Shown here: piece after piece, positions 1-64,000 of the stretch
Numbering within the stretch: position 1 is the first letter of the stretch
Layout: the number at the start of each line of letters is the position of its first letter
Assembly (NCBI GenBank): GCA_017983795.1
Contig: JAGOAS010000009.1
Span: 78,719-142,718 of the forward strand
Direction of reading: 5' to 3'
DNA: 64,000 bases
Source of the DNA: Piscinibacter sp.
Lineage (GTDB): Bacteria; Pseudomonadota; Gammaproteobacteria; Burkholderiales; Burkholderiaceae_C
The notes under the pieces: model-generated
Databases searched by the model: none
The model's input: the letters and a program-made list of their open reading frames with translations, nothing else
Told to the model about the DNA's origin: nothing
Translations under genes and position numbers: made by a program

Positions 1-743
1 AGCTGATCGCCGCCACCGGCGCCGACGAGGAACTGCTCAAGCAGGCGCAGGCGCTGATCGTGGCCTGCGAGCCCAAGCCGGGCCGGCCGTTCGCGCGCGC
101 CGAGGCCAACATCATCGTGCCCGACGTGATCGTGCAGAAGGCCGGGCGCGGCTGGAAGGTGGTGCTGAATCCCGACGTGATGCCGCGGCTGCGCATCAAC
201 GACCTGTACGCCAACGCGATCCGCCAGGGCCGCGGCAACGCCAGCCTGAACGGCGCCGGCGCCGGGCTGAACGCACGCCTGCAGGAGGCGCGCTGGTTCA
301 TGAAGAACATCCTGCAGCGCTTCGACACCATCCAGCGCGTCTCGCAGGCCATCGTCGAGCGCCAGAAGGCCTTCTTCACGCACGGCGAGATCGCGATGAA
401 GCCGCTGGTGCTGCGCGAGATCACCGATGAACTCGGCCTGCACGAATCGACCATCTCGCGCGTGACCACCGCCAAATACATGGCCACGCCCTTCGGCACC
501 TTCGAGCTGAAATATTTCTTCGGCTCCTCGCTGAATACCGATGCCGGCGGCAATGCCTCCAGCACGGCGGTGCGCGCGCTGATCAAGCAGCTGGTGGCGG
601 CCGAGGACGCGAACAAGCCGCTGAGCGACAGCCAGATCTCGCAGATGCTCGAGGAGCAGGGCATCCAGGTGGCGCGGCGCACGGTGGCCAAGTACCGCGA
701 AGCGCTGAAGATCGCGCCCGCCAATCTGCGCAAGGCGATGTAG
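1..743 (+). CDS. rpoN: RNA polymerase sigma-54 factor, C-terminal part (5' end outside window)
   Basis: The frame is open from base 3, so this is the last ~246 residues of a longer protein. Sigma-54 directs RNA polymerase to -24/-12 promoters and needs an AAA+ activator. The diagnostic RpoN box ([10 protein letters not shown]) is encoded at 672-701, close to the C-terminus. It is preceded by a core-binding region and a helix-turn-helix segment ([17 protein letters not shown]). The N-terminal region I is not visible. The stop codon TAG at 741-743 shares its last base with the GTG start of the next gene, so the two are translationally coupled. Identification is firm; only the 5' boundary is missing. 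Confidence 0.97.
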
Positions 744-1969
744 TGCCGCTGCCCCTGTTCCTGCCCTGCGCCGCCGGCGTCGAGGAGTGGCTCGCCGAGG
801 AAGTCGCGCGCGTGCTGCCGCAGGCGCGCGTGCAGACGCGCCGCGGCGGCGTCGCGCTGGAAGGCGATCCGCGCGAGGTGATGCTGCTGAACCTCGAGAG
901 CCGCCTCGCGCAGCGCGTGCTGATCGAGGCCGCCGAAGGCCCCTACCGCGACGAGCACGATCTCTACGCACTGGCGCAGAGCGTCGACTGGCAGCAGTGG
1001 CTGACGCCGCGCCAGACGCTGCGCGTGGACACCACCGCGCAGAAGAGCCCGCTGAAGAGCCTGAACTTCGCCGCGCTGCGCATCAAGGACGCGGTGTGCG
1101 ACCAGCTGCGCGAGGCCACCGGCGAGCGGCCCAGCGTGGACACGCGGCATCCCGACCTGCCCATCCTGCTGCACGTCGGCGCCGAGCGCGCGGCGATCTA
1201 CGTCGACAGTTCGGGCGAACCGCTCTTCAAGCGCGGCTGGCGCGAAGACAAGGGCGATGCGCCGCTGAAGGAGACGCTGGCCGCCGCGATGCTCGCCGCC
1301 GCCGGCTGGCGCGGCACGCCCGAAGCGGGCGGCGCGCTGCACGACCCCTGCTGCGGCTCGGGCACCATCGCCATCGAGGCGGCGCAGATCGCCTGCGGCA
1401 TCGCGCCGGGCCTGCAGCGCCGCTTCGCGTTCGAGCGCCAGCTGCCCTTCACCGGGCCCGACGAACGTGCGCTGTGGCAGCGCCTCAAGGCAGAGGCCAA
1501 GGCGCGCATCCATGCCAGCGCCGTGCCCATCCACGCCAGCGACGTGTCGTTCCGCATGGTCGACTTCGCGCGCCGCAATGCCGAGCGCGCCGGCGTCGCG
1601 GCGGCGATCGAATTCCACGGCGGTGATGCGCTGGAGCGGCCGGCGCCGCTGCTGCCCGAGGGGCTGCCGGGTTGCGTGGTGCTGAACCCGCCCTACGGCG
1701 AGCGCATCGAGGTCGGCGGCAAGGCGGCGCGGCCGTCGGCGCAGGATCGCGACACGCCGAGCGACTTCTTCGCGCGCCTGGCCGCGCACTGGAAGCAGGC
1801 CTACACGCGCCACGCCGCCGGCTGGACGGCCTGGGTGCTCAGCCCCGACATGAAGCTGCCCTCGGCGATGCGGCTCAAGGAAAGCCGCCGCATCCCGATG
1901 TGGAACGGGCCGATCGAATGCCGGCTGTTCCGCTTCGTTCTCACGCAGGGTTCCTACGATAAGAGCTGA
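743..1969 (+). CDS. THUMP-domain class I SAM-dependent RNA methyltransferase, 3' end altered by an insertion
   Basis: 408 residues from a GTG start. A ferredoxin-like/THUMP region covers roughly residues 1-160. The Rossmann methyltransferase follows, with a SAM motif around DPCCGSGT (residues 201-208) and the NPPY motif of base-N-methyltransferases at 315-318. The family includes the RlmL N-terminal half and makes m2G in 23S rRNA, so rRNA is the probable substrate; this is inferred. The last residues after RLFRF (VLTQGSYDKS) come from inserted DNA. The ancestral tail appears at 3608-3673, in the frame that would continue this gene. The catalytic core is untouched, so the protein is probably active. 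Confidence 0.9.
   Translation: MPLPLFLPCAAGVEEWLAEEVARVLPQARVQTRRGGVALEGDPREVMLLNLESRLAQRVLIEAAEGPYRDEHDLYALAQSVDWQQWLTPRQTLRVDTTAQKSPLKSLNFAALRIKDAVCDQLREATGERPSVDTRHPDLPILLHVGAERAAIYVDSSGEPLFKRGWREDKGDAPLKETLAAAMLAAAGWRGTPEAGGALHDPCCGSGTIAIEAAQIACGIAPGLQRRFAFERQLPFTGPDERALWQRLKAEAKARIHASAVPIHASDVSFRMVDFARRNAERAGVAAAIEFHGGDALERPAPLLPEGLPGCVVLNPPYGERIEVGGKAARPSAQDRDTPSDFFARLAAHWKQAYTRHAAGWTAWVLSPDMKLPSAMRLKESRRIPMWNGPIECRLFRFVLTQGSYDKS
1927..1937 (+). repeat. Left 11-bp direct repeat (putative att core)
   Basis: GTTCCGCTTCG, identical to 3607-3617. It lies within codons for LFRF of the methyltransferase. Three of the next four bases also match the right copy (TCT after one mismatch). Confidence 0.65.
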
Positions 1970-2069
1970 TCTCCCACTTTCCCAGGGAAGACATGCACTA
2001 AAGACCCCTCTCAGCTATGTTTGCTGCGTTGTCCGCTAGGGCCAGGGCTGGACGCCCTGAAGGGCATCA

Positions 2070-3083
2070 TCAAGTAGCGGGAGGGGTTGATGCTTCCGGC
2101 TCGCCCTCGGGCGGCGGCTGTTGGGGCAGCATCGCAGGCATGGCAGGAATGACGAGCCCGGGCAATTGCTCTGCATTGGCGGGGTGCCCTTGGATGATCA
2201 TCTGCTGCATCTGGAAGAACGCGACGCCCTTGTGGTTCTCGATCATCTTGAACGCGGCTGTTGCGGCTAGCGTGTGTACACAGGCGTGATGTACCGTCAG
2301 CACGGCATCCTGTAGCTTGGGATCGTCTTCCAGCGCAACCACTTCCAACCCCATGGCCTTGCACTTCGCGGCCGACAGGTGTCGGGCGTGAGACTTCTGC
2401 AGTGCGTGGTCCGACAGTTCGGTGACGATCTCAGCGGCCTTGCCTTGCGGATCAACGTGACCCTGCAGCATGCCTCGGACCAACCACTCCTTGACCATGT
2501 CGTTGGACCACTGAATCGCCTTCTCGCACTCACCGATCAGCGTAGGGTGGTAACGCGCGATGATGGGCTGCCAAATCGGAATCTTGGAGGGGTCAGCCCT
2601 CACCTCATCGACGGCGCGCTTGAACTCTTCCACTACCCCATGAGCCGGCATCGGTCCCAACTGAGGGTCAATGGGTCCAAGACTCGACTGCTTGCCCATG
2701 ATGATCTGCTTGCATGAGCAAGCGATCATGGTCCCCGCCGACATCGCCAACTGGGGAACGATGGCGCGGATGTTCGTCCCGAACATCGAGTGCAGGTAGT
2801 CCACCAGCGACTCGGTGGCCGCTGTCTCCCCGCCTGGGGTGTGCAGGATCAGGTCGAGGCCCTTTGTGCGATCTAAACCGTGGATCACGGTCATGAAGCC
2901 GTTCTTGTCGGCGTCGTTGACCTGCATGCCCGGTATACCGGGCTTCTGGAGCCATCCTGAGTAATACAGGACGACGTTGCGGCCAGTGATCTTGTGGAGT
3001 TTGGCCAGGTACTGTCGGCGGACTACGTCAAACGTGCTGCCCTTGACCTTGATCTCTTCCAGCAGCTGGTGCCAGCTTGGCAT
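2070..3083 (-). CDS. SDH-family Clp-fold serine proteinase
   Basis: 337 residues. This is the serine dehydrogenase proteinase family (ClpP/crotonase fold; related to S49 and NfeD-type proteases). Visible motifs are HTPGG at residues 81-85 (oxyanion region), MSAGT with the likely nucleophile Ser115, and LGPIDPQLG at 135-143. The last ~45 residues are proline-rich and low in complexity. No signal peptide is evident, so a cytoplasmic enzyme is likely; its substrate is unknown. The ATG at 3083 has a good ribosome site (GGAGGGAACCG) and fits the family N-terminus (MPSW). It is the only clear cargo of the insert and is less G+C-rich than its neighbours, consistent with transfer. Confidence 0.85.
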   Translation of the reverse strand: MPSWHQLLEEIKVKGSTFDVVRRQYLAKLHKITGRNVVLYYSGWLQKPGIPGMQVNDADKNGFMTVIHGLDRTKGLDLILHTPGGETAATESLVDYLHSMFGTNIRAIVPQLAMSAGTMIACSCKQIIMGKQSSLGPIDPQLGPMPAHGVVEEFKRAVDEVRADPSKIPIWQPIIARYHPTLIGECEKAIQWSNDMVKEWLVRGMLQGHVDPQGKAAEIVTELSDHALQKSHARHLSAAKCKAMGLEVVALEDDPKLQDAVLTVHHACVHTLAATAAFKMIENHKGVAFFQMQQMIIQGHPANAEQLPGLVIPAMPAMLPQQPPPEGEPEASTPPAT

Positions 3084-3258
3084 CGGTTCCCTCCGGGGCT
3101 GACGAGGTTGATCCTATGTCGAATCGGATCGAGAAATGACGCTCGTCGGGGAGGCCCACTGGCTTCCCCAGGTTACGGAATCGCTGTCGGTCAGCGTCAG
3201 TCCCAAGGCCGAGTTGATCAAACGCAGCCTGAATGCTCTCTTGCGAAGAGGACGGCAT
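3028..3258 (-). CDS. Small hypothetical ORF overlapping the protease start
   Basis: 76 codons beginning MPSSSQESIQAAF. GGAGA lies a few bases upstream of the ATG. It ends 56 bases inside the protease gene in another frame, so it could couple translation to the protease. The first ~45 residues look protein-like and hydrophilic; the end is low in complexity. No family is recognised. It could equally be a decayed gene or chance. Confidence 0.3.
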   Translation of the reverse strand: MPSSSQESIQAAFDQLGLGTDADRQRFRNLGKPVGLPDERHFSIRFDIGSTSSAPEGTDAKLAPAAGRDQGQGQHV

Positions 3259-3606
3259 AGCTGGTCTCCAAGGGTGCGGAACTGTGACACGGGTGGGCGG
3301 CAAACTCCGCCCCGCCAATGGGGGATGGATTTTGCCTTGGCTGGCACGAGTCTTGGCGACCTGAATTGTTTCCACTATGAAGTTCGGCACGGTGAGGGTG
3401 TCGCGGAGCATGAGACACCAACCATGTTGCTGGGCAATGTCTGCACCGTATCCATCCAGGCCTACTGGTGCGCGCCGCCAGCAATGCATCGAGCACGTCG
3501 ATGCCCTAGCTACGGGCCTCTCAACTTCGATGGTCGGAGCGAATAGCGTTCCTAGCCAAAACCTACGAGGACTTGCTAACTCGTTGTCGGGGGTGACGCA
3601 TATATC
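3259..3606. other. Stretch without a recognisable gene inside the insert
   Basis: About 350 bases upstream of the small ORF and the protease, at about 53% G+C in the lines counted. Short open frames exist on both strands, but none resembles a known family or has a convincing start. It may hold the protease promoter or debris of a lost recombination gene. No attC-like or terminal inverted repeat structure was found. Confidence 0.4.
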
Positions 3607-3617
3607 GTTCCGCTTCG
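3607..3617 (+). repeat. Right 11-bp direct repeat (putative att core)
   Basis: GTTCCGCTTCG, the same as 1927-1937 and in the same codon phase relative to the methyltransferase reading frame. G+C content and codon use become native immediately after it. Confidence 0.65.
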
Positions 3618-3673
3618 ATCTGGTGGCCGGCTCGGCGCGCGCGGCCAAGCCGGCCGCCAAGCCGGACAGATAA
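3607..3673 (+). pseudogene. Displaced 3' end of the methyltransferase gene
   Basis: In the methyltransferase phase this reads FRF-DLVAGSARAAKPAAKPDR-stop (TAA 3671-3673). It has the high G+C of the host gene, follows the direct repeat, and has no start of its own. It is interpreted as the original C-terminal 18 codons separated by the insert. An Ala/Lys/Pro-rich tail is ordinary for this family in Burkholderiales (from memory, not searched). Confidence 0.65.
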
Positions 3674-3679
3674 CGCGCT

Positions 3680-4099
3680 TCAGCGGCCGAGCAGCTGCCC
3701 GAGCACCGCACCCACGTCCAGGCCGCCGGCTTGCGGCAGCTGCCCGTTGGGCGTGACGTGGTCGACCACCTGCGGCAGCACCTGGGCGAGCTGCCCCAGC
3801 AGATCGCCGCCGCTCAGGCCGGTGCTGCGCGTGAGATGCGCGAGCACGTCGTCGCCGAGCACGCCGCCGAGCTGATCGGCCGAGACCGGCATGTTCTGGC
3901 CGGTGCCCACCCACGAGCTCATCACGTCGCCGAGGCCGCCCTGCTGGAAGCGCGTCACCAGATCGGCGAGCCCGCCGCCACCGGGCGCGCCGCCCTGGCC
4001 GGCGAGCATGCCGATCACCGCCTGCAGCAGCGCGGCCTGCCCGCCACCGCCCTGGCCGCCTTGGCCGAGTGCGCCGATCACCGAATCGAGAAGACCCAT
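3680..4099 (-). CDS. YidB/DUF937-family protein
   Basis: 139 residues starting MGLLDSVIGAL, with GGAGG upstream of the ATG at 4099. The sequence is Gly/Gln-rich with short hydrophobic helices (LADLVTRFQQGGLGDVMSSWVGTG is the typical core). This is the DUF937 family of which E. coli YidB is a member, and its function is unsettled. There is no signal peptide. It ends 6 bases from the displaced methyltransferase stop, convergent with it, so before the insertion the two genes met tail to tail. Confidence 0.85.
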   Translation of the reverse strand: MGLLDSVIGALGQGGQGGGGQAALLQAVIGMLAGQGGAPGGGGLADLVTRFQQGGLGDVMSSWVGTGQNMPVSADQLGGVLGDDVLAHLTRSTGLSGGDLLGQLAQVLPQVVDHVTPNGQLPQAGGLDVGAVLGQLLGR

Positions 4100-4158
4100 G
4101 TCCGCCTCCGTGTGGGGATGATGAAGTGAAGCGCCCGTGGTGGCGCGGCCCGCGATCA

Positions 4159-4887
4159 TCACTCCGACGCTGCGCCGAGTCGAGCCAGCAGCGCGAGTGG
4201 TGCGGTATCCGCGCGCAGCGTGCGGGGGCCGAGCGACAACGGCGTGAATCCCGCACGGCGCGCCGCGTCTTCCTCGGCTTCGGCCAGGCCGCCTTCGGGG
4301 CCGCTGAGCGAGAGCACGGCGCGCGCATTGCCTGGCTGCAGCGGCGGCAGCGGCTGCGCATCGCGCAGGCTGAGCACGAGGCGTTGTTCATCGCCCGCCG
4401 CCGGCAGCGCGGCCAGCCATTCGCCCAGGCCGCGCACCGACGCGATCTGCGGCACGCGCGTGCGCCCGCTCTGCTCGCAGGCCGCCACCGCCACCGCCTG
4501 CCAGTGCGCCACCTTCTTGTGCGCGCGTTCGCCGGCCAGGCGCAGCACCGAGCGCTCGCAGACCAGCGGCTGGATCGCTGCCACGCCGAGCTCGCAGGCC
4601 TTCTCCACCAGCGCATCCATGCGTTCGTTGGCCGGCATGCCGACGGCCAGCGTCACGGCCAGCGGCAGCTCGCGCGAGACGTCGACGAAAGCGTCGATCT
4701 GCACGCGCACCTCGCGCCGGCCCATCAGCAGAACCTGCGCGGCCCATTCGCCGCCGCGGCCGTCGAACAGCGTCAGTGCATCGCCCGGCTGCAGGCGCAG
4801 CACCTGCACGTGGCGCGATGCGCCTTCGGGCAACTCGATCTCGGTGCCGGCGGCGAGCGGAAACGGAACGTGGAAACGGGGCGGCAC
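4159..4887 (-). CDS. rsmE: 16S rRNA (uracil-1498-N3)-methyltransferase
   Basis: 242 residues from a GTG start (MPPRFHVPFPLAAG). An N-terminal PUA-like domain (RHVQVLRLQPGDALTLFDGRGG) precedes a SPOUT knot domain with MDALVEKACELGV, QPLVCERSV and the SAM-binding knot motif LSGPEGGL near the C-terminus. It methylates U1498 in the decoding region of 16S rRNA. Length matches the family. The GTG was chosen because upstream residues are low in complexity and the family starts with M-P-R-F/H. The gene lies between yidB-like and a membrane-protein gene on the same strand. Confidence 0.93.
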   Translation of the reverse strand: MPPRFHVPFPLAAGTEIELPEGASRHVQVLRLQPGDALTLFDGRGGEWAAQVLLMGRREVRVQIDAFVDVSRELPLAVTLAVGMPANERMDALVEKACELGVAAIQPLVCERSVLRLAGERAHKKVAHWQAVAVAACEQSGRTRVPQIASVRGLGEWLAALPAAGDEQRLVLSLRDAQPLPPLQPGNARAVLSLSGPEGGLAEAEEDAARRAGFTPLSLGPRTLRADTAPLALLARLGAASE

Positions 4888-4940
4888 GGCAGGTCTTCGA
4901 GCGGCGAGGCCTGCAGTGTGCCGCAGCGCCCGCGACACCC

Positions 4941-5441
4941 TCAGCGCCCGTCGCGCCGCCAGGCCATGCGCCAGCGACGCGCAAGCGCGCGCACGCGCCG
5001 CCACGGCGCCCAGGCCTGCAGCGCATCGCGCACGCGCTGCTTGGTGCGGCGCCACCAGGCCAGCGCCGCGGCGAACCAGGAAAACTGCGTGAGCTGCGCT
5101 TCGGTGAGGATGAAGAGCCGCCCCACCAGCGCGGTGCCGAGCAGCTTGGCCGCGACGATCACCGCCACGCCGAGCAAGGCCTGGCCCTGGTGGATGGCCC
5201 ACAGCGCGAGCAGCTTGATCGGAAACAGCGCCGCCGCCGGCACCAGGAAGAGCGCCAGCGCCACGCGCGGCGAGGCGCGCTGGATGCGTGCTTCCAGGCG
5301 CGCCAGCGGCGGCCACTGCGCCAGCCGCGCCGCCCAGGCGGTGAGCGGCCGCCAGCCCCATTCCTCGATGAAGAGGACGACCGCCGCCAGCGCCAGCAGC
5401 ACGCCGCGCAGGACACGCGCGAGCCCCCTCAGCGGATTCAC
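4941..5441 (-). CDS. Hypothetical inner-membrane protein
   Basis: 166 residues from a GTG at 5441 that overlaps the TGA of the nucleosidase gene (GTGA). Three hydrophobic segments are visible: VLLALAAVVLFIEEWGW near the N-terminus, VALALFLVPAAALFPIKLLALW, and GVAVIVAAKLLGTALVGRLFIL. A basic, Trp-rich tail follows. No enzymatic motif is seen. I know similar unnamed membrane proteins in Burkholderiales, but no function. The 4-base overlap suggests co-translation with the nucleosidase. Confidence 0.7.
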   Translation of the reverse strand: MNPLRGLARVLRGVLLALAAVVLFIEEWGWRPLTAWAARLAQWPPLARLEARIQRASPRVALALFLVPAAALFPIKLLALWAIHQGQALLGVAVIVAAKLLGTALVGRLFILTEAQLTQFSWFAAALAWWRRTKQRVRDALQAWAPWRRVRALARRWRMAWRRDGR

Positions 5442-6196
5442 TCGACCGCGCCCGACATCCAGGTGGCGAGGATCTCGCGCGTGTAGACGCTCGCCACGTC
5501 GACGATGAAGCGGTTGAAGTCGACGTGGGCGCTGTCGTCGGCGCGGTCGGAGACGGTGCGGATCACCGCGAAGGGCCGGCCGAAATCGGCGCACACCTGG
5601 GCCAGCGCCGCGCCCTCCATCTCCACCGCCAGCGCGTCGGGCAACGCGGCGCGCAGCGCTTCGCTCTCGGCGGCGGTGGCGACGAAGCGATCGCCGCTGA
5701 CCACCAGGCCCTGGTGCAGCAGCGGGCTGTCGATGCCGAAGTCGGCCAGGTGCGTCTCGCCAATGCGCTCGGCCGCGTGCTGCAGGCAGTGCAGCGCGGC
5801 GCTGGCCAGCGCCGCGCTCAGGTCGGGGTCGGTGGGAAAGCGCGAGCGGCCGGTCAGCGGCACCTCGAAGCGCGGGAACAGCGGCGAGGCATCCATGTCG
5901 TGCTGCAGCAGCTCGCGCGCCACCACCACGTCGCCCACGCGCACGCCGGGCCCGAGGCCGCCGGCCGCGCCGGTGAAGACGATGCGCTGCACGTCGATCT
6001 CCTGCAGCAGCAGCGTCGCGGTGGTGGCGGCGGCCACCTTGCCGATGCCCGACAGGGTCATGACCACCGGCTGCCCTTCCATCGTGCCGATGTGGAAGGT
6101 GCGGCCGGCGAAGGTGGCGCTCTGGTGCTTGTCCAGCGCCGGCAACAGGGCACGCAGCTCCTGGTGCATGGCGCTGACGATGGCGATGCGGCTCAT
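5438..6196 (-). CDS. mtnN: 5'-methylthioadenosine/S-adenosylhomocysteine nucleosidase
   Basis: 252 residues starting MSRIAIVSAMHQEL. It hydrolyses MTA and SAH to adenine plus the thioribose product, recycling SAM by-products. Recognisable family features are the N-terminal Glu in SAMHQEL, the nucleobase/ribose segment VEMEGAALAQV and the catalytic Asp in RTVSDRADD. These correspond to Glu12, Glu174 and Asp197 of E. coli Pfs by motif position. About 20 residues longer than the E. coli enzyme. Upstream lie two large hairpins (6231-6417) that separate it from the fadD-like gene. Confidence 0.9.
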   Translation of the reverse strand: MSRIAIVSAMHQELRALLPALDKHQSATFAGRTFHIGTMEGQPVVMTLSGIGKVAAATTATLLLQEIDVQRIVFTGAAGGLGPGVRVGDVVVARELLQHDMDASPLFPRFEVPLTGRSRFPTDPDLSAALASAALHCLQHAAERIGETHLADFGIDSPLLHQGLVVSGDRFVATAAESEALRAALPDALAVEMEGAALAQVCADFGRPFAVIRTVSDRADDSAHVDFNRFIVDVASVYTREILATWMSGAVE

Positions 6197-6230
6197 GGCG
6201 TCAGTGTGGCATGGAGCAGGGTGTGGAGCG

Positions 6231-6303
6231 GGGCACGGGGCGGGCAGGCCGGGCTGCGCGCGGCCCGATATCCGTGCTCGCCCGGCCTGCCCGCCCCGTG
6301 CCC
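6231..6303. repeat. Large hairpin repeat, copy 1 (24-bp perfect stem)
   Basis: Arms 6231-6254 and 6280-6303 are perfect reverse complements over 24 bases. The loop is 25 bases, 6255-6279. Read on the minus strand the loop begins GAGCACGGATATCGGG and is 23/25 identical to the loop of copy 2. It lies between the 5' end of the nucleosidase gene and the 3' end of the fadD-like gene. Confidence 0.85.
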
Positions 6304-6346
6304 AGCCACCATCGGCGCTCGCGCTCGAGATGCTCGGTGATTCCAC

Positions 6347-6417
6347 GGCGAGGCCGGGGCCTGCCGGTCGAGCACCGATATCGGGCGGCGCGCAGACCGG
6401 CAGGCCTCGGCCTCGCC
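6347..6417. repeat. Large hairpin repeat, copy 2 (22/23-bp stem, opposite orientation)
   Basis: Arms 6347-6369 and 6395-6417 pair at 22 of 23 positions. Loop 6370-6394 begins GAGCACCGATATCGGG. Compared with copy 1 the loop differs at two positions only (G to C at loop position 7, C to G at 18), while the stem sequence is different but still paired. The copies are 43 bases apart in inverted orientation. Confidence 0.85.
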
Positions 6418-6456
6418 GCGCTCAGTGGAGAACGAACTCAGCGCACCGCGCCCGAC

Positions 6457-8127
6457 TCACTTCCCGCGCAGCTCCCGCCTCAGGATCTTGCCCACCGGCG
6501 TCTTGGGCAGCTCGGTGCGGAACTCCACCACCTTGGGCCGCTTGTAGCCGGTCAGGTTGGCCTCGCAGAAGGCGCGCACGTCGGCCTCGGTGACGGCCGG
6601 GTTCTTCTTGACGATCACCAGCTTCACCGCCTCGCCCGCCTTCTCGTCGGGGATACCGACCGCGGCGCATTCGAGGATGCCGTCCATCTGCGTCATCACG
6701 TCCTCGACCTCGTTCGGGTAGACGTTGAAGCCGCTCACCAGGATCATGTCCTTCTTGCGGTCGACGATGCGGAAGTAGCCGCGCTCGTCGACCATGCCGA
6801 CGTCGCCGGTGCGGAAGAAGCCGTCGGCCGTCATCACCTTGGCGGTCTCGTCGGGGCGCTGCCAGTAGCCGGCCATCACCTGCGGCCCGCGGATGGCGAT
6901 CTCGCCGGCCTGGCCCGGGCCGACCTCGCGGCCGTCGTCGTCGAGCAGCGTCAGCTCGGTATTGGGCATGGGCAGGCCGATGTTGCCGCTGAAGGCGGTG
7001 CTGTCCACCGGGTTGCAGGTGGCCGAGGGCGAGGTCTCCGAGAGGCCGTAGCCCTCCACGATCGGGCAGCCGGTCTTCTCCAGCCACAGCTTGGCGGTGG
7101 CGCTCTGCACCGCCATGCCGCCGCCCACCGAGATCACCAGGCTGCTCCAGTCCACCGTGCCGAACTCGGCGTGGTTGGCCATCGCCATGAACAGCGTGTT
7201 GACGGCCGGGAAGCTGTGGAACTTCTCGCGCGCCAGATCCTTGAACATCGCCGGCAGGTCACGCGGATTGGCGATCAGGATGTTGCAGCCGCCCATGCGC
7301 ATGGACAGCATCATGTTCGTGTTGAAGCCGAAGATGTGGTACAGCGGCAGCGCGCAGACGGTGACGATCTGCTCGCCCTTGGGAATCTTCTTCAGCGCCG
7401 GCTGGTACCAGGCCTCCGACTGCAGGATGTTGGCGACGAGGCAACGATGCAGCAGCACCGCGCCCTTGCTGACGCCGGTGGTGCCGCCGGTGTACTGCAG
7501 CACGGCGATGTCGTCCGGGCCCACCGGCGCGGGCGTGAAGGTCTTGCCCGCGCCCTGCGAGAGCGCGTCGTTGAAGCGCACGGCGCCGGGCAGCTCGTAG
7601 GCCGGCACCATCTTCTTCACCTTGCGCACCACGTAGTTGACGATCAGCGACTTGGGGAACCCGAGCATGTCGCCCAGCGCGGTGAGGATGACCTTCTTGG
7701 TCGGCACCGCGCTCATCACCTGCTGCAGCACGTGGGCGAAGTTCTCGACGATGAGGATGGCCTTGGCGCCGGAGTCCTTCAGCTGGTGCTCGAGTTCGCG
7801 CGGCGTATACAGCGGGTTGACGTTGACCACCACGTAGCCGGCGCGCAGCACCGCCGCCACCGCCACCGGGTACTGCGGGATGTTGGGCAGCATGATGGCC
7901 ACGCGGTCGCCCTTGGCCAGGCCGAGCGATTGCAGGTAGGCGGCGAGCGCGCGCGAAGCCTGGTCGAGCTGCGCGAAGCTGATCGCCTTGCCCATGAACT
8001 TGTAGGCGGGCAGCGAGGCGTACTTCTTCAGGCTGTCCTCCAGCAGCGCCACCAGCGAGGGGTACTGGTCGACGTCGATGTTCGCCGGCACGCCTGCGGG
8101 GTACTGCTTCAGCCAGATCTTTTCCAT
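6457..8127 (-). CDS. fadD: Long-chain fatty acid--CoA ligase
   Basis: 556 residues, close to E. coli FadD (561). An adenylate-forming enzyme that activates fatty acids to acyl-CoA via acyl-AMP. Motifs: YTGGTTGVSKGA (P-loop, about residues 206-217), GYGLSETSP (about 357-365), and the hinge/C-terminal motif RIVDRKKDMILVSGFNVYPN (about 445-465), followed by the catalytic Lys region KTPVGKILRREL. The ATG at 8127 has AGGAGA upstream. It is divergent from the GntR-type regulator. The regulator's operator at 8275-8285 lies about 150 bases upstream of this start, so shared control is possible but unproven. Confidence 0.93.
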   Translation of the reverse strand: MEKIWLKQYPAGVPANIDVDQYPSLVALLEDSLKKYASLPAYKFMGKAISFAQLDQASRALAAYLQSLGLAKGDRVAIMLPNIPQYPVAVAAVLRAGYVVVNVNPLYTPRELEHQLKDSGAKAILIVENFAHVLQQVMSAVPTKKVILTALGDMLGFPKSLIVNYVVRKVKKMVPAYELPGAVRFNDALSQGAGKTFTPAPVGPDDIAVLQYTGGTTGVSKGAVLLHRCLVANILQSEAWYQPALKKIPKGEQIVTVCALPLYHIFGFNTNMMLSMRMGGCNILIANPRDLPAMFKDLAREKFHSFPAVNTLFMAMANHAEFGTVDWSSLVISVGGGMAVQSATAKLWLEKTGCPIVEGYGLSETSPSATCNPVDSTAFSGNIGLPMPNTELTLLDDDGREVGPGQAGEIAIRGPQVMAGYWQRPDETAKVMTADGFFRTGDVGMVDERGYFRIVDRKKDMILVSGFNVYPNEVEDVMTQMDGILECAAVGIPDEKAGEAVKLVIVKKNPAVTEADVRAFCEANLTGYKRPKVVEFRTELPKTPVGKILRRELRGK

Positions 8128-8270
8128 TGGTTTGGTTCTCCTTGGACCATCGGAGATTTTCCCCCACGCCCCGGAGCACCCCCCTCAGGTTTTTCGATAG
8201 CGGCTCCGTCGCGTCCGTGACCCGGGTATTCCCGGCGTTGAGCCGGCTGCGGCCGACGCCTATCCTCACG

Positions 8271-8293
8271 GAATTGGTCAGACCACTTGACCG
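8271..8293. promoter_or_regulatory. Probable FCD-GntR operator, copy 1
   Basis: The palindrome TGGTCAGACCA lies at 8275-8285, the layout typical of FadR/UxuR-type regulators. It overlaps a second dyad, GGTCA-N7-TGACC. The whole 23-base block recurs unchanged at 16689-16711 upstream of manD. It sits 20 bases before the regulator start, so autoregulation is likely. Confidence 0.75.
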
Positions 8294-8312
8294 CCCGCCT
8301 CCGCGCCCCCGC

Positions 8313-9056
8313 ATGCCGCTGCAGCCCCTCTTACCGCGCCGCCTCTATCGCCAGATCGCCGAGCAGCTGCGCGCGCTGATCGAGCACGGCGAGTTCCCGG
8401 CCGGCACGCGGCTGCCGCCGGAGCGCGATCTCGCGGTGCAGCTCGGCGTCTCGCGCCCCTCGGTGCGCGAGGCGCTGATCGCGCTCGAAGTGGAAGGCCG
8501 CGTCGAGGTGCGCATGGGTTCGGGCATCTACGTGCGCGAGGCACCGATGCGCGCGGCAGCGGTCGAGCACGAGGCCGAGAGCCCGCTGGAGACGATCCGC
8601 GCGCGTGCACTCATCGAAGGCGAGCTCGCCGCCGTGGCGGCGCGCCAGATGAAGCGCGCGCAGATCAGCGGCCTGCGCGAGGCGATCGCGCTGATGGTGC
8701 AGGAGTCCGCTGCCGGGCAGATGCCGACGCAGGGCGATCGGCTCTTCCACACCCGCATCGCCGAGGCGAGCGAGAACTCGGTGCTGCTGCGCGTGGTCAG
8801 CGGCCTCTTCGACGAGCGCCACAACCCGCTGTTCGCGCAGCTCGGCAGCCACTTCGAGACGGCGCGCAGCTGGGCCGCGGCGATCGAGGAACACAAGGCG
8901 GTGGTCGACGCGATCGCACACCAGGATCCGGCGGCCGCGCGCGAGGCGATGGTGCGCCACCTCGCCAACTCGCATGAGCGCTTCATGGCGAGCTGGCAGG
9001 CCGAAGGCGAGACGCCGGCCAAGCCGCCCGCACGCAAGAAGAGAGTCACCACATGA
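8313..9056 (+). CDS. FadR/GntR-family (FCD) transcriptional regulator of the sugar-acid cluster
   Basis: 247 residues. A winged helix covers roughly residues 8-75 (LYRQIAEQLRALIEHGEF, then RLPPERDLAVQLGVSRPSVREAL, then MGSGIYV). An all-helical FCD ligand domain follows, about 95-235, with the metal/ligand-binding type pattern RLFHTRIAEAS and a later EHKAVVDAI. Regulators of this subclass (UxuR, ExuR, LldR) bind sugar acids or hydroxy acids. It overlaps the dehydrogenase gene downstream by 4 bases (ATGA). The start at 8313 was chosen because it begins just ahead of the winged helix and the operator lies immediately before it. The likely inducer is a hexonate/hexuronate, which is inference. Confidence 0.88.
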   Translation: MPLQPLLPRRLYRQIAEQLRALIEHGEFPAGTRLPPERDLAVQLGVSRPSVREALIALEVEGRVEVRMGSGIYVREAPMRAAAVEHEAESPLETIRARALIEGELAAVAARQMKRAQISGLREAIALMVQESAAGQMPTQGDRLFHTRIAEASENSVLLRVVSGLFDERHNPLFAQLGSHFETARSWAAAIEEHKAVVDAIAHQDPAAAREAMVRHLANSHERFMASWQAEGETPAKPPARKKRVTT

Positions 9057-10090
9057 CGACCACGACGACGGCCTGCCGCATCCACGCCGCGCGCGACCTG
9101 CGCCTGGAGGACGTCGCCCTGCCCGAGCTCGGAGCGCACGACGTGCAGATGAAGCTGGGCGCGGGCGGCATCTGCGGCTCCGACCTGCACTACTTCGGCC
9201 ACGGCCGTGTCGGCGCCTTCGTGATCCGCGAGCCGCTGGTGCCGGGGCACGAGGCCTCGGGCATCGTCGAGCGCATCGGCAGTGCGGTCACGCGCGTCAA
9301 GCCGGGCGACAAGGTGGCGGTGAACCCCTCGCACGCCTGCGGGCGCTGCGACTACTGCCTGGGCGGGCGCTTCAACCTGTGCCGCAGCATGTTCTTCCTC
9401 GGCAGCGCCAGCGTATTCCCGCACGCGCAAGGCCTGTTCCGCCGGCAGTTCGTGCTCGGCGAAGCGCAGCTCACGCCGGTGCACGAGGACATCTCGCTCG
9501 GCGAGCTGGCCTGTGCCGAGCCGCTGTCGATCGGCCTGCACGCCGTGCACCGCGCCGGCGATCTGGTCGGCAAGACGGTGCTGGTCACCGGCGGCGGCAC
9601 GATCGGCTGCATGAGCGTGATCGCCGCGCGCCTGGCCGGCGCGGCCGAGGTGATCGTGTGCGATATCGCCGAGCGGCCGCTGGCGATCGCGGCGCAGGTC
9701 GGCGCCGACCGCACGATCCGCAGCGACCAGGTCGACGCGGCCAGCCTCGCCGACAGCGCCGACATCGCCATCGAAGCCGCCGGCAGCCCGGCGGCGCTCG
9801 CTACCTGCCTCACGGCGACGCGGCGCGGCGGGCGCATCGTGCAGGTCGGCACGCTGCCGGCCGAGGGCCTGCCCTTTCCGGCCAACAGCATCATGGCGCG
9901 CGAGCTCGACTATGTCGGCGCCTTCCGCGCCGCGCACGCCTTCGACTGGGCGGTGCGCTACCTGCGCACACGGCGCGTCGACGTGCGCCCGCTGCTCTCC
10001 GCGCAGCTGCCGATTTCGCGCGCCCACGAAGCCTTCGAACTCGCCGCCGACCGCAGCCGCAGCACCAAGGTGCAGCTGGTGGACGATTGA
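9053..10090 (+). CDS. Zinc-dependent alcohol dehydrogenase, L-idonate 5-dehydrogenase type
   Basis: 345 residues. Medium-chain dehydrogenase with catalytic-zinc residues in GICGSDLHYFGHG and GHEASG, a structural-zinc run CGRCDYC...NLC, and a Rossmann motif VTGGGTIGC near the middle. It most resembles L-idonate 5-dehydrogenase, which oxidises L-idonate to 5-keto-D-gluconate; sorbitol/threonine-type dehydrogenases are alternatives. It is translationally coupled to the regulator upstream and followed 43 bases later by the TRAP transporter, consistent with oxidation of an imported sugar acid. Confidence 0.82.
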   Translation: MTTTTTACRIHAARDLRLEDVALPELGAHDVQMKLGAGGICGSDLHYFGHGRVGAFVIREPLVPGHEASGIVERIGSAVTRVKPGDKVAVNPSHACGRCDYCLGGRFNLCRSMFFLGSASVFPHAQGLFRRQFVLGEAQLTPVHEDISLGELACAEPLSIGLHAVHRAGDLVGKTVLVTGGGTIGCMSVIAARLAGAAEVIVCDIAERPLAIAAQVGADRTIRSDQVDAASLADSADIAIEAAGSPAALATCLTATRRGGRIVQVGTLPAEGLPFPANSIMARELDYVGAFRAAHAFDWAVRYLRTRRVDVRPLLSAQLPISRAHEAFELAADRSRSTKVQLVDD

Positions 10091-10133
10091 GCGGAGCCCA
10101 CGACACAACCACCCGCTAAAGGAGACAACGAGC

Positions 10134-11108
10134 ATGAACCGCAGCATCCTGAAAGGCCTGATCGCCACCGCCGTGCTTGCCGCGGCCGGCGGCGCCTTCG
10201 CGCAGGCCAGGCAACTCAAGTGGGCGCACGTCTACGAGACCAGCGAGCCCTATCACACCGAATCGGTGTGGGCGGCCGAGGAAATCAAGAAGCGCAGCAA
10301 CGGCAAGTTCGACATCAAGGTCTTCCCGGCCTCGTCGCTGGGCAAGGAGACCGACCTCAACCAGGGCATGACGCTGGGCACGGTCGACATGATCATCAGC
10401 GGCACCTCGTTCGCCGCGCGCAGCTACCCGCGCCTCGGGATCGCCTACTACCCGTTCATCTTCCGCGACGGCGACCACCTGATCGCCTACAGCAAGAGCG
10501 ACGTGTTCAAGGAGATGGTCGAGGGCTACCGCGCCAAGACCGGCATCCAGATCACCGCCTACACCTACTACGGCGCGCGCCACACCACCGCGCAGAAGCC
10601 CTTCACCGACTGCGCCGGCATGAAGGGCCTGAAGATCCGCGTGCCCGACGTGCCGGCCTACCGCGCCACGCCCGAGGCCTGCGGCGCCAACCCGACGCCG
10701 ATCGCCTTCGCCGAGGTCTACCTCGCGCTGCAGAACGGCACGGTCGACGCGCAGGAGAACCCGCTGACCACCATCGAGGCGAAGAAGTTCTACGAGGTGC
10801 AGAAGCACATCATGCTGACCGGCCACATCGTCGACGGCCTGACCACGCAGATCGCGCCGCACGTGTGGAACACGCTGACCGACGCCGAGAAGAAGATGTT
10901 CACCGAGGTCACGCAGGAGGCCGCGGCGCGCGCCACCACGATGATCAAGAAGCGCGAGGCCGAGCTGGTCGACGAGTTCAAGAAGAAGGGCCTGGGCGTG
11001 CACCAGATCAACCGCCAGAGCTTCGTCGACGCGGTGCTGAAGAACAAGCCGGTCGAATCGCTCGGCTACGAGCGCAAGGACTACGACCGCATCGTCGGGA
11101 TCAAGTGA
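10134..11108 (+). CDS. TRAP transporter solute-binding protein (DctP family)
   Basis: 324 residues with a signal peptide of about 23 residues (cleavage near GAFAQA). The periplasmic binding protein captures the substrate for the DctQM permease encoded next. The conserved DctP core is visible: RLGIAYYPFIFRD, the Arg-containing KGLKIRVPDVPAYR that binds a carboxylate in this family, and LQNGTVDAQENP. AGGAG precedes the start. The carboxylate substrate is probably the hexonate/hexuronate degraded by the cluster; the exact compound cannot be read from sequence. Confidence 0.92.
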   Translation: MNRSILKGLIATAVLAAAGGAFAQARQLKWAHVYETSEPYHTESVWAAEEIKKRSNGKFDIKVFPASSLGKETDLNQGMTLGTVDMIISGTSFAARSYPRLGIAYYPFIFRDGDHLIAYSKSDVFKEMVEGYRAKTGIQITAYTYYGARHTTAQKPFTDCAGMKGLKIRVPDVPAYRATPEACGANPTPIAFAEVYLALQNGTVDAQENPLTTIEAKKFYEVQKHIMLTGHIVDGLTTQIAPHVWNTLTDAEKKMFTEVTQEAAARATTMIKKREAELVDEFKKKGLGVHQINRQSFVDAVLKNKPVESLGYERKDYDRIVGIK

Positions 11109-11187
11109 TGAGGCCCCCAAGCTCACTTCGTTCGCGGCCCCCCGAGGGGGCGCAGGCCTCCCTTGGGACGGCCCGGCGGGAGGCCTG
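11109..11187. repeat. Intergenic palindromic repeat between dctP- and dctQ-like genes
   Basis: A modular element: a GCCCCCAAGCTCAC/TTCG segment, the hairpin CCCCCCGAGGGGG, then CTTGGGACGGCCC and GGCGGGAGGCC. A related copy lies in the opposite orientation at 50326-50407. I recognise this type as a common intergenic repeat in Burkholderiales. Its terminal GGGAGG is placed to serve as the ribosome site of the next gene. Confidence 0.7.
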
Positions 11188-11189
11188 AC

Positions 11190-11753
11190 ATGGACCTCGA
11201 CGACGCGCCCAAGGTGATGGGCGACGACGGCCAGTTCCACGCCACGGACGAGGCCGTCGATCTCTCGCACACCACCTTCGAAGGCTGGGCCGCGCTGGCG
11301 CTGTTCTGGGCGCTGGGCAGCGTGGTGTTCTACCAGTTCTTCACCCGCTACGCACTCAACAACTCGGCCTCCTGGACGGAGGAGATCGCGCGCTACCTGC
11401 TGATCGGCACGGTATTCGTCGGCGCGGCGATCGGCGTGGCGAAGAACAACCACATCCAGGTCGACCTGCTGTACCGCTGGCTGCCGGCCAAGGCGGCGCG
11501 TGTGCTGTCGGTCGGCGTCGACCTGGTGCGCGCGGCCTTCTTCATTGCGATGGTGGTGCTGACCGTGCAGCTGATGCTCAAGATGGAGAGCTACCAGATG
11601 ACCATCATCGACCTGCCGATGAACATCGTCTACGGCGTGTGCCTGTTCGGCCTGGCGATGGCGGCGCTGCGCTCGCTGTGGGTGATGAAGGTGCACTGGC
11701 AGCGCGGCTACAGCGTGCTGGAGCGGCCCGAAACCACCATGGAAGATCGCTGA
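11190..11753 (+). CDS. TRAP transporter small permease (DctQ family)
   Basis: 187 residues with an acidic, hydrophilic N-terminus of about 35 residues and four membrane segments. Conserved features include WTEEIARYLLIGTVFVGAAIG and NNHIQVDLL. It bridges DctP and DctM and is required for transport. The ATG at 11190 follows the GGGAGG supplied by the repeat element. The stop TGA at 11751-11753 overlaps the ATG of the large permease. Confidence 0.88.
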   Translation: MDLDDAPKVMGDDGQFHATDEAVDLSHTTFEGWAALALFWALGSVVFYQFFTRYALNNSASWTEEIARYLLIGTVFVGAAIGVAKNNHIQVDLLYRWLPAKAARVLSVGVDLVRAAFFIAMVVLTVQLMLKMESYQMTIIDLPMNIVYGVCLFGLAMAALRSLWVMKVHWQRGYSVLERPETTMEDR

Positions 11754-13147
11754 TGCTCAAGATCGTCTTCCTGCTGATGATGGCCGGCGGCATCCCGGTG
11801 GCCATCGCGATGGCCGGCGCCTCGCTGGTCTACATCCTGGCCAGCGGCACGCTGCCGCCGTTCGCGGTGGTGCACCGCATGATCGGCGGCATCGACAGCT
11901 TCCCGCTGCTCGCCGTGCCCTTCTTCATCCTCGCCGGCAACCTGATGAACAACGCCGGCATCACCAACCGCATCTACAACTTCGCGCTGGCGCTGGTCGG
12001 CTGGCTGAAGGGCGGCCTCGGACACGTCAACGTGCTCGGCTCGGTGATCTTCGCCGGCATGAGCGGCACGGCGATCGCCGATGCGGCGGGGCTCGGCACC
12101 ATCGAGATCAAGGCGATGAAGGACCACGGCTACGCCACCGAATTCGCGGTCGGCGTGACCGCGGCCTCGGCCACGCTCGGCCCCATCATCCCGCCCTCGC
12201 TGCCCTTCGTGATCTACGCGATGATGGCCAACGTGTCGGTGGGCGCGCTCTTCCTCGCCGGCATCCTGCCCGGCGTGCTGATGGCGCTGCTGATGATGGC
12301 CACGGTGGCGTACTTCGCGCACAAGAACGGCTGGGGCGGCGACATCCGCTTCTCCGGCTCGCGCTTCGGCAAGGCGCTGATCGAGACCGCGGTGGTGGCC
12401 GGCTGGCCGCTGGCGGTGTGGGGCCTGGTGGAAGCCGGCGCGCAGCCGCAGCTTACCGTGGCCGTGGCGCTGGTGCTGCTGTTCGCCGCCGACCGCATCT
12501 TCCAGTTCCAGGCCGTGCTGCCCATCATGACGCCGGTGCTGCTGATCGGCGGCATGACCACCGGCATCTTCACGCCCACCGAGGGCGCGATCGCCGCCTG
12601 CGTGTGGGCGATGGTGCTGGGCCTGGCCTGGTACCGCACGCTCTCCTGGAAGATGTTCGTCAAGGTCTGCCTCGACACGGTGGAGACCACCGCGACGGTG
12701 ATGTTCATCGTCGCCGCGGCCTCGATCTTCGGCTGGATGCTCACGGCCACCGGCGTCACCGCGCAGATCGCCGAGTGGGTGCTGGCCGTCACCAAGCAGC
12801 CCTGGCTGTTCCTGCTGATGGCCAACCTGCTGATGCTGTTCGTCGGCTGCTTCCTCGAGCCGACCGCGGCCATCACCATCCTCGTGCCCATCCTGCTGCC
12901 GATCGCGCGGCAGCTCGGCATCGACCCGGTGCACTTCGGCCTGGTGATGGTGCTCAACCTGATGATCGGCCTGCTGCACCCGCCCATGGGCATGGTGCTG
13001 TTCGTGCTGGCGCGCGTGGCCAAGCTGAGCGTCGAGCGCACCACCGTGGCCATCCTGCCCTGGCTGGTGCCGCTGCTGGTCAGCCTGATCATCCTCACCT
13101 ACGTGCCCGCGGTGGGTCTGTGGCTGCCGCGCCTGATGGGCATGTGA
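11753..13147 (+). CDS. TRAP transporter large permease (DctM family)
   Basis: 464 residues, an integral membrane protein with about 12 hydrophobic segments. It forms the sodium-coupled translocation channel. Typical motifs are PFFILAGNLMNNAG, GSVIFAGMSGTAIADAAGLG, TLGPIIPPSLPFVIY, TPTEGAIAACVWA and GLLHPPMGMVLFV. The start overlaps the dctQ-like stop by one base. Together with the two preceding genes it makes a complete TRAP importer in the middle of a catabolic operon. Confidence 0.93.
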   Translation: MLKIVFLLMMAGGIPVAIAMAGASLVYILASGTLPPFAVVHRMIGGIDSFPLLAVPFFILAGNLMNNAGITNRIYNFALALVGWLKGGLGHVNVLGSVIFAGMSGTAIADAAGLGTIEIKAMKDHGYATEFAVGVTAASATLGPIIPPSLPFVIYAMMANVSVGALFLAGILPGVLMALLMMATVAYFAHKNGWGGDIRFSGSRFGKALIETAVVAGWPLAVWGLVEAGAQPQLTVAVALVLLFAADRIFQFQAVLPIMTPVLLIGGMTTGIFTPTEGAIAACVWAMVLGLAWYRTLSWKMFVKVCLDTVETTATVMFIVAAASIFGWMLTATGVTAQIAEWVLAVTKQPWLFLLMANLLMLFVGCFLEPTAAITILVPILLPIARQLGIDPVHFGLVMVLNLMIGLLHPPMGMVLFVLARVAKLSVERTTVAILPWLVPLLVSLIILTYVPAVGLWLPRLMGM

Positions 13148-13175
13148 ACGCATTCCAAACCCGGAGATTCACGAC

Positions 13176-13928
13176 ATGAGTTCACGACTGGCCGGCAAGA
13201 CGGCCTTCGTCACCGCGGCCGGCCAGGGCATCGGCCGCGCCATCGCCGAGGCCTTCGCGCGCGAAGGCGCCAAGGTGATCGCCACCGACCTGAACGAGGC
13301 GCTGCTCGCGACGCTGAAGTCCGCTTCGATCACGACGCGCCGCCTCGACGTGCTCGATGCGGCCGCCATCGCCGGCGCCGCGAAGGAGGCCGGGCCGGTG
13401 GACGTGCTGGTCAACGCCGCCGGCTTCGTGCACGCCGGCTCGGTGCTCGAATGCAGCGAGGAAGACTGGAGCTTCGCCTTCGACCTCAACGTGCGCTCGC
13501 AATTCCGCACCATCAAGGCCTTCGTGCCGGGCATGCTCGAACGCGGCAGCGGCTCGATCATCAACCTGGCCTCGGTGGCCGGCAGCATCAAGGGCGCGCC
13601 GAACCGCTTCGTCTACGGCAGCACCAAGGCGGCGGTGATCGGCCTGACCAAGGCGGTGGCGGCCGACTTCATCACCCGCGGCGTGCGCTGCAACGCCATC
13701 TGCCCCGGCACGGTGGAGTCGCCGAGCCTGCGTGATCGCATCGCGGCGCAGGCCAAGGCGAGCGGCCAGACGACGGCGCAGGTCGAGGCCGCGTTCATCG
13801 CCCGCCAGCCGATGGGGCGACTCGGCCGCGTCGAGGAGATCGCGGCGCTGGCCGTGTATCTTGCGAGCGACGAATCCTCGTTCACCACCGGCACCGCGCA
13901 GATCATCGACGGCGGCTGGTCCAACTAA
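13176..13928 (+). CDS. Short-chain dehydrogenase, 2-keto-3-deoxy sugar-acid dehydrogenase type
   Basis: 250 residues. Classical SDR with cofactor motif [10 protein letters not shown] (about residues 12-21), NAAG, catalytic Ser in NLASVAGS and YGSTK (Tyr/Lys), and the C-terminal IDGGWSN. The closest families I know are 2-keto-3-deoxy-L-fuconate dehydrogenases and human BDH2-like enzymes. Placement directly before an FAH-type hydrolase matches known non-phosphorylative pathways in which a 2-keto-3-deoxy acid is oxidised to a 2,4-diketo acid. The assignment to that step relies on neighbours and is inference. Confidence 0.82.
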
Positions 13929-13953
13929 CTTCCTCAAGCTCTTCAAGCGAACC

Positions 13954-14820
13954 ATGAAGCTGATGCGATACGGCGCCAAGGGCGCCGAGAAACCCGCCCT
14001 CGTCGACGCCCAGGGCCGCGTGCGCGACCTCTCCGGCGAGCTGGTCGACATCACCGCCCAGACGCTCACGCCCAAGGGCCTGGACAAGCTGCGCGCGCTC
14101 GATGCCGCTTCGCTGCCCATCGTCGAGAAGCCGGGCCGCATCGCGCCGCCCTGGAGCGGCTGCGAGAAGTTCCTCTGCATCGGCCTGAACTACGCCGACC
14201 ACGCGGCCGAATCGAACCTGCCCATCCCCAAGGAGCCCATCCTCTTCATGAAGCCGATCAGCGCGCGCACCGGCCCCAACGATGCCGTGGTGCTGCCGCA
14301 GAACTCGGTGAAGAGCGACTGGGAGGTCGAGCTCGGCGTGGTGATCGGCAGCAAGGCGCGCTACGTGTCGGAGGCCGATGCGCTCGCCCACGTGGCCGGC
14401 TACTGTGTGGTCAACGACGTGTCGGAGCGCGAATACCAGATCGAGCGCGGCGGCACCTGGGACAAGGGCAAGGGCTGCGACACCTTCGGCCCGGTCGGCC
14501 CCTGGCTGGTGACGGCCGACGAGGTGGGCGACCCGCAGAACCTCTCCATGTTCCTCGAAGTCAACGGCCATCGCTTCCAGAACGGCAGCACCAAGACGAT
14601 GATCTTCGGCGTGGCGCAGCTGGTGAGCTATGTGAGCCGCTTCATGACGCTGTACCCCGGCGACCTGATCAGCACCGGCACGCCGCCCGGCGTGGGCATG
14701 GGCGTGAAGCCCAACCCGGTGTTCCTGAAGGCCGGCGACAGCATCCGGCTCGGCATCGAGAAGTTGGGCGAGCAGAACCAGAAGGTTTATGCCTGGGATC
14801 CTGCGCTGATCGACGGGTGA
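13954..14820 (+). CDS. FAH-family hydrolase, 2,4-diketo-3-deoxy-acid hydrolase type
   Basis: 288 residues. Fumarylacetoacetate-hydrolase fold: CIGLNYADHAAE, PILFMKPISA, and metal-binding acidic residues in DWEVELGVVIG with NDVSERE and STGTPPGVGMG. Enzymes of this subfamily cleave C-C bonds of 2,4-diketo-3-deoxy acids to pyruvate plus a hydroxy acid, or act on acylpyruvates. It follows the SDR by 25 bases and precedes the UxaA-type dehydratase by 4, so the three probably work in sequence. Ureidoglycolate lyase is the usual but less likely database label. Confidence 0.85.
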   Translation: MKLMRYGAKGAEKPALVDAQGRVRDLSGELVDITAQTLTPKGLDKLRALDAASLPIVEKPGRIAPPWSGCEKFLCIGLNYADHAAESNLPIPKEPILFMKPISARTGPNDAVVLPQNSVKSDWEVELGVVIGSKARYVSEADALAHVAGYCVVNDVSEREYQIERGGTWDKGKGCDTFGPVGPWLVTADEVGDPQNLSMFLEVNGHRFQNGSTKTMIFGVAQLVSYVSRFMTLYPGDLISTGTPPGVGMGVKPNPVFLKAGDSIRLGIEKLGEQNQKVYAWDPALIDG

Positions 14821-14824
14821 GCTC

Positions 14825-16348
14825 GTGAGCGTCTTCATCCGCATCCACCCGGCCGACGACGTCGTCATCGCCAAGCAGCAGCTGGTCGGCGGCACGCGCC
14901 TGGAGGGTGAAGGCGTCACCGTGGCCGGCCTGATCCCGCCCGGCCACAAGGTGGCTGTGCGCGCCATCCGCGCCGGCCAGCCGGTGCGGCGCTACAACCA
15001 GATCATCGGCACGGCCAAGACCGACATCGCGCCCGGCCAGCACGTGCACACGCACAACCTGGAGTTCGCCAGCTTCGCGCGCGACTACGCGGCCGGCACC
15101 GGTACGCAGCCGACCGAATACGTGGCCGAACCGGCCACCTTCATGGGCATCGTCAGGCCCGATGGCCGGGTCGCCACGCGCAACTACCTCGGCGTGCTGA
15201 CCTCGGTGAACTGCTCGGCCACCGCCGCGCGCGCCATCGCCGACCACTTCCGCCGCGACGTCAACCCGCGTGCGCTGGAGCGCTTTCCGAACGTCGACGG
15301 CGTGGTCGCGCTGACGCATGGCGCCGGCTGCGCGACGGCCAGCGACGGCGAGCCGCTGCAGATCCTGCGCCGCACGCTGGGCGGCTATGCGCGCCACGCC
15401 AATTTCGCCGGCGTGCTGATGGTCGGCCTGGGCTGCGAGACCAACCAGATCGACGGCCTGCTCGCCCAGGAAGGCCTGCACGAAGGGCCGCACTTGCAGA
15501 CCTTCAGCATCCAGGACAGCGGCGGCACGAAGAAGACGGTGGCCAAGGGCATCGAGCTGGTCGAGTGGATGCTGGAGGAAGCGAACCGCGTGCAGCGCCA
15601 GCCGGTGCCGGCCAGCCACATCACCGTGGGCCTGCAGTGCGGCGGCTCGGACGGCTACTCCGGCATCAGCGCCAACCCGGCGCTGGGCGCGGCGGTGGAT
15701 CGGCTGGTGCGCCACGGCGGCACCGCCATCCTCAGCGAATCGCCCGAGGTCTACGGCGGCGAGCACCTGCTGACGCGCCGCGCGGTGAGCCAGGCGGTGG
15801 CCGACAAGCTGGTCGCGCGCCTCAAGTGGTGGGAGGACTACACCGCGCGCAACGGCGGCGAGATGGACAACAACCCCTCGGCGGGCAACAAGGCGGGCGG
15901 CCTCACCACCATCCTCGAGAAGAGCCTGGGCGCGATCGCCAAGAGCGGCACCACCAACCTGGTCGAGGTCTACGAGTACGCGCAGGCCGTCACCGCCAAG
16001 GGTCTGGTCTTCATGGACACGCCGGGCTACGACCCGGTCTCGGCCACCGGGCAAGTGGCCGGCGGCGCCAACCTGATCTGCTTCACCACCGGGCGCGGCT
16101 CGGCCTACGGCTGCGCGCCCTCGCCCTCGCTCAAGCTCGGCACCAACACCGCGCTGTGGCTGAAGCAGGAGGACGACATCGACCTCAACTGCGGCGAGGT
16201 GGTCGACGGCACGGCCAGCATCGACGAGCTCGGCGAGCGCATCTTCCGCCTCATGCTGGAGACGGCCTCCGGGCGCCACACCAAGAGCGAGCTGCACGGC
16301 TACGGCCAGAACGAGTTCGTGCCCTGGCAGCTGGGCGCAGTGATGTGA
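14825..16348 (+). CDS. UxaA/GarD-family sugar-acid dehydratase (altronate dehydratase type)
   Basis: 507 residues from a GTG start. An N-terminal SAF domain (about 1-90; IHPADDVVIAKQQL) is joined to the GarD-like catalytic region with TRNYLGVLTSVNCSAT, HGAGCATASDGE, GLGCETNQID, LQCGGSDGYSGISANPA and GSAYGCAPSPSLKLGTNT. The family uses Fe or Mn to remove water from altronate, galactarate or related acids, giving a 2-keto-3-deoxy product. Sequence alone does not choose among substrates. The gene sits 4 bases after the hydrolase gene and ends the first part of the cluster. Confidence 0.88.
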   Translation: MSVFIRIHPADDVVIAKQQLVGGTRLEGEGVTVAGLIPPGHKVAVRAIRAGQPVRRYNQIIGTAKTDIAPGQHVHTHNLEFASFARDYAAGTGTQPTEYVAEPATFMGIVRPDGRVATRNYLGVLTSVNCSATAARAIADHFRRDVNPRALERFPNVDGVVALTHGAGCATASDGEPLQILRRTLGGYARHANFAGVLMVGLGCETNQIDGLLAQEGLHEGPHLQTFSIQDSGGTKKTVAKGIELVEWMLEEANRVQRQPVPASHITVGLQCGGSDGYSGISANPALGAAVDRLVRHGGTAILSESPEVYGGEHLLTRRAVSQAVADKLVARLKWWEDYTARNGGEMDNNPSAGNKAGGLTTILEKSLGAIAKSGTTNLVEVYEYAQAVTAKGLVFMDTPGYDPVSATGQVAGGANLICFTTGRGSAYGCAPSPSLKLGTNTALWLKQEDDIDLNCGEVVDGTASIDELGERIFRLMLETASGRHTKSELHGYGQNEFVPWQLGAVM

Positions 16349-16471
16349 GCAGCGTGAAATCTGCCCGCCGGCTGGCACGAACTTCGCTCCCCAAGGCTCA
16401 TTCAAGGTCTGCAGGAGCGGATCCATCGTGAAAGAGCCCATTTGCGGCCGAGCACGGTGACCCGGCAACAC

Positions 16472-16594
16472 ATGAACGACAAGTTTCGTCACCGCCCGAC
16501 CCCGACGCCCAAGGGCCACATGCCCAACTGGGCGCTGGTGCTGTGCCTGGCCAGCGGCTTCGCCCTGGTGGCCCTGGCGCGCAGCATCGCCTGA
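16472..16594 (+). CDS. Possible 40-residue single-pass membrane protein
   Basis: ATG at 16472, stop TGA at 16592-16594. A basic N-terminus (MNDKFRHRPTPTPKGHMP) is followed by one hydrophobic helix (NWALVLCLASGFALVALA) and a short RSIA end, which follows the positive-inside rule. The ribosome site is weak. It lies in the 382-base gap between the dehydratase and manD, ahead of the second operator. No family recognised. Confidence 0.4.
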   Translation: MNDKFRHRPTPTPKGHMPNWALVLCLASGFALVALARSIA

Positions 16595-16688
16595 CAACGC
16601 ACGCGCGTAGTCGGAACGCGGCCTGCCCCGGCCGGCACTTGGGGCCATCAAGGTAAACGCGGATGGGAGAGGCGGGCCTCGGCTCGCA

Positions 16689-16711
16689 GAATTGGTCAGA
16701 CCACTTGACCG
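16689..16711. promoter_or_regulatory. Probable FCD-GntR operator, copy 2
   Basis: Identical over 23 bases to 8271-8293. The palindrome TGGTCAGACCA is at 16693-16703. It ends 19 bases before the manD start, marking a second promoter in the cluster under the same regulator. Confidence 0.75.
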
Positions 16712-16730
16712 ATTCCGGCCCGCCCTGCCC

Positions 16731-17942
16731 ATGAAGATCACCGCCGCGCGCGTCATCGTCTGCTGCCCTGGGCGCAACTTCGTCACCCTCAAGATCGAGA
16801 CCGACCAGGGCCTCACCGGCCTGGGCGACGCCACGCTGAACGGCCGCGAGCTGGCGGTGGCGAGCTACCTCACCGACCACGTCATCCCCTGCCTGATCGG
16901 CCGCGACGCCCACCAGATCGAGGACATCTGGCAGTACCTCTACCGCGGCGCCTACTGGCGGCGCGGGCCGGTGACCATGAGCGCCATCGCCGCGGTCGAC
17001 ACCGCGCTGTGGGACCTCAAGGCCAAGGCGGCCGGCCTGCCGCTCTACCAGCTGCTCGGCGGCGCCAGCCGCAGCGGCGTGATGGTCTATGGCCATGCCA
17101 ACGGCCGCGACATCGCGCAGACCGTCGAGGAGGTGCAACGCTACAAGGAGGCCGGCTACAAGGCGATCCGCGCGCAGAGCGGCGTGCCGGGGCTGGAGAA
17201 GGTCTACGGCGTGGGCCGCGGCACGATGTTCTACGAACCGGCCGATGCCGACCTGCCCAGCGAGCACGACTGGTCGACCGAGAAATACCTGCGCCACACG
17301 CCGCAGCTGTTCGAGGCGGTGCGCGCGGCGGTCGGCCCCGACATCCACCTGCTGCACGACGTGCACCACCGCCTCACGCCCATCGAGGCGGCGCGGCTCG
17401 GCAAGGATCTGGAACCGTTCCGCCTGTTCTGGATGGAAGACGCCACGCCGGCCGAGAACCAGGAGGCCTTCAAGCTCATCCGCCAGCACACGACGACACC
17501 GCTGGCGGTGGGCGAGGTCTTCAACACCGTGTGGGACTGCAAGGACCTGATCCAGAACCAGCTCATCGACTACATCCGAACGACCGTCGTGCACGCCGGC
17601 GGCATCACCCACCTGCGCCGCATCGCCGATCTCGCGGCGCTCTACCAGGTGCGCACCGGCAGCCATGGCGCCACCGATCTCTCGCCGGTGTGCATGGGCG
17701 CGGCGCTGCACTTCGACCTGTGGGTGCCCAACTTCGGCATCCAGGAGTACATGCGCCACAGCGACGAGACGGATGCGGTGTTCCCGCATGCCTACACGTT
17801 CAGCGACGGTTTCCTGCACCCCGGCGAGGTGCCCGGCCACGGCGTGGAGATCGACGAGGCGCTGGCGGCCAAGTACCCCTACCGGCGCGCCTACCTGCCG
17901 GTGAATCGGCAACAGCACGACGGCACGCTGTGGCATTGGTAG
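16731..17942 (+). CDS. manD: D-mannonate dehydratase, enolase superfamily (ManD/RspA)
   Basis: 403 residues. Enolase-superfamily enzyme that dehydrates D-mannonate to 2-keto-3-deoxy-D-gluconate. The N-terminal capping domain ([10 protein letters not shown]) leads to a barrel with metal ligands in [20 protein letters not shown] and AVGEVFNT. ManD-type features are the His in YGHANG, the Tyr/Arg region (YKAIRAQSG), and C-terminal [15 protein letters not shown]. Some RspA-like members are slow and take gluconate, so activity should be called probable. The identical operator upstream and the reductase downstream fit mannonate metabolism. Confidence 0.88.
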
Positions 17943-19240
17943 GCATCGTGCACCTGGGGCTGGGCGCGTTCGCACGCGCCCATCTGCTGCCGGCCACCGC
18001 GGCGGCGATGGCCACCCGCGGCGAACATCACTGGGGCGTGCTGGGCGTCTCGCTGCGCCACGCCGAGGTGCGCGATGCGCTGGCGCCGCGCGGCTTCGAG
18101 TACACGCTGGCGCTGCGTGATGCCGATGCGTCCGGCCAGCCGCGTGAGCGGCGCGAGACGATCCGCTGCCTGCTCGGCGTGCTCGTCGCGCCGGAAGATC
18201 CGCGTGCGGTGCTCGAAGCCATCGCCGCGCCGGCGACGCGCATCGTCAGCCTGACCGTCACCGAGAAGGGCTACCACCCCGATCCGGCCGATCTGGCCCG
18301 GCCCGAGGCGCCACGTTCGACGCTGGGCTTCATCGTGCACGGCCTGGCGCTGCGGCACGCGCGCGGGCTGGCACCGGTCACGCTGCTCTCGTGCGACAAC
18401 CTGGCGAGCAACGGCCGCACGCTGCGCGGCCTGGTGCTGGCCTTCGCGCAGCAGCTCGATGCGGCGCTGGCCGAGTGGATCGCGCGCGAGTGCATCTTCC
18501 CGAATTCGATGGTCGATCGCATCGTGCCGAAGAACGACGATCTCGCCGTGGTCACCGCCGAGCCGTTCTTCGACTGGGCGGTGGAAGATCGTTTTGCCGC
18601 CGGCCGGCCCGACTGGGACGTCCACGGCGCACGCTTCGTCGCGCATGCCGAGCCCTACGAGCTGCTCAAGCTGCGCATGGTCAACGGCAGCCACTCGGCC
18701 ATCGCCTACCTGGGCGTGATGGCGGGCTGGGCCACGGTGGACCGCGCGATCGGCGAGCCGGCCTTGCGCCGCTTCGTCGAGGCCTTGATGCGCGAGGAGA
18801 TCGAGCCGACGCTGGCCGGCCGCATCGATGCCGATCTCGCCGCCTACCGCGCGCGCCTGATCGAACGCTTCGCCAACCCGGCGCTCGCGCATCGCACCCG
18901 GCAGATCGCGATGGACGGCTCGCAGAAGATTCCGCAGCGCTGGCTCGCCACGGTGCGCGACCGGCTGGCGCGCGATGAGTCCATCGAACGGCTCGCGCTC
19001 GCGGTGGCGGCCTGGCTGCATTTCCTGCGCGGCGTCGACGAGGCCGGGCAGCGCTACCCCATCGACGACCCGCTGGCCGCCGCTCTCGCGGCACTCGGCA
19101 GCGATGCAAGCGCGCTGTGCGGCTTCGCGCCGGTATTCGGCGATCTGGGCCGCGAGCCGCGCTTCGTGGCGCCGGTGGCGCGCCAGCTCGCGGCGCTGCG
19201 CACGCGCGGCGTGCGTGCCACGTTGGAGGCACTGCCATGA
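17936..19240 (+). CDS. Mannitol-dehydrogenase-family oxidoreductase, fructuronate reductase type
   Basis: About 434 residues. The best start is TTG at 17936 ([12 protein letters not shown]), which overlaps the manD stop; GTG at 17948 is the alternative. Polyol-type dehydrogenase with nucleotide-binding [28 protein letters not shown], the catalytic [16 protein letters not shown] and [10 protein letters not shown]. UxuB members reduce D-fructuronate to D-mannonate with NADH, supplying ManD. Mannitol or arabinitol dehydrogenase is possible, but direct coupling with manD favours fructuronate. Confidence 0.85.
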
Positions 19241-20268
19241 AGCTCGCTGCCGAGACGCTCACCGCCTGGGCCGTCGATTGCCTGCAGCGCTCGCGCGTGA
19301 GCGAGGACCACGCGCGCTGCCTCGCCGAGAGCCTGGTGCAGACCAGCCTGTGGGGCATCGATTCGCACGGCATCGCGCGCCTCACGCACTACCTCAACCG
19401 CCTCGCCCACGGCTCGATCAATCCGGCGCCGCAGATCGTCGTCACGCGCAGCGGCCCGGCCACCGCGCAGGTGGCGGGCGATCGCGGGTTGGGCATCGTG
19501 ATCGCGCACCGCGCCAACCGCATCGCGATGGAGATCGCGCGCGAACAGGGCGTCGGCGCGGTGGGCGTGAGCGATTCGTCGCACTGCGGCGCGGTGGGCC
19601 TCTATGCCCGCGCCGCCGCGCGCGAGGGCCTGATCGGCTTCGCCTTCACGCACTCCGACAAGATCGCCGCGCCGCACGGCGGGCACCGGCCTTTCCTCGG
19701 CACCAACCCGATCGCGATGGCGTTTCCGCGCGAGGGTTCGGAGCCGGTCTGCCTGGACATGGCGACGACTTCGATTCCCTGGAACCGCGTGATGAACGCG
19801 CGCCGCGAAGGCGCAGCCATCGCACCCGGCGTGGCGGTGAATGCCGATGGCCACGACACCACCGATGCGCAGCAGGCCGCCGCGCTGCGCCCGCTCGGTG
19901 GCCTCGACTACGGCCACAAGGGCTACGGCCTCGCGCTCGCGGTGGAGCTGCTGTGCGGCCCGCTGCACGGCAACCCCTGGGGGCCGCTGATCGGCCCCAT
20001 GTACGCCGAGCTCGAGCGGCCGCGCCGCCTCGGTGCCTTCTTCGTCGTGCTCGATCCGCAGCGCTTCGCCGGCGGGCCGGCCTTCGCCGCCACGGTGGAG
20101 CAGATCGCACGCGCGCTGGCCGCCGAGCCGGGCGCGCCGAAGATGCCCGGCGACCCCGAGCGCGAGGCCGAGGCGCAGCGGCGCGCCGAAGGCATCCCCA
20201 TCGAACCCGGCCTCGCCGCCGAGATGCGCTCGTGGAGCGACCGGCTCGGTGTAGCCTCGCCGCTATGA
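19237..20268 (+). CDS. Ldh2-family (malate/ureidoglycolate type) NAD(P)-dependent oxidoreductase
   Basis: 343 residues starting at an ATG that overlaps the reductase stop (ATGA). The type-2 malate/lactate dehydrogenase fold has SLWGIDSHGIARL, SSHCGAVGLYA, GTNPIAMAFP and LDYGHKGYGLAL. The family reduces or oxidises 2-oxo/2-hydroxy acids (malate, ureidoglycolate, 2,3-diketogulonate). In this operon a keto-sugar acid or a product such as glycolate/lactate is likely, but the substrate cannot be fixed. The next gene overlaps by 4 bases. Confidence 0.82.
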   Translation: MKLAAETLTAWAVDCLQRSRVSEDHARCLAESLVQTSLWGIDSHGIARLTHYLNRLAHGSINPAPQIVVTRSGPATAQVAGDRGLGIVIAHRANRIAMEIAREQGVGAVGVSDSSHCGAVGLYARAAAREGLIGFAFTHSDKIAAPHGGHRPFLGTNPIAMAFPREGSEPVCLDMATTSIPWNRVMNARREGAAIAPGVAVNADGHDTTDAQQAAALRPLGGLDYGHKGYGLALAVELLCGPLHGNPWGPLIGPMYAELERPRRLGAFFVVLDPQRFAGGPAFAATVEQIARALAAEPGAPKMPGDPEREAEAQRRAEGIPIEPGLAAEMRSWSDRLGVASPL

Positions 20269-21221
20269 CTGAAGCGCTGGACGTCGTGACATTCGGCGAG
20301 ACCATGGTGTGCTTCGCCGCGCACGAGCCCGGGCCGCTGGAGGCAGCGGCCACCTTCACGAAGATCGTCGCCGGCGCCGAATCGAACGTGGCCGTGGGCC
20401 TCGCGCGCCTGGGCCTGCGCGTGGCCTGGCTGAGCCGGCTCGGCGACGACTCCTTCGGCCGCTACATCCGCACCGCGCTGGAAGCCGAGGGCGTGGACTG
20501 CGCCGGCGTCACCATCGACCCCACGCGCCGCACCGGCTTCATGCTCAAGTCGCGCGCGCCCGAGGGTGCGGACCCGGTGGTCGAGTACCACCGCCGCGGC
20601 TCGGCGGCGAGTGCGCTGGCGCCGGCGGATTTCGACGCGAGCCGCTTCCTCGCGGCCAGCCATCTGCACGTCACCGGCATCACGCCGGCGCTCTCGCCGA
20701 GTTGCGCCGAGCTCGTCGAGCACGCGATGCGCCGCATGCGCGCGGCCGGCCGCACGGTCTCGTTCGACCCCAACCTGCGCCTCAAGCTCTGGCCCGGCCG
20801 CGAGGCCATGGCCGAGCACCTCAACCGCCTCGCCGGCCTGGCCGACTGGGTGCTGCCCGGGCTGGCCGAGGGCCGGCTGCTCACCGGGCTGGACGCGCCC
20901 GAGGACATCGCGGCTTTCTACCTGGCGCGCGGCGCCAAGGCGGTGGTGATCAAGCTCGGCGCCGAGGGCGCGCTGTGGCGCACCGCCGAGGGCGGCGGGC
21001 GCGTCGCCGGCGTGCCGGTGGCGCAGGTGGTCGACACCGTCGGCGCCGGCGATGCCTTCGCCGCCGGCCTGATCAGCGGCCGGCTCGAAGGGCTGGACTG
21101 GCCCACCGCCGTCGCTCGCGCCAATTGGGTCGGCGCGCAGGCCATCCAGGTGGTCGGCGACATGGACGGCCTGCCGCATCGCGCGGCGCTGCCCGCCGAT
21201 CTGGGTGGTCCGCTGGCCTGA
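20265..21221 (+). CDS. kdgK: PfkB-family sugar kinase, 2-keto-3-deoxygluconate kinase type
   Basis: 318 residues. Ribokinase-fold kinase with GETMVCFA near the N-terminus, the di-Gly substrate motif VAGAESNVAVGLARLG, and the C-terminal ATP/catalytic motif DTVGAGDAFAAGL (Asp base). KdgK phosphorylates 2-keto-3-deoxygluconate, the ManD product, to KDPG for Entner-Doudoroff cleavage. No KDPG aldolase gene lies in the window. Its 4-base overlap with the preceding dehydrogenase makes it the last member of the manD operon. Confidence 0.85.
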   Translation: MTEALDVVTFGETMVCFAAHEPGPLEAAATFTKIVAGAESNVAVGLARLGLRVAWLSRLGDDSFGRYIRTALEAEGVDCAGVTIDPTRRTGFMLKSRAPEGADPVVEYHRRGSAASALAPADFDASRFLAASHLHVTGITPALSPSCAELVEHAMRRMRAAGRTVSFDPNLRLKLWPGREAMAEHLNRLAGLADWVLPGLAEGRLLTGLDAPEDIAAFYLARGAKAVVIKLGAEGALWRTAEGGGRVAGVPVAQVVDTVGAGDAFAAGLISGRLEGLDWPTAVARANWVGAQAIQVVGDMDGLPHRAALPADLGGPLA

Positions 21222-21243
21222 CGAGTTCGTTAGGCTGCGCCGC

Positions 21244-23646
21244 ATGGCCCGGCCCGAATTCGATGCCGATGTGGAGCGCGACGCGCTCGCGCTCTTCGAT
21301 GCCGCGCTGGACCTGGCCGCGCCCGAGCGCGAGGCCTGGCTGGCGCAGCACTGCGCCGGAAACGAGGCGCTGCGCGATCGCGTGCTGGCCTTGCTGCGCT
21401 CCGATGCAGCCAGCGACCTGCTGGGCGTCGAAACCGGGCCTGCTGCCGAGCTGCCCGCGCAGATCGGCCCCTACCGGCTCGAGGAGCTGATCGGCAGCGG
21501 CGGCATGGGCTCGGTCTACAAGGCCAGCCGCAACGACGGCCTGTTCGAGCAGACGGTGGCGATCAAGTTCGTTCGCCCGCTCGGCGGGCGCATCGCCGTC
21601 GAGGCCCTGGTCGACGCCGAGCGCCGCGCGCTGGCGCGGCTCGAGCATCCGGGCATCGCGCGCATCCTCGACGGCGGGCGCACCGAGCAGGGCCTGCACT
21701 ACCTGGTGATGGAGTACGTCGAGGGCCTGGCCATCGACGCGCACATGGCGCGCCACGCCCTCGATGCGTGTGCGCGGATCACGCTGCTGCGCGACGTCTG
21801 CGCCGCGGTGTCCGACGCGCACCGCAAGCTCGTGCTGCACTGCGACCTCAAGCCCGCCAACGTGCTGGTCGACGACAGCGGCCGCGCGCGCCTGATCGAC
21901 TTCGGCATCGCGCGCCTGCGCGGCGTCATCGATCCGGCGCTGCCGCACGGCTTCACGCGCGGCTATGCGAGCCCGCAGCGCTTGGCCGGCGAAGCGCCGA
22001 CGGTGGCCGACGACGTCTACGCGCTCGGCGTGATGCTGGCCGAGTTGCTCGGCGGGCAGCGGCCCGAGGACGCCACAGCGCTGCAGCCGACAGGTCTGCT
22101 CGACGCCGAGCTCGCAGCCGTGGCCCGGCGCGCCTGCGCCGCCGCGCCGGCCGAGCGCTACGCCAGCGCCGAGGTGCTCGCCGACGAACTGCAGCGCTGG
22201 CTGGACAAGCGCCCCGTGCAGGCCATGCCGCCGCACTGGCGCTACCGCGCCGCCAAGCTGCTGCAGCGCCATCCGTGGCGCGTCGCGGCGGGCGCGGGTG
22301 CGCTGGCGGGACTGCTGATCGCGCTCAGCCTCATCGCCACGCTCTACCTGCGTGCCAACGCGGCACGGCGCGAGGCGGAACAGCGCTTCGAGCAGGTGCG
22401 CTCGCTGGCCAACTACATGCTCGGCGACCTCAACGCCAGCCTGGAAGCCACGCCCGGCTCCACCGCCGTGCGCCGCGAGCTGGTGGAGCGCAGCCAGCAT
22501 TACCTCGACGCGCTGGCGCAGACGGCTGGCGCCAACCTCGAGCTGCAACGCGAGGTGGCGGTCGGCCTCGGGCGCCTGGCCGAGATCCAGGGCGGCTGGG
22601 CCGTGCCCAACACCGGCGAGCGCCAGGCCGCGCGTGCCACCTTCGAGCGCGCCGAAGGCCTGCTCGCCGCGCTGGTGGCCCAGCACAGCGAGCGCTGGCC
22701 CTGGCGGCGCGACCTGGCGCGCGTGCAGCAGCGCCTGGCCGACTACTACGGCGGCGTCGACAACGACTCGCGCAAGCAGCGCGACAAGGCGGCGCAAGCC
22801 GAAGCCCATGCGCGCCAGGCGCTGCAGCAGGCCGTGGCCGCCGGCGCGGCGCCGCGCGAGCTCGGCGAGTTGCAGACAGTGCTGAGCGCGGCGCGCATCT
22901 CGCAGGCCTTCGCACGCGACTGGCTGGACGATTCGGCCGGCGCGCTGGCCCTCGCGCTCGACGAGGAAGCGCGCCTGGCAGCGCTGGATGCGCCGCTGCG
23001 CGCGGCGATGGAGTTCGAGCCACGCATCGGCCGCGCGGCCAACCAGGCGGGCGATTCGCTGTTCTTCCTGAACCGCTTCGACGAGGCGCTGGCCGCCTAC
23101 CGCCGCGCCCAGCAGCACTACGCACAGGCGCTGCAGGCGCGGCCCGAGGATCGGCGCCTGATCGACAGCCTGGCGGTGAGCCGCTGGTCCTCGTCGCTGA
23201 CGCTGACCGAACTGGGACGCCACGCCGAATCGCTGGTCGACAGCGAGCTGGCGATGGCGCAGGCCGACCGGCTGATCGCGCTCGACCCCGGCAACGACAA
23301 CGCGCATCGCCTGCGCATGATCCTGCGCAGCGACCGCGCGCTGGTGCTGGGCCGGCTCGGCCGCTTCGCCGAGGCCATCGAGCTGGCGCAGGCCTCGCTG
23401 CGCGAGCGCCGCGAGCGCGCCGAGCGCACGCCCGAGCTCGCCGAGCCGGCGCGCGACGCGCTGGTGCCGCTGCATGCGCTGGCCGACCTGTACTGGCGCC
23501 AGGGCGACAAGGCGGCCGCCTGCGCGACGGCGCGCCAGGCCATCGCCGGCTGGGAGCGTTATGCGAAGCGCTGGCCGCTCAGCGAGCTCGACCGCAAGCA
23601 GTCGGAAGAAAAGCGCATCGAGGCCGAACAGCGTTGCCGCGCGTGA
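21244..23646 (+). CDS. Membrane-anchored Ser/Thr protein kinase with C-terminal repeat sensor region
   Basis: 800 residues. The Hanks-type kinase spans about 74-335: Gly loop IGSGGMGSVYKA, ATP Lys108 (VAIKF), catalytic HCDLKPAN at 199-206 and DFG at 219-221. The usual Arg before the catalytic Asp is Cys, so this is a non-RD kinase. One membrane helix lies at about 345-369. The remaining ~430 residues are helical, TPR-like and probably periplasmic. About the first 70 residues form a helical leader typical of kinases paired with ECF-like sigma factors. It converges on such a sigma gene 6 bases away. Confidence 0.9.
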   Translation: MARPEFDADVERDALALFDAALDLAAPEREAWLAQHCAGNEALRDRVLALLRSDAASDLLGVETGPAAELPAQIGPYRLEELIGSGGMGSVYKASRNDGLFEQTVAIKFVRPLGGRIAVEALVDAERRALARLEHPGIARILDGGRTEQGLHYLVMEYVEGLAIDAHMARHALDACARITLLRDVCAAVSDAHRKLVLHCDLKPANVLVDDSGRARLIDFGIARLRGVIDPALPHGFTRGYASPQRLAGEAPTVADDVYALGVMLAELLGGQRPEDATALQPTGLLDAELAAVARRACAAAPAERYASAEVLADELQRWLDKRPVQAMPPHWRYRAAKLLQRHPWRVAAGAGALAGLLIALSLIATLYLRANAARREAEQRFEQVRSLANYMLGDLNASLEATPGSTAVRRELVERSQHYLDALAQTAGANLELQREVAVGLGRLAEIQGGWAVPNTGERQAARATFERAEGLLAALVAQHSERWPWRRDLARVQQRLADYYGGVDNDSRKQRDKAAQAEAHARQALQQAVAAGAAPRELGELQTVLSAARISQAFARDWLDDSAGALALALDEEARLAALDAPLRAAMEFEPRIGRAANQAGDSLFFLNRFDEALAAYRRAQQHYAQALQARPEDRRLIDSLAVSRWSSSLTLTELGRHAESLVDSELAMAQADRLIALDPGNDNAHRLRMILRSDRALVLGRLGRFAEAIELAQASLRERRERAERTPELAEPARDALVPLHALADLYWRQGDKAAACATARQAIAGWERYAKRWPLSELDRKQSEEKRIEAEQRCRA

Positions 23647-23652
23647 GCGGCT

Positions 23653-24219
23653 TCAGCCGGCACCGCCCAGCGCATCGTGCAGCCAGGCGCGTGCGGCGCG
23701 CCACTGGCGCTTCACCGTCGCGCTGGAGCGGCCGTCGAGTTCGGCGATCTGCTCGAGCGTGAGGCCGGCGAAGTAGCGCCGCTCGACCAGGCGCGCGAGT
23801 TCGGGCGAGGCCGCGCCAAGGCGCTCCAGCGCCTCGTGCAGCGCCTCCAGGTCGACACCGGCGCCGCGCGGCTCGTCGGGCAGCGAGGACACCAGCGTCA
23901 CCTGCGTGCCGGCGTCGCGCTTGGCGGCGCGCTCGTGGCGCACATGGTCGATCAGCACCTGGCGCATCACCTGCCCGGCGTAGGCGAGGAAGTGGCCGCG
24001 GTCGTGCGCCGACAGCTGCGCCTGGCCGATCAGCTTGAGCGCCGCGCCGTGCACCAGCTCGGTCGGCTCGATCTGCTGGCGCATGCGGTCGCCCACGAGC
24101 AGGTGGCGCGCCAGGCGCCGCATCTCGGGGTAGACGGCCGCCAGCAGCGCATCGCGCGCGGCGGCATCGCCGCCGGCGGCGCGTTGCAGCAGTTCGGTGA
24201 CGGGCGGCGGGGCAGTCAT
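23653..24219 (-). CDS. ECF-like RNA polymerase sigma factor (TIGR02999-type)
   Basis: 188 residues. Region 2 is recognisable in the segment HFLAYAGQVMRQVLIDHVRHERAAKR, and region 4 in LVERRYFAGLTLEQIAELDGRSSATVKRQW. The subgroup is characterised by the phrase IEPTELVHGAALKL. These sigma factors are commonly next to Ser/Thr kinases, and one lies 6 bases away, convergent. That suggests phosphorylation-linked control rather than an anti-sigma factor; none is visible here. Target promoters are unknown. Confidence 0.87.
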   Translation of the reverse strand: MTAPPPVTELLQRAAGGDAAARDALLAAVYPEMRRLARHLLVGDRMRQQIEPTELVHGAALKLIGQAQLSAHDRGHFLAYAGQVMRQVLIDHVRHERAAKRDAGTQVTLVSSLPDEPRGAGVDLEALHEALERLGAASPELARLVERRYFAGLTLEQIAELDGRSSATVKRQWRAARAWLHDALGGAG

Positions 24220-24330
24220 CGGTCGGGCTCGCGGCCACTCTAGCCGAGCCGCGCGCCGCAGTTACAAAAAAGTTGGCGCCGCGTGATCCGTTTTGCGCGC
24301 CGGCTGCGCCTTCACCAGCAGGAGGCCACC

Positions 24331-24954
24331 ATGAACAACCGCACCCCGCTCCCGCTCGCCGCCGCGCTCGCCCTGTTCGCCGCCCTGCCCGCCGCGGCGC
24401 AGGACTACGGCGCCATGATCCAGCAGCAGATGGCGGCGATGAACGCCAACATCGCGCGCGGCCAGCAGATGGTCAACGGCATGGTGCGCCAGCGCATGGC
24501 CGATCCGCAGGTGCAGGCCGGCTACCAGCAGTACCTGGCGCAGATGCGCGCCGCGGGTCGTCCGCCCATGGACTACCCGACCTACACCTACAACTGGATC
24601 TATACCGCCGGCTTCTCGGCCCAGGGCATCGCCCATGCGCGCGCCAACGAGGCCGGCATCGCGCGCGCCGAGCAGGGCAAGGTGCAGGAGCTGCGCGCCG
24701 CCGAGGCGCAGCGCGGCCAGGCGCAGCAGGTGCAGCGCGACCGCTACTTCGCCAACCAGCAGGAGGCCGGCCGCGGCCTGCTGGGCCAGAGCACCTACCT
24801 CGCGCCCAACGGCGCGGCGCTCGCGCTGCCGCACACCTGGCAGGCCAACACGCAGCACAGCTACCAGGGCCAGACCTACCGCGTCGACGCGAGCGGCAAC
24901 TACCACGTACTCGGCAGCGACGGCTGGTGGTACCCGCTGCAGGCGCGGCGCTGA
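24331..24954 (+). CDS. Secreted hypothetical protein, Gln/Ala-rich
   Basis: 207 residues with a clear signal peptide (cleavage near AAAQDYG, residue ~24). The mature part has a Gln/Met-rich helical region (QQQMAAMNANIARGQQMVNG) and a C-terminal segment with aromatic repeats (YQGQTYRVDASGNYHVLGSDGWWYPLQ). An AGGAGG ribosome site precedes the ATG. No known family recognised. It may be transcribed with the next small secreted protein 41 bases downstream. Confidence 0.7.
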   Translation: MNNRTPLPLAAALALFAALPAAAQDYGAMIQQQMAAMNANIARGQQMVNGMVRQRMADPQVQAGYQQYLAQMRAAGRPPMDYPTYTYNWIYTAGFSAQGIAHARANEAGIARAEQGKVQELRAAEAQRGQAQQVQRDRYFANQQEAGRGLLGQSTYLAPNGAALALPHTWQANTQHSYQGQTYRVDASGNYHVLGSDGWWYPLQARR

Positions 24955-24995
24955 ACGCCTGCTCCCTTCCACCCTCACCCAACCAGGAGAGATCC

Positions 24996-25418
24996 ATGCA
25001 AGTGCACGCCCTCGCCCGCGTCGTCGCGGGCACCGCCCTGTCCATGCTGATCATGGTCGCCGCCACCGCGGTGTCGGCGCAGACCTGGGAGTACAAGTCC
25101 TACAAGAAGCAGGGCATGGGCAGCCAGTACAACAAGGACGTGTTCACCACCGGCACGATCTCCGTGGAGGAGAAGGACGGCAAGGCCATGTTCTCGATGA
25201 ATGCCGGCAGCGTCGACGCCTGCCTGCGCGGCAGCATCCCGGCCAAGGTCACGAAGACCGACGACACGACGATCATCGAGCCGCAGATCACGCTGGCCGG
25301 CTGCGAGAAGTTCCGCTACGTGATCCGCAACGACGGCAGCGGCGGCCAGCGCGAGGTGTGGCGCGGCGAGGCCTGGAAGAACACCGGCTGGGACCACGGG
25401 CTGACGCCCAAGAAGTAG
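24996..25418 (+). CDS. Small secreted protein, DUF3617-like
   Basis: 140 residues: signal peptide (cleavage after VSAQ, ~29), then a compact basic domain with two Cys (DACLRGSIP and AGCEKFRY) that may form a disulphide. It resembles short periplasmic DUF3617-type proteins in size and Cys pattern, but the match is loose. AGGAG lies before the ATG. It ends 22 bases from the convergent pntB. Confidence 0.65.
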   Translation: MQVHALARVVAGTALSMLIMVAATAVSAQTWEYKSYKKQGMGSQYNKDVFTTGTISVEEKDGKAMFSMNAGSVDACLRGSIPAKVTKTDDTTIIEPQITLAGCEKFRYVIRNDGSGGQREVWRGEAWKNTGWDHGLTPKK

Positions 25419-25440
25419 GCGCAGCCCGGGTCGGTGGCGC

Positions 25441-26856
25441 TCAGCCGTTCAGCGCCGCCTGCACCTCGTCGAGCATCTTCTTCGCATCGCCGAACAGCAT
25501 GCGGTTGTTCTCTTTGTAGAAGAGCGGGTTGTCGACGCCGGCGTAGCCCGAGGCCATGCTGCGCTTCATCACGATCGAGGTCTTGGCCTTCCAGACTTCC
25601 AGCACCGGCATGCCGGCGATCGGGCTGCCCGGGTCTTCCTGCGCGGCCGGGTTGACGATGTCGTTGGCGCCGATGACCATGGACACGTCGGTGTCCGGGA
25701 AGTCGGCGTTGATCTCGTCCATCTCGAGCACGATGTCGTAGGGCACCTTGGCCTCGGCCAGCAGCACGTTCATGTGGCCGGGCATGCGGCCGGCCACCGG
25801 GTGGATGCCGAAGCGCACGTTGACGCCCTTGGCGCGCAGGATCTTGGTGATCTCGCAGACCACGTGCTGCGCCTGCGCCACCGCCATGCCGTAGCCCGGC
25901 ACGATGACGACGTTCTTGGCCTCCTTGAGCAGCTCGGCCGTCTCGGCCGCCGTGATCGGCTGCACCTCGCCGGCCGGCTGCACCGCGCCGCCGCCGCCCG
26001 CCGGCGCGGGGGCGCCACCGCCGAAGCCGCCGGCGATCACGCTGATGAAATTGCGGTTCATCGCGCGGCACATGATGTAGCTGAGGATCGCGCCCGAGGA
26101 GCCGACCAGCGCGCCGGTGACGATGAGCAGGTCGTTGCTGAGCATGAAGCCCGTGGCCGCCGCGGCCCAGCCCGAGTAGCTGTTGAGCATGGAGACGACC
26201 ACCGGCATGTCGGCGCCGCCGATGGCCATCACCATGTGGATGCCGAACAGCAGCGCGATCACCGTCATCACCAGCAGCGGCGTCATGCCGGAGGCTACGT
26301 CGTGCGCGTTCAGGAAGGCGCGGCCGAACCAGATCACCACCAGCAGCGCCACGAGGTTGAGCCAGTGGCGCGCCGGCAGCAGCAGCGGCTTGCCGCCGAT
26401 GCGGCCGGAGAGCTTGCCGAAGGCGATCACCGAGCCCGAGAAGGTGACGGCGCCGATGAGGATGCCGATGTAGACCTCGATCTCGTGGATGGCCTTCTCG
26501 GCCGGCGTGGCGAATACGGTCGAGGTGTCGACGTAGCTCGCGTAGCCGACCAGGCAGGCCGCCAGGCCCACGAGGCTGTGCATCAGCGCGACCAGCTCGG
26601 GCATCTGCGTCATCTGCACCTTCTTCGCGGCGAAGAGGCCGACGCTGCCGCCGACCACCAGGGCGCCGACGATCCAGGCGTAGCCGGCGCCGGTGACGCG
26701 CGGGCCCAGCACGGTGGCGAGCACCGCGATGGCCATGCCGATCATGCCGAAGACGTTGCCGCGGCGTGCGGTCTCGGGGTTGGCGAGGCCGCCGAGGCTG
26801 AGGATGAAGAGAACGGTGGCGCCGATGTAGGCGACGGTGGCGAGGCTGTCGGTCAT
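25441..26856 (-). CDS. pntB: NAD(P) transhydrogenase, beta subunit
   Basis: 471 residues. The N-terminal part has about nine membrane helices (domain II). The C-terminal domain III binds NADP(H): [42 protein letters not shown] and [18 protein letters not shown]. With PntA it couples proton entry to NADPH formation from NADH. Between domains II and III is a Gly/Ala/Pro-rich linker ([13 protein letters not shown]). Its start is 13 bases after the pntA stop, one operon. Confidence 0.96.
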
Positions 26857-26869
26857 GTTCTTCTCGTCC

Positions 26870-28450
26870 TCACTTGCGGAACATCGCCAGCATGCGACGC
26901 GTCACCGCGAAGCCGCCGAACATGTTGATGGCCGTCAGCACCAGCGCGAGCACGGCCATGCCGAGGATCAGGCCGCTGGGCCGGTCGGCCCCCGCGCCGG
27001 CGAGCGGCGGCGCGATCTGGATCAGCGCGCCGATGGCGATGATCGAGGAGATCGCGTTGGTCACGCTCATCAGCGGCGTGTGCAGCGAGGGCGTCACGTT
27101 CCAGATCACCATGTAGCCGATGAAGCAGGCCAGCACGAACACGGTGAAGTGCGACAGGAACGAAGCCGGCGCGAAGGCGCCGACCGCCAGCAGCGCCAGC
27201 GCGCCGACGGCGAAGGTGATGGCCAGCGACTTGGCCGACATCGGCTCGCCGGCGCCATGGCCGTGGCCCTTGGCCGCCGGCGCCGCGACCGCCGCCTTCG
27301 GCTTGGCCACCGGCGCGGGCAGCTTGAGCGGCGGCGCGGGCCAGGTGACGGTGCCGTCCTTGATGACGGTGAGGCCGCGGATCGCGTCGTCGTCCATGTT
27401 GACGTTGACGACGCCGTCCTTGGTCTTGCACAGCTCCTCGGTCAGGCGCAGCAGGTTGTTCGAGTACAGCGTCGAGCTCTGCTTGGCGAGGCGGCTGGCC
27501 AGATCGGTGTAGCCGACGATGGTGACGCCGTGCTTCACCACGGCCTGGCCGGGCTCGGTGAGCTCGCAGTTGCCGCCCTGCTCGGCCGCCATGTCGACGA
27601 TCACGCTGCCGGGCTTCATGCTCTGCACCATCTCGGCGGTGATCAGCTTGGGCGCGGGCTTGCCCGGGATCAGCGCGGTGGTGATGATGATGTCGCACTC
27701 CTTGGCCTGCTGCGCGTACATCGCGCGCTGCGCGGCCTGGAAGCCCTCGCTCATCACCTTGGCGTAGCCGCCGCCGCCCGAGCCTTCTTCCTCGTAGTCG
27801 ACCTTGACGAACTCGCCGCCCAGCGAGACCACCTGGTCGGCCACCTCGGCGCGGGTGTCGTTCGCGCGCACGATGGCGCCCAGGCCGGCGGCGGTGCCGA
27901 TGGCGGCCAGGCCGGCCACGCCGGCGCCGGCGATGAATACCTTGGCCGGCGGGATCTTGCCGGCGGCGGTGATCTGGCCGTTGAAGAAGCGGCCGAAGGC
28001 GTTGGCCGCCTCGATCACGGCGCGGTAGCCGCTCACGCCGGCCATGGAGGTCAGCGCGTCCATCTTCTGCGCGCGCGAGAGCTGGCGCGGCAGCGCGTCG
28101 ATGGCCAGCACGGTGGCGCCCTTGGCCGCCAGCTGCTGCATCAGCTCGGGGTTCTGCGCCGGCCAGACGAAGCCGATCAGCATGCCGCCCTGGCGCAGCA
28201 GGCCGACTTCCTCGGCGCTCGGGGCGCGCACCTTGAAGACGATGTCGCTCTTGCTCCAGAGCTCGGCGGCGCCGGCCACGACCTCGGCGCCGGCGGCGCG
28301 GTAGGCCTCGTCGCCGAAATTGGCCGCGGCGCCGGCGCCGCTTTGCACGGCGACCGAGAAGCCGAGCTTGATCAGCTTCTCCACCACCTCGGGCACGGTG
28401 GCGACGCGCTTCTCCCCGGCCGCTGTCTCGAGCGGAACACCGATCAACAT
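26870..28450 (-). CDS. pntA: NAD(P) transhydrogenase, alpha subunit
   Basis: 526 residues, similar in length to the single-chain E. coli PntA (510). NAD(H)-binding domain I covers roughly 1-380 with [27 protein letters not shown] and EQGGNCELT. An Ala/Lys/Pro-rich linker follows, then four membrane helices (about 415-520). The fused architecture contrasts with the split PntAA/PntAB of many alphaproteobacteria. First gene of pntAB, with a GGAGG site before the ATG. Confidence 0.96.
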
Positions 28451-28541
28451 GGATGCCTCCTCGGGCTCTGGTTATTGGTGAATCGGGGCGGAGCTTACAC
28501 AATGCCGGCCCCGGCACCTTCGCCCACAGCGCATATCTTTC

Positions 28542-29036
28542 ATGCCCGAACGCTGGAAACCGAGCGTCACCGTCGCCGCGATCATCGAGCGCGACGGCCT
28601 CTACCTGCTCGTCGAGGAGCACACGCCCGAGGGCCTGAAGCTCAACAACCCGGCCGGCCACCTCGACCCCGGCGAGAGCCCGCAGCAGGGCGTGCAACGC
28701 GAGGCGCTGGAGGAAACCGCCCGCCAGTTCACGCCGGATCGGCTGGTGGGCGTCTACCTCTCGCGCTTCCAGCGCCCGGCCAGCGGCGAGGACGTCACCT
28801 ACGTGCGCTTCGCCTTCGGCGGCACGGTGGGCGAGCCCGACCCGGCGCGCGCGCTCGACGAGGGCATCGTGCGCACGCTGTGGATGACGCTCGAGGAGGT
28901 GCGCGCCAGCCGCGCGCGCCACCGCAGCGGCCTGGTGCAGCGCTGCATCGAGGACCATGCCGCCGGCGTGCGCCTGCCGCTCACGGCCATCAGCACCGAC
29001 GCCAGCGTCTACGCGCCGGAAATCAAGGGCGGCTGA
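28542..29036 (+). CDS. Nudix hydrolase (NudJ-like)
   Basis: 164 residues. The Nudix box is complete: GHLDPGESPQQGVQREALEE at about residues 40-59, with the REALEE metal-binding glutamates. The start MPERWKPSVTVAAIIERDG matches the NudJ (YmfB) group, which hydrolyses nucleoside di/triphosphates and thiamine pyrophosphate. In Burkholderiales it usually precedes mnmA, as it does here with one gene between. The stop abuts the convergent MaoC-like gene. Confidence 0.88.
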   Translation: MPERWKPSVTVAAIIERDGLYLLVEEHTPEGLKLNNPAGHLDPGESPQQGVQREALEETARQFTPDRLVGVYLSRFQRPASGEDVTYVRFAFGGTVGEPDPARALDEGIVRTLWMTLEEVRASRARHRSGLVQRCIEDHAAGVRLPLTAISTDASVYAPEIKGG

Positions 29037-29900
29037 TCAGGCGGCGCGCAGCGTGGCCTGCGCGTCCATGGTCAGCCATCCCTCGTGGTCCTGCGCCCAG
29101 AGCCGGATCGCATCGCCGTCGCGCTTGCCGCTGACGCGCAGCGCGTGCCCGTCGAAGCTCGGGCGCAGGGCCTTGAAGGCGAAGCTCGCCAGCCGCGCGG
29201 CCGGCCACTCGCGGCCGAGCAGATCGAGCAGCAGCGTGGCGATCAGCGGGCCGTGCACGATCAGCCCCGGGTAACCCTCGACCTCGGTGACGTAGCGGCG
29301 GTCGTAGTGGATGCGGTGGCCGTTGAAGGTCAGCGCCGAGTAGCGGAACAGCAGCACGTCGGCGGGCTGCCATTCGCGCGCCCACTCGGCGTCGGCCGGC
29401 GCGGGCTGCGGTGGCGGCTCCACGTCGCCCGGCTGCCTGGCGGCGCGGTAGACGATGTCGTGCCACTCGCGCAGTGCGGGCGTCGCTGCGCCGTTGGTGA
29501 AGACCTCGTGGCGCACCGTCACGAATACCAGCGGCCCGCTGCGGCCTTGCTTGGCTGCCACGCTTTCGATGGTCGAGACCCGCTCGGCCGCATCGCCCAC
29601 GCGCAGCTCGCCGGGGAACTCGAAGCGGCTGCCGGCCCACATGCGCCGCGGCAGCGGCACCGGCGGCAGGAAGCCGCCCAGCTTGGCGTGACCATCCGGC
29701 CCCAGTTCGCTGGCGCGGTGCAGGGGCAGGAAGTAGAGCCAGTGCCACAAGGGCGGCAGCGGCGTGCCGGGTGCGATGTCGCGCGGCGGGTGGTCCAGCG
29801 TGGCGGCCAGCGCGGCCACCGGGGTCGGGCCGAATACGTCGCGGCGCGTCTCGCTGCGGCCGACCCAGCGTTGCAGTTCGCGCTCGTCGATGGCGTCCAT
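29037..29900 (-). CDS. FAS1-like/MaoC-type acyl-CoA dehydratase (mesaconyl/itaconyl-CoA hydratase type)
   Basis: 287 residues. A hot-dog-fold N-terminal dehydratase domain precedes a second hot-dog region with [30 protein letters not shown], which carries the conserved Tyr/His active-site pattern. Family members hydrate mesaconyl-C4-CoA, itaconyl-CoA or beta-hydroxyacyl-CoA; the substrate here is not determinable. Start chosen at [12 protein letters not shown] because upstream residues are Ser/Thr-rich noise. It is a single gene, convergent with nudix and divergent from mnmA (40 bases apart). Confidence 0.8.
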
Positions 29901-29940
29901 GGCCCGAGTGTGCCGCGCCGCGGACGGGATAATCGCCGCC

Positions 29941-31050
29941 ATGGGCAAGAAACTGCGGGTCGTCGTCGGTTTGTCCGGCGGTGTCGACTCCGCCGTGAGC
30001 GCGTGGCTGCTCAAACAGCAAGGCCACGACGTCGTCGGCATCTTCATGAAAAATTGGGAAGACGACGACGACAGCGAGTACTGCTCGAGCAACGTCGATT
30101 TCGTCGACGCCGCCGCGGTGGCCGACGTGATCGGCATCGAGATCGAGCACGTCAACTTCGCCGCCGACTACAAGGACCGTGTCTTCGCCGAGTTCCTGCG
30201 CGAATACCAGGCCGGCCGCACGCCCAACCCCGACGTGCTGTGCAACGCCGAGATCAAGTTCAAGGCCTTCCTCGACCATGCGATGCGCCTGGGCGCCGAG
30301 AAGATCGCCACCGGGCACTATGCGCGCGTGCGCGAACGCGGCGGCGCATTCGAGTTGCTCAAGGGGCTCGATCCGCTGAAGGATCAGAGCTACTTCCTGC
30401 ACCGCCTCAACCAGGCGCAGCTGGCCAGGACGATGTTCCCGGTCGGCGAACTGCCCAAGACCGAGGTGCGCCGCATCGCCGAGGAGATCGGCCTGCCCAA
30501 CGCGAAGAAGAAGGACTCGACCGGCATCTGCTTCATCGGCGAGCGGCCCTTCCGCGAGTTCCTCAATCGCTACCTCGCCAACCAGCCCGGCCCGATCAAG
30601 GACGACCGCGGCCGCACGATCGGCGAGCACGTCGGCCTGTCCTTCTACACGCTCGGCCAGCGCAAGGGCATCGGCATCGGCGGGCTCAAGGAACGCGGTG
30701 CGGCCAAGGGCGGCAGCGAGCACGAGCCCTGGTTCGTGGCGCGCAAGGACATGGCGACGAATACGCTCTACGCGGTGCAGGGCCACGCGCACCCCTGGCT
30801 TCTTTCGAGCGCGCTGCGCGCCGACGATGCCAGCTGGGTGGCCGGCACGCCGCCCGCGGCCGGCGGCTACGGCGCGAAGACGCGCTACCGCCAGGCCGAC
30901 GCGCCCTGCGCCTTCGAGGCCGACACGTCACGCGACTTCACGCTGCGTTTCGACGAGCCGCAATGGGCGGTCACGCCGGGGCAGTCGGCCGTGCTCTACG
31001 ACGGCGAGGTGTGCCTGGGCGGCGGGGTGATCGCGCAGGCGATCGACTGA
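29941..31050 (+). CDS. mnmA: tRNA 2-thiouridylase
   Basis: 369 residues. It thiolates U34 in tRNA-Lys/Glu/Gln using sulfur relayed by the Tus system. The PP-loop [12 protein letters not shown] lies at about residues 10-21. Catalytic Cys residues are in [12 protein letters not shown] and [10 protein letters not shown], with the tRNA-recognition region between them. The C-terminal beta-barrel ends [10 protein letters not shown]. Full length for the family; the start is a clear ATG in a strongly conserved N-terminus. Confidence 0.97.
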
Positions 31051-31060
31051 AGCTGCATCC

Positions 31061-31651
31061 TCACTGCGGCCGACCCAGATCCATCGTCCAGTAGTCGCCG
31101 TAGCGGTTCGTCGACGTGCCCTTGATGCAGGCCACGCCGATCTGCGTGAAGGCCGGGTTCATGATGTTGGCGCAGTGGCCGGGGCTGTTCATCCAGCCCG
31201 TCATCACGTTGGTCACGGTGCCGTAGCCGGCGGCGATGTTCTCGCCCAGGGCGCTCGCCACGTAGCCGGTGGCGGCAACGCGCGAGCCCAGCGTGCTGCC
31301 GTTCGAGCCGCCGTGATCGAAGAAGTTGTTGGTCACCATGTCGAGCGAGTGCGCGGTGGCGGCCTGGGTGAGCTGGGTATTCCAGGTGAGCGCGGCGGCC
31401 GGGGCGAAGTTGCCGTTGCTGCCGCAGCTCGCGCCGGCGGCACGCAGCTGGTTGACGCGTGCGATCAGGCTGGCCTGGAAGTCGGGCAGCGCGCAGGTGG
31501 CGTCGGTTCCGGCCGGCACGGGGCTGGGCGCGGGTGCGGGAGTCGCCGCAGGCGCCGGCGCGGGCGCATCCCCGCCGCCACCACCGCAGGCGGCCACCAG
31601 GGCCACCAGCCACAGACTGCCCAGCCGGACGAATGCACGATGACTTGCCAT
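31061..31651 (-). CDS. CAP/SCP-domain lipoprotein
   Basis: 196 residues. N-terminal lipobox LVALVAACGG, then a Pro/Ala-rich spacer (about 28-48), then a CAP (PR-1/SCP-like) domain with LTWNTQLTQAA, HSLDMVTNNFFDHGG, ALGENIAAGYGTV and WMNSPGHCANIMNP. The His/Glu set of the CAP cleft is present. Bacterial CAP proteins of the YkwD type are extracytoplasmic and mostly uncharacterised. The upstream ribosome site is poor, so the start is less certain than the domain. Confidence 0.85.
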   Translation of the reverse strand: MASHRAFVRLGSLWLVALVAACGGGGGDAPAPAPAATPAPAPSPVPAGTDATCALPDFQASLIARVNQLRAAGASCGSNGNFAPAAALTWNTQLTQAATAHSLDMVTNNFFDHGGSNGSTLGSRVAATGYVASALGENIAAGYGTVTNVMTGWMNSPGHCANIMNPAFTQIGVACIKGTSTNRYGDYWTMDLGRPQ

Positions 31652-31787
31652 GGAGGGCAAGGCTAGCCAGCGCCGGCGGCGCGAGCGGTGAACAAGGGTA
31701 AGCAGCGGCTGCGCGAGTTGCCCGGCCGTGAGATGCCTCACGCGCCGCGGCGCTTCAGCGCGCCGGCCGCGCGGCCGATACACCAGC

Positions 31788-34217
31788 ATGACGCTGCCTC
31801 GACGCTTGCATGTTTCGTTCGCGCTGCGCCTGGCAGCGCTGCTGCTGGGCCTGTTCGCGCTGCTGCAGCTCGCCAGCATCACTGCCATCGGCCTGGGGCT
31901 GGATGCGCAGGCGCGGCGCACGCTGCCGGAGCGGCTCGCCGCCGGCGAGCGCGTCTTCAAGTCACTGCTCGAGCAGCGGGCGCAGGTGCTCACCGACGCC
32001 GCCGCGGCGCTCGCCGCCGACGCCGCGTTGCGCGCCGCTGCGCTGTCGGACGACCGCGCCACGCTCGCCTCGCTGCTGGAGCGGCACGGCGCACGCATCG
32101 GCGCCACCGAGGCGGCCTGGCTGGGCACCGATTTCGGCCTGCGCGCCCGCACGGGCGAGGCGATGCAGCAGGCGGCCATCGGCCCGGCCGCCGCGGCGCT
32201 CGCCGTCAGCGCCGGCAGCACGGGCAGCGCCAGCGGCCTCGTGCTGGTGGGCGGCCGCCCGCACCAGCTGGCGCTGGTGCCGGTGAAGGCACCGGGGCTG
32301 CTGGGCTGGGTCGCCTTGGGCCTGCCGATCGACGACCGGCTCGGCGCGGAACTGCACACGCTCACCTCGCTCGACCTGACACTGCTCGCGCGCGACTCGG
32401 CGAACGATCCCTGGCGCGGCACGCACAGCACGCTGGGCGATGCCGCCGCGCGCGAGATCGCCGCACAGCCATGGAACGGCGCGGCCACGCCGATGGCCTC
32501 GCTGGACGTGGCGGGCGAGGAACTCGGCCTGCGCCCGCGCTGGCTCGCCACGCTGGGCGCCGCCGACCGCGAATCGGGCCCGGCCATGCTGGCGCTGCTG
32601 TCGCTGTCCATCGACGCGGCCGCGGGCATGCCGCGCGTGCTGCCGTGGCTGCTGCTGGGCATCGGCATGCTCGGCGCCGGCATGTTTGCCTCGGCCGCGC
32701 TGCACACGGCGCGCCGCGTCACCGCGCCCTTGCGCGAGCTGGCGGATGCCGCCGAGCGCCTCGGCACGGGCGACGCCACGGCGCCGCCACTGGCCGCCGC
32801 CGCCCGCAGCGACGAGATCGGCGAAGCGGCGCGCAGCTTCGAGCGCATGCGCGCCAGCGTGGTGGCGACGCAGCAGCAGACCCTGCGCCTGGCCTACCGC
32901 GACACGCTGACGGGCCTGCCCAACCGCGCGCAGTTCGACGCCGCGGTGCATGAGGCGATCGCCGCATCGGCGGGCACGGGCTCGACGCTGGCCGTGCTGG
33001 TGCTCGACCTCGACCGCTTCCGGAGCATCAACAACCGGCTCGGCCATGCGGTCGGCGACCGCCTGCTGCAAGCCGCCGGCGAGCGCCTCGCGCGCCAGGT
33101 GATGCGCGAGGGCGACATGGTCGCGCGCCGCGCGGGCGACCAGTTCGCCGTGCTGCTGCGCGAGAGCACGCCCGAGCTGGCGCACAGCGTGGCGCAGCGC
33201 ATCGCGCTGGCCTTCGAGCAGCCGCTCGCGCTCGACGAGCACCGCCTCGCCGTGCCGGTGGGCGTGGGCATCGCCTGCTGGCCCGAGCACGCGGACAGCG
33301 CCGACACGCTGGTGCATCGCGCCGAGCGCGCCATGCTCGCCGCCAAGCGCGGCCGCAGCGGGCCGCTGGTCTACGAGCCGGCCATGGACGACGGCAGCGC
33401 GCAGTCGCTCGCGCTGCTCGACGAGCTGCGCGAGGCGCTGGCGCGCGGCGAGCTGCGCCTGCACCTGCAACCCAAGCTGTCGCTGGCGACCGGCGGCGTG
33501 GCCGGCGCCGAGGCGCTGCTGCGCTGGCAGCATCCGCGGCGCGGCCTGCTGCCGCCCGAGGAATTCATCCCCTTCGCCGAGCAGACCGGCCTCGTCCGCG
33601 AGCTGACGCTGTGGGTGTTCGAGGCCTGCGCGCGCGCCTGGCGCGAGCTGCAGGCCGAGGACGTGGACATGGTGCTGTCGCTCAACCTCTCGGCGCGCGA
33701 CCTGCTCGACGCCGAGCTGCCCGCGCGGCTGGAGAAGCGCCTGCTCGAGCAGCGCGTGCCCGCCGAGGCCTTCTGCCTGGAGATCACCGAGGGCGCCTTC
33801 CTCGACGACCCGCAGCGCGCGCTGGCCACGCTCAAGCGCCTCTCGCTGATGGGCTTCAAGCTCTCGATCGACGACTTCGGCGCGGGCCTGTCGTCCTACG
33901 CCTGGCTCAAGCAGCTGCCGGTGGACGAACTGAAGATCGACACGGCCTTCGTGCGCAACATGGACCGCGACCCGGTCGACGCGAAGCTGGTGCGCTCGAT
34001 GATCGAGCTGGCGCACAACCTCGGCTTCGGCGTGGTCGCCGAGGGCGTGGAGAACGCTCGCACCTGGGAGCTGCTGCGCGAGCTGAACTGCGAGCAGGCG
34101 CAGGGCTTCCACATGGGCCGGCCGATGCCGGTCGAGGAGTTCCTCGCCTGGTCGGCGCGCTGGGTGGACAAGCGCCGCCTGCTCGGCACGGCCGGCAGCG
34201 CCGGGCTGCTGCACTGA
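31788..34217 (+). CDS. Membrane GGDEF-EAL protein, probable c-di-GMP phosphodiesterase
   Basis: 809 residues. N-terminal helix (about 12-34), periplasmic sensor region to about 285, second helix (about 287-308), HAMP-like linker, GGDEF (about 370-530) and EAL (about 545-800). The GGDEF active site is degenerate: RRAGDQF replaces GGDEF. The EAL domain keeps its catalytic set: GAEALLRW, SLNLSARD, EITEG, DDFGAG (residues ~695), ELKID, AEGVE and QGF. Cyclase activity is therefore unlikely and phosphodiesterase activity likely. The GGDEF domain may bind GTP as a regulator, which is inference. Confidence 0.9.
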   Translation: MTLPRRLHVSFALRLAALLLGLFALLQLASITAIGLGLDAQARRTLPERLAAGERVFKSLLEQRAQVLTDAAAALAADAALRAAALSDDRATLASLLERHGARIGATEAAWLGTDFGLRARTGEAMQQAAIGPAAAALAVSAGSTGSASGLVLVGGRPHQLALVPVKAPGLLGWVALGLPIDDRLGAELHTLTSLDLTLLARDSANDPWRGTHSTLGDAAAREIAAQPWNGAATPMASLDVAGEELGLRPRWLATLGAADRESGPAMLALLSLSIDAAAGMPRVLPWLLLGIGMLGAGMFASAALHTARRVTAPLRELADAAERLGTGDATAPPLAAAARSDEIGEAARSFERMRASVVATQQQTLRLAYRDTLTGLPNRAQFDAAVHEAIAASAGTGSTLAVLVLDLDRFRSINNRLGHAVGDRLLQAAGERLARQVMREGDMVARRAGDQFAVLLRESTPELAHSVAQRIALAFEQPLALDEHRLAVPVGVGIACWPEHADSADTLVHRAERAMLAAKRGRSGPLVYEPAMDDGSAQSLALLDELREALARGELRLHLQPKLSLATGGVAGAEALLRWQHPRRGLLPPEEFIPFAEQTGLVRELTLWVFEACARAWRELQAEDVDMVLSLNLSARDLLDAELPARLEKRLLEQRVPAEAFCLEITEGAFLDDPQRALATLKRLSLMGFKLSIDDFGAGLSSYAWLKQLPVDELKIDTAFVRNMDRDPVDAKLVRSMIELAHNLGFGVVAEGVENARTWELLRELNCEQAQGFHMGRPMPVEEFLAWSARWVDKRRLLGTAGSAGLLH

Positions 34218-34229
34218 CGCAGAATCCGG

Positions 34230-34247
34230 GCTCCAGCTTCCTGGAGC
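34230..34247 (+). promoter_or_regulatory. Hairpin covering the ribosome site of the PaiB-like gene
   Basis: GCTCCAG (34230-34236) pairs perfectly with CTGGAGC (34241-34247) across the tetraloop CTTC. The GGAG at 34243-34246, five bases before the GTG start, lies in the stem. Confidence 0.45.
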
Positions 34248-34251
34248 ACCC

Positions 34252-34881
34252 GTGTACCTGCCCAGCCACTTCGAAGAGAACCGCGACGCGGTGATGCACG
34301 CGCTGGTGCGCGCGCACCCGTTCGGCCTGCTGATCACGCGCGAGGGCGAGGAGCCCTGCGCCGACGCCGTGCCCTTCCTGATCGACGCCGCGCGCGGGCC
34401 GCACGGCACGCTGGTGGCGCACGTGGCGCGCGCCAACCCGCTGTGGCGGCACGCGCAGGGCCAGCGCGTGCTGGTGGTGTTCCAGGGCCCGCAGGCCTAC
34501 GTGAGCCCGAGCGCCTACGCTGCCAAGGCCGAGCACGGCAAGGTGGTGCCGACCTGGAACTACGTGATGGTGCAGGCGCGCGGCACGCTGCGCGCGAGCG
34601 AGGATGCGCGCGAGCTGCACGGCATCGTCTCGCGCCTCACCGACACCCACGAGGCCGGCCGTGCCGCGCCCTGGGCCGTGGGCGACGCGCCGGCCGACTA
34701 CATCGAGAAGATGCTCGGCGCGATCGTCGCCATCGAGATCCCCATAGCCACGCTGGTCGGCAAGTGGAAGGTCAGCCAGAACCGCTCGGCCGCCGACCGC
34801 GAGGGCGTCGCGCGCGAGTTCGAGGCGAGCAACGTCGCGATGGCGCGGCAGGTTCGCACGCCGGGCGTCGAACCCGGCTGA
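34252..34881 (+). CDS. PaiB-family FMN-binding protein
   Basis: 209 residues from a GTG start (MYLPSHFEENRDAVMHALVRAHPFGLL). Split-barrel flavin-binding fold. The family motifs MYxPxHF, VAHVARANPLWR, AYVSPSAYAAKAEHGKVVPTWNY and GKWKVSQNR are all present. Bacillus PaiB is a negative regulator of sporulation and protease genes, but most proteobacterial members are uncharacterised heme/FMN-binding proteins, so the regulator label is tentative. A hairpin covers its ribosome site. Confidence 0.87.
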   Translation: MYLPSHFEENRDAVMHALVRAHPFGLLITREGEEPCADAVPFLIDAARGPHGTLVAHVARANPLWRHAQGQRVLVVFQGPQAYVSPSAYAAKAEHGKVVPTWNYVMVQARGTLRASEDARELHGIVSRLTDTHEAGRAAPWAVGDAPADYIEKMLGAIVAIEIPIATLVGKWKVSQNRSAADREGVAREFEASNVAMARQVRTPGVEPG

Positions 34882-34893
34882 TCGCTGCCGGGT

Positions 34894-35820
34894 TCAGGCG
34901 GGTTCGAGAGCACCCGATTCGCAGACCGATTCCTGCCAGTGGCCGAGGTCGTCGGCGCTGATGGCCAGCCATTCGCAGGCGGCGTGGCCGAAGCGCTCCC
35001 ATTCGGGCTCGGGCGTGAGGCCGTCGCGGCGCGCGAGCAGGTAGTCGGCCAGCAGGCCGGCGGCCACCAGGGTGTGCACCTCGGGTTCGGTGTCGGCGCT
35101 GCCGAGCGACTCCAGGCTGTGGTGCAGGCGGATCGCCGCCATCACCACCGGCGCGAGCCGCCAGGCGCGTGCCGTCAGCGCACCCACCACGGCGTGGTCG
35201 GTGCGATGGTTGGCGTTCTCGGTCTCGACGAAACTGCGGTCGCGGCGCACGCGCCCTTCCATCATCGTGCCGGCATAACCGCGCACGCTCTGCATCAGCA
35301 CCGGCAGGCCGACATGGCAGAACAGGCCGTAGCTGTGCGCCAGCTCGGGCGAGAGCCCCGGCATCTGCGTGGCGACCCAGGCGAGCGCCTGCGCGCGCTG
35401 CGCCGACTGCTCCCAGAAGCCGGCCAGCTGCGCGCTCCTGACGGGAATCGCGTGGCGGGCCAGGAAGGTGCTCATCAGCGCCGCGCTGGGCTGCAGGCCG
35501 AGGCGGTTCATCGCCTGGCCGGCGGAGACCACCGGCGCCGAGCCGGCGTAGAGCGCGCCGTTGGCGTTGCGGATCAGCGTGGCGGCCATCGCCACGTCGG
35601 CGTTGGCGATGCGCGCCACCTCGTTGAGGTCGGGTTCGGGTTCGGCCATCGCCTGCTGCAGCCGCGTCAGCAGCGCCGGGCAGGGCGGCACGAGGATCTG
35701 CGTGAGCGGGCCGCTGCGGCGCGCGGCGTCGATCTCGCGCTCGATGTCAGCGACGTGGCGGGGAGCGGAGGCGGTGGCTGGCATCGGTGCGGCGCGAAGA
35801 CCCGGGGATTCCGGTGTCAT
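34894..35820 (-). CDS. HDOD-domain protein
   Basis: 308 residues. The HDOD domain (about 45-250) shows ARIANADVAMAATLIRNANGALY, GQAMNRLGLQ and a GLFCHVGLPVLMQ segment at the site of the HD motif. HDOD proteins are signalling scaffolds without nuclease activity. The first ~20 residues are uncertain; MPATASAPRHV is an alternative start. The gene lies 28 bases after ssb on the same strand and may be cotranscribed. Confidence 0.82.
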   Translation of the reverse strand: MTPESPGLRAAPMPATASAPRHVADIEREIDAARRSGPLTQILVPPCPALLTRLQQAMAEPEPDLNEVARIANADVAMAATLIRNANGALYAGSAPVVSAGQAMNRLGLQPSAALMSTFLARHAIPVRSAQLAGFWEQSAQRAQALAWVATQMPGLSPELAHSYGLFCHVGLPVLMQSVRGYAGTMMEGRVRRDRSFVETENANHRTDHAVVGALTARAWRLAPVVMAAIRLHHSLESLGSADTEPEVHTLVAAGLLADYLLARRDGLTPEPEWERFGHAACEWLAISADDLGHWQESVCESGALEPA

Positions 35821-35848
35821 CGGCCGCGCCGGCGAGAACTTGAGAGGA

Positions 35849-36337
35849 TCAGAAAGGAATGTCGTCGTCCATCGCATCGAAGCCGGTGGCCGGCTTGGCC
35901 GCGGGCTTGCTGGCCGCCGGGCGCGCCGCCGGGGCGCTGCGCTGTTGCGGACGGTCGCCGTAGTCGTCGCCGCCGCCGCGTTCCTCGCCGCCGCCCATGC
36001 CTTCACGGCTGCCGAGCATCTGCATCTCGGTGGCGATCACTTCGGTGGTGTACTGGTCCTTGCCTTCCTTGTCCTGCCACTTGCGGGTCTTGAGGCGGCC
36101 TTCCACGTACACCGAGCGGCCCTTCTTCAGGTATTCGCCGGCGATCTCGGCCAGGCGGTCGTAGAACACCACGCGGTGCCATTCGGTCTCTTCCTGGCGC
36201 TCGCCGGAATCCTTGTTCTTCCACTGCCGCGTGGTGGCCACGCTGACGTTGCAGACCGCGTTGCCGTTCGGGGTGTAGCGCACCTCGGGGTCGCGGCCGA
36301 GGTTGCCGATGATCTGGACTTTGTTCAACGAGGCCAT
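35849..36337 (-). CDS. ssb: Single-stranded DNA-binding protein
   Basis: 162 residues. OB fold (about 1-110) with [55 protein letters not shown] and [13 protein letters not shown] Gly/Pro/Ala-rich disordered linker leads to the acidic tip MDDDIPF, which recruits replication and repair proteins. Standard length and fully intact. The gene is transcribed away from the two-component genes upstream. Confidence 0.98.
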
Positions 36338-36436
36338 GCCGCTCTCCGCTGCTCGATTCGGGTGGGAATGGCGCGATTATCCGCCGGCCGCCGCGCCGGC
36401 ACCTCGCCCGCTGCGGGGAACGCGGAGGGCGCTCCT

Positions 36437-37729
36437 TCAGGGGTGTGCGGGCAGCGTGACGCAGGCCACGTGACGCCCGTCACGCCGCTCGAAGGCGAGC
36501 CGGCCGCCCATGCGCGCGACGATGCGCGCGACGATCGCCAGGCCCAGCCCGGTGCCGGGCGTGCCGCGCGCCGCGTCGCCGCGCGCGAAGGCCTCGGTGA
36601 GCGCCTCGCGGCGCTCGTCGGGCAGGCCGGGGCCGGCGTCGCTGACCTCGATGCGCACGACAGCGCCCTCGGCGCGCAGCGCCAGCGCCACCGGCGCGCG
36701 GCCGTGCTTGCAGGCGTTGTCGACCAGGTTGGCGAGCAGCCGCTCGAGCAGCAGCGGGTGGCTGTGCGCCAGCATCAGCGACTGCGGCGCATCGACCGCC
36801 GGCGCCGTGCCGCCGCGCCCGGCCTCGGCGGCCACGCTGCGCGCGATGGCGGCCAGGTCGGCATGCTGGTCGAGCGGCAGTTCGCCGGCGCGCACCTGGT
36901 CGAGGAAGCTGCCGATCAACCGGTCGGCCACTTCGGTGTTGCGCGCGATCGCTTCGCGCCAGGGCGCCGAGGCCTCGTCCTCGGGCAGCAGGGCGGCGGC
37001 CATGCGGATGCGCGCCAGCGGGCTGCGCAGGTCGTGCGAGACGCCGGCCAGCAGCAGCGCGCGCTCGCGCTCGTGGCGCTCGTAGCGCTGCAGCAGCTCG
37101 TCGTGCGCGACTGCTATCGCCGCCACCTCGGGCGAGGCGCCGGCGATGGGCGCCGCCGTCACCGAGCCCTGGCCCGGGCGGTGGCTCTGCATGCGCTGGC
37201 GCAGTTGCTCCAGCGGGCGCGTCAGGCGGCGCGTGAAGATCCAGCTCACCGCCACCAGGATGAGCGCGCTGATCACCACCGCCAGCAGCACGCGCCCGGG
37301 CAGGCGCGGCAGCAGCGCGGCATCGGCCACGCCGTACCAGGCGCTGCGGCCGTCGCCGGCGCGGATCTGCAGCCACAGCACCGGCCCGCCCGGCCCGCGG
37401 GCGATCAGCGCATCGTCGAAGCGCAGGCCATGCCGCTCGAACTCGTCGGCCAGCGCCGCCATGCGCGGCGCGGCCAGCGAGGGCCGCCAGCCCTGCGCCG
37501 GGCGCGCTTCGCTGCGCAGCGGCACGCGCTGCGGCGCCAGCGCCGGTGCGCCCGGCAGCGCGGCCGCGTGCAGCAGCGCCGGCGCCCAGCGCTCGGCCAC
37601 CAGGCGCGCCACCGCGATGTTGCGCTCGACGTAGACGATCGCCGCGAACACCGTTGCCAGCGCGATCGCCACGCCGATCTGCAGCAGCAGCAAGCGGGTG
37701 AAGAGGCTGTCGGCGCGGGGCAGCTTCAC
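36437..37729 (-). CDS. EnvZ-like sensor histidine kinase
   Basis: 430 residues. TM1 at about 13-35, a periplasmic domain of about 105 residues, TM2 about 145-166, HAMP, then the H box AGVSHDLRSPLARIRMA with phospho-acceptor His232. The ATPase domain has LVDNACKHG (N box), SDAGPGLPDE (G1) and GTGLGLAIVARI (G2). The gene follows the response-regulator gene by 14 bases on the same strand. Signal unknown; the EnvZ/OmpR-like layout suggests envelope or osmotic stress. Confidence 0.93.
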   Translation of the reverse strand: MKLPRADSLFTRLLLLQIGVAIALATVFAAIVYVERNIAVARLVAERWAPALLHAAALPGAPALAPQRVPLRSEARPAQGWRPSLAAPRMAALADEFERHGLRFDDALIARGPGGPVLWLQIRAGDGRSAWYGVADAALLPRLPGRVLLAVVISALILVAVSWIFTRRLTRPLEQLRQRMQSHRPGQGSVTAAPIAGASPEVAAIAVAHDELLQRYERHERERALLLAGVSHDLRSPLARIRMAAALLPEDEASAPWREAIARNTEVADRLIGSFLDQVRAGELPLDQHADLAAIARSVAAEAGRGGTAPAVDAPQSLMLAHSHPLLLERLLANLVDNACKHGRAPVALALRAEGAVVRIEVSDAGPGLPDERREALTEAFARGDAARGTPGTGLGLAIVARIVARMGGRLAFERRDGRHVACVTLPAHP

Positions 37730-37743
37730 GGCTTCTCGGCGTT

Positions 37744-38436
37744 TCAGCGCGGGATGAAGACGTAGCCCTCGCCGCGCACGGTGTCGACCCAGTCCTTGCC
37801 CGGGCTGGCCTCGCGCAGCTTGCGGCGCAGGCGCGCCACCTGCACGTCGACGGTGCGGTCCTGCGGCTTGTAGCTGCCGGGCTGCACCGCCTCGCTGAGC
37901 GCCTCGCGCGTGAGCGGCCGGCCGGGCGCGCGCGCCAGCGCCGCGAGCAGCTTGAACTCGACGCCGGTGAGCGACACCGCCTGCGCGCCGGCCGTCACCT
38001 CGCGGCGCAGCAGATCGATGGCGAGGCCCTCGAAGCGCAGCAGCGCGGCATCACCACGGCCCGGTGCCTGGCGGCGCAGCAAGGCGCGCACGCGCGCCAC
38101 CAGCTCGCGCGGCTCGAAGGGCTTGGCGAGGTAGTCGTCGGCGCCGATCTCGAGGCCGAGCACGCGATCCATAGTCTCGCCGCGCGCGGTGAACATCACG
38201 ATGCCCAGCGCCGGATGCACGCTGCGCCAGCGCCGGCACAGCTCGTAGCCGTTGGCATCGGGCAGCATCACGTCGAGCAGCACGGCGTCGGGGCGCAGCT
38301 CGGAAAGCGCGCGCTCGCCGTCGGCGCCGCTGAGCACGCCCTGCACCGCCCAGCCCTCGCGCTCGAACAGCGCGGCCACCATCGCGGAAAGCTCCGCGTC
38401 GTCGTCGACGATCAGCACCAGCGGCTTGGCAGTCAT
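37744..38436 (-). CDS. OmpR-family response regulator
   Basis: 230 residues. Receiver domain (1-120) with acidic pocket Asp11-13, phosphorylation site Asp55 (VLLDVMLPD), Thr/Lys in MFTARG and LAKPFEP. The winged-helix DNA-binding domain ends in TVDVQVARLRRKLREA and VRGEGYVFIPR. It is the partner of the kinase immediately downstream. It is divergent from a lipoprotein gene 137 bases away, whose promoter it might control. Confidence 0.95.
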   Translation of the reverse strand: MTAKPLVLIVDDDAELSAMVAALFEREGWAVQGVLSGADGERALSELRPDAVLLDVMLPDANGYELCRRWRSVHPALGIVMFTARGETMDRVLGLEIGADDYLAKPFEPRELVARVRALLRRQAPGRGDAALLRFEGLAIDLLRREVTAGAQAVSLTGVEFKLLAALARAPGRPLTREALSEAVQPGSYKPQDRTVDVQVARLRRKLREASPGKDWVDTVRGEGYVFIPR

Positions 38437-38573
38437 TGCGGCGGCAGTGTAGGGCGCGGAAACATCCTGTTCCCGGACATTGCAGAACTGTCGCAATTCG
38501 TCGTGCGCGCAACGTCGACGGCGCGGCGCGCCGGCCGTTCAATGGCGACCGTCACACGAACCCGGAGCACCGC

Positions 38574-39515
38574 ATGAACATCACCCCGAACAACCGCCGC
38601 CTCGCGCCCATCGCTGCCGCCACCGCGCTGCTGGCCCTGCTCGCCGCCTGTGGCGGCGGTGGCGGCGACGCCGGCGCGCCGGCCAACGGCGTCACTCAAA
38701 CGGAAGCCCAGTCCATGAGCGCCAACAGCGCCGTGCTGCCGGCCGACAGCGTGGAAGGCCAGGCCAGCATCCTCTCGACCACGCGCGCCGTGGTGGCCGC
38801 CGGCAGCGCCAGCACGACCGTCAACTGCCCGGGCGGCGGTACGGCGCAGTTCACCGTCACGGGCGGCAACGCGCTCGGCAACGGCCAGCTCGATGCCGGC
38901 GAGATCTACAGCGTCACCTACACCAACTGCACCGGCGCCGCCGGCGCGGCCACGCTCAACGGCAGCGCCACGCTGACGGTGGTGACGGCCTCGGGCGGCA
39001 CCACGCAGGTGAACACCGCGACGCAGAACCTGCAGATCGCGCTGCCGCTGCGCACCCTCACCGTCAACGGCAGCTCGACGCTGACCGAGACCGTGGCGGA
39101 CAACGGCGGCGGCGTGATCGTCACCACGCACCGCTGGACCTCGCCGCAGATCGTGCTGACCAGCGTGCGCAACGCGCGCACCAGCACGTTCACGCTCTCC
39201 AACGTCGACCAGACGCGCGCCGTCACCACCACCAACGGCGTGATCAGCGCACGCTCGCGCAGCGGCACCATCACCATCGATGCGCAGCTGCCCAACGGCA
39301 GCTGGACCGTGACGACGGCGACGCAGGGCGCGGTGAGCTACGACGCCAACGGCGTGCCCACGCAGGGCGCGTGGACCATCACGCTGCCGCACAACATCAT
39401 CGGCATCAGCGTCGTGCCGGGCACGCTGACCGTGACGGTCGACTGGGGCGCCGACGGCACGATCGACCGCACCTGGACCTTCACCAACGCGCAGGTGGGC
39501 AGCGAGGCGGGTTGA
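38574..39515 (+). CDS. Hypothetical lipoprotein, Thr/Asn-rich beta-rich
   Basis: 313 residues. Lipobox LLALLAACGG with Cys at about residue 27, then Gly/Ser/Thr/Asn-rich sequence with alternating hydrophobic residues typical of secreted beta-sandwich or beta-helix proteins (TQNLQIALPLRTLTVNGSST). A Cys pair (TVNCPGGG and YTNCTGA) may bond. No named family. GGAG precedes the ATG. It is followed by a strong intrinsic terminator at 39531-39567 and is divergent from the two-component pair. Confidence 0.75.
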   Translation: MNITPNNRRLAPIAAATALLALLAACGGGGGDAGAPANGVTQTEAQSMSANSAVLPADSVEGQASILSTTRAVVAAGSASTTVNCPGGGTAQFTVTGGNALGNGQLDAGEIYSVTYTNCTGAAGAATLNGSATLTVVTASGGTTQVNTATQNLQIALPLRTLTVNGSSTLTETVADNGGGVIVTTHRWTSPQIVLTSVRNARTSTFTLSNVDQTRAVTTTNGVISARSRSGTITIDAQLPNGSWTVTTATQGAVSYDANGVPTQGAWTITLPHNIIGISVVPGTLTVTVDWGADGTIDRTWTFTNAQVGSEAG

Positions 39516-39530
39516 TCACCAACTACGTCA

Positions 39531-39567
39531 CGCAAGAACGGCGCCGCGAGCGCCGTTCTTGCGTTTT
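39531..39567 (+). terminator. Intrinsic terminator after the lipoprotein gene
   Basis: 13-bp perfect stem CGCAAGAACGGCG / CGCCGTTCTTGCG (39531-39543 with 39551-39563), loop CCGCGAG, followed by TTTT. The best terminator in the window. Confidence 0.9.
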
Positions 39568-39657
39568 CGGGATGCAATCCTGCCGATCGGGCCCTTAGAC
39601 TCGCCGCGCCCGAAGAAGTAGAAGCCGGGCGCCTTCATCATCACCTCAGGGGGATTC

Positions 39658-40323
39658 ATGCGTTCCTGGTTCAAGGCCGGGCTGCTCGGTGCAGCCCTTC
39701 TCTCGCTCGTCGGCTGCGCGACCGAGAGCTCTCGGAGCATTCAGGTCGAGAAGGTTCAGGCGGCGGCCGCGCCCTATACGGGCGTCAAGCTGCCGGTCTC
39801 CGTCGGCAAGTTCGACAACCGCTCCAACTTCATGCGCGGCGTGTTCTCCGATGGCGTCGATCGCCTCGGCAGCCAGGCCAAGACGACGCTGATCGCGCAC
39901 CTGCAGCAGTCGCAACGCTTCTCCGTGCTCGACCGCGACAACATGGCCGAGACCAGCCAGGAAGCCAAGCTGCAGGGCGCCACGCAGACGCTGCGCGGCG
40001 CGGCCTTCGTGATCACCGGCGACATCTCCGAGTTCGGCCGCAAGGACGTCGGCGACATGCAGCTCTTCGGTCTGCTCGGTCGCGGCAAGAAGCAGGTGGC
40101 CTACGCGAAGATCACCCTCAACGTGGTCAATTCGCTGACCGGCGAGGTGGTGTTCTCGGCCCGCGGCGCCGGCGAGTACGAGTTGTCGAACCGCGAAGTG
40201 CTGGGCTTCGGCGGCACCGCCGGCTACGACGCGACGCTCAACGGCAAGGTGCTGGATCTGGCCATGCGCGAGGCCGTCGACAACCTGGCCGCCGGCCGCG
40301 ACGCCGGCCAATGGGGCAAGTGA
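39658..40323 (+). CDS. CsgG/HfaB-family outer-membrane-associated lipoprotein
   Basis: 221 residues. Lipobox LLSLVGCATE. The CsgG-like fold is indicated by VGKFDNRSNFMRGVFSDGVDRLG, FSVLDRDNM, AFVITGDISEFG and a C-terminal AMREAVDNLA. In CsgG the family forms the curli export pore; shorter homologues like this one are periplasmic scaffolds of unknown role. First gene of a three-lipoprotein operon; its stop overlaps the next start (TGATG). Confidence 0.85.
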   Translation: MRSWFKAGLLGAALLSLVGCATESSRSIQVEKVQAAAAPYTGVKLPVSVGKFDNRSNFMRGVFSDGVDRLGSQAKTTLIAHLQQSQRFSVLDRDNMAETSQEAKLQGATQTLRGAAFVITGDISEFGRKDVGDMQLFGLLGRGKKQVAYAKITLNVVNSLTGEVVFSARGAGEYELSNREVLGFGGTAGYDATLNGKVLDLAMREAVDNLAAGRDAGQWGK

Positions 40324-40718
40324 TGCCGCACGCGACACCACTGCGCTACCTCACCGCGCTGGCGGGCGTGGCCGTGCTGGCGGGCTGTGCCGCCAAGGGC
40401 CCCGGCCCGCTCTACATGTGGGAGTCCTTTCCGCGCCAGCAGTACAGCACCCTACTGCGCGAGAGCGCCAGCCCGGACGAGCAGATCCGCACCCTGGAAG
40501 CCCACGCGGAGAAGGCGCGTGGCACGAACGCCGCGTTGCCGCCGGGCTTCCGTGCGCACCTGGGCATGCTCTACATCGGCAACGGCAACCCGCAGCGCGC
40601 GCGTGAGCTGTGGCAGGCGGAGCGGACGGCCTTCCCGGAATCCGCTCCCTACATGGACCGACTTCTGAAGAAGCTCGACGGGCCGGCGGCAACGACCAAG
40701 GGCGACAACCCCGCATGA
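40323..40718 (+). CDS. DUF4810 lipoprotein
   Basis: 131 residues. Lipobox VAVLAGCAAK, then the DUF4810 signature PLYMWESFPRQQYSTLLRE and a TPR-like helix pair ending RARELWQAERTAFPES. DUF4810 proteins are known essentially from this gene neighbourhood, between CsgG-like and DUF799 lipoproteins. The ATG overlaps the preceding stop, and the following ATG overlaps its own stop, so all three proteins are probably made in equal amounts. Confidence 0.87.
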   Translation: MPHATPLRYLTALAGVAVLAGCAAKGPGPLYMWESFPRQQYSTLLRESASPDEQIRTLEAHAEKARGTNAALPPGFRAHLGMLYIGNGNPQRARELWQAERTAFPESAPYMDRLLKKLDGPAATTKGDNPA

Positions 40719-41395
40719 ACAAGAACCGCTTCAGCCTGGCGGCCACGCTGGCCGCCGCATCCGTTCTGGCGGGTTGCGCCACGCCTCCGCCGCCCTACGA
40801 CTACGCCGCCTTCCAGCGCGCCAAGCCCGCCACGCTGCTGGTGATGCCGCCGCTGAACGACTCGCCCGACGTCAAGGCGACGCCGGCGATGTGGGCCAGC
40901 GCGACGCTGCCGCTCGCCGAGGCCGGCTACTACGTGCTGCCGGTGACGCTGGTGGACGAGACCTTCCGCCAGAACGGTGTCGAGACCGCGTCCGATGCAC
41001 AGGAAATCCCGCTGCCCAAGCTGCGCGACTTCTTCGGCGCGGACGCCGCTGTCTACATCAAGGTGACCAAGTACGGCACCAGCTACGCCGTGGTCTCGAG
41101 CGAGACGCGCGTCGAGGCCGAGGCCAAGGTCGTCGACCTGCGCAGCGGCGAGTTGCTCTGGCAGGGCAAGGCCGCTGCTTCGTCGGCCGAGCAACAGCAG
41201 CAGAACCAGGGCGGGTTGATCGGCCTGCTGGTCGCGGCGGTGGTCAAGCAGATCATCGGCACCGCGAGCGACGCTGCCTACAACTACGCCGGCATCGCCA
41301 GCGGCCGCCTGCTGGGCGCGCCACGCTACAACGGCATGCTGGCCGGGCCGCGCTCGCCGTACTTCGGCAAACCGGTACCCGCGACGGTGCGCTAG
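40715..41395 (+). CDS. DUF799 (GNA1162-type) lipoprotein
   Basis: 226 residues. Lipobox [13 protein letters not shown]799 features [46 protein letters not shown] and [13 protein letters not shown]. Neisseria GNA1162 is the structural representative, a surface lipoprotein with a fold like a TolB N-terminal domain. Third gene of the operon. The three lipoproteins may form an envelope complex, which is inference from strict co-occurrence. Confidence 0.87.
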
Positions 41396-41438
41396 CGTTC
41401 GGGCAGCCGCGGGAGCGCGCTCGCGTAGCATCGCGGGC

Positions 41439-43279
<1,841 letters not shown>

Positions 43280-43292
<13 letters not shown>

Positions 43293-43696
43293 TCGCCGCT
43301 CGCCTCGGGCTGGAACAGCAGCGCCTCGATGCGCGCGGCGTGCGTGCGGCCGTCGGGCGTGGTCCAGCGCGCCAGCTCGCCCGCCTGCAGGCCCAGCAAG
43401 GCCTGCCCCACCGGCGAGAGCACCGAGACGAAGCCCGCCGCCGGCTCGGCATCGGCCGGGTAGCACAGCGTGATCTTGCTGGGCGTGCCGTCCGCCGCGT
43501 CGCGCAGCAGCACCTGCGAGTACATGGTCACCACGTCGGGGCCCACCGCGCGCGAGGGCACCACCTGGGCCACGTCCAGCAGTTCGCCGATCACGGCGGG
43601 TTCGGCCGGCTGGCGCTGCAGCAGGCGCGTGAGGCGCACGTGATCGAGTTCGGTGAGCGTGCGCTCGAGGCGGGTAGACGTGAGGGCGGTACGCAT
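43280..43696 (-). CDS. rnk: Regulator of nucleoside diphosphate kinase (GreA/GreB-type C-terminal domain)
   Basis: 138 residues. A short helical N-terminus ([14 protein letters not shown]) joins an FKBP-like GreA/GreB C-terminal domain with [36 protein letters not shown]. coli Rnk binds RNA polymerase and competes with Gre factors. It has no GreA coiled coil, so it is Rnk rather than GreB. The 3' end overlaps recQ by 13 bases tail to tail. Confidence 0.87.
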
Positions 43697-43749
43697 CGCT
43701 CGATGCTAGCGATGCAGCAATGTCGCACTGGCACAGTGCGAGATCGCGC

Positions 43750-44133
43750 TCAGGGCGTCACGGCGATGGTCAGGCGGTTGCTGTCGGCCGTGTTGCCGGC
43801 GCCGTCGCGCGCACGCGCGAACACGCTGACCGAGCTGCGGCCGTCGGCCGGCACCGGCACGTCCCACGCGTAAGGCGCGCTGCCGTCGCTGCCCAGGCGC
43901 GTGTCGATGCCGCCGTCGACGCGGTAGAAGGCCACCTCGTCGATGCCGCTGTCGTTGTCGGCGGCGGCAGCCACCACGTGCAGCGAGCCGCCGGCGGCGA
44001 CGCTGGTCTGCGCCGTGGTGATGCTCACCGACGGGGCGCCGCTGTCGCAGCAGTCGCCCCAGCCGAGGTACAGCCCACCGCCGCAGCCGGCGAGCAGCAA
44101 GGTGATGGCAGCGGTGGCGGCGAGGCGCTTCAT
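43750..44133 (-). CDS. Small lipoprotein with Ig-like domain
   Basis: 127 residues. Lipobox LLLAGCGGG, a short spacer with paired Cys (DCCDSG), then one bacterial Ig-like/fibronectin-type domain: VSITTAQTSVAAGGSLHV, AAADNDSGIDEVAFYRVDG, VSVFARARDGAGNTADS. Probably outer-membrane anchored and structural or adhesive. It starts 9 bases downstream of the VWA gene stop on the same strand and may be part of its operon. Confidence 0.78.
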   Translation of the reverse strand: MKRLAATAAITLLLAGCGGGLYLGWGDCCDSGAPSVSITTAQTSVAAGGSLHVVAAAADNDSGIDEVAFYRVDGGIDTRLGSDGSAPYAWDVPVPADGRSSVSVFARARDGAGNTADSNRLTIAVTP

Positions 44134-44142
44134 GCGCTCATG

Positions 44143-45549
44143 CTACCCCCGCGGCAGGCGCGCGAGTTCATCGCCGACCAGCTTGACGATCAGCCGGTCC
44201 AGCGTCTGCACCGAGTAGCCGCGCACGTCGTGCGGCGTCTGCGTGCCAGGGCCGCTGCCGGGGTCGCTCGCATCCTTGTAGGTGAGGAAGACGAAGCGCC
44301 CGGCGGTGTACTGCGCGATCTGGCGGTAGATGTATTCGCCCACCGGGTCGAGCCCGCTCGCGCCGACCGCGAACAGCTTGATGCCCTTGGCCAGCGCCGC
44401 CTGCATGGCTACGTCGTATTGCGGGCCGCCGTAGTCGAGGTGCGGCGGCGCATCGGCGACGAGCACCACCAGCCGGGCCGCGTCGCTGCGCCAGCTCATG
44501 CGATGCACGGTCTCGTGCAGCGCTTCGTTGAGCGCCTCGGGCATGTCGCCCCCGCCGCCGGCCTGCACGCGCGCCAGCGCGCCCTGGAAGGCGACCAGCT
44601 CGTCGGTGAAGTCGTGCGCGCGGGTGAGGAAGGCATCGCCGCGGTCGCGGTAGGCGACCAGGCCGTAGCAGATGTCGGGCTGCCCGGGCAGGCGCGAGAT
44701 CTGCTGCGACATCGCCTGCATCGAGGCCTTGAGCTTGGCGATCTCGTCGCCCATCGAGCCGGTGGCGTCGATCAGGAACACGAGGTCCAGGCGCGGGCGC
44801 TGCACCACGCTCGCCTGGCCGAGGCGCACCTGCACGGCGGCGCGCTCGCCGCGCACCAGCGTCGCACGCGACCAGGCCGAACCCTTGCGCACCGCGATGC
44901 CGAGCGCGGCATCGTCGACCCCCGGCGCGAGGAAGGCACGCGGATGCAGCCAGACGCGCCCGGCGGTGTCGGTGCGGGCCCACATCACCGGCTCGGCGCG
45001 GCCGGCGCGCTGCACCGCCACCTCGGCGTCGTGCACGGGGCGACCGGCCGCGTCGGTGACTTCGAGCAGGTAGCGCTCGGCGATGTCGCGCTCGCGCACC
45101 GGCAGGCCGGCGTTGCGCTGGCGGTAGGCGAGGTATTCGCCGAAATCGGCGTTGTCGTCGACCATGCCGGCGGTCACCACCTCGTGGCGCGGTGCGGGTG
45201 CGGACTGCATGGGTGCGGGCGCGGCGGAGGGCGCGATGCTCTTGGCCGCCATCTCGGCGCGGTCGTCGGCCACGCCACCACGGCGCAGGCGGCCTTCGTT
45301 CCAACCGCCGCCGCCCCCCGGCACCTCGCGCGTGCTCGGCGCTCGATGGCAATGGCTGGCGCTGGGCGGCTCGAACTGCGGCTGCGTGAAGTCCTGCGCC
45401 TGCGCGGGCGGCTCGTTCCAGGCCGGTGGCCAGCCGCCCGGCGCGGCCTGCGCGCTCGGCGCATCGGCCAGCGCGCAGGCGGCCAGCAGGGCCAGCGCCG
45501 CCGTCGCCGGCGCCAGGGTCGAGAAGAACATGAATCGCGGGGCTCCCAT
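44143..45549 (-). CDS. VWA-domain extracytoplasmic protein
   Basis: 468 residues with an N-terminal signal (ALLAACALADAPSAQA; the Cys could be lipidated). The middle region (about 110-240) resembles a carboxypeptidase-regulatory/Ig module (ERYLLEVTDAAGRPVHDAEVAV). The von Willebrand A domain follows from about residue 255, with MIDAS DATGSMG (Asp261), a later Thr/Asp set and VLVADAPPHLDYG. Likely a metal-dependent adhesion or scaffold protein. It is divergent from an ECF sigma gene across a 167-base region with phased repeats, suggesting common regulation. Confidence 0.85.
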   Translation of the reverse strand: MGAPRFMFFSTLAPATAALALLAACALADAPSAQAAPGGWPPAWNEPPAQAQDFTQPQFEPPSASHCHRAPSTREVPGGGGGWNEGRLRRGGVADDRAEMAAKSIAPSAAPAPMQSAPAPRHEVVTAGMVDDNADFGEYLAYRQRNAGLPVRERDIAERYLLEVTDAAGRPVHDAEVAVQRAGRAEPVMWARTDTAGRVWLHPRAFLAPGVDDAALGIAVRKGSAWSRATLVRGERAAVQVRLGQASVVQRPRLDLVFLIDATGSMGDEIAKLKASMQAMSQQISRLPGQPDICYGLVAYRDRGDAFLTRAHDFTDELVAFQGALARVQAGGGGDMPEALNEALHETVHRMSWRSDAARLVVLVADAPPHLDYGGPQYDVAMQAALAKGIKLFAVGASGLDPVGEYIYRQIAQYTAGRFVFLTYKDASDPGSGPGTQTPHDVRGYSVQTLDRLIVKLVGDELARLPRG

Positions 45550-45605
45550 CGTCGTGCTCCTGTTCGTGAAGGGGGACGGCGCTTGATACGGGGCAGGCCA
45601 CAGAA

Positions 45606-45665
45606 CGGGGTGAAGACGGGGTGACAGCGGGGTGACGCGTTCCCACTACAAATGGAGATCACCCC
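45606..45665. promoter_or_regulatory. Three phased GGGGTGA repeats plus one inverted copy
   Basis: CGGGGTGA starts at 45606, 45617 and 45628, exactly 11 bp apart. The inverted form TCACCCC lies at 45659-45665. Located between the divergent VWA and ECF sigma genes. The spacing puts all three on one face of DNA, as at OmpR/PhoB-type tandem sites; a binding protein is not identified. Confidence 0.55.
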
Positions 45666-45716
45666 ATGCGCGCTTCCCGGCCGTAGCAGCAGCGGATGAG
45701 GCAGACTCCGGGCGCG

Positions 45717-46349
45717 ATGAGCGACAGCCCCGTGGACGACGACGATGACGCGCTGATGGCGGCCTACGCCCGCGGCGAGGCCGCGGCGTTCGAGCGGCTC
45801 TACACGCGCCACCGCCTGGCGCTGTACCGCTTCGTGCGGCGGCTGCTGGGCAGCGCCAACGCGGCGCAGGTGGACGAGGTATTCCAGGACACCTGGCTGC
45901 GCGTGGTGCAGGCGCGCGCGCGCTGGCAGCCGCAGGGCGCGAGCTTCCGCACCTGGCTGTTCACGCTCGCGCACCACCGCGCCATCGACCTGCTGCGCAA
46001 GAGCGGCCGCGAGGTCGCGCTCGATGCGCACGAGGGCGAAGACGGCGAGCCCTGGCAACCCGAGGCGGCCGCTTGGCAGCACTGGCCCGCGCCGGCCTCG
46101 GCCACGCTGCAGGGCGACGAACTCGCCTTCTGGCGCCGCGCCGGCGAGAAGCTGCTCGCCTGCCTGGACGAACTGCCGCTCGCGCAGCGCAGCGCCTTCC
46201 TGCTGCACCACGACGACGGGCTCGCGCTCGCCGACGTCGCGCATGCGCTCGAGGTCGGCTTCGAGACCGCCAAGACGCGGCTGCGCTACGCGATGGCCAA
46301 GCTGCGTGCCTGCATGGGCGCCTACCTCGCGCCGGAGTCGCCGCGATGA
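45717..46349 (+). CDS. ECF-type sigma-70 factor
   Basis: 210 residues. Region 2 ([51 protein letters not shown]) and region 4 ([43 protein letters not shown]) are intact. The ATG at 45717 begins just before region 2; one 21 bases upstream is possible. The following gene starts within its stop codon and encodes a membrane protein likely to act as anti-sigma factor. Confidence 0.92.
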
Positions 46350-47362
46350 GCGAATCGCATCGCGACGACGATCTGCCGCGCGACGCCTGGCTGCGCGAGG
46401 CGCTGCGCCATGCGCCCGACGCCGAGGCCGCGCCGCCGCCCAAGCTGAACGAGACCATCCTGCGCATGGGCCGCGCCGCGGTGGCGCCGCCGCGCGAGGA
46501 ACGCGCCGCGCCGATGCTGCAGCGCACCTCGCCCACGCTGCCGTCGGGCACGGTGGCCGGTGGCGGCATGCGCGATGCGCTGGCCGCGTTGTGGGCCTGG
46601 TTCGCCTGGCTACGGCGTCCGCCGGTGGCTGCGGGCTTCGCGCTGGTCTTCCTCTCCACCGTGGTCGGCGTGATGTGGATGGGCCGGCCCATCGAGGAGG
46701 CCGGCGCGCCGCGCGAGGAGACGGTTGCGGCGGCACCGCAGGCCGCACCTGCACCTCGCAGCGATGCGCCTGCGGAACGCGGCCGCGCAAGTCCCGGCCT
46801 GCCCGATGCGGCCAAACGCAGCGTCGAGGCACCGGCCGCGCGCAAGGCCGAACCGCCGCCGGTGCTGGCCAAGGTGGAGGTGCCTCCACCCGCTGCCGCA
46901 CCCGCACCCACGCAGGCCGCCCCGGCTGCCGCCGACATGGCGGCGCGCTCGGTGGCCGCCGCCGCACCGGCTGCCGCACCGGCCGCGGTCGCGCCCGCGG
47001 CGCCGGCCTCCACCGCCATCGAGACGCCCAGCCTGAGCAACCTGCGCTTCGAGATCCGCCGCAAGGCCGAGGCCTGGACCTGGCAGCGCGACGAGGGCGA
47101 GCAGCGCCCCATGGACGAAGCGATGCAGAACTGGATCGCCCAGGCCGACCGCACGACTCGCCCGGCCTGGCAGCACGGCGCCGCGGCCGGCGCGCAGGTG
47201 AGCACCACGCTGCGCTTCACGCGCGACGGCGTGGTGCGCGCCGTGCTGCGCCTCGGCCCCGCCGGCGCGCAGCTCACGCGCGGCGGCAAGACCGAGTCGG
47301 TGACGCTGTCGGCCGCGCAGGCCGCGGCGCTGCAATCCTCGCTCGACGCGCTGGGCCCCTGA
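46346..47362 (+). CDS. Probable membrane anti-sigma factor
   Basis: 338 residues. Hydrophilic cytoplasmic N-terminus (about 1-90), one membrane helix ([19 protein letters not shown], about 93-111), a long Ala/Pro-rich linker (about 115-230) and a C-terminal domain with [14 protein letters not shown] and [15 protein letters not shown]. No zinc-binding HxxxCxxC motif, so it is not of the ZAS class. The anti-sigma role is inferred from the 4-base overlap with the sigma gene and the topology. Confidence 0.7.
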
Positions 47363-47418
47363 CAGCTCGCGACAGGGCGCGTCGCTATGATGGGCGGTTT
47401 GCCCTCGAGCGAAGCGTG

Positions 47419-50325
<2,907 letters not shown>

Positions 50326-50407
50326 GCCGGCAAGCGCCGGGCCGCTCCCAAGCGGCCGGCCGACCCCCTCGGGGGGTGGCCGCGGTACTCCGCGGCCGGG
50401 GGCTCCA
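50326..50407. repeat. Intergenic palindromic repeat after uvrA
   Basis: Three adjacent hairpins: GGCCGCT/AGCGGCC (50340-50357, loop CCCA), ACCCCCTC/GGGGGGT around 50363-50377, and GGCCGCGG/CCGCGGCC (50378-50397, loop TACT). Read on the minus strand it matches the module order of the 11109-11187 repeat (GCCCCC, CCCCCCGAGGGGG, CTTGGGA, CGGCCC). It separates the convergent uvrA and polyamine-binding genes and may act as a two-way terminator. Confidence 0.7.
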
Positions 50408-51514
50408 TCACAACCCCGCCTTGAACTGCGTAAATACGCGCGTCTGCACGCGGCGGATCGCCGGTGGCAGCGCCTCGGGCGTATTCATGCGGGCGAGGTC
50501 CTCGGGGCTGAGGAAGATCGAGTGGTTGGCCGCCACTTCCGGCTTCACGAAGGGCAGCGAGGCCTTGTTCGGGTTGGCGTAGAAGACCTTGTTGGTCAGG
50601 CTGGCGTGCACTTCGGGCCGCAGGATGTAGTCGATGAACTTGTGTGCGTTGCCGGGGTGCGGCGCGTCGGCCGGGATGGCCATGGAATCGAAGAACAGCG
50701 TTGCGCCGCTCTTCGGAATCAGCGCCTCGATCACCGGCCCCTGGCCTGCGGCGATGGCGCGGGCGCGCGCGATGTTGATGTCGCCCGAGTAGCCCATCAC
50801 CGCGCACAGGCTGCCGTCGACCATCTCGTTGATGTAGCCCGAGGAGGAGAAGCGCGTCACGTAGGGGCGGATCTTCTTCAGCATCGCGGCGGCCGCCGCG
50901 TAGTCGGGCGCGTTGCGGCTGTAGCCCGGCTTGCCGACGTAGAACATCGCCACCGGCAGCACCTCGGAGGGCGAGTCGAGCAGGTTCAGGCCGCAGCCCT
51001 TGAGGCGGCTCGCGTAGGCGGGGTCGAACAGCAGCGACCAGGGGTTCTCCGGCATCGGCAGGCCGGCGAGCGCCTTCTCGACCTTGGGTCGGTTGATGCC
51101 CACCGTGATGTAGCCCCACAGCCAGTCGACCAGGTACTGGTTGCCCGGGTCGACCTTGGCGAGCTGCGCGAGCAGGGCCGGGTCGAGGTTGCCCCAGTGC
51201 GTGAGCTGCGCGCGGTCGAGCTTGCGGAACAGGCCGCCCTCGATCTGCTGGCGCGCGAAGTGCGCGCTGGGCACGACGATGTCGTAGCCGCTGTGCCCGG
51301 CCACCAGCTTGGCGTGCAGGATCTCGTTGGTGTCGTAGTTGTCGTAGCGGACCTTGATGCCCGTCTCGTGCTCGAAGTTGGCGAGCGTGTCCTCGGCGAT
51401 GTAGTCGGACCAGTTGTAGACGTTCAGCAGCTTGGGCTCGGCAGTCGCAGCCTGGGCCAAGCCCACCGCAGCAGTGGCCGCGAGCGCAACGAGGAGAAGC
51501 TTGATTCGGTGCAT
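50408..51514 (-). CDS. Polyamine ABC transporter substrate-binding protein (PotF/SpuD-like)
   Basis: 368 residues with a signal peptide (about 1-24). Family-1 polyamine-binding fold: LNVYNWSDYIAEDTL at the mature N-terminus, GIKVRYDNYDTNEIL, YDIVVPSAHFARQQI, VDWLWGYITVGIN, and YSGDINIARARA in the cleft. It should bind putrescine or spermidine in the periplasm. No permease or ATPase genes are adjacent, so it is an orphan binding protein here and the partner transporter must be elsewhere. Confidence 0.92.
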   Translation of the reverse strand: MHRIKLLLVALAATAAVGLAQAATAEPKLLNVYNWSDYIAEDTLANFEHETGIKVRYDNYDTNEILHAKLVAGHSGYDIVVPSAHFARQQIEGGLFRKLDRAQLTHWGNLDPALLAQLAKVDPGNQYLVDWLWGYITVGINRPKVEKALAGLPMPENPWSLLFDPAYASRLKGCGLNLLDSPSEVLPVAMFYVGKPGYSRNAPDYAAAAAMLKKIRPYVTRFSSSGYINEMVDGSLCAVMGYSGDINIARARAIAAGQGPVIEALIPKSGATLFFDSMAIPADAPHPGNAHKFIDYILRPEVHASLTNKVFYANPNKASLPFVKPEVAANHSIFLSPEDLARMNTPEALPPAIRRVQTRVFTQFKAGL

Positions 51515-51652
51515 GCCGGGCCTCCTGGATCGAAGGGGTCGGACAAACTTAGGCGATGCCGGAGTCAGGGAGTTCCCCGCCGCAGCGGCGCACGCCGGCG
51601 TGCATGGCTAGACTCGCCGCTTCCGCCGCCGCAACGACGGCCAGGAGACAGC

Positions 51653-52258
51653 ATGGCCCTGACGATCGACTACTACTTCGCCCCCAACTCGCCCTGGACC
51701 TACCTCGGCCACGAGCGCTTCGCGCAGATCGCGCGAGCGGCCGGCGCCGGCATCAACGTGCTGCCGGTCGATCTGGGCGGCAAGGTCTTCCCGGTCTCGG
51801 GCGGGCTGCCGCTGGCCAAGCGCGCGCCGCAGCGCCAGGCCTACCGGCTGCTCGAGTTGAAGCGCTTCAGCGAGTTTCTCGGCCAGCCCATCGTGCTGCA
51901 GCCGAAGTTCTTTCCGGTCAACGCGGACGACGCCGCCAAGCTGATCATCGCGGTCGACATGCACGACGGCAGCGAGGCCGCGATGCGCATCGCCGGCCGC
52001 ATCCTGCGCGGCGTGTGGGTGGACGAGCGCAACATCGCCGACGCGCGCGACCTGGCGAAGATGCTCGAAGCCGAAGGCCTGCCGGCGCAGCGCCTCGACG
52101 CCTCGATGAGCCAGGCCGTGCACCAGCGCTACGAGCAGGACTCGCAGCGCGCCATCGCCGCCGGCGTATTCGGCGCGCCCAGCTACGTGGTCGAGGGCGA
52201 GATCTTCTGGGGCCAGGACCGGCTCGACTTCCTGCAACGAAGGCTCGCCAAGGGCTGA
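51653..52258 (+). CDS. DsbA-family oxidoreductase, 2-hydroxychromene-2-carboxylate isomerase type
   Basis: 201 residues. Thioredoxin/GST-kappa fold with active segment YYFAPNSPWTYLGHERF, where Ser replaces the Cys of DsbA, and the C-terminal GVFGAPSYVVEGEIFWGQDRLDFL. The family includes glutathione-dependent isomerases of aromatic catabolism, but many members stand alone as here. An AGGAG ribosome site precedes the start. The substrate is unknown. Confidence 0.87.
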   Translation: MALTIDYYFAPNSPWTYLGHERFAQIARAAGAGINVLPVDLGGKVFPVSGGLPLAKRAPQRQAYRLLELKRFSEFLGQPIVLQPKFFPVNADDAAKLIIAVDMHDGSEAAMRIAGRILRGVWVDERNIADARDLAKMLEAEGLPAQRLDASMSQAVHQRYEQDSQRAIAAGVFGAPSYVVEGEIFWGQDRLDFLQRRLAKG

Positions 52259-52264
52259 GCCGGC

Positions 52265-52293
52265 ACGAAAAAGCCGGCCACGGGGGCCGGCTT
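52265..52293 (-). terminator. Intrinsic terminator for the SWIB/histone-like gene
   Basis: AAGCCGGCC (52271-52279) pairs with GGCCGGCTT (52285-52293). On the minus strand the stem runs into a five-T tract. It lies between two convergent genes and serves mainly the minus-strand one. Confidence 0.8.
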
Positions 52294-52331
52294 CCAGGCT
52301 GCGCGGCTCCGTGGAGCCGCTGCAGTGACGC

Positions 52332-52754
52332 TCACTTCAGGTGGGCGTTGACGTACTTCGTCAGCTCGAACATCGACACCTGAGCCTGCTTGGTGACTTC
52401 CTTCAGCTTGGCGTCGGCGTTGATCAGCGTGCGCTTGATCTTGTCCTGCAGGCCGTGCTTCTTGATGTACTCCCAGACCTTCTTGGTCACCTCGGTGCGC
52501 GGCAGCGGCTTGTCGCCGATGATCGCGGCCAGGGCCGAGCTCGGGGTCATCGGCTTGAGGAACGCGGCGTTCGGGGTGCGCTTCTTGGCCGGAGCCTTCT
52601 TCGCAGCGGCCTTCTTCGCCGGAGCCTTCTTGGCCGGAGCGGCCTTCTTCGCCGGGGCCTTCTTGGCCGGGGCCTTCTTCGCCGGTGCCGCCTTCTTGGC
52701 CGGGGCCTTCTTCGCCGCCGCCTTTTTGGCGGGAGCCTTCTTCGCAGTTGCCAT
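52332..52754 (-). CDS. SWIB/MDM2-domain protein with histone H1-like Lys/Ala tail
   Basis: 140 residues. Residues 1-58 are almost entirely K, A and P in PAKKA-type repeats, like eukaryotic H1 tails and bacterial HctB/AlgP-type proteins. Residues ~60-138 form a SWIB domain (FLKPMTPSSALAAIIGDKPL, PRTEVTKKVWEYIKKHGLQD, LINADAKLKEV, SMFELTKYVNAHLK). Probably a nucleoid protein using the tail for DNA binding. The repeat region (52580-52750) is prone to length variation. The gene has its own terminator. Confidence 0.9.
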   Translation of the reverse strand: MATAKKAPAKKAAAKKAPAKKAAPAKKAPAKKAPAKKAAPAKKAPAKKAAAKKAPAKKRTPNAAFLKPMTPSSALAAIIGDKPLPRTEVTKKVWEYIKKHGLQDKIKRTLINADAKLKEVTKQAQVSMFELTKYVNAHLK

Positions 52755-52939
52755 GTTGATTCACTCCATCAAAAGTCTGATTGATGTGCCCGGGATGGGC
52801 GAGGTTCGCGTGGAACCTCATTTCTCCATAGCACCGTGCGGAGCGAATGGTATAGCGTCACTGCTGCATTGAGAAGCAGTTTTCGCTCGTGGCGCGTTGA
52901 TCTTGTCGAGGGAAAGCGCGCATTTGTCGCGCTCACACG

Positions 52940-54070
52940 TCACCTGGGGCGCTCCCAGGGAGCTCCCAGGGAGCTTTTCGAGGCTTCGAAGAGCAGTTCG
53001 CGCGGCACGTCGGCGAGTGTCGCGACACCTGCGAGCGCCATCGCGATCTCGAGTTCGTCGCGCAGCAGGCGCAGCGCATGGGCCACGCCCTGCGGCCCTG
53101 CAGCGGCGAGCGCGAATGCGATCGGACGCCCCACCAGCACCGCGCGCGCACCGAGCGCGATGGCCTTGAGCACGTCGGTGCCGCGGCGGATGCCGCCGTC
53201 GACGAGCAGCGGCAGCGCAGCGCCACTCACACCCGCGAGCGCGTCGGCGATGCGCGGCAGCGCCCACGCGGTCGGCAGCGCGGTGTCGAGCGTGCGGCCG
53301 CCGTGGTTGGAGACGATCAGCGCATCGGCGCCGTGCGCATGCGCGAGCTTCGCGTCCTCGGGATGCAGCACGCCCTTGAGCACGAGCGGCAGCTTGGTCT
53401 GCGCGCGCAGCCAGGCGACGTCGTCCCAGCTCGGCGCCGAAGCCAGCAGACCGCCGCAGAGTTCGCCGCCGCGCGCCGACGTCGGCGCAGCGGCGAGGTT
53501 CACCGCCGCCACGTCCGGCGGCAGACGGAAGCCGGCGCGCCGCTCGCGGTCGCGCGCGCCGTGCACCGGCGCATCCACCGTCAGCACCAGCGCTTCGTAG
53601 CCGGCGGCTTCCGCGCGGCGCACGAGTTCGAGGTCGAAGCCGCGCTCGCCCTGCAGGTAGAGCTGGAACCACAGCGGCCCGCGCGCCGGCTCGGGCCGCA
53701 CCAGCCGCGCGACCTGTTCGAGCGGCACGCTGGCCTGCGCGCTGAGCACCATGCCGGCGCCCTGCGCGGCGGCTGCCAGCGCGACGCCGAGTTCGCCGCT
53801 CTCGTGCGCGAGGCGCTGGAAGGCCATCGGCGCGACCAGGATCGGGTGCGCGAGCGTGCGCCCGAGCAGCTCGACGCGCGTGTGCCCCTGCGCGCTCGCA
53901 CGCAGCACGCGCGGCTGCAGCCACGACGCGGCCCAGGCCGCGCGGTTGGCGGCGAGCGTGATCTCGTCGGCCGCGCCGCCGGCGAAGTAGGCCCAGGCGT
54001 TGGCGTCGAGCGTCTCTCGCGCGCGCGCCTCGTAGTCGGCCAGCGAGACGGGCGCGCCGGCGTCGCTCAT
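52940..54070 (-). CDS. FMN-dependent alpha-hydroxy-acid oxidoreductase (LldD/glycolate oxidase family)
   Basis: 376 residues. TIM-barrel flavoenzyme with [72 protein letters not shown], the active-site His/Arg in [13 protein letters not shown] and [14 protein letters not shown]. It oxidises 2-hydroxy acids (lactate, glycolate, mandelate type) to 2-keto acids. The ATG overlaps the PKHD gene stop, so it is the last gene of the iron-uptake operon. An 11-bp tandem duplication at 52951-52972 sets the frame of its last codons. Confidence 0.9.
52951..52974. repeat. 11-bp tandem duplication near the 3' end of the oxidase gene
   Basis: GCTCCCAGGGA occurs twice head to tail (52951-52961 and 52962-52972). 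Each copy with the next two bases also forms GCTCCC-A-GGGAGC. Eleven is not a multiple of three, so removing one copy would extend the protein past its present stop to 52818. Confidence 0.8.
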
Positions 54071-54747
54071 GTCTCGGCCCAGAGGCGCAGTAGGTTGTGG
54101 TACGTGCCGGTGAGCGCGACCACGCCGGCATCCATCTCGCCCACCGTCGAGCGCAGGTGCATCAGCGCACGGTCCATCTCGAACAGCAGGCGGCGCTGCT
54201 CCTCGCTGCGCACCATGCTCTGCACCCAGAAGAAGCTGGCCACGCGCGCGCCGCGGGTCACCGGCTCGACGCGGTGCACGCTGGTGCTCGGGTAGAGCAC
54301 CATGTCGCCGGCCGGCAGCTTGACGCGCCGCTCGCCGGCCGCGCTTTCGACGACCAGGTCGCCGCCCTCGTACTCGTCCGGGTCGCACAGGAACAGCGTG
54401 CACGACAGGTCGGTGCGCACGCGCCCCGCCGGTGCGTAGCGGATCGCCGCGTCGACATGGTTGCCGTAGCTGTTGGCCGGGCCGGCGTAGCGGTTGAACA
54501 TCGGCGGGAAGACATTCCTCGGCAGCGCCGCCGAGAAGAAGGTGGCGTGCCGCTCCAGGCCCTGCAGCACCAGCGCGCGCAGGGTGCGCGCGGGCTCGCC
54601 GTCCTGCGCGAGCTGCTGGTTGTTCTTCACGGTGACGGCCTGGGCACCGGCCGTGCTGCGGCCGTCTTCCCAGGCGGCGCCGGCCAGCAGGCGGCGTGCC
54701 TCGCAAACGTCGTCCGGGGTGAGCACCCCCTCGAGAGTCAGGAGCAT
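54067..54747 (-). CDS. piuC: PKHD-type Fe(II)/2-oxoglutarate dioxygenase (PiuC/YbiX type)
   Basis: 226 residues. Prolyl-hydroxylase-like jelly roll with iron ligands in GNHVDAAI (His, Asp) and SVHRVEPV (His), and a 2-oxoglutarate Arg in [11 protein letters not shown]-terminal [21 protein letters not shown] is typical. PiuC/YbiX is almost always next to a Fiu/PiuA-type receptor, as here (3 bases from its stop). Its role in iron-siderophore uptake is unproven. Complete length. Confidence 0.93.
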
Positions 54748-54750
54748 GGG

Positions 54751-56997
54751 TCAGAACCTGATGCTGGTAGTGAGCTGCACCGTGCGCGCCTTGCCCGGCA
54801 CGTAGTGGCCGCGGTAGAGCTGGTCGGCGTAGAGCTTGTCGGTCACGTTGGTCACGTTGAGCTTGAAGCTCAGGTCGCCCGCCTTGTACTCGGCCATCAG
54901 GTCGCCGGTGACGAAGCTGGGCGCGTAGAAGGCGGCGAGGTAGGGCCGCGTGCCGCTGCGCGCCGTCAGGCCACCGCCGACGCGCCACTGGGGCGAGAGC
55001 CGGTAGGTGGTCCAGAAGCTGCCCGAGTGGCGCGGCGTCATCGCCGGCCGGCTGCCTTCGACCTCGCCGCCGACCAGCGTGCCCTTGTCGACCTTGGCCG
55101 AGGGAATCCACTCGTAGGCCGCGAACAGCTCCCAGGCCGGCGTGATGCGCCCGGCGAAATCCAGGTCGATGCCGGCCGCATGGCGCTGGCCGGAGAGGAT
55201 GTAGTTGTCGGGGCTGACGCTGTCCTGGTCGGTGTTGCGCTCGTTGTACTTGGTGGCGTGGAAGAGCGCGAAGCGCGTCGTGAAGCGGCCCTGCGCCCAG
55301 TCGATGCTGCCGCCGAGCTCGACGTTGCGGCTCGCCTCGGGCGGCGTGTTCGTGCCCTGCGGGTCGAACGAGTAGGCGTCGCCGAAGGTGTTGAACGAGG
55401 TGCCGTAGGAGAGGTGGTAGGACTGCTGCTCGGTCGGCTGGAAGAGCACTCCGAAGCGCCGGCTCAACAGCGAGTCGGTGCGCTCGCGCTCGGCGGTCTG
55501 CGTGCCCGGCGGCGTCGTGTTCGTGCCGCCCAGGTTGGCGGTGGCGTAGCTGCGGTAGGTGCCGCCGAACTGGTCCCAGCGCAGGCCGGCGAGCAGCTTC
55601 CACATCGGCGCGAACTCGACCATGTCCTGCGCGTAGACGCCGATCGCCTTGGCGTCGAAGGTCTGGCTGCGGCGCACGCCGCGCAAGCCTTCGTCGACCG
55701 CGCCGCCGTCGTCGGGCGTGCCGATGGTGGTGGTCGGCTTGGCCGGAATCGTCACGCCGGCCGGGGTGACGGCCGCGTAGCGGTTGAAGTCGTCGAGCGC
55801 GAGGTCGATGCCCGAGAGCACGGCGTGCTTCATGCCGAACGCCTCGAAGCCGCCGCTGTAGTCGCTCTGCAGGTACACGCTTTCCATGTCCTGGATCTTG
55901 TTCTGCGAGCCGCGCGTCAGCACCGTGCCCGCGCCGATGGTCGCCAGCGAGACGGCCACGCCGCCCGGCTGCTGCGCCGCGGCGGCGAAGCGGATCGCGC
56001 TGGCGCGCTGGTCGCGCTCGTAGCGGGCGATGCGCAGCACCGTGCGCAGCTCGCTGTCGGCGGCGAAGCGGTGCACGTGCGTGGCCGTGCCGTAGGTGGT
56101 GCCGCCGGCCGTGATGTCGCTCGCCGCGCCGTAGTAGGCGTCCGGCTTGAAGGCCTCGCTGACCTGGTTCTGCAGCCAGGGGAAGCCGTAGTTGATGCCG
56201 TTCTTGTATTGCAGGTGGTACAGGCCGACCGAGAACTCGTCGCGCGTGCCTATGCCCCAGCGGAAGGTCGGCGCGATGCCTTGCTTGGCTATGCGGTTGC
56301 CGCCGTTGTCGGCTTCGTTGACCAGCGCGTTCAGCCGCACGGCCGAGTCGTCGCCGGTCTTGAGGTTGAAGTCGGCCGTGCCGCGCACATAGCTGCCGTT
56401 GCCGAGCGTCATCGAGAGCTCGTTCTGGTTGATCAGCATCGGCTGCTTGTTGACCTGGTTGACCGCGCCGCCGGTGGAGCCGCGGCCGAACAGCATCGAG
56501 GCCGAACCGCGGATCACCTCCAGGCGATCCCAGTTGAAGCTGTCGCGGTCGTAGAAGCCGGGGTCGCGCATGCCGTCGAGGAAGATGTCGCCGGTGGACT
56601 GCAGCGCGAAGCCGCGCAGGCGCACGTCCTCCTCCTGGCCCTCGGCCGCCTGGAAGGTGATGCCGGCGGTGTTGCGCAGCGCGTCCTTCATGGTGTCGAG
56701 GTTGCGGTCGTCGATCAGCCGCTCGGTGACCACGGTGATCGACTGCGGGATGTCGCGCAGCTCCTGCTGTCCCTTGCCGATGCGCGTCTCGGTGGCGCGC
56801 ACGCTGTCCTTGCCCGTCGCCTCGGCCTGCGCCTTCACCTTGATCGGCGCGAGCGTGGTTTCCTTGCTGTCTTCCGGCGCGGTGGTCTGCGCGTGCGCGC
56901 TGCCGAAGGCGAGGCCGAAGCCGGCGGCCAGCGCGCCCAGCGGCAGCAGGGCGGGGCGGGCGGCGGCGCGCGCGGCGGGCTTCTTCTTGCGTTTCAT
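54751..56997 (-). CDS. TonB-dependent catecholate siderophore receptor (Fiu/PiuA type)
   Basis: 748 residues. Signal peptide with a long basic start (MKRKKKPAARAAARP), TonB box-like ETTLAPIKVKA, plug domain (about 70-190; LRDIPQSITVVTERLI, EVIRGSASMLFGRGSTGGAVN), and a 22-strand barrel ending in the terminal Phe (VQLTTSIRF). Transports Fe(III)-siderophore across the outer membrane with TonB-ExbBD, all encoded just upstream. Fiu-type receptors take catecholate monomers. The start has an AGGAGG-like site. Confidence 0.93.
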   Translation of the reverse strand: MKRKKKPAARAAARPALLPLGALAAGFGLAFGSAHAQTTAPEDSKETTLAPIKVKAQAEATGKDSVRATETRIGKGQQELRDIPQSITVVTERLIDDRNLDTMKDALRNTAGITFQAAEGQEEDVRLRGFALQSTGDIFLDGMRDPGFYDRDSFNWDRLEVIRGSASMLFGRGSTGGAVNQVNKQPMLINQNELSMTLGNGSYVRGTADFNLKTGDDSAVRLNALVNEADNGGNRIAKQGIAPTFRWGIGTRDEFSVGLYHLQYKNGINYGFPWLQNQVSEAFKPDAYYGAASDITAGGTTYGTATHVHRFAADSELRTVLRIARYERDQRASAIRFAAAAQQPGGVAVSLATIGAGTVLTRGSQNKIQDMESVYLQSDYSGGFEAFGMKHAVLSGIDLALDDFNRYAAVTPAGVTIPAKPTTTIGTPDDGGAVDEGLRGVRRSQTFDAKAIGVYAQDMVEFAPMWKLLAGLRWDQFGGTYRSYATANLGGTNTTPPGTQTAERERTDSLLSRRFGVLFQPTEQQSYHLSYGTSFNTFGDAYSFDPQGTNTPPEASRNVELGGSIDWAQGRFTTRFALFHATKYNERNTDQDSVSPDNYILSGQRHAAGIDLDFAGRITPAWELFAAYEWIPSAKVDKGTLVGGEVEGSRPAMTPRHSGSFWTTYRLSPQWRVGGGLTARSGTRPYLAAFYAPSFVTGDLMAEYKAGDLSFKLNVTNVTDKLYADQLYRGHYVPGKARTVQLTTSIRF

Positions 56998-57028
56998 GGC
57001 GATCCTCCTTGGTTCTCGTCGTTCGTAT

Positions 57029-57448
57029 TCAGGGCTTGTCCGGCTCGCTCACGAAGCCGACCTTGGCGAGCCCGGCGCGCGAGGCGTCGGCGAGCGTGCG
57101 GGCGACGTGCTTGTAGGGCACGGCCTGGTCGGCACGCAGGTGGATCTCGGGCTGCGGCTGCTGCTTGCCGGCGGCGGCGAAGCGCGTGTTGGCGTCTTCG
57201 CGCGAGACGGGCTCGCCGTTCCAGTACAACGCGCCGCTCGCGTCGATCGCGAACTCGACCTTGTCGGCCTTGGCCTGGTTGACCTGCGCGCTGGCACGCG
57301 GCAGTTCGAGCTTGACGGCGTGGGTGAGCAGCGGCGCGGTGACGATGAAGATCACCAGCAGCACCAGCATCACGTCGATCAGCGGAACCATGTTGATCTC
57401 GGCGACCGGCGCGCTGCTGCGCTGCGAATCGAAGCTGGCGAAGGCCAT
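57029..57448 (-). CDS. exbD: Biopolymer transporter ExbD
   Basis: 139 residues. One N-terminal membrane helix with the essential Asp (INMVPLIDVMLVLLVIFIV), then a periplasmic domain (VEFAIDASGALYWNGEPVS, DQAVPYKHVARTLADASRAG). With ExbB it converts proton flow into TonB energy. The gene lies 13 bases after exbB and 31 before the receptor. Confidence 0.95.
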   Translation of the reverse strand: MAFASFDSQRSSAPVAEINMVPLIDVMLVLLVIFIVTAPLLTHAVKLELPRASAQVNQAKADKVEFAIDASGALYWNGEPVSREDANTRFAAAGKQQPQPEIHLRADQAVPYKHVARTLADASRAGLAKVGFVSEPDKP

Positions 57449-57461
57449 GCTGCGGCTCCGC

Positions 57462-58160
57462 TCAGGCGGCCAGCGGCTGGCCCATCGCGACGAAGGTGTG
57501 CACCTCGTAGGCGAAGGCGTCCAGGCGCGAGAGCAGCACGCGGTTGGCGCGCGTGAGCCAGTTGTAGGCCACCACTGCGGGAATCGCGACCGCGAGGCCC
57601 AGGCCCGTCATGATCAGCGCCTCGCCGACCGGGCCGGCGACGCGATCGAGCGTGCCGGCGCCGCTCATGCCGATCGCCACCAGCGCGTGGTACACGCCCC
57701 AGACCGTGCCGAACAGGCCGACGAAGGGCGCGGTGGCGCCCACGGTGGCCAGCACCGCGAGGCCGTTCTCCATGCGCGTGGTCTCCTCGTCGAGCACCTT
57801 CTTGATGGTGCGGGTGACGAAATCGCTCGCGCTGCCGGCCTCCTCCAGCTTGGCCGCGCCGTAGCGCGCGTGGTGCGACTGCGCCTGCATCGCGTGGCTG
57901 GCCAGGTGCGAGAACGGATCGCGCGCGCCGTGCGTGGCGATCTCGTGCGCCACCGCGTCCAGCGAAGTGGCGTTCCAGAAGAAGTTCAGGAAGGCGTGGC
58001 TGCGGCTGCGCCGCGCGATCAGCGTCAGGCCCTTGAGGGCGATGATCAGCCACGACAGCAGCGACATCAGCAGCAGCAGCGCGAGCAGCGTCTTGCCCAC
58101 GGGATCGCTGCCTGCGATGAAGTGGCCGAAGCCCAGCGTGGTTTCAGCGTTCACGTTCAT
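57462..58160 (-). CDS. exbB: TonB-system energizer ExbB
   Basis: 232 residues with three membrane segments: DPVGKTLLALLLLMSLLSWLII, ATVGATAPFVGLFGTVWGVYHAL and GEALIMTGLGLAVAIPAVVAYNWL. The last two carry the conserved Thr/Gly channel residues of the MotA/TolQ/ExbB family. Its start overlaps the tonB stop by 4 bases. ExbB rather than TolQ is assigned because tonB and exbD adjoin. Confidence 0.95.
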   Translation of the reverse strand: MNVNAETTLGFGHFIAGSDPVGKTLLALLLLMSLLSWLIIALKGLTLIARRSRSHAFLNFFWNATSLDAVAHEIATHGARDPFSHLASHAMQAQSHHARYGAAKLEEAGSASDFVTRTIKKVLDEETTRMENGLAVLATVGATAPFVGLFGTVWGVYHALVAIGMSGAGTLDRVAGPVGEALIMTGLGLAVAIPAVVAYNWLTRANRVLLSRLDAFAYEVHTFVAMGQPLAA

Positions 58161-58840
58161 TTCTCCAGTTCGAAGGGAATCGGGATGCGCGCCCAGCCCG
58201 AGATGGCGCGGCCGTTCTCGGTGGGCGGCTTGAAGCGGGCCTGGCGCACGCCCTCGAGCGCGGCCTCGTCGAGCCGCGCGAAGCCGCTGGACTGCAGCAG
58301 CTGCAGCTGGCGCGGCACGCCGTCGACGCCGACGAAGACACGCACCACCACCAGGCCGGCCTCGGCGTTGCGGCGCGAGGCGCGCGGGTAGACGGGCGCG
58401 GGCGGGTCGAGGTACTGGATCGCCGAGGCGGGCAGCTCGCGCGGCGGCGCCGGCGCGACGGAGGCCGGCGGCGCGGGCGGCGCCACCGCCACCACCACCG
58501 GCTCGGGTGGCGCGGGCGGCGCCGGTTCGGGCTGCGGCTCGGGCGCGACGAAGGCCGGAGGTGCCGGCGTGGGCGCGGGCGCCGCAGCGATCAGCGGCGC
58601 GGGCGGCGGCGCTGTCTTCGTGAGCGGCTGCGGCGGCGGTGGCGGCGGCTCGGCGGGCTTGTCCGGCGCCGGCGGCGCGATCAGATCGACGAACAGCGGC
58701 GCGGCTTCGGCCACCGCGCTGCGCACCGCATCGACTTGCAGCAGACCCCAGCCGGCGGCGGCGTGCAGCGCGAGGATCGCCACCACGGCGGCATGGCGCT
58801 GCGCGGGCGCAAGTTCATCGCGTGAGGTCGGGCGGGGCAC
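58157..58840 (-). CDS. tonB: Energy transducer TonB
   Basis: 227 residues from a GTG start. N-terminal membrane anchor (AAVVAILALHAAAGWGLLQV), a Pro-rich periplasmic spacer (about 50-145), and the TonB C-terminal domain: PVYPRASRRNAEAGLVVVRVFV, LLQSSGFARLDEAALEGVRQARF and FELEK at the end. First gene of the minus-strand iron operon. A Fur-box-like site lies 35 bases upstream. Confidence 0.93.
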   Translation of the reverse strand: MPRPTSRDELAPAQRHAAVVAILALHAAAGWGLLQVDAVRSAVAEAAPLFVDLIAPPAPDKPAEPPPPPPQPLTKTAPPPAPLIAAAPAPTPAPPAFVAPEPQPEPAPPAPPEPVVVAVAPPAPPASVAPAPPRELPASAIQYLDPPAPVYPRASRRNAEAGLVVVRVFVGVDGVPRQLQLLQSSGFARLDEAALEGVRQARFKPPTENGRAISGWARIPIPFELEK

Positions 58841-58874
58841 GGCGGATTCGGGTTGGCTGTCGCTGTGCGCTCAG

Positions 58875-58893
58875 CTTAACACGAATCATTCGC
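58875..58893 (-). promoter_or_regulatory. Fur-box-like site upstream of tonB
   Basis: AATCATTCGCATT at 58884-58896 matches the core of Fur sites. The 19-base window agrees with the E. coli consensus at 11 of 19 positions, including seven in a row (AATCATT). The region is A+T-rich within G+C-rich DNA and precedes an iron-uptake operon. Confidence 0.6.
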
Positions 58894-58951
58894 ATTTAAG
58901 AAGTGTGTGTTGCGGCCGGGGCCCGCGGGGGAATGCGGTTATTCTTTGCGC

Positions 58952-59317
58952 ATGAAGACCCTCGTGCGTTGGCTGCTGCTCGCATCGGCCCTGCTGCTGG
59001 TGGCCTACCTCTACCCCGGCGTGAGCGTCACGAGCTTCGGCTCGGCGATGATCGCGGCCTTCGTGATCGGCATCTTCAACACGCTGCTGCGCCCGCTGCT
59101 GGTGCTGCTGACGCTGCCGGTGACGCTGCTGACCCTGGGCCTGTTCCTGTTCGTCATCAATGCGCTGATGTTCTGGGCCGCGGCCAACGTGCTCGACGGC
59201 TTCTCGGTCGCCGGCTTCACCGCCGCGCTGATCGGCTCGCTGATCTACAGCGTCTGCGGCATCGTCATCGACGCGGCGATGGAGCGGCTGTTCGCGCCGC
59301 GCGGCTCAGCCGCCTGA
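58952..59317 (+). CDS. Small four-helix membrane protein (phage-holin superfamily IV type)
   Basis: 121 residues, four hydrophobic helices: LLLASALLLVAYLYPGV, MIAAFVIGIFNTLLRPLLVLLTLPVTLLT, LGLFLFVINALMFWAAANVL and FTAALIGSLIYSVCGIVI. This is the PF04020-type family, widespread in ordinary chromosomes despite the holin name. There are no phage genes nearby. It is divergent from tonB and its 3' end overlaps convergent pbpC by 12 bases. Confidence 0.87.
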   Translation: MKTLVRWLLLASALLLVAYLYPGVSVTSFGSAMIAAFVIGIFNTLLRPLLVLLTLPVTLLTLGLFLFVINALMFWAAANVLDGFSVAGFTAALIGSLIYSVCGIVIDAAMERLFAPRGSAA

Positions 59318-61402
59318 GCGCAGCGTCGCCCCGCGCACCTCGAAACGCACCGTCTGCAGCACGCGCCCGCGTGCATCGAGCAGGCTCAGTTCGTGCCGGC
59401 CCGGCCAGGGCGCCCAGCGCAGCGTGCTGCCGCGGCCGAGACGCTTGCCGTCGAGCACCCAGGTGCCCGGCTCGCCCTCGAAGACGATCTGCTGCGCCTG
59501 CGGCGGGATGTCGGGGTCGAGCGCGAAGCGGCTGCCGTCGCGCGGGCTCGCGATGCCGAAGGCGCTGCGCGGCGCGAGCTGGGCGCTTTCGCGCAGCGCG
59601 GCCTGCTCGGTGCCGGCGAGGAACAGCTCCTCGCGCGGCGCTTCGCGGTTTGCCTCGAAGGCGACGCGCTGCGCGACCACCCCGGCCGGCCGCGCCGGTG
59701 CGCGCGAGGGCTGCCCGGCATGCAGCGCCGCGACCAGCTCGCGCCAGATCGGCGCCGCGCCGCTGACGCCCGACACCTCGTGCATCGCCGCACCGCTGGC
59801 GTTGCCCACCCACACGCCGATGCTGTAGCGCTCGGTGAAGCCGATGCACCAGTTGTCGCGCAGGTCCTTGCTGGTGCCGGTCTTCACCGCAGCGAAGCCG
59901 CGCGTGGCCAGCGCGCTGTCGAAGCCGAAGGTGCGCACGCGCGCGGCGTTGTCGGCCAGGATGTCGGTGACGAGGTGCACCGCGGCCGCTTCCGCCACGC
60001 GCTGCATCGCGGGCTTCTCGCCGCGCAGCGCCGGCGCGCTGAACAGGCCGCGGTTGGCCAGCGCGCGGTAGGCGTTCGTCAGCGCGAGCAGTGTCACGTC
60101 GGCGCTGCCCAGTGCCAGCGCGGGGCCGTGGTAGCCGCCGCTTTCGGCCAGCGCGAGGCCGAAGTCGTTCAGGCGCGCGAACAGCGCATCCGCCCCGAGC
60201 ATCGCGCCGGTGCGCACCGCCGGCACGTTCAGGCTCGCGCCCAGCGCCGTGCGCACGCTCACCCAGCCCTTGAAGTCGCGGTCGTAGTTCTGCGGCAGGT
60301 ACAGGCCCGCGGCGGTGGCGATCTGCGCCGGCGAATCGTCGAGCAGGCTGGCCGGCGTGAGCAGGCGACGCTCGAAGGCCAGCTCGTAGACGAAGGGCTT
60401 GAGCGTCGAGCCCGGCTGGCGCCGCGCGAGCACGCCGTCGACCTGCGCGGCCGCCGAGGTGGCGCCATTCGCGCCGACCCAGGCGAGCGGCGCGCCGCTG
60501 GCGTTGTCGAGCACGACGATGGCGCCGTCCTCGACGTTGCGGCCCGAGAGCTCCGCGAGCTGCCGGCGCAACGCGGCGATCGCCAGGCGCTGCACGCGCG
60601 CGTCCAGCGTGCTGGTCTGGCGCGGCGCACCGGCGGGGTCCAGCACCTGGCGCGCGAAGTGCGGCGCAAGCTGCTCGCCGAGCGGCATGCCGCCACGCCG
60701 TGCGAGCGCGGCCTGCGTGATCACGGAGAGGCCGTCACACGAGAGCGCCTGCTGCTTGAGCACGTCACAGGCACGCTGCGCCACGCGTTCCGGCGCGGCG
60801 TTGGGCGCACGCACCAGCGCCGCAATGATGGCTGCTTCGGTGTCGTCCAGCCCGCTCGCCTGCTTGGCGAACAGGGTCTGCGCGATCGCGCCCACGCCCA
60901 CCAGCTCGCCACGCAGCGGCACCGAGTTGAGATAGGCCTCGAGGATCTGGCTCTTGCTCCAGGCGCGTTCGAGCTGCGTCGCCGTGAAGGCCTGGCCGAG
61001 CTTGGTCGCCACGCTGCGCCCGCCGGCCGGCCGCGCCAGGCCGTCGTCGATCAAGCCGGCGAGCTGCATGGTCAGCGTCGAGGCGCCGCGCGTGCGCGTG
61101 TTCCACAGGTTGCCCCAGGCGCTCGCGGCCACGGCGCGCCAATCGACGCCGCTGTGTTCGTGGAAGCGTTTGTCCTCGCTGAGCACGATGGCGCGCAGCA
61201 GTGCCGGCGAGGTCTCGACGATGGACACCCATTCGAGGCGCCGCACCGTCGTGTCGACGCGCAGCGTCTGCAGCGGCACGCCGTGGCGGTCGAGCAGCGT
61301 GAGATCGGAGGGCCGGTGCGCGGCGCGCACGTCCTCGAAGCTCGGCAGCGCCTGCGCCGCCAGTGGCAGGGCCAGCATGAGCGCTGCCAGCGCGGATTTC
61401 AC
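59306..61402 (-). CDS. pbpC: Penicillin-binding protein 1C
   Basis: 698 residues. Signal/anchor at the N-terminus. Transglycosylase domain with EDKRFHEHSGVDW and GASTLTMQLA. Transpeptidase with SxxK in GSTLKPFVYE, later VKTGTSKDLRDNW (KTG box). C-terminal BiPBP_C domain (about 610-698). PbpC is a periplasmic peptidoglycan synthase regularly encoded with bacterial alpha-2-macroglobulin, as here. Its ATG overlaps the macroglobulin stop (ATGA). Confidence 0.95.
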   Translation of the reverse strand: MKSALAALMLALPLAAQALPSFEDVRAAHRPSDLTLLDRHGVPLQTLRVDTTVRRLEWVSIVETSPALLRAIVLSEDKRFHEHSGVDWRAVAASAWGNLWNTRTRGASTLTMQLAGLIDDGLARPAGGRSVATKLGQAFTATQLERAWSKSQILEAYLNSVPLRGELVGVGAIAQTLFAKQASGLDDTEAAIIAALVRAPNAAPERVAQRACDVLKQQALSCDGLSVITQAALARRGGMPLGEQLAPHFARQVLDPAGAPRQTSTLDARVQRLAIAALRRQLAELSGRNVEDGAIVVLDNASGAPLAWVGANGATSAAAQVDGVLARRQPGSTLKPFVYELAFERRLLTPASLLDDSPAQIATAAGLYLPQNYDRDFKGWVSVRTALGASLNVPAVRTGAMLGADALFARLNDFGLALAESGGYHGPALALGSADVTLLALTNAYRALANRGLFSAPALRGEKPAMQRVAEAAAVHLVTDILADNAARVRTFGFDSALATRGFAAVKTGTSKDLRDNWCIGFTERYSIGVWVGNASGAAMHEVSGVSGAAPIWRELVAALHAGQPSRAPARPAGVVAQRVAFEANREAPREELFLAGTEQAALRESAQLAPRSAFGIASPRDGSRFALDPDIPPQAQQIVFEGEPGTWVLDGKRLGRGSTLRWAPWPGRHELSLLDARGRVLQTVRFEVRGATLRSGG

Positions 61403-64000
61403 GGCGCCACCTCCACCGCCGCGTTCGGCGCCTCGCCGAAGGTCTCGGGCGCATACATCGCCTCGACGCGCGTTGGCGGCAGCGCGAAGCGGCCGGGGTT
61501 GTTGAGCCGCAGGCTGTACTCGATCACATGCTTGCCGCGCGGCAGGTGCTCGTAGTAGGCGCGCCAGGCCTCGAAGCTGCGTTCTTCATACGCGAGCCAG
61601 CCGCTGCCCTCACGCTTCTCGCCGCGTGTGGCCAGCGCCGAATCGCGGCCCAGGCCGGAGCCGAGCAGCGTTGCGCCGCCGGGCACCGGGTCGCTCACGA
61701 CGACCCAGCTCATGTCGGACTGCGCGACGATCTCCAGCCGCACGCGCATCACGTCGCCGCGCGACCAGCGCCCCTTCTCCTTCTGCTCGACGACGCTGAC
61801 GCTGCGCGTGATCGCATAGCCCGCGCGCAGCGGCGCCGTAAGCGGAATCGCCGCGAGGCTCTGCACCGTCAGCCACGGCTTGCCGGCGCCTTCGTGCTGC
61901 ACGGCGAGCGTGCCCGCTGCACTCGGCCAGGGCAGCGTGATCCGCCCGCCCTCGGGCCTGGCCGACCAATCTATCGCCTGCGGCGCCGCGCCCGTGCTGG
62001 CCGTGCTGCGCCCGCCGACCTTCTCCGCCTCGAACTTCGCCGCAAACTTGTCGAGCGCGAGCGAGCCCCACAGGTTCGCCGTGGTGGTGAGCCAGGCGCC
62101 GCGCTTCTGGCGCGCCAGGCTGCCGACCACGAGGCGCGGCAGATCCTCCTTCCAACCCGGTTCGTCCAGCGTGGCGAGGATCAGCTTCGCCGCGTTGGCA
62201 TCGGCGCTGTCCATCAACCACCACCAGAAATCTTCCTCCTCGCTGGAGAAGCGCAGCGTGGTGCCGGCGAAGGTCAGGCGCGCGCGCAGGATCTGCTGCG
62301 CTTCCTCGATGCGCCTGGCGCGCTCGGGAATGCCCTCGACGCGCCTCAGGATGCCGAGCCAGTCGATCACCGCCGCGGTCGGCCACAGGTTGGGCGTGAG
62401 GTTGACGGAGCCGAGCATCTTCGGCTGCGCGCGGCCGTAGCGCGACAGCGCTTCGAGCGCGGCGATCTTGCGCACGTCGAGATCGGCCCGCGGCGACCAG
62501 AACTTTCGCGCGATGCGCCCTTCGACGAAAGCGGCGAGGCCGTCGAGCATCGCGTCGCGCGCCGGCGCCGGCAGGGCGAAGCCGGCCTCGTGCGTGGCGG
62601 CGATCAGGTAGGCGGTGAGCCGGTCGCTGCCGCGCGCGCCGTCCTCGGCGCGCGGCGGGAAGTAGTTGGCGAGGCCGTCGCTGTCGAGGTAGGTCGGCAG
62701 CGCATTGCTCACCTCGGCCCACAGCGCCGCGTCGCGCAGGCCCACCGCCTTGGACACCTTCTGCTCCAGGCAGATGAAGGGATAGGTCTCGAAGAAGCGG
62801 CGCAACCCCGGCAGCGCACCGGTCAGCTTGGGTTGCAGCGCCACGGTGAGGCCGCCGCGTTTGATTCCCGTGCTCGGCAGTGCATCGACCGGCGCCGCCA
62901 CCGGCAGCGAGTAGCTGCCGTCGAGCTGCGCCAGCGTCGCCTGCAGCACGCGCAGCGGCACGGCGGCGCTGACCAGCTGCGTCGTCTTGAGCCGGTCTTT
63001 CGCAGCGCCGCCCTTCTCTTCCGCCGCAGCCTCCCAGCTGATGCTGAAGGCCTCGGCCGGCACGTCCACCGGCCAGGAGACTTCCTGCGCGGCGCCGGCG
63101 GCGAGCGTGAGCTCCTGCGGCGGCAGGTTCAGCGGCGTGCGCAGGATCTCACCCGTGCCGCTGTTCACCGTGCCGGAGAGCGATGCCCGCAGGTTCATGG
63201 TCCGCGTCGTCGTGTTGCGCAGCGTCAGCATCGCGACGAAGCGGTCGCCTTCGCGCACCAGCGGCGGCAGACCGGAGAGCACTTGCAGGTCCTGCGTGAC
63301 GCGGATGCTGGTGGCGCCGCTGCCGAAGCGCTGCGCGCCGTCGTCGGCGATGGCGACGAGGCGGAAGCTGGTGAGCGAATCGTTCAGCGGCACCTCGACC
63401 ACGGCCTCGCCCCTGGCGTCGAGCCTGATGCGCTCCTTCCACACCAGCAGCGTGTCGAACAGCTCGCGCGTGCCGCCCTTGCCGCCACCGCCGCCCGGCG
63501 CCACCGCCTTGCGGCCGTAGTGGCGCCGGCCGACGATTTCGCTCTGGCCGGTGGCCGTGGCCACGCCCCAGGCGCGCTGGCGCAGCATGGCGTGCAGCAG
63601 ATCCCAGGAGTCGTTGCCGCGCAGCGCGAGCAGGCCTTCGTCGACGGCGGCGAAGGCCACTTCGGTGCCGGCCAGCGGCTGCCCGGCATGCGTGACCTGG
63701 ATGCGCGCCTTGGCCGTCTGGCGCACCGCGTACTGCGGCTGATCGGCGCTCACCTTCACCTGCAGCTCGTGCTCGGCCAGGCCCACCTGCAGCGCGGCCA
63801 CGCCGAGCTTGAAGGCCGGCTTGGCGAGATCGACCATCGCGGTGGGCGGCTGATAGTCGGGGCCCTCGTCGCGGTACGCGCGCCACCACGCGAGCGGCTG
63901 CTTCCAGCCCCACTGGAAGAGCGAATACCAGGGCACCTCGCGGATGCGGCCGCGCAGCGCCAGCACGCTGACATAGACGTTCGGCGCCCAGCCCTTGTCG
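61399..64000 (-). CDS. yfhM: Bacterial alpha-2-macroglobulin (YfhM type), C-terminal part
   Basis: The frame is open to the window edge, so the N-terminus is missing; about 866 residues are visible. Bacterial alpha-2-macroglobulins trap attacking proteases in the periplasm. The thioester motif CLEQ is intact (PFICLEQKVSKA), as in E. coli YfhM, so covalent trapping should work. Other features are the MG-type strands (VKVSADQPQYAVRQTAKARI), a Gly-rich bait-like stretch (APGGGGGKGGTRELF) and the terpenoid-like helical domain after the thioester. It is translationally coupled to pbpC downstream. Confidence 0.93.
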   Translation of the reverse strand, partial: DKGWAPNVYVSVLALRGRIREVPWYSLFQWGWKQPLAWWRAYRDEGPDYQPPTAMVDLAKPAFKLGVAALQVGLAEHELQVKVSADQPQYAVRQTAKARIQVTHAGQPLAGTEVAFAAVDEGLLALRGNDSWDLLHAMLRQRAWGVATATGQSEIVGRRHYGRKAVAPGGGGGKGGTRELFDTLLVWKERIRLDARGEAVVEVPLNDSLTSFRLVAIADDGAQRFGSGATSIRVTQDLQVLSGLPPLVREGDRFVAMLTLRNTTTRTMNLRASLSGTVNSGTGEILRTPLNLPPQELTLAAGAAQEVSWPVDVPAEAFSISWEAAAEEKGGAAKDRLKTTQLVSAAVPLRVLQATLAQLDGSYSLPVAAPVDALPSTGIKRGGLTVALQPKLTGALPGLRRFFETYPFICLEQKVSKAVGLRDAALWAEVSNALPTYLDSDGLANYFPPRAEDGARGSDRLTAYLIAATHEAGFALPAPARDAMLDGLAAFVEGRIARKFWSPRADLDVRKIAALEALSRYGRAQPKMLGSVNLTPNLWPTAAVIDWLGILRRVEGIPERARRIEEAQQILRARLTFAGTTLRFSSEEEDFWWWLMDSADANAAKLILATLDEPGWKEDLPRLVVGSLARQKRGAWLTTTANLWGSLALDKFAAKFEAEKVGGRSTASTGAAPQAIDWSARPEGGRITLPWPSAAGTLAVQHEGAGKPWLTVQSLAAIPLTAPLRAGYAITRSVSVVEQKEKGRWSRGDVMRVRLEIVAQSDMSWVVVSDPVPGGATLLGSGLGRDSALATRGEKREGSGWLAYEERSFEAWRAYYEHLPRGKHVIEYSLRLNNPGRFALPPTRVEAMYAPETFGEAPNAAVEVAP

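Follow-up and report, generated by a model that had tools for sequence, protein, structure and literature searches.

A 1.68-kb insert carrying an SDH-family protease gene and a small overlapping gene at the 3′ end of an rlmL-type methyltransferase gene

SCCmec inserts at the 3′ end of rlmH, and islands of this kind leave a direct repeat, a substitute end for the target gene and a displaced native end. CIMEs and prophage remnants are att-flanked remnants without an integrase. The island SGI1 lies at the 3′ end of trmE, according to a published account (PMC8409611). Here we describe a much smaller insert, found in a window of 64,000 nucleotides (the whole stretch of DNA that was analysed), at the 3′ end of a gene for an RlmL-type RNA methyltransferase. 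The features of the locus are as follows.

743..1969, plus strand: gene for an RlmL-type THUMP-domain RNA methyltransferase (UPF0020, THUMP and RlmL_1st Pfam matches over cut-off)
1927..1937, plus strand: left copy of the 11-bp direct repeat, attL-like (from the sequence)
1938..3606, no strand: the inserted DNA itself, 1669 bp without the repeats (59.4% G+C; 50 of 54 genomes show an unbroken native end)
2070..3083, minus strand: gene for an SDH-family (ClpP-fold) serine protease of 337 aa (PF01972, PHROG 11747)
3028..3258, minus strand: small gene of 76 codons (overlaps the protease start by 56 nt; has a counterpart at the closest relative, locus L061; position conserved)
3259..3606, no strand: 348 bp upstream of the gene pair, featureless in Pfam, PADLOC, phage DNA, Rfam and promoter scans
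3607..3617, plus strand: right copy of the 11-bp direct repeat, attR-like (from the sequence)
3607..3673, plus strand: displaced native 3′ end of the methyltransferase gene with its own stop codon (FRFDLVAGSARAAKPAAKPDR, then stop; continuous with the gene in relatives)

The insert and its direct repeat

The 11-bp sequence GTTCCGCTTCG is present twice, at positions 1927-1937 and 3607-3617 of the window. The two copies are spaced by 1680 bp, a multiple of three, and both have an offset of 2 from the gene start at 743, in agreement with the preliminary description, which had placed a direct repeat in the same codon phase at both ends; the match between the copies extends to 14 of 15 bases. In this frame the left copy is read as FRF-VLTQGSYDKS followed by a stop codon, the final codons of the methyltransferase gene (1938-1969) being derived from the insert, whereas the right copy is read as FRF-DLVAGSARAAKPAAKPDR followed by a stop codon. 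Reading 3607-3673 bore out the claim that the native C-terminal codons resume after the right copy. The DNA between the repeats is likewise poorer in G+C, as had been noted, with a fraction of 0.594 as against 0.710 to the left (1-1926) and 0.715 to the right (3618-8000). The best NCBIfam match of the methyltransferase itself was RlmKL, which fell below cut-off (308.6 versus 466 bits).

To compare the locus with relatives lacking the insert, as the preliminary description had proposed, we read the 3′ ends of the 54 best-scoring methyltransferase loci, one per genome, which are not a random draw. An end was counted as continuous if it showed FRF or a like triplet, then D, E or N, and then L or M. 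By this measure the native end was uninterrupted in 50 of the 54 genomes; the outcome named in the preliminary description as a refutation, a natural ending in VLTQGSYDKS, thus did not appear. The four exceptions were the window's own genome, in which the end is interrupted, and G005, G019 and G024. In G005 the DNA of the end is continuous and shorter by one base, hence frameshifted. The tail of G019 is divergent, and the following 18.5 kb contain no second copy resembling the core. The split methyltransferase of G024, with its halves 3.3 Mb apart (L097 and L098), was dropped, being a product of N gaps and a join in a one-contig scaffold. The methyltransferase gene of G007 (92% identical) shows no difference over the stretch that spans the junction, from CTGTTCCGCTTCG through GGCGCGCGC. 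From the continuity of the native end in relatives and this identity across the junction, the insert evidently entered an intact gene and is a real gain in the lineage of the window.

The 11-mer is not rare by itself: it occurs 22 times in the 4.24-Mb genome (both copies in the window counted), as compared to 6 occurrences of its reversed control. Chance does not account for its placement exactly at both junctions of an insert that was delimited independently by comparison with relatives.

No recombinase or integrase, nor a relic of an integrase, was recognised among the three ORFs of the insert scanned with Pfam, a result that upholds the earlier claim of an insert without a recombinase. A search of the insert for a tRNA found none. 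The stretch upstream of the gene pair was similarly bare: a Pfam scan of the two ORFs that overlap 3259-3606 gave no match, PADLOC gave only a weak one (E 0.061), an Rfam scan covering the stretch gave none, no sigma-70-like promoter was found there, and comparison of 3084-3617 with phage DNA gave no match. Elsewhere in the window, at 52542-52760, we noted a repeat array with 15/18-bp spacing, which probably belongs to the gene for a Lys/Ala/Pro-rich histone-H1-like protein.

The protease, its small partner gene and their relatives

That the insert carries an SDH-family protease was confirmed by a score of 74.5 bits against SDH_protease PF01972 (cut-off 31.3) and by a match to PHROG 11747 (E 1.1e-93). 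The protein scored far under the cut-off of NF047768, the SDH family Clp fold serine proteinase equivalog (84.9 bits; cut-off 250), and below that of ClpP PF00574 (15.1 bits; cut-off 20.2). Its predicted structure (pLDDT 86.8, pTM 0.82) resembles ClpP in fold; the best 50 PDB matches were 12-18% identical with low query TM values of 0.31-0.39, and among predicted viral proteins the best resemblance was to 'serine dehydrogenase proteinases' of giant viruses. Ser115, the predicted nucleophile, is invariant across 33 protease sequences and aligns with the serine of a ClpP chain, a residue that we take to be the ClpP nucleophile. Also invariant in the 33 sequences are H81, C186, H232, H235, H265 and H266, among which the other catalytic residues may lie. 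The protease had no match to the defence models of PADLOC up to E 0.1. Among the papers listed by a literature search, none was by title and abstract about this protease in bacteria, and two passages of PMC8541194 do not discuss it.

The preliminary description implied a cargo of a single gene, and here it fell short, having missed the 76-codon gene that overlaps the start of the protease gene. Both genes are oriented against the methyltransferase gene. The small protein is 52% identical to its counterpart at L061 (pS 0.68, pN 0.30), and its predicted structure, two helices with a pTM of 0.34, is uninformative. A small ORF ending at the protease start (at least 50 aa, with its end within -30 to +60 nt of that start) was present at 39 of 41 loci, as compared to 4.7 expected from block shuffles. 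The two loci without one were L082 and L161, the latter having an annotated small gene further upstream. The small proteins fall into a first group with weak similarity to the window's copy (15-52%) and a second, prophage group with a conserved QLY(S/T)Y tail, of which the member at L168 is PHROG 25714. No homology was detectable between the two groups (A3 and A4; hhalign probability 4.2), and hence the small gene is a partner by position in the second group and by sequence as well only in the first. Because the small gene overlaps the protease gene, in temperate phages and elsewhere, the arrangement suggests a translationally coupled pair, in which the small protein might inhibit, activate or guide the protease.

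Relatives of the protease are widely scattered. We found 25 genome loci with 41-83% identity, which the records assign to very different phyla, as well as relatives on eight IMG/VR contigs and, at E 1e-5, matches in seven phage and 37 plasmid records. Nearer to the window they are sparse: within its order, five of 399 genomes (own genome excluded) have a relative that is at least 45% identical along most of the protein, and within its family only G463 (51%) and G538 (40%), besides the own genome, match over most of the length at 40% identity or more.

In temperate phages the relatives occupy the accessory positions expected of a prophage moron. The best plasmid match, CP137442.1, is deposited as a plasmid but, to judge by its gene table, appears to be a complete temperate phage; its protease gene is flanked on one side by genes located after the tape-measure gene and on the other by those for integrase/excisionase. 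In a Mu-like phage the relative lies between C and the lysozyme gene, another lies between an antitermination and a holin gene, that of a Porphyromonas phage adjoins hicAB, and that of Gordonia phage BeeGee lies between tail and integrase genes. In a phage-like plasmid of Enterobacter (NZ_CP083847.1, L158; a match joined from three pieces), the protease is broken after 94 codons. The closest relative of all, at L061 (83% identical), lies with a few ORFs between fliL and a fliK-like gene (fliK judged by eye) at 6596-9896, in a flagellar cluster; these two genes are presumably neighbors as a rule, in which case the protease locus of L061 would also be a small insert. A 250-aa ORF upstream of the pair at L061 has an RNxxxH motif and no Pfam match.

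Around the relatives we found 175 neighboring ORFs, of which 105 were scanned. These matched 82 Pfam families; the 25 listed were for the most part housekeeping or phage families that occurred once each, while N6_N4 DNA methylases were matched by three and Dam by two of the 105 ORFs. The ORFs also matched 121 PADLOC models, the 25 listed all being methyltransferases. A defence-island setting thus found no support in the Pfam and PADLOC matches of the 105 ORFs.

Origin of the insert

Other genomes hint at earlier recombination at this gene end. In G012 and G728, which belong to other genera, the methyltransferase gene end recurs 66 bp downstream of its first copy (L171, G012:C1 about 377222-377311; L172, G728:C420 about 6284-6373). 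The second end begins with TGCCG(G/C)CTGTTCCGCTTCGA, starts right after a substitute stop codon and runs to a stop codon of its own. The two ends of G728 are, by eye, identical over 41 bases and then diverge, which is unlike a plain tandem duplication, and the event looks recent, since three sampled congeners (G498, G594 and G785) have a single copy. The tandem ends resemble what would be left by integration and loss, possibly the scar of an element, and suggest repeated recombination at this gene end. Matches to a gene-end pattern came from 279 of 399 genomes, with two copies at the locus only in G012 and G728, and those to a native-end pattern from 129 of 389 family genomes, with two copies only in G728. 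In the other two-copy genomes (G433, G437, G516, G619, G746, G014, G657, G776 and G509), the second match lay elsewhere in the genome.

A larger element at the site did not appear in these pattern scans, which pass over elements that bring an unlike gene end and cover the gene end, not integrases beside the gene. Nor was one seen in the downstream stretches of 18 relatives, which were searched for the gene end and the next conserved genes, not for integrases. In three genomes with unusual tails (G019, G022 and G031), a second core of the gene end was absent from the next 18 kb or so, and exact searches of IMG/VR for the gene end and for the left junction were negative.

The best explanation, to which we give an even chance, is that a larger prophage or island, integrated site-specifically, has lost its integrase and left this insert as a remnant in which a phage-borne two-gene module survives. 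A crossover within GTTCCGCTTCG in the 3′ part of the methyltransferase gene, probably catalysed by a tyrosine recombinase, would have brought in the formerly larger element; integration would have given the methyltransferase ten substitute last codons and moved the native end 1.68 kb downstream; and an internal deletion would then have left only the cargo, the small protein and the SDH/ClpP-fold serine protease. The pair would be an accessory (moron) module of a prophage, most likely directed against the host or rival phages, in which the small protein would be the translationally coupled partner of the protease. This account is favored because the relatives of the protease are cargo of temperate phages, and it is supported by the direct repeat at a conserved gene 3′ end, as in islands that use such targets. 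It is weakened in that no integrase or relic of one was recognised in the insert and no larger element was seen in the relatives scanned, and by the shortness of the repeat (11 bp).

A second account, which we consider unlikely, is that a linear foreign fragment was joined by chance, 11 bp being duplicated in an illegitimate or microhomology-driven recombination event. The insert has no mobility gene and no terminal inverted repeat and is present in one copy, and no larger element was seen at the site in relatives, all of which would fit; but the duplication is perfect and sits at a conserved gene end, with no native base lost. A perfect duplication of 11 bp exceeds usual microhomology.

Somewhat less probable still is a minimal non-autonomous integrative element, in which the 1.68-kb unit itself would be mobile, a tyrosine recombinase supplied in trans from another element recognising the 11-bp core and excising and inserting the unit. 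The compactness of the insert and its two clean ends speak for it, as do the setting of L061 and the ten tyrosine-recombinase matches in the genome, nine of them over cut-off. Against it, no second copy of the insert was found in the same genome, and the protease is matched at E 1e-10 in only seven of 329 family genomes (own included). Moreover, an attP resembling the joined ends of the insert was not found at the ten integrase loci in a test for the exact 11-mer only: within about 1.5 kb on each side the 11-mer occurred once, at L153, where 20 of 56 bases were identical to the joined ends, as compared to 18-25 of 56 at the eight other 11-mer places compared. Together with the temperate-phage setting of the protease relatives, the single copy and the lack of an attP-like 11-mer at these loci favor a remnant over mobilisation in trans. 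The preliminary description had offered both a shrunken island and a non-autonomous element; its compact, foreign, att-flanked insert stands, and of the two the shrunken island appears the likelier.

We regard as very improbable a transposon-type element (a mobile insertion cassette or MITE-like element) with an 11-bp target duplication. Some IS families produce duplications of about this length, with which the repeat is compatible, but the outer 60 bases contain no terminal inverted repeats: their local score of 5 compares with a shuffled mean of 6.87 and is reached by 99.8% of 2000 shuffles. The least probable account of all is an integron gene cassette at a secondary site, placed by the genome's own integron-type integrase, for although contig 37 encodes an IntI-like integrase (L148, G000:C37:2097-2762), which from its motifs we take to be IntI, and the cut can be read as G^TT, no attC was found at the ends by simple consensus (no RYYYAAC...GTTRRRY pair) or by folding (z 0.34 for one and -0.97 for the other, the latter equalled by 27 of 200 shuffles), and the protease gene is oriented away from the better-folding end. 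The integrase-like gene at L148 has a proline-rich stretch inside.

Function and comparison with known systems

The phage context makes a defence role for the pair plausible, whereas the neighboring genes and PADLOC lend it no support. A more specific and rather improbable proposal is that the two genes make up a self-contained, translationally coupled system of inhibitor or sensor and protease effector; phages would carry it as cargo, it would also travel as a minimal cassette without an integrase, cleanly inserted into gene ends, and it would guard its carrier against other phages. If the pair did serve defence or host takeover, it would represent a new enzymatic type among prophage cargo. 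The insert also shows how small an att-flanked insert can be with its cargo looking intact, and it draws attention to an uncharacterised protease pair spread over many phyla and phages.

Att-flanked remnants are already a known kind, of which this insert is a new member, at a target not found among the open-access papers listed, which by title and abstract named no rlmL-type insertion site. Papers on morons, cassettes and CIMEs offered only background of a general kind. Like islands of the SGI1 and SCCmec type, the insert lies at the 3′ end of an RNA-modification gene and has a direct repeat, a substitute end and a displaced native end; unlike them, it is only 1.68 kb long, is without a recombinase and has an rlmL-type target. 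It shares with CIMEs and prophage remnants two att-like ends and a cargo without an integrase, but no autonomous parent was found at its site in the relatives scanned by gene-end pattern. The protease resembles the SDH-type ClpP-fold proteases of PHROG 11747 and PF01972 in its family match, conserved serine and phage context, and differs in scoring far below the cut-off of the NCBIfam equivalog and in being paired with a small upstream gene. Finally, the pair lies outside any recognisable prophage, unlike prophage morons, but, like them, has relatives in accessory positions beside int or lysis genes.
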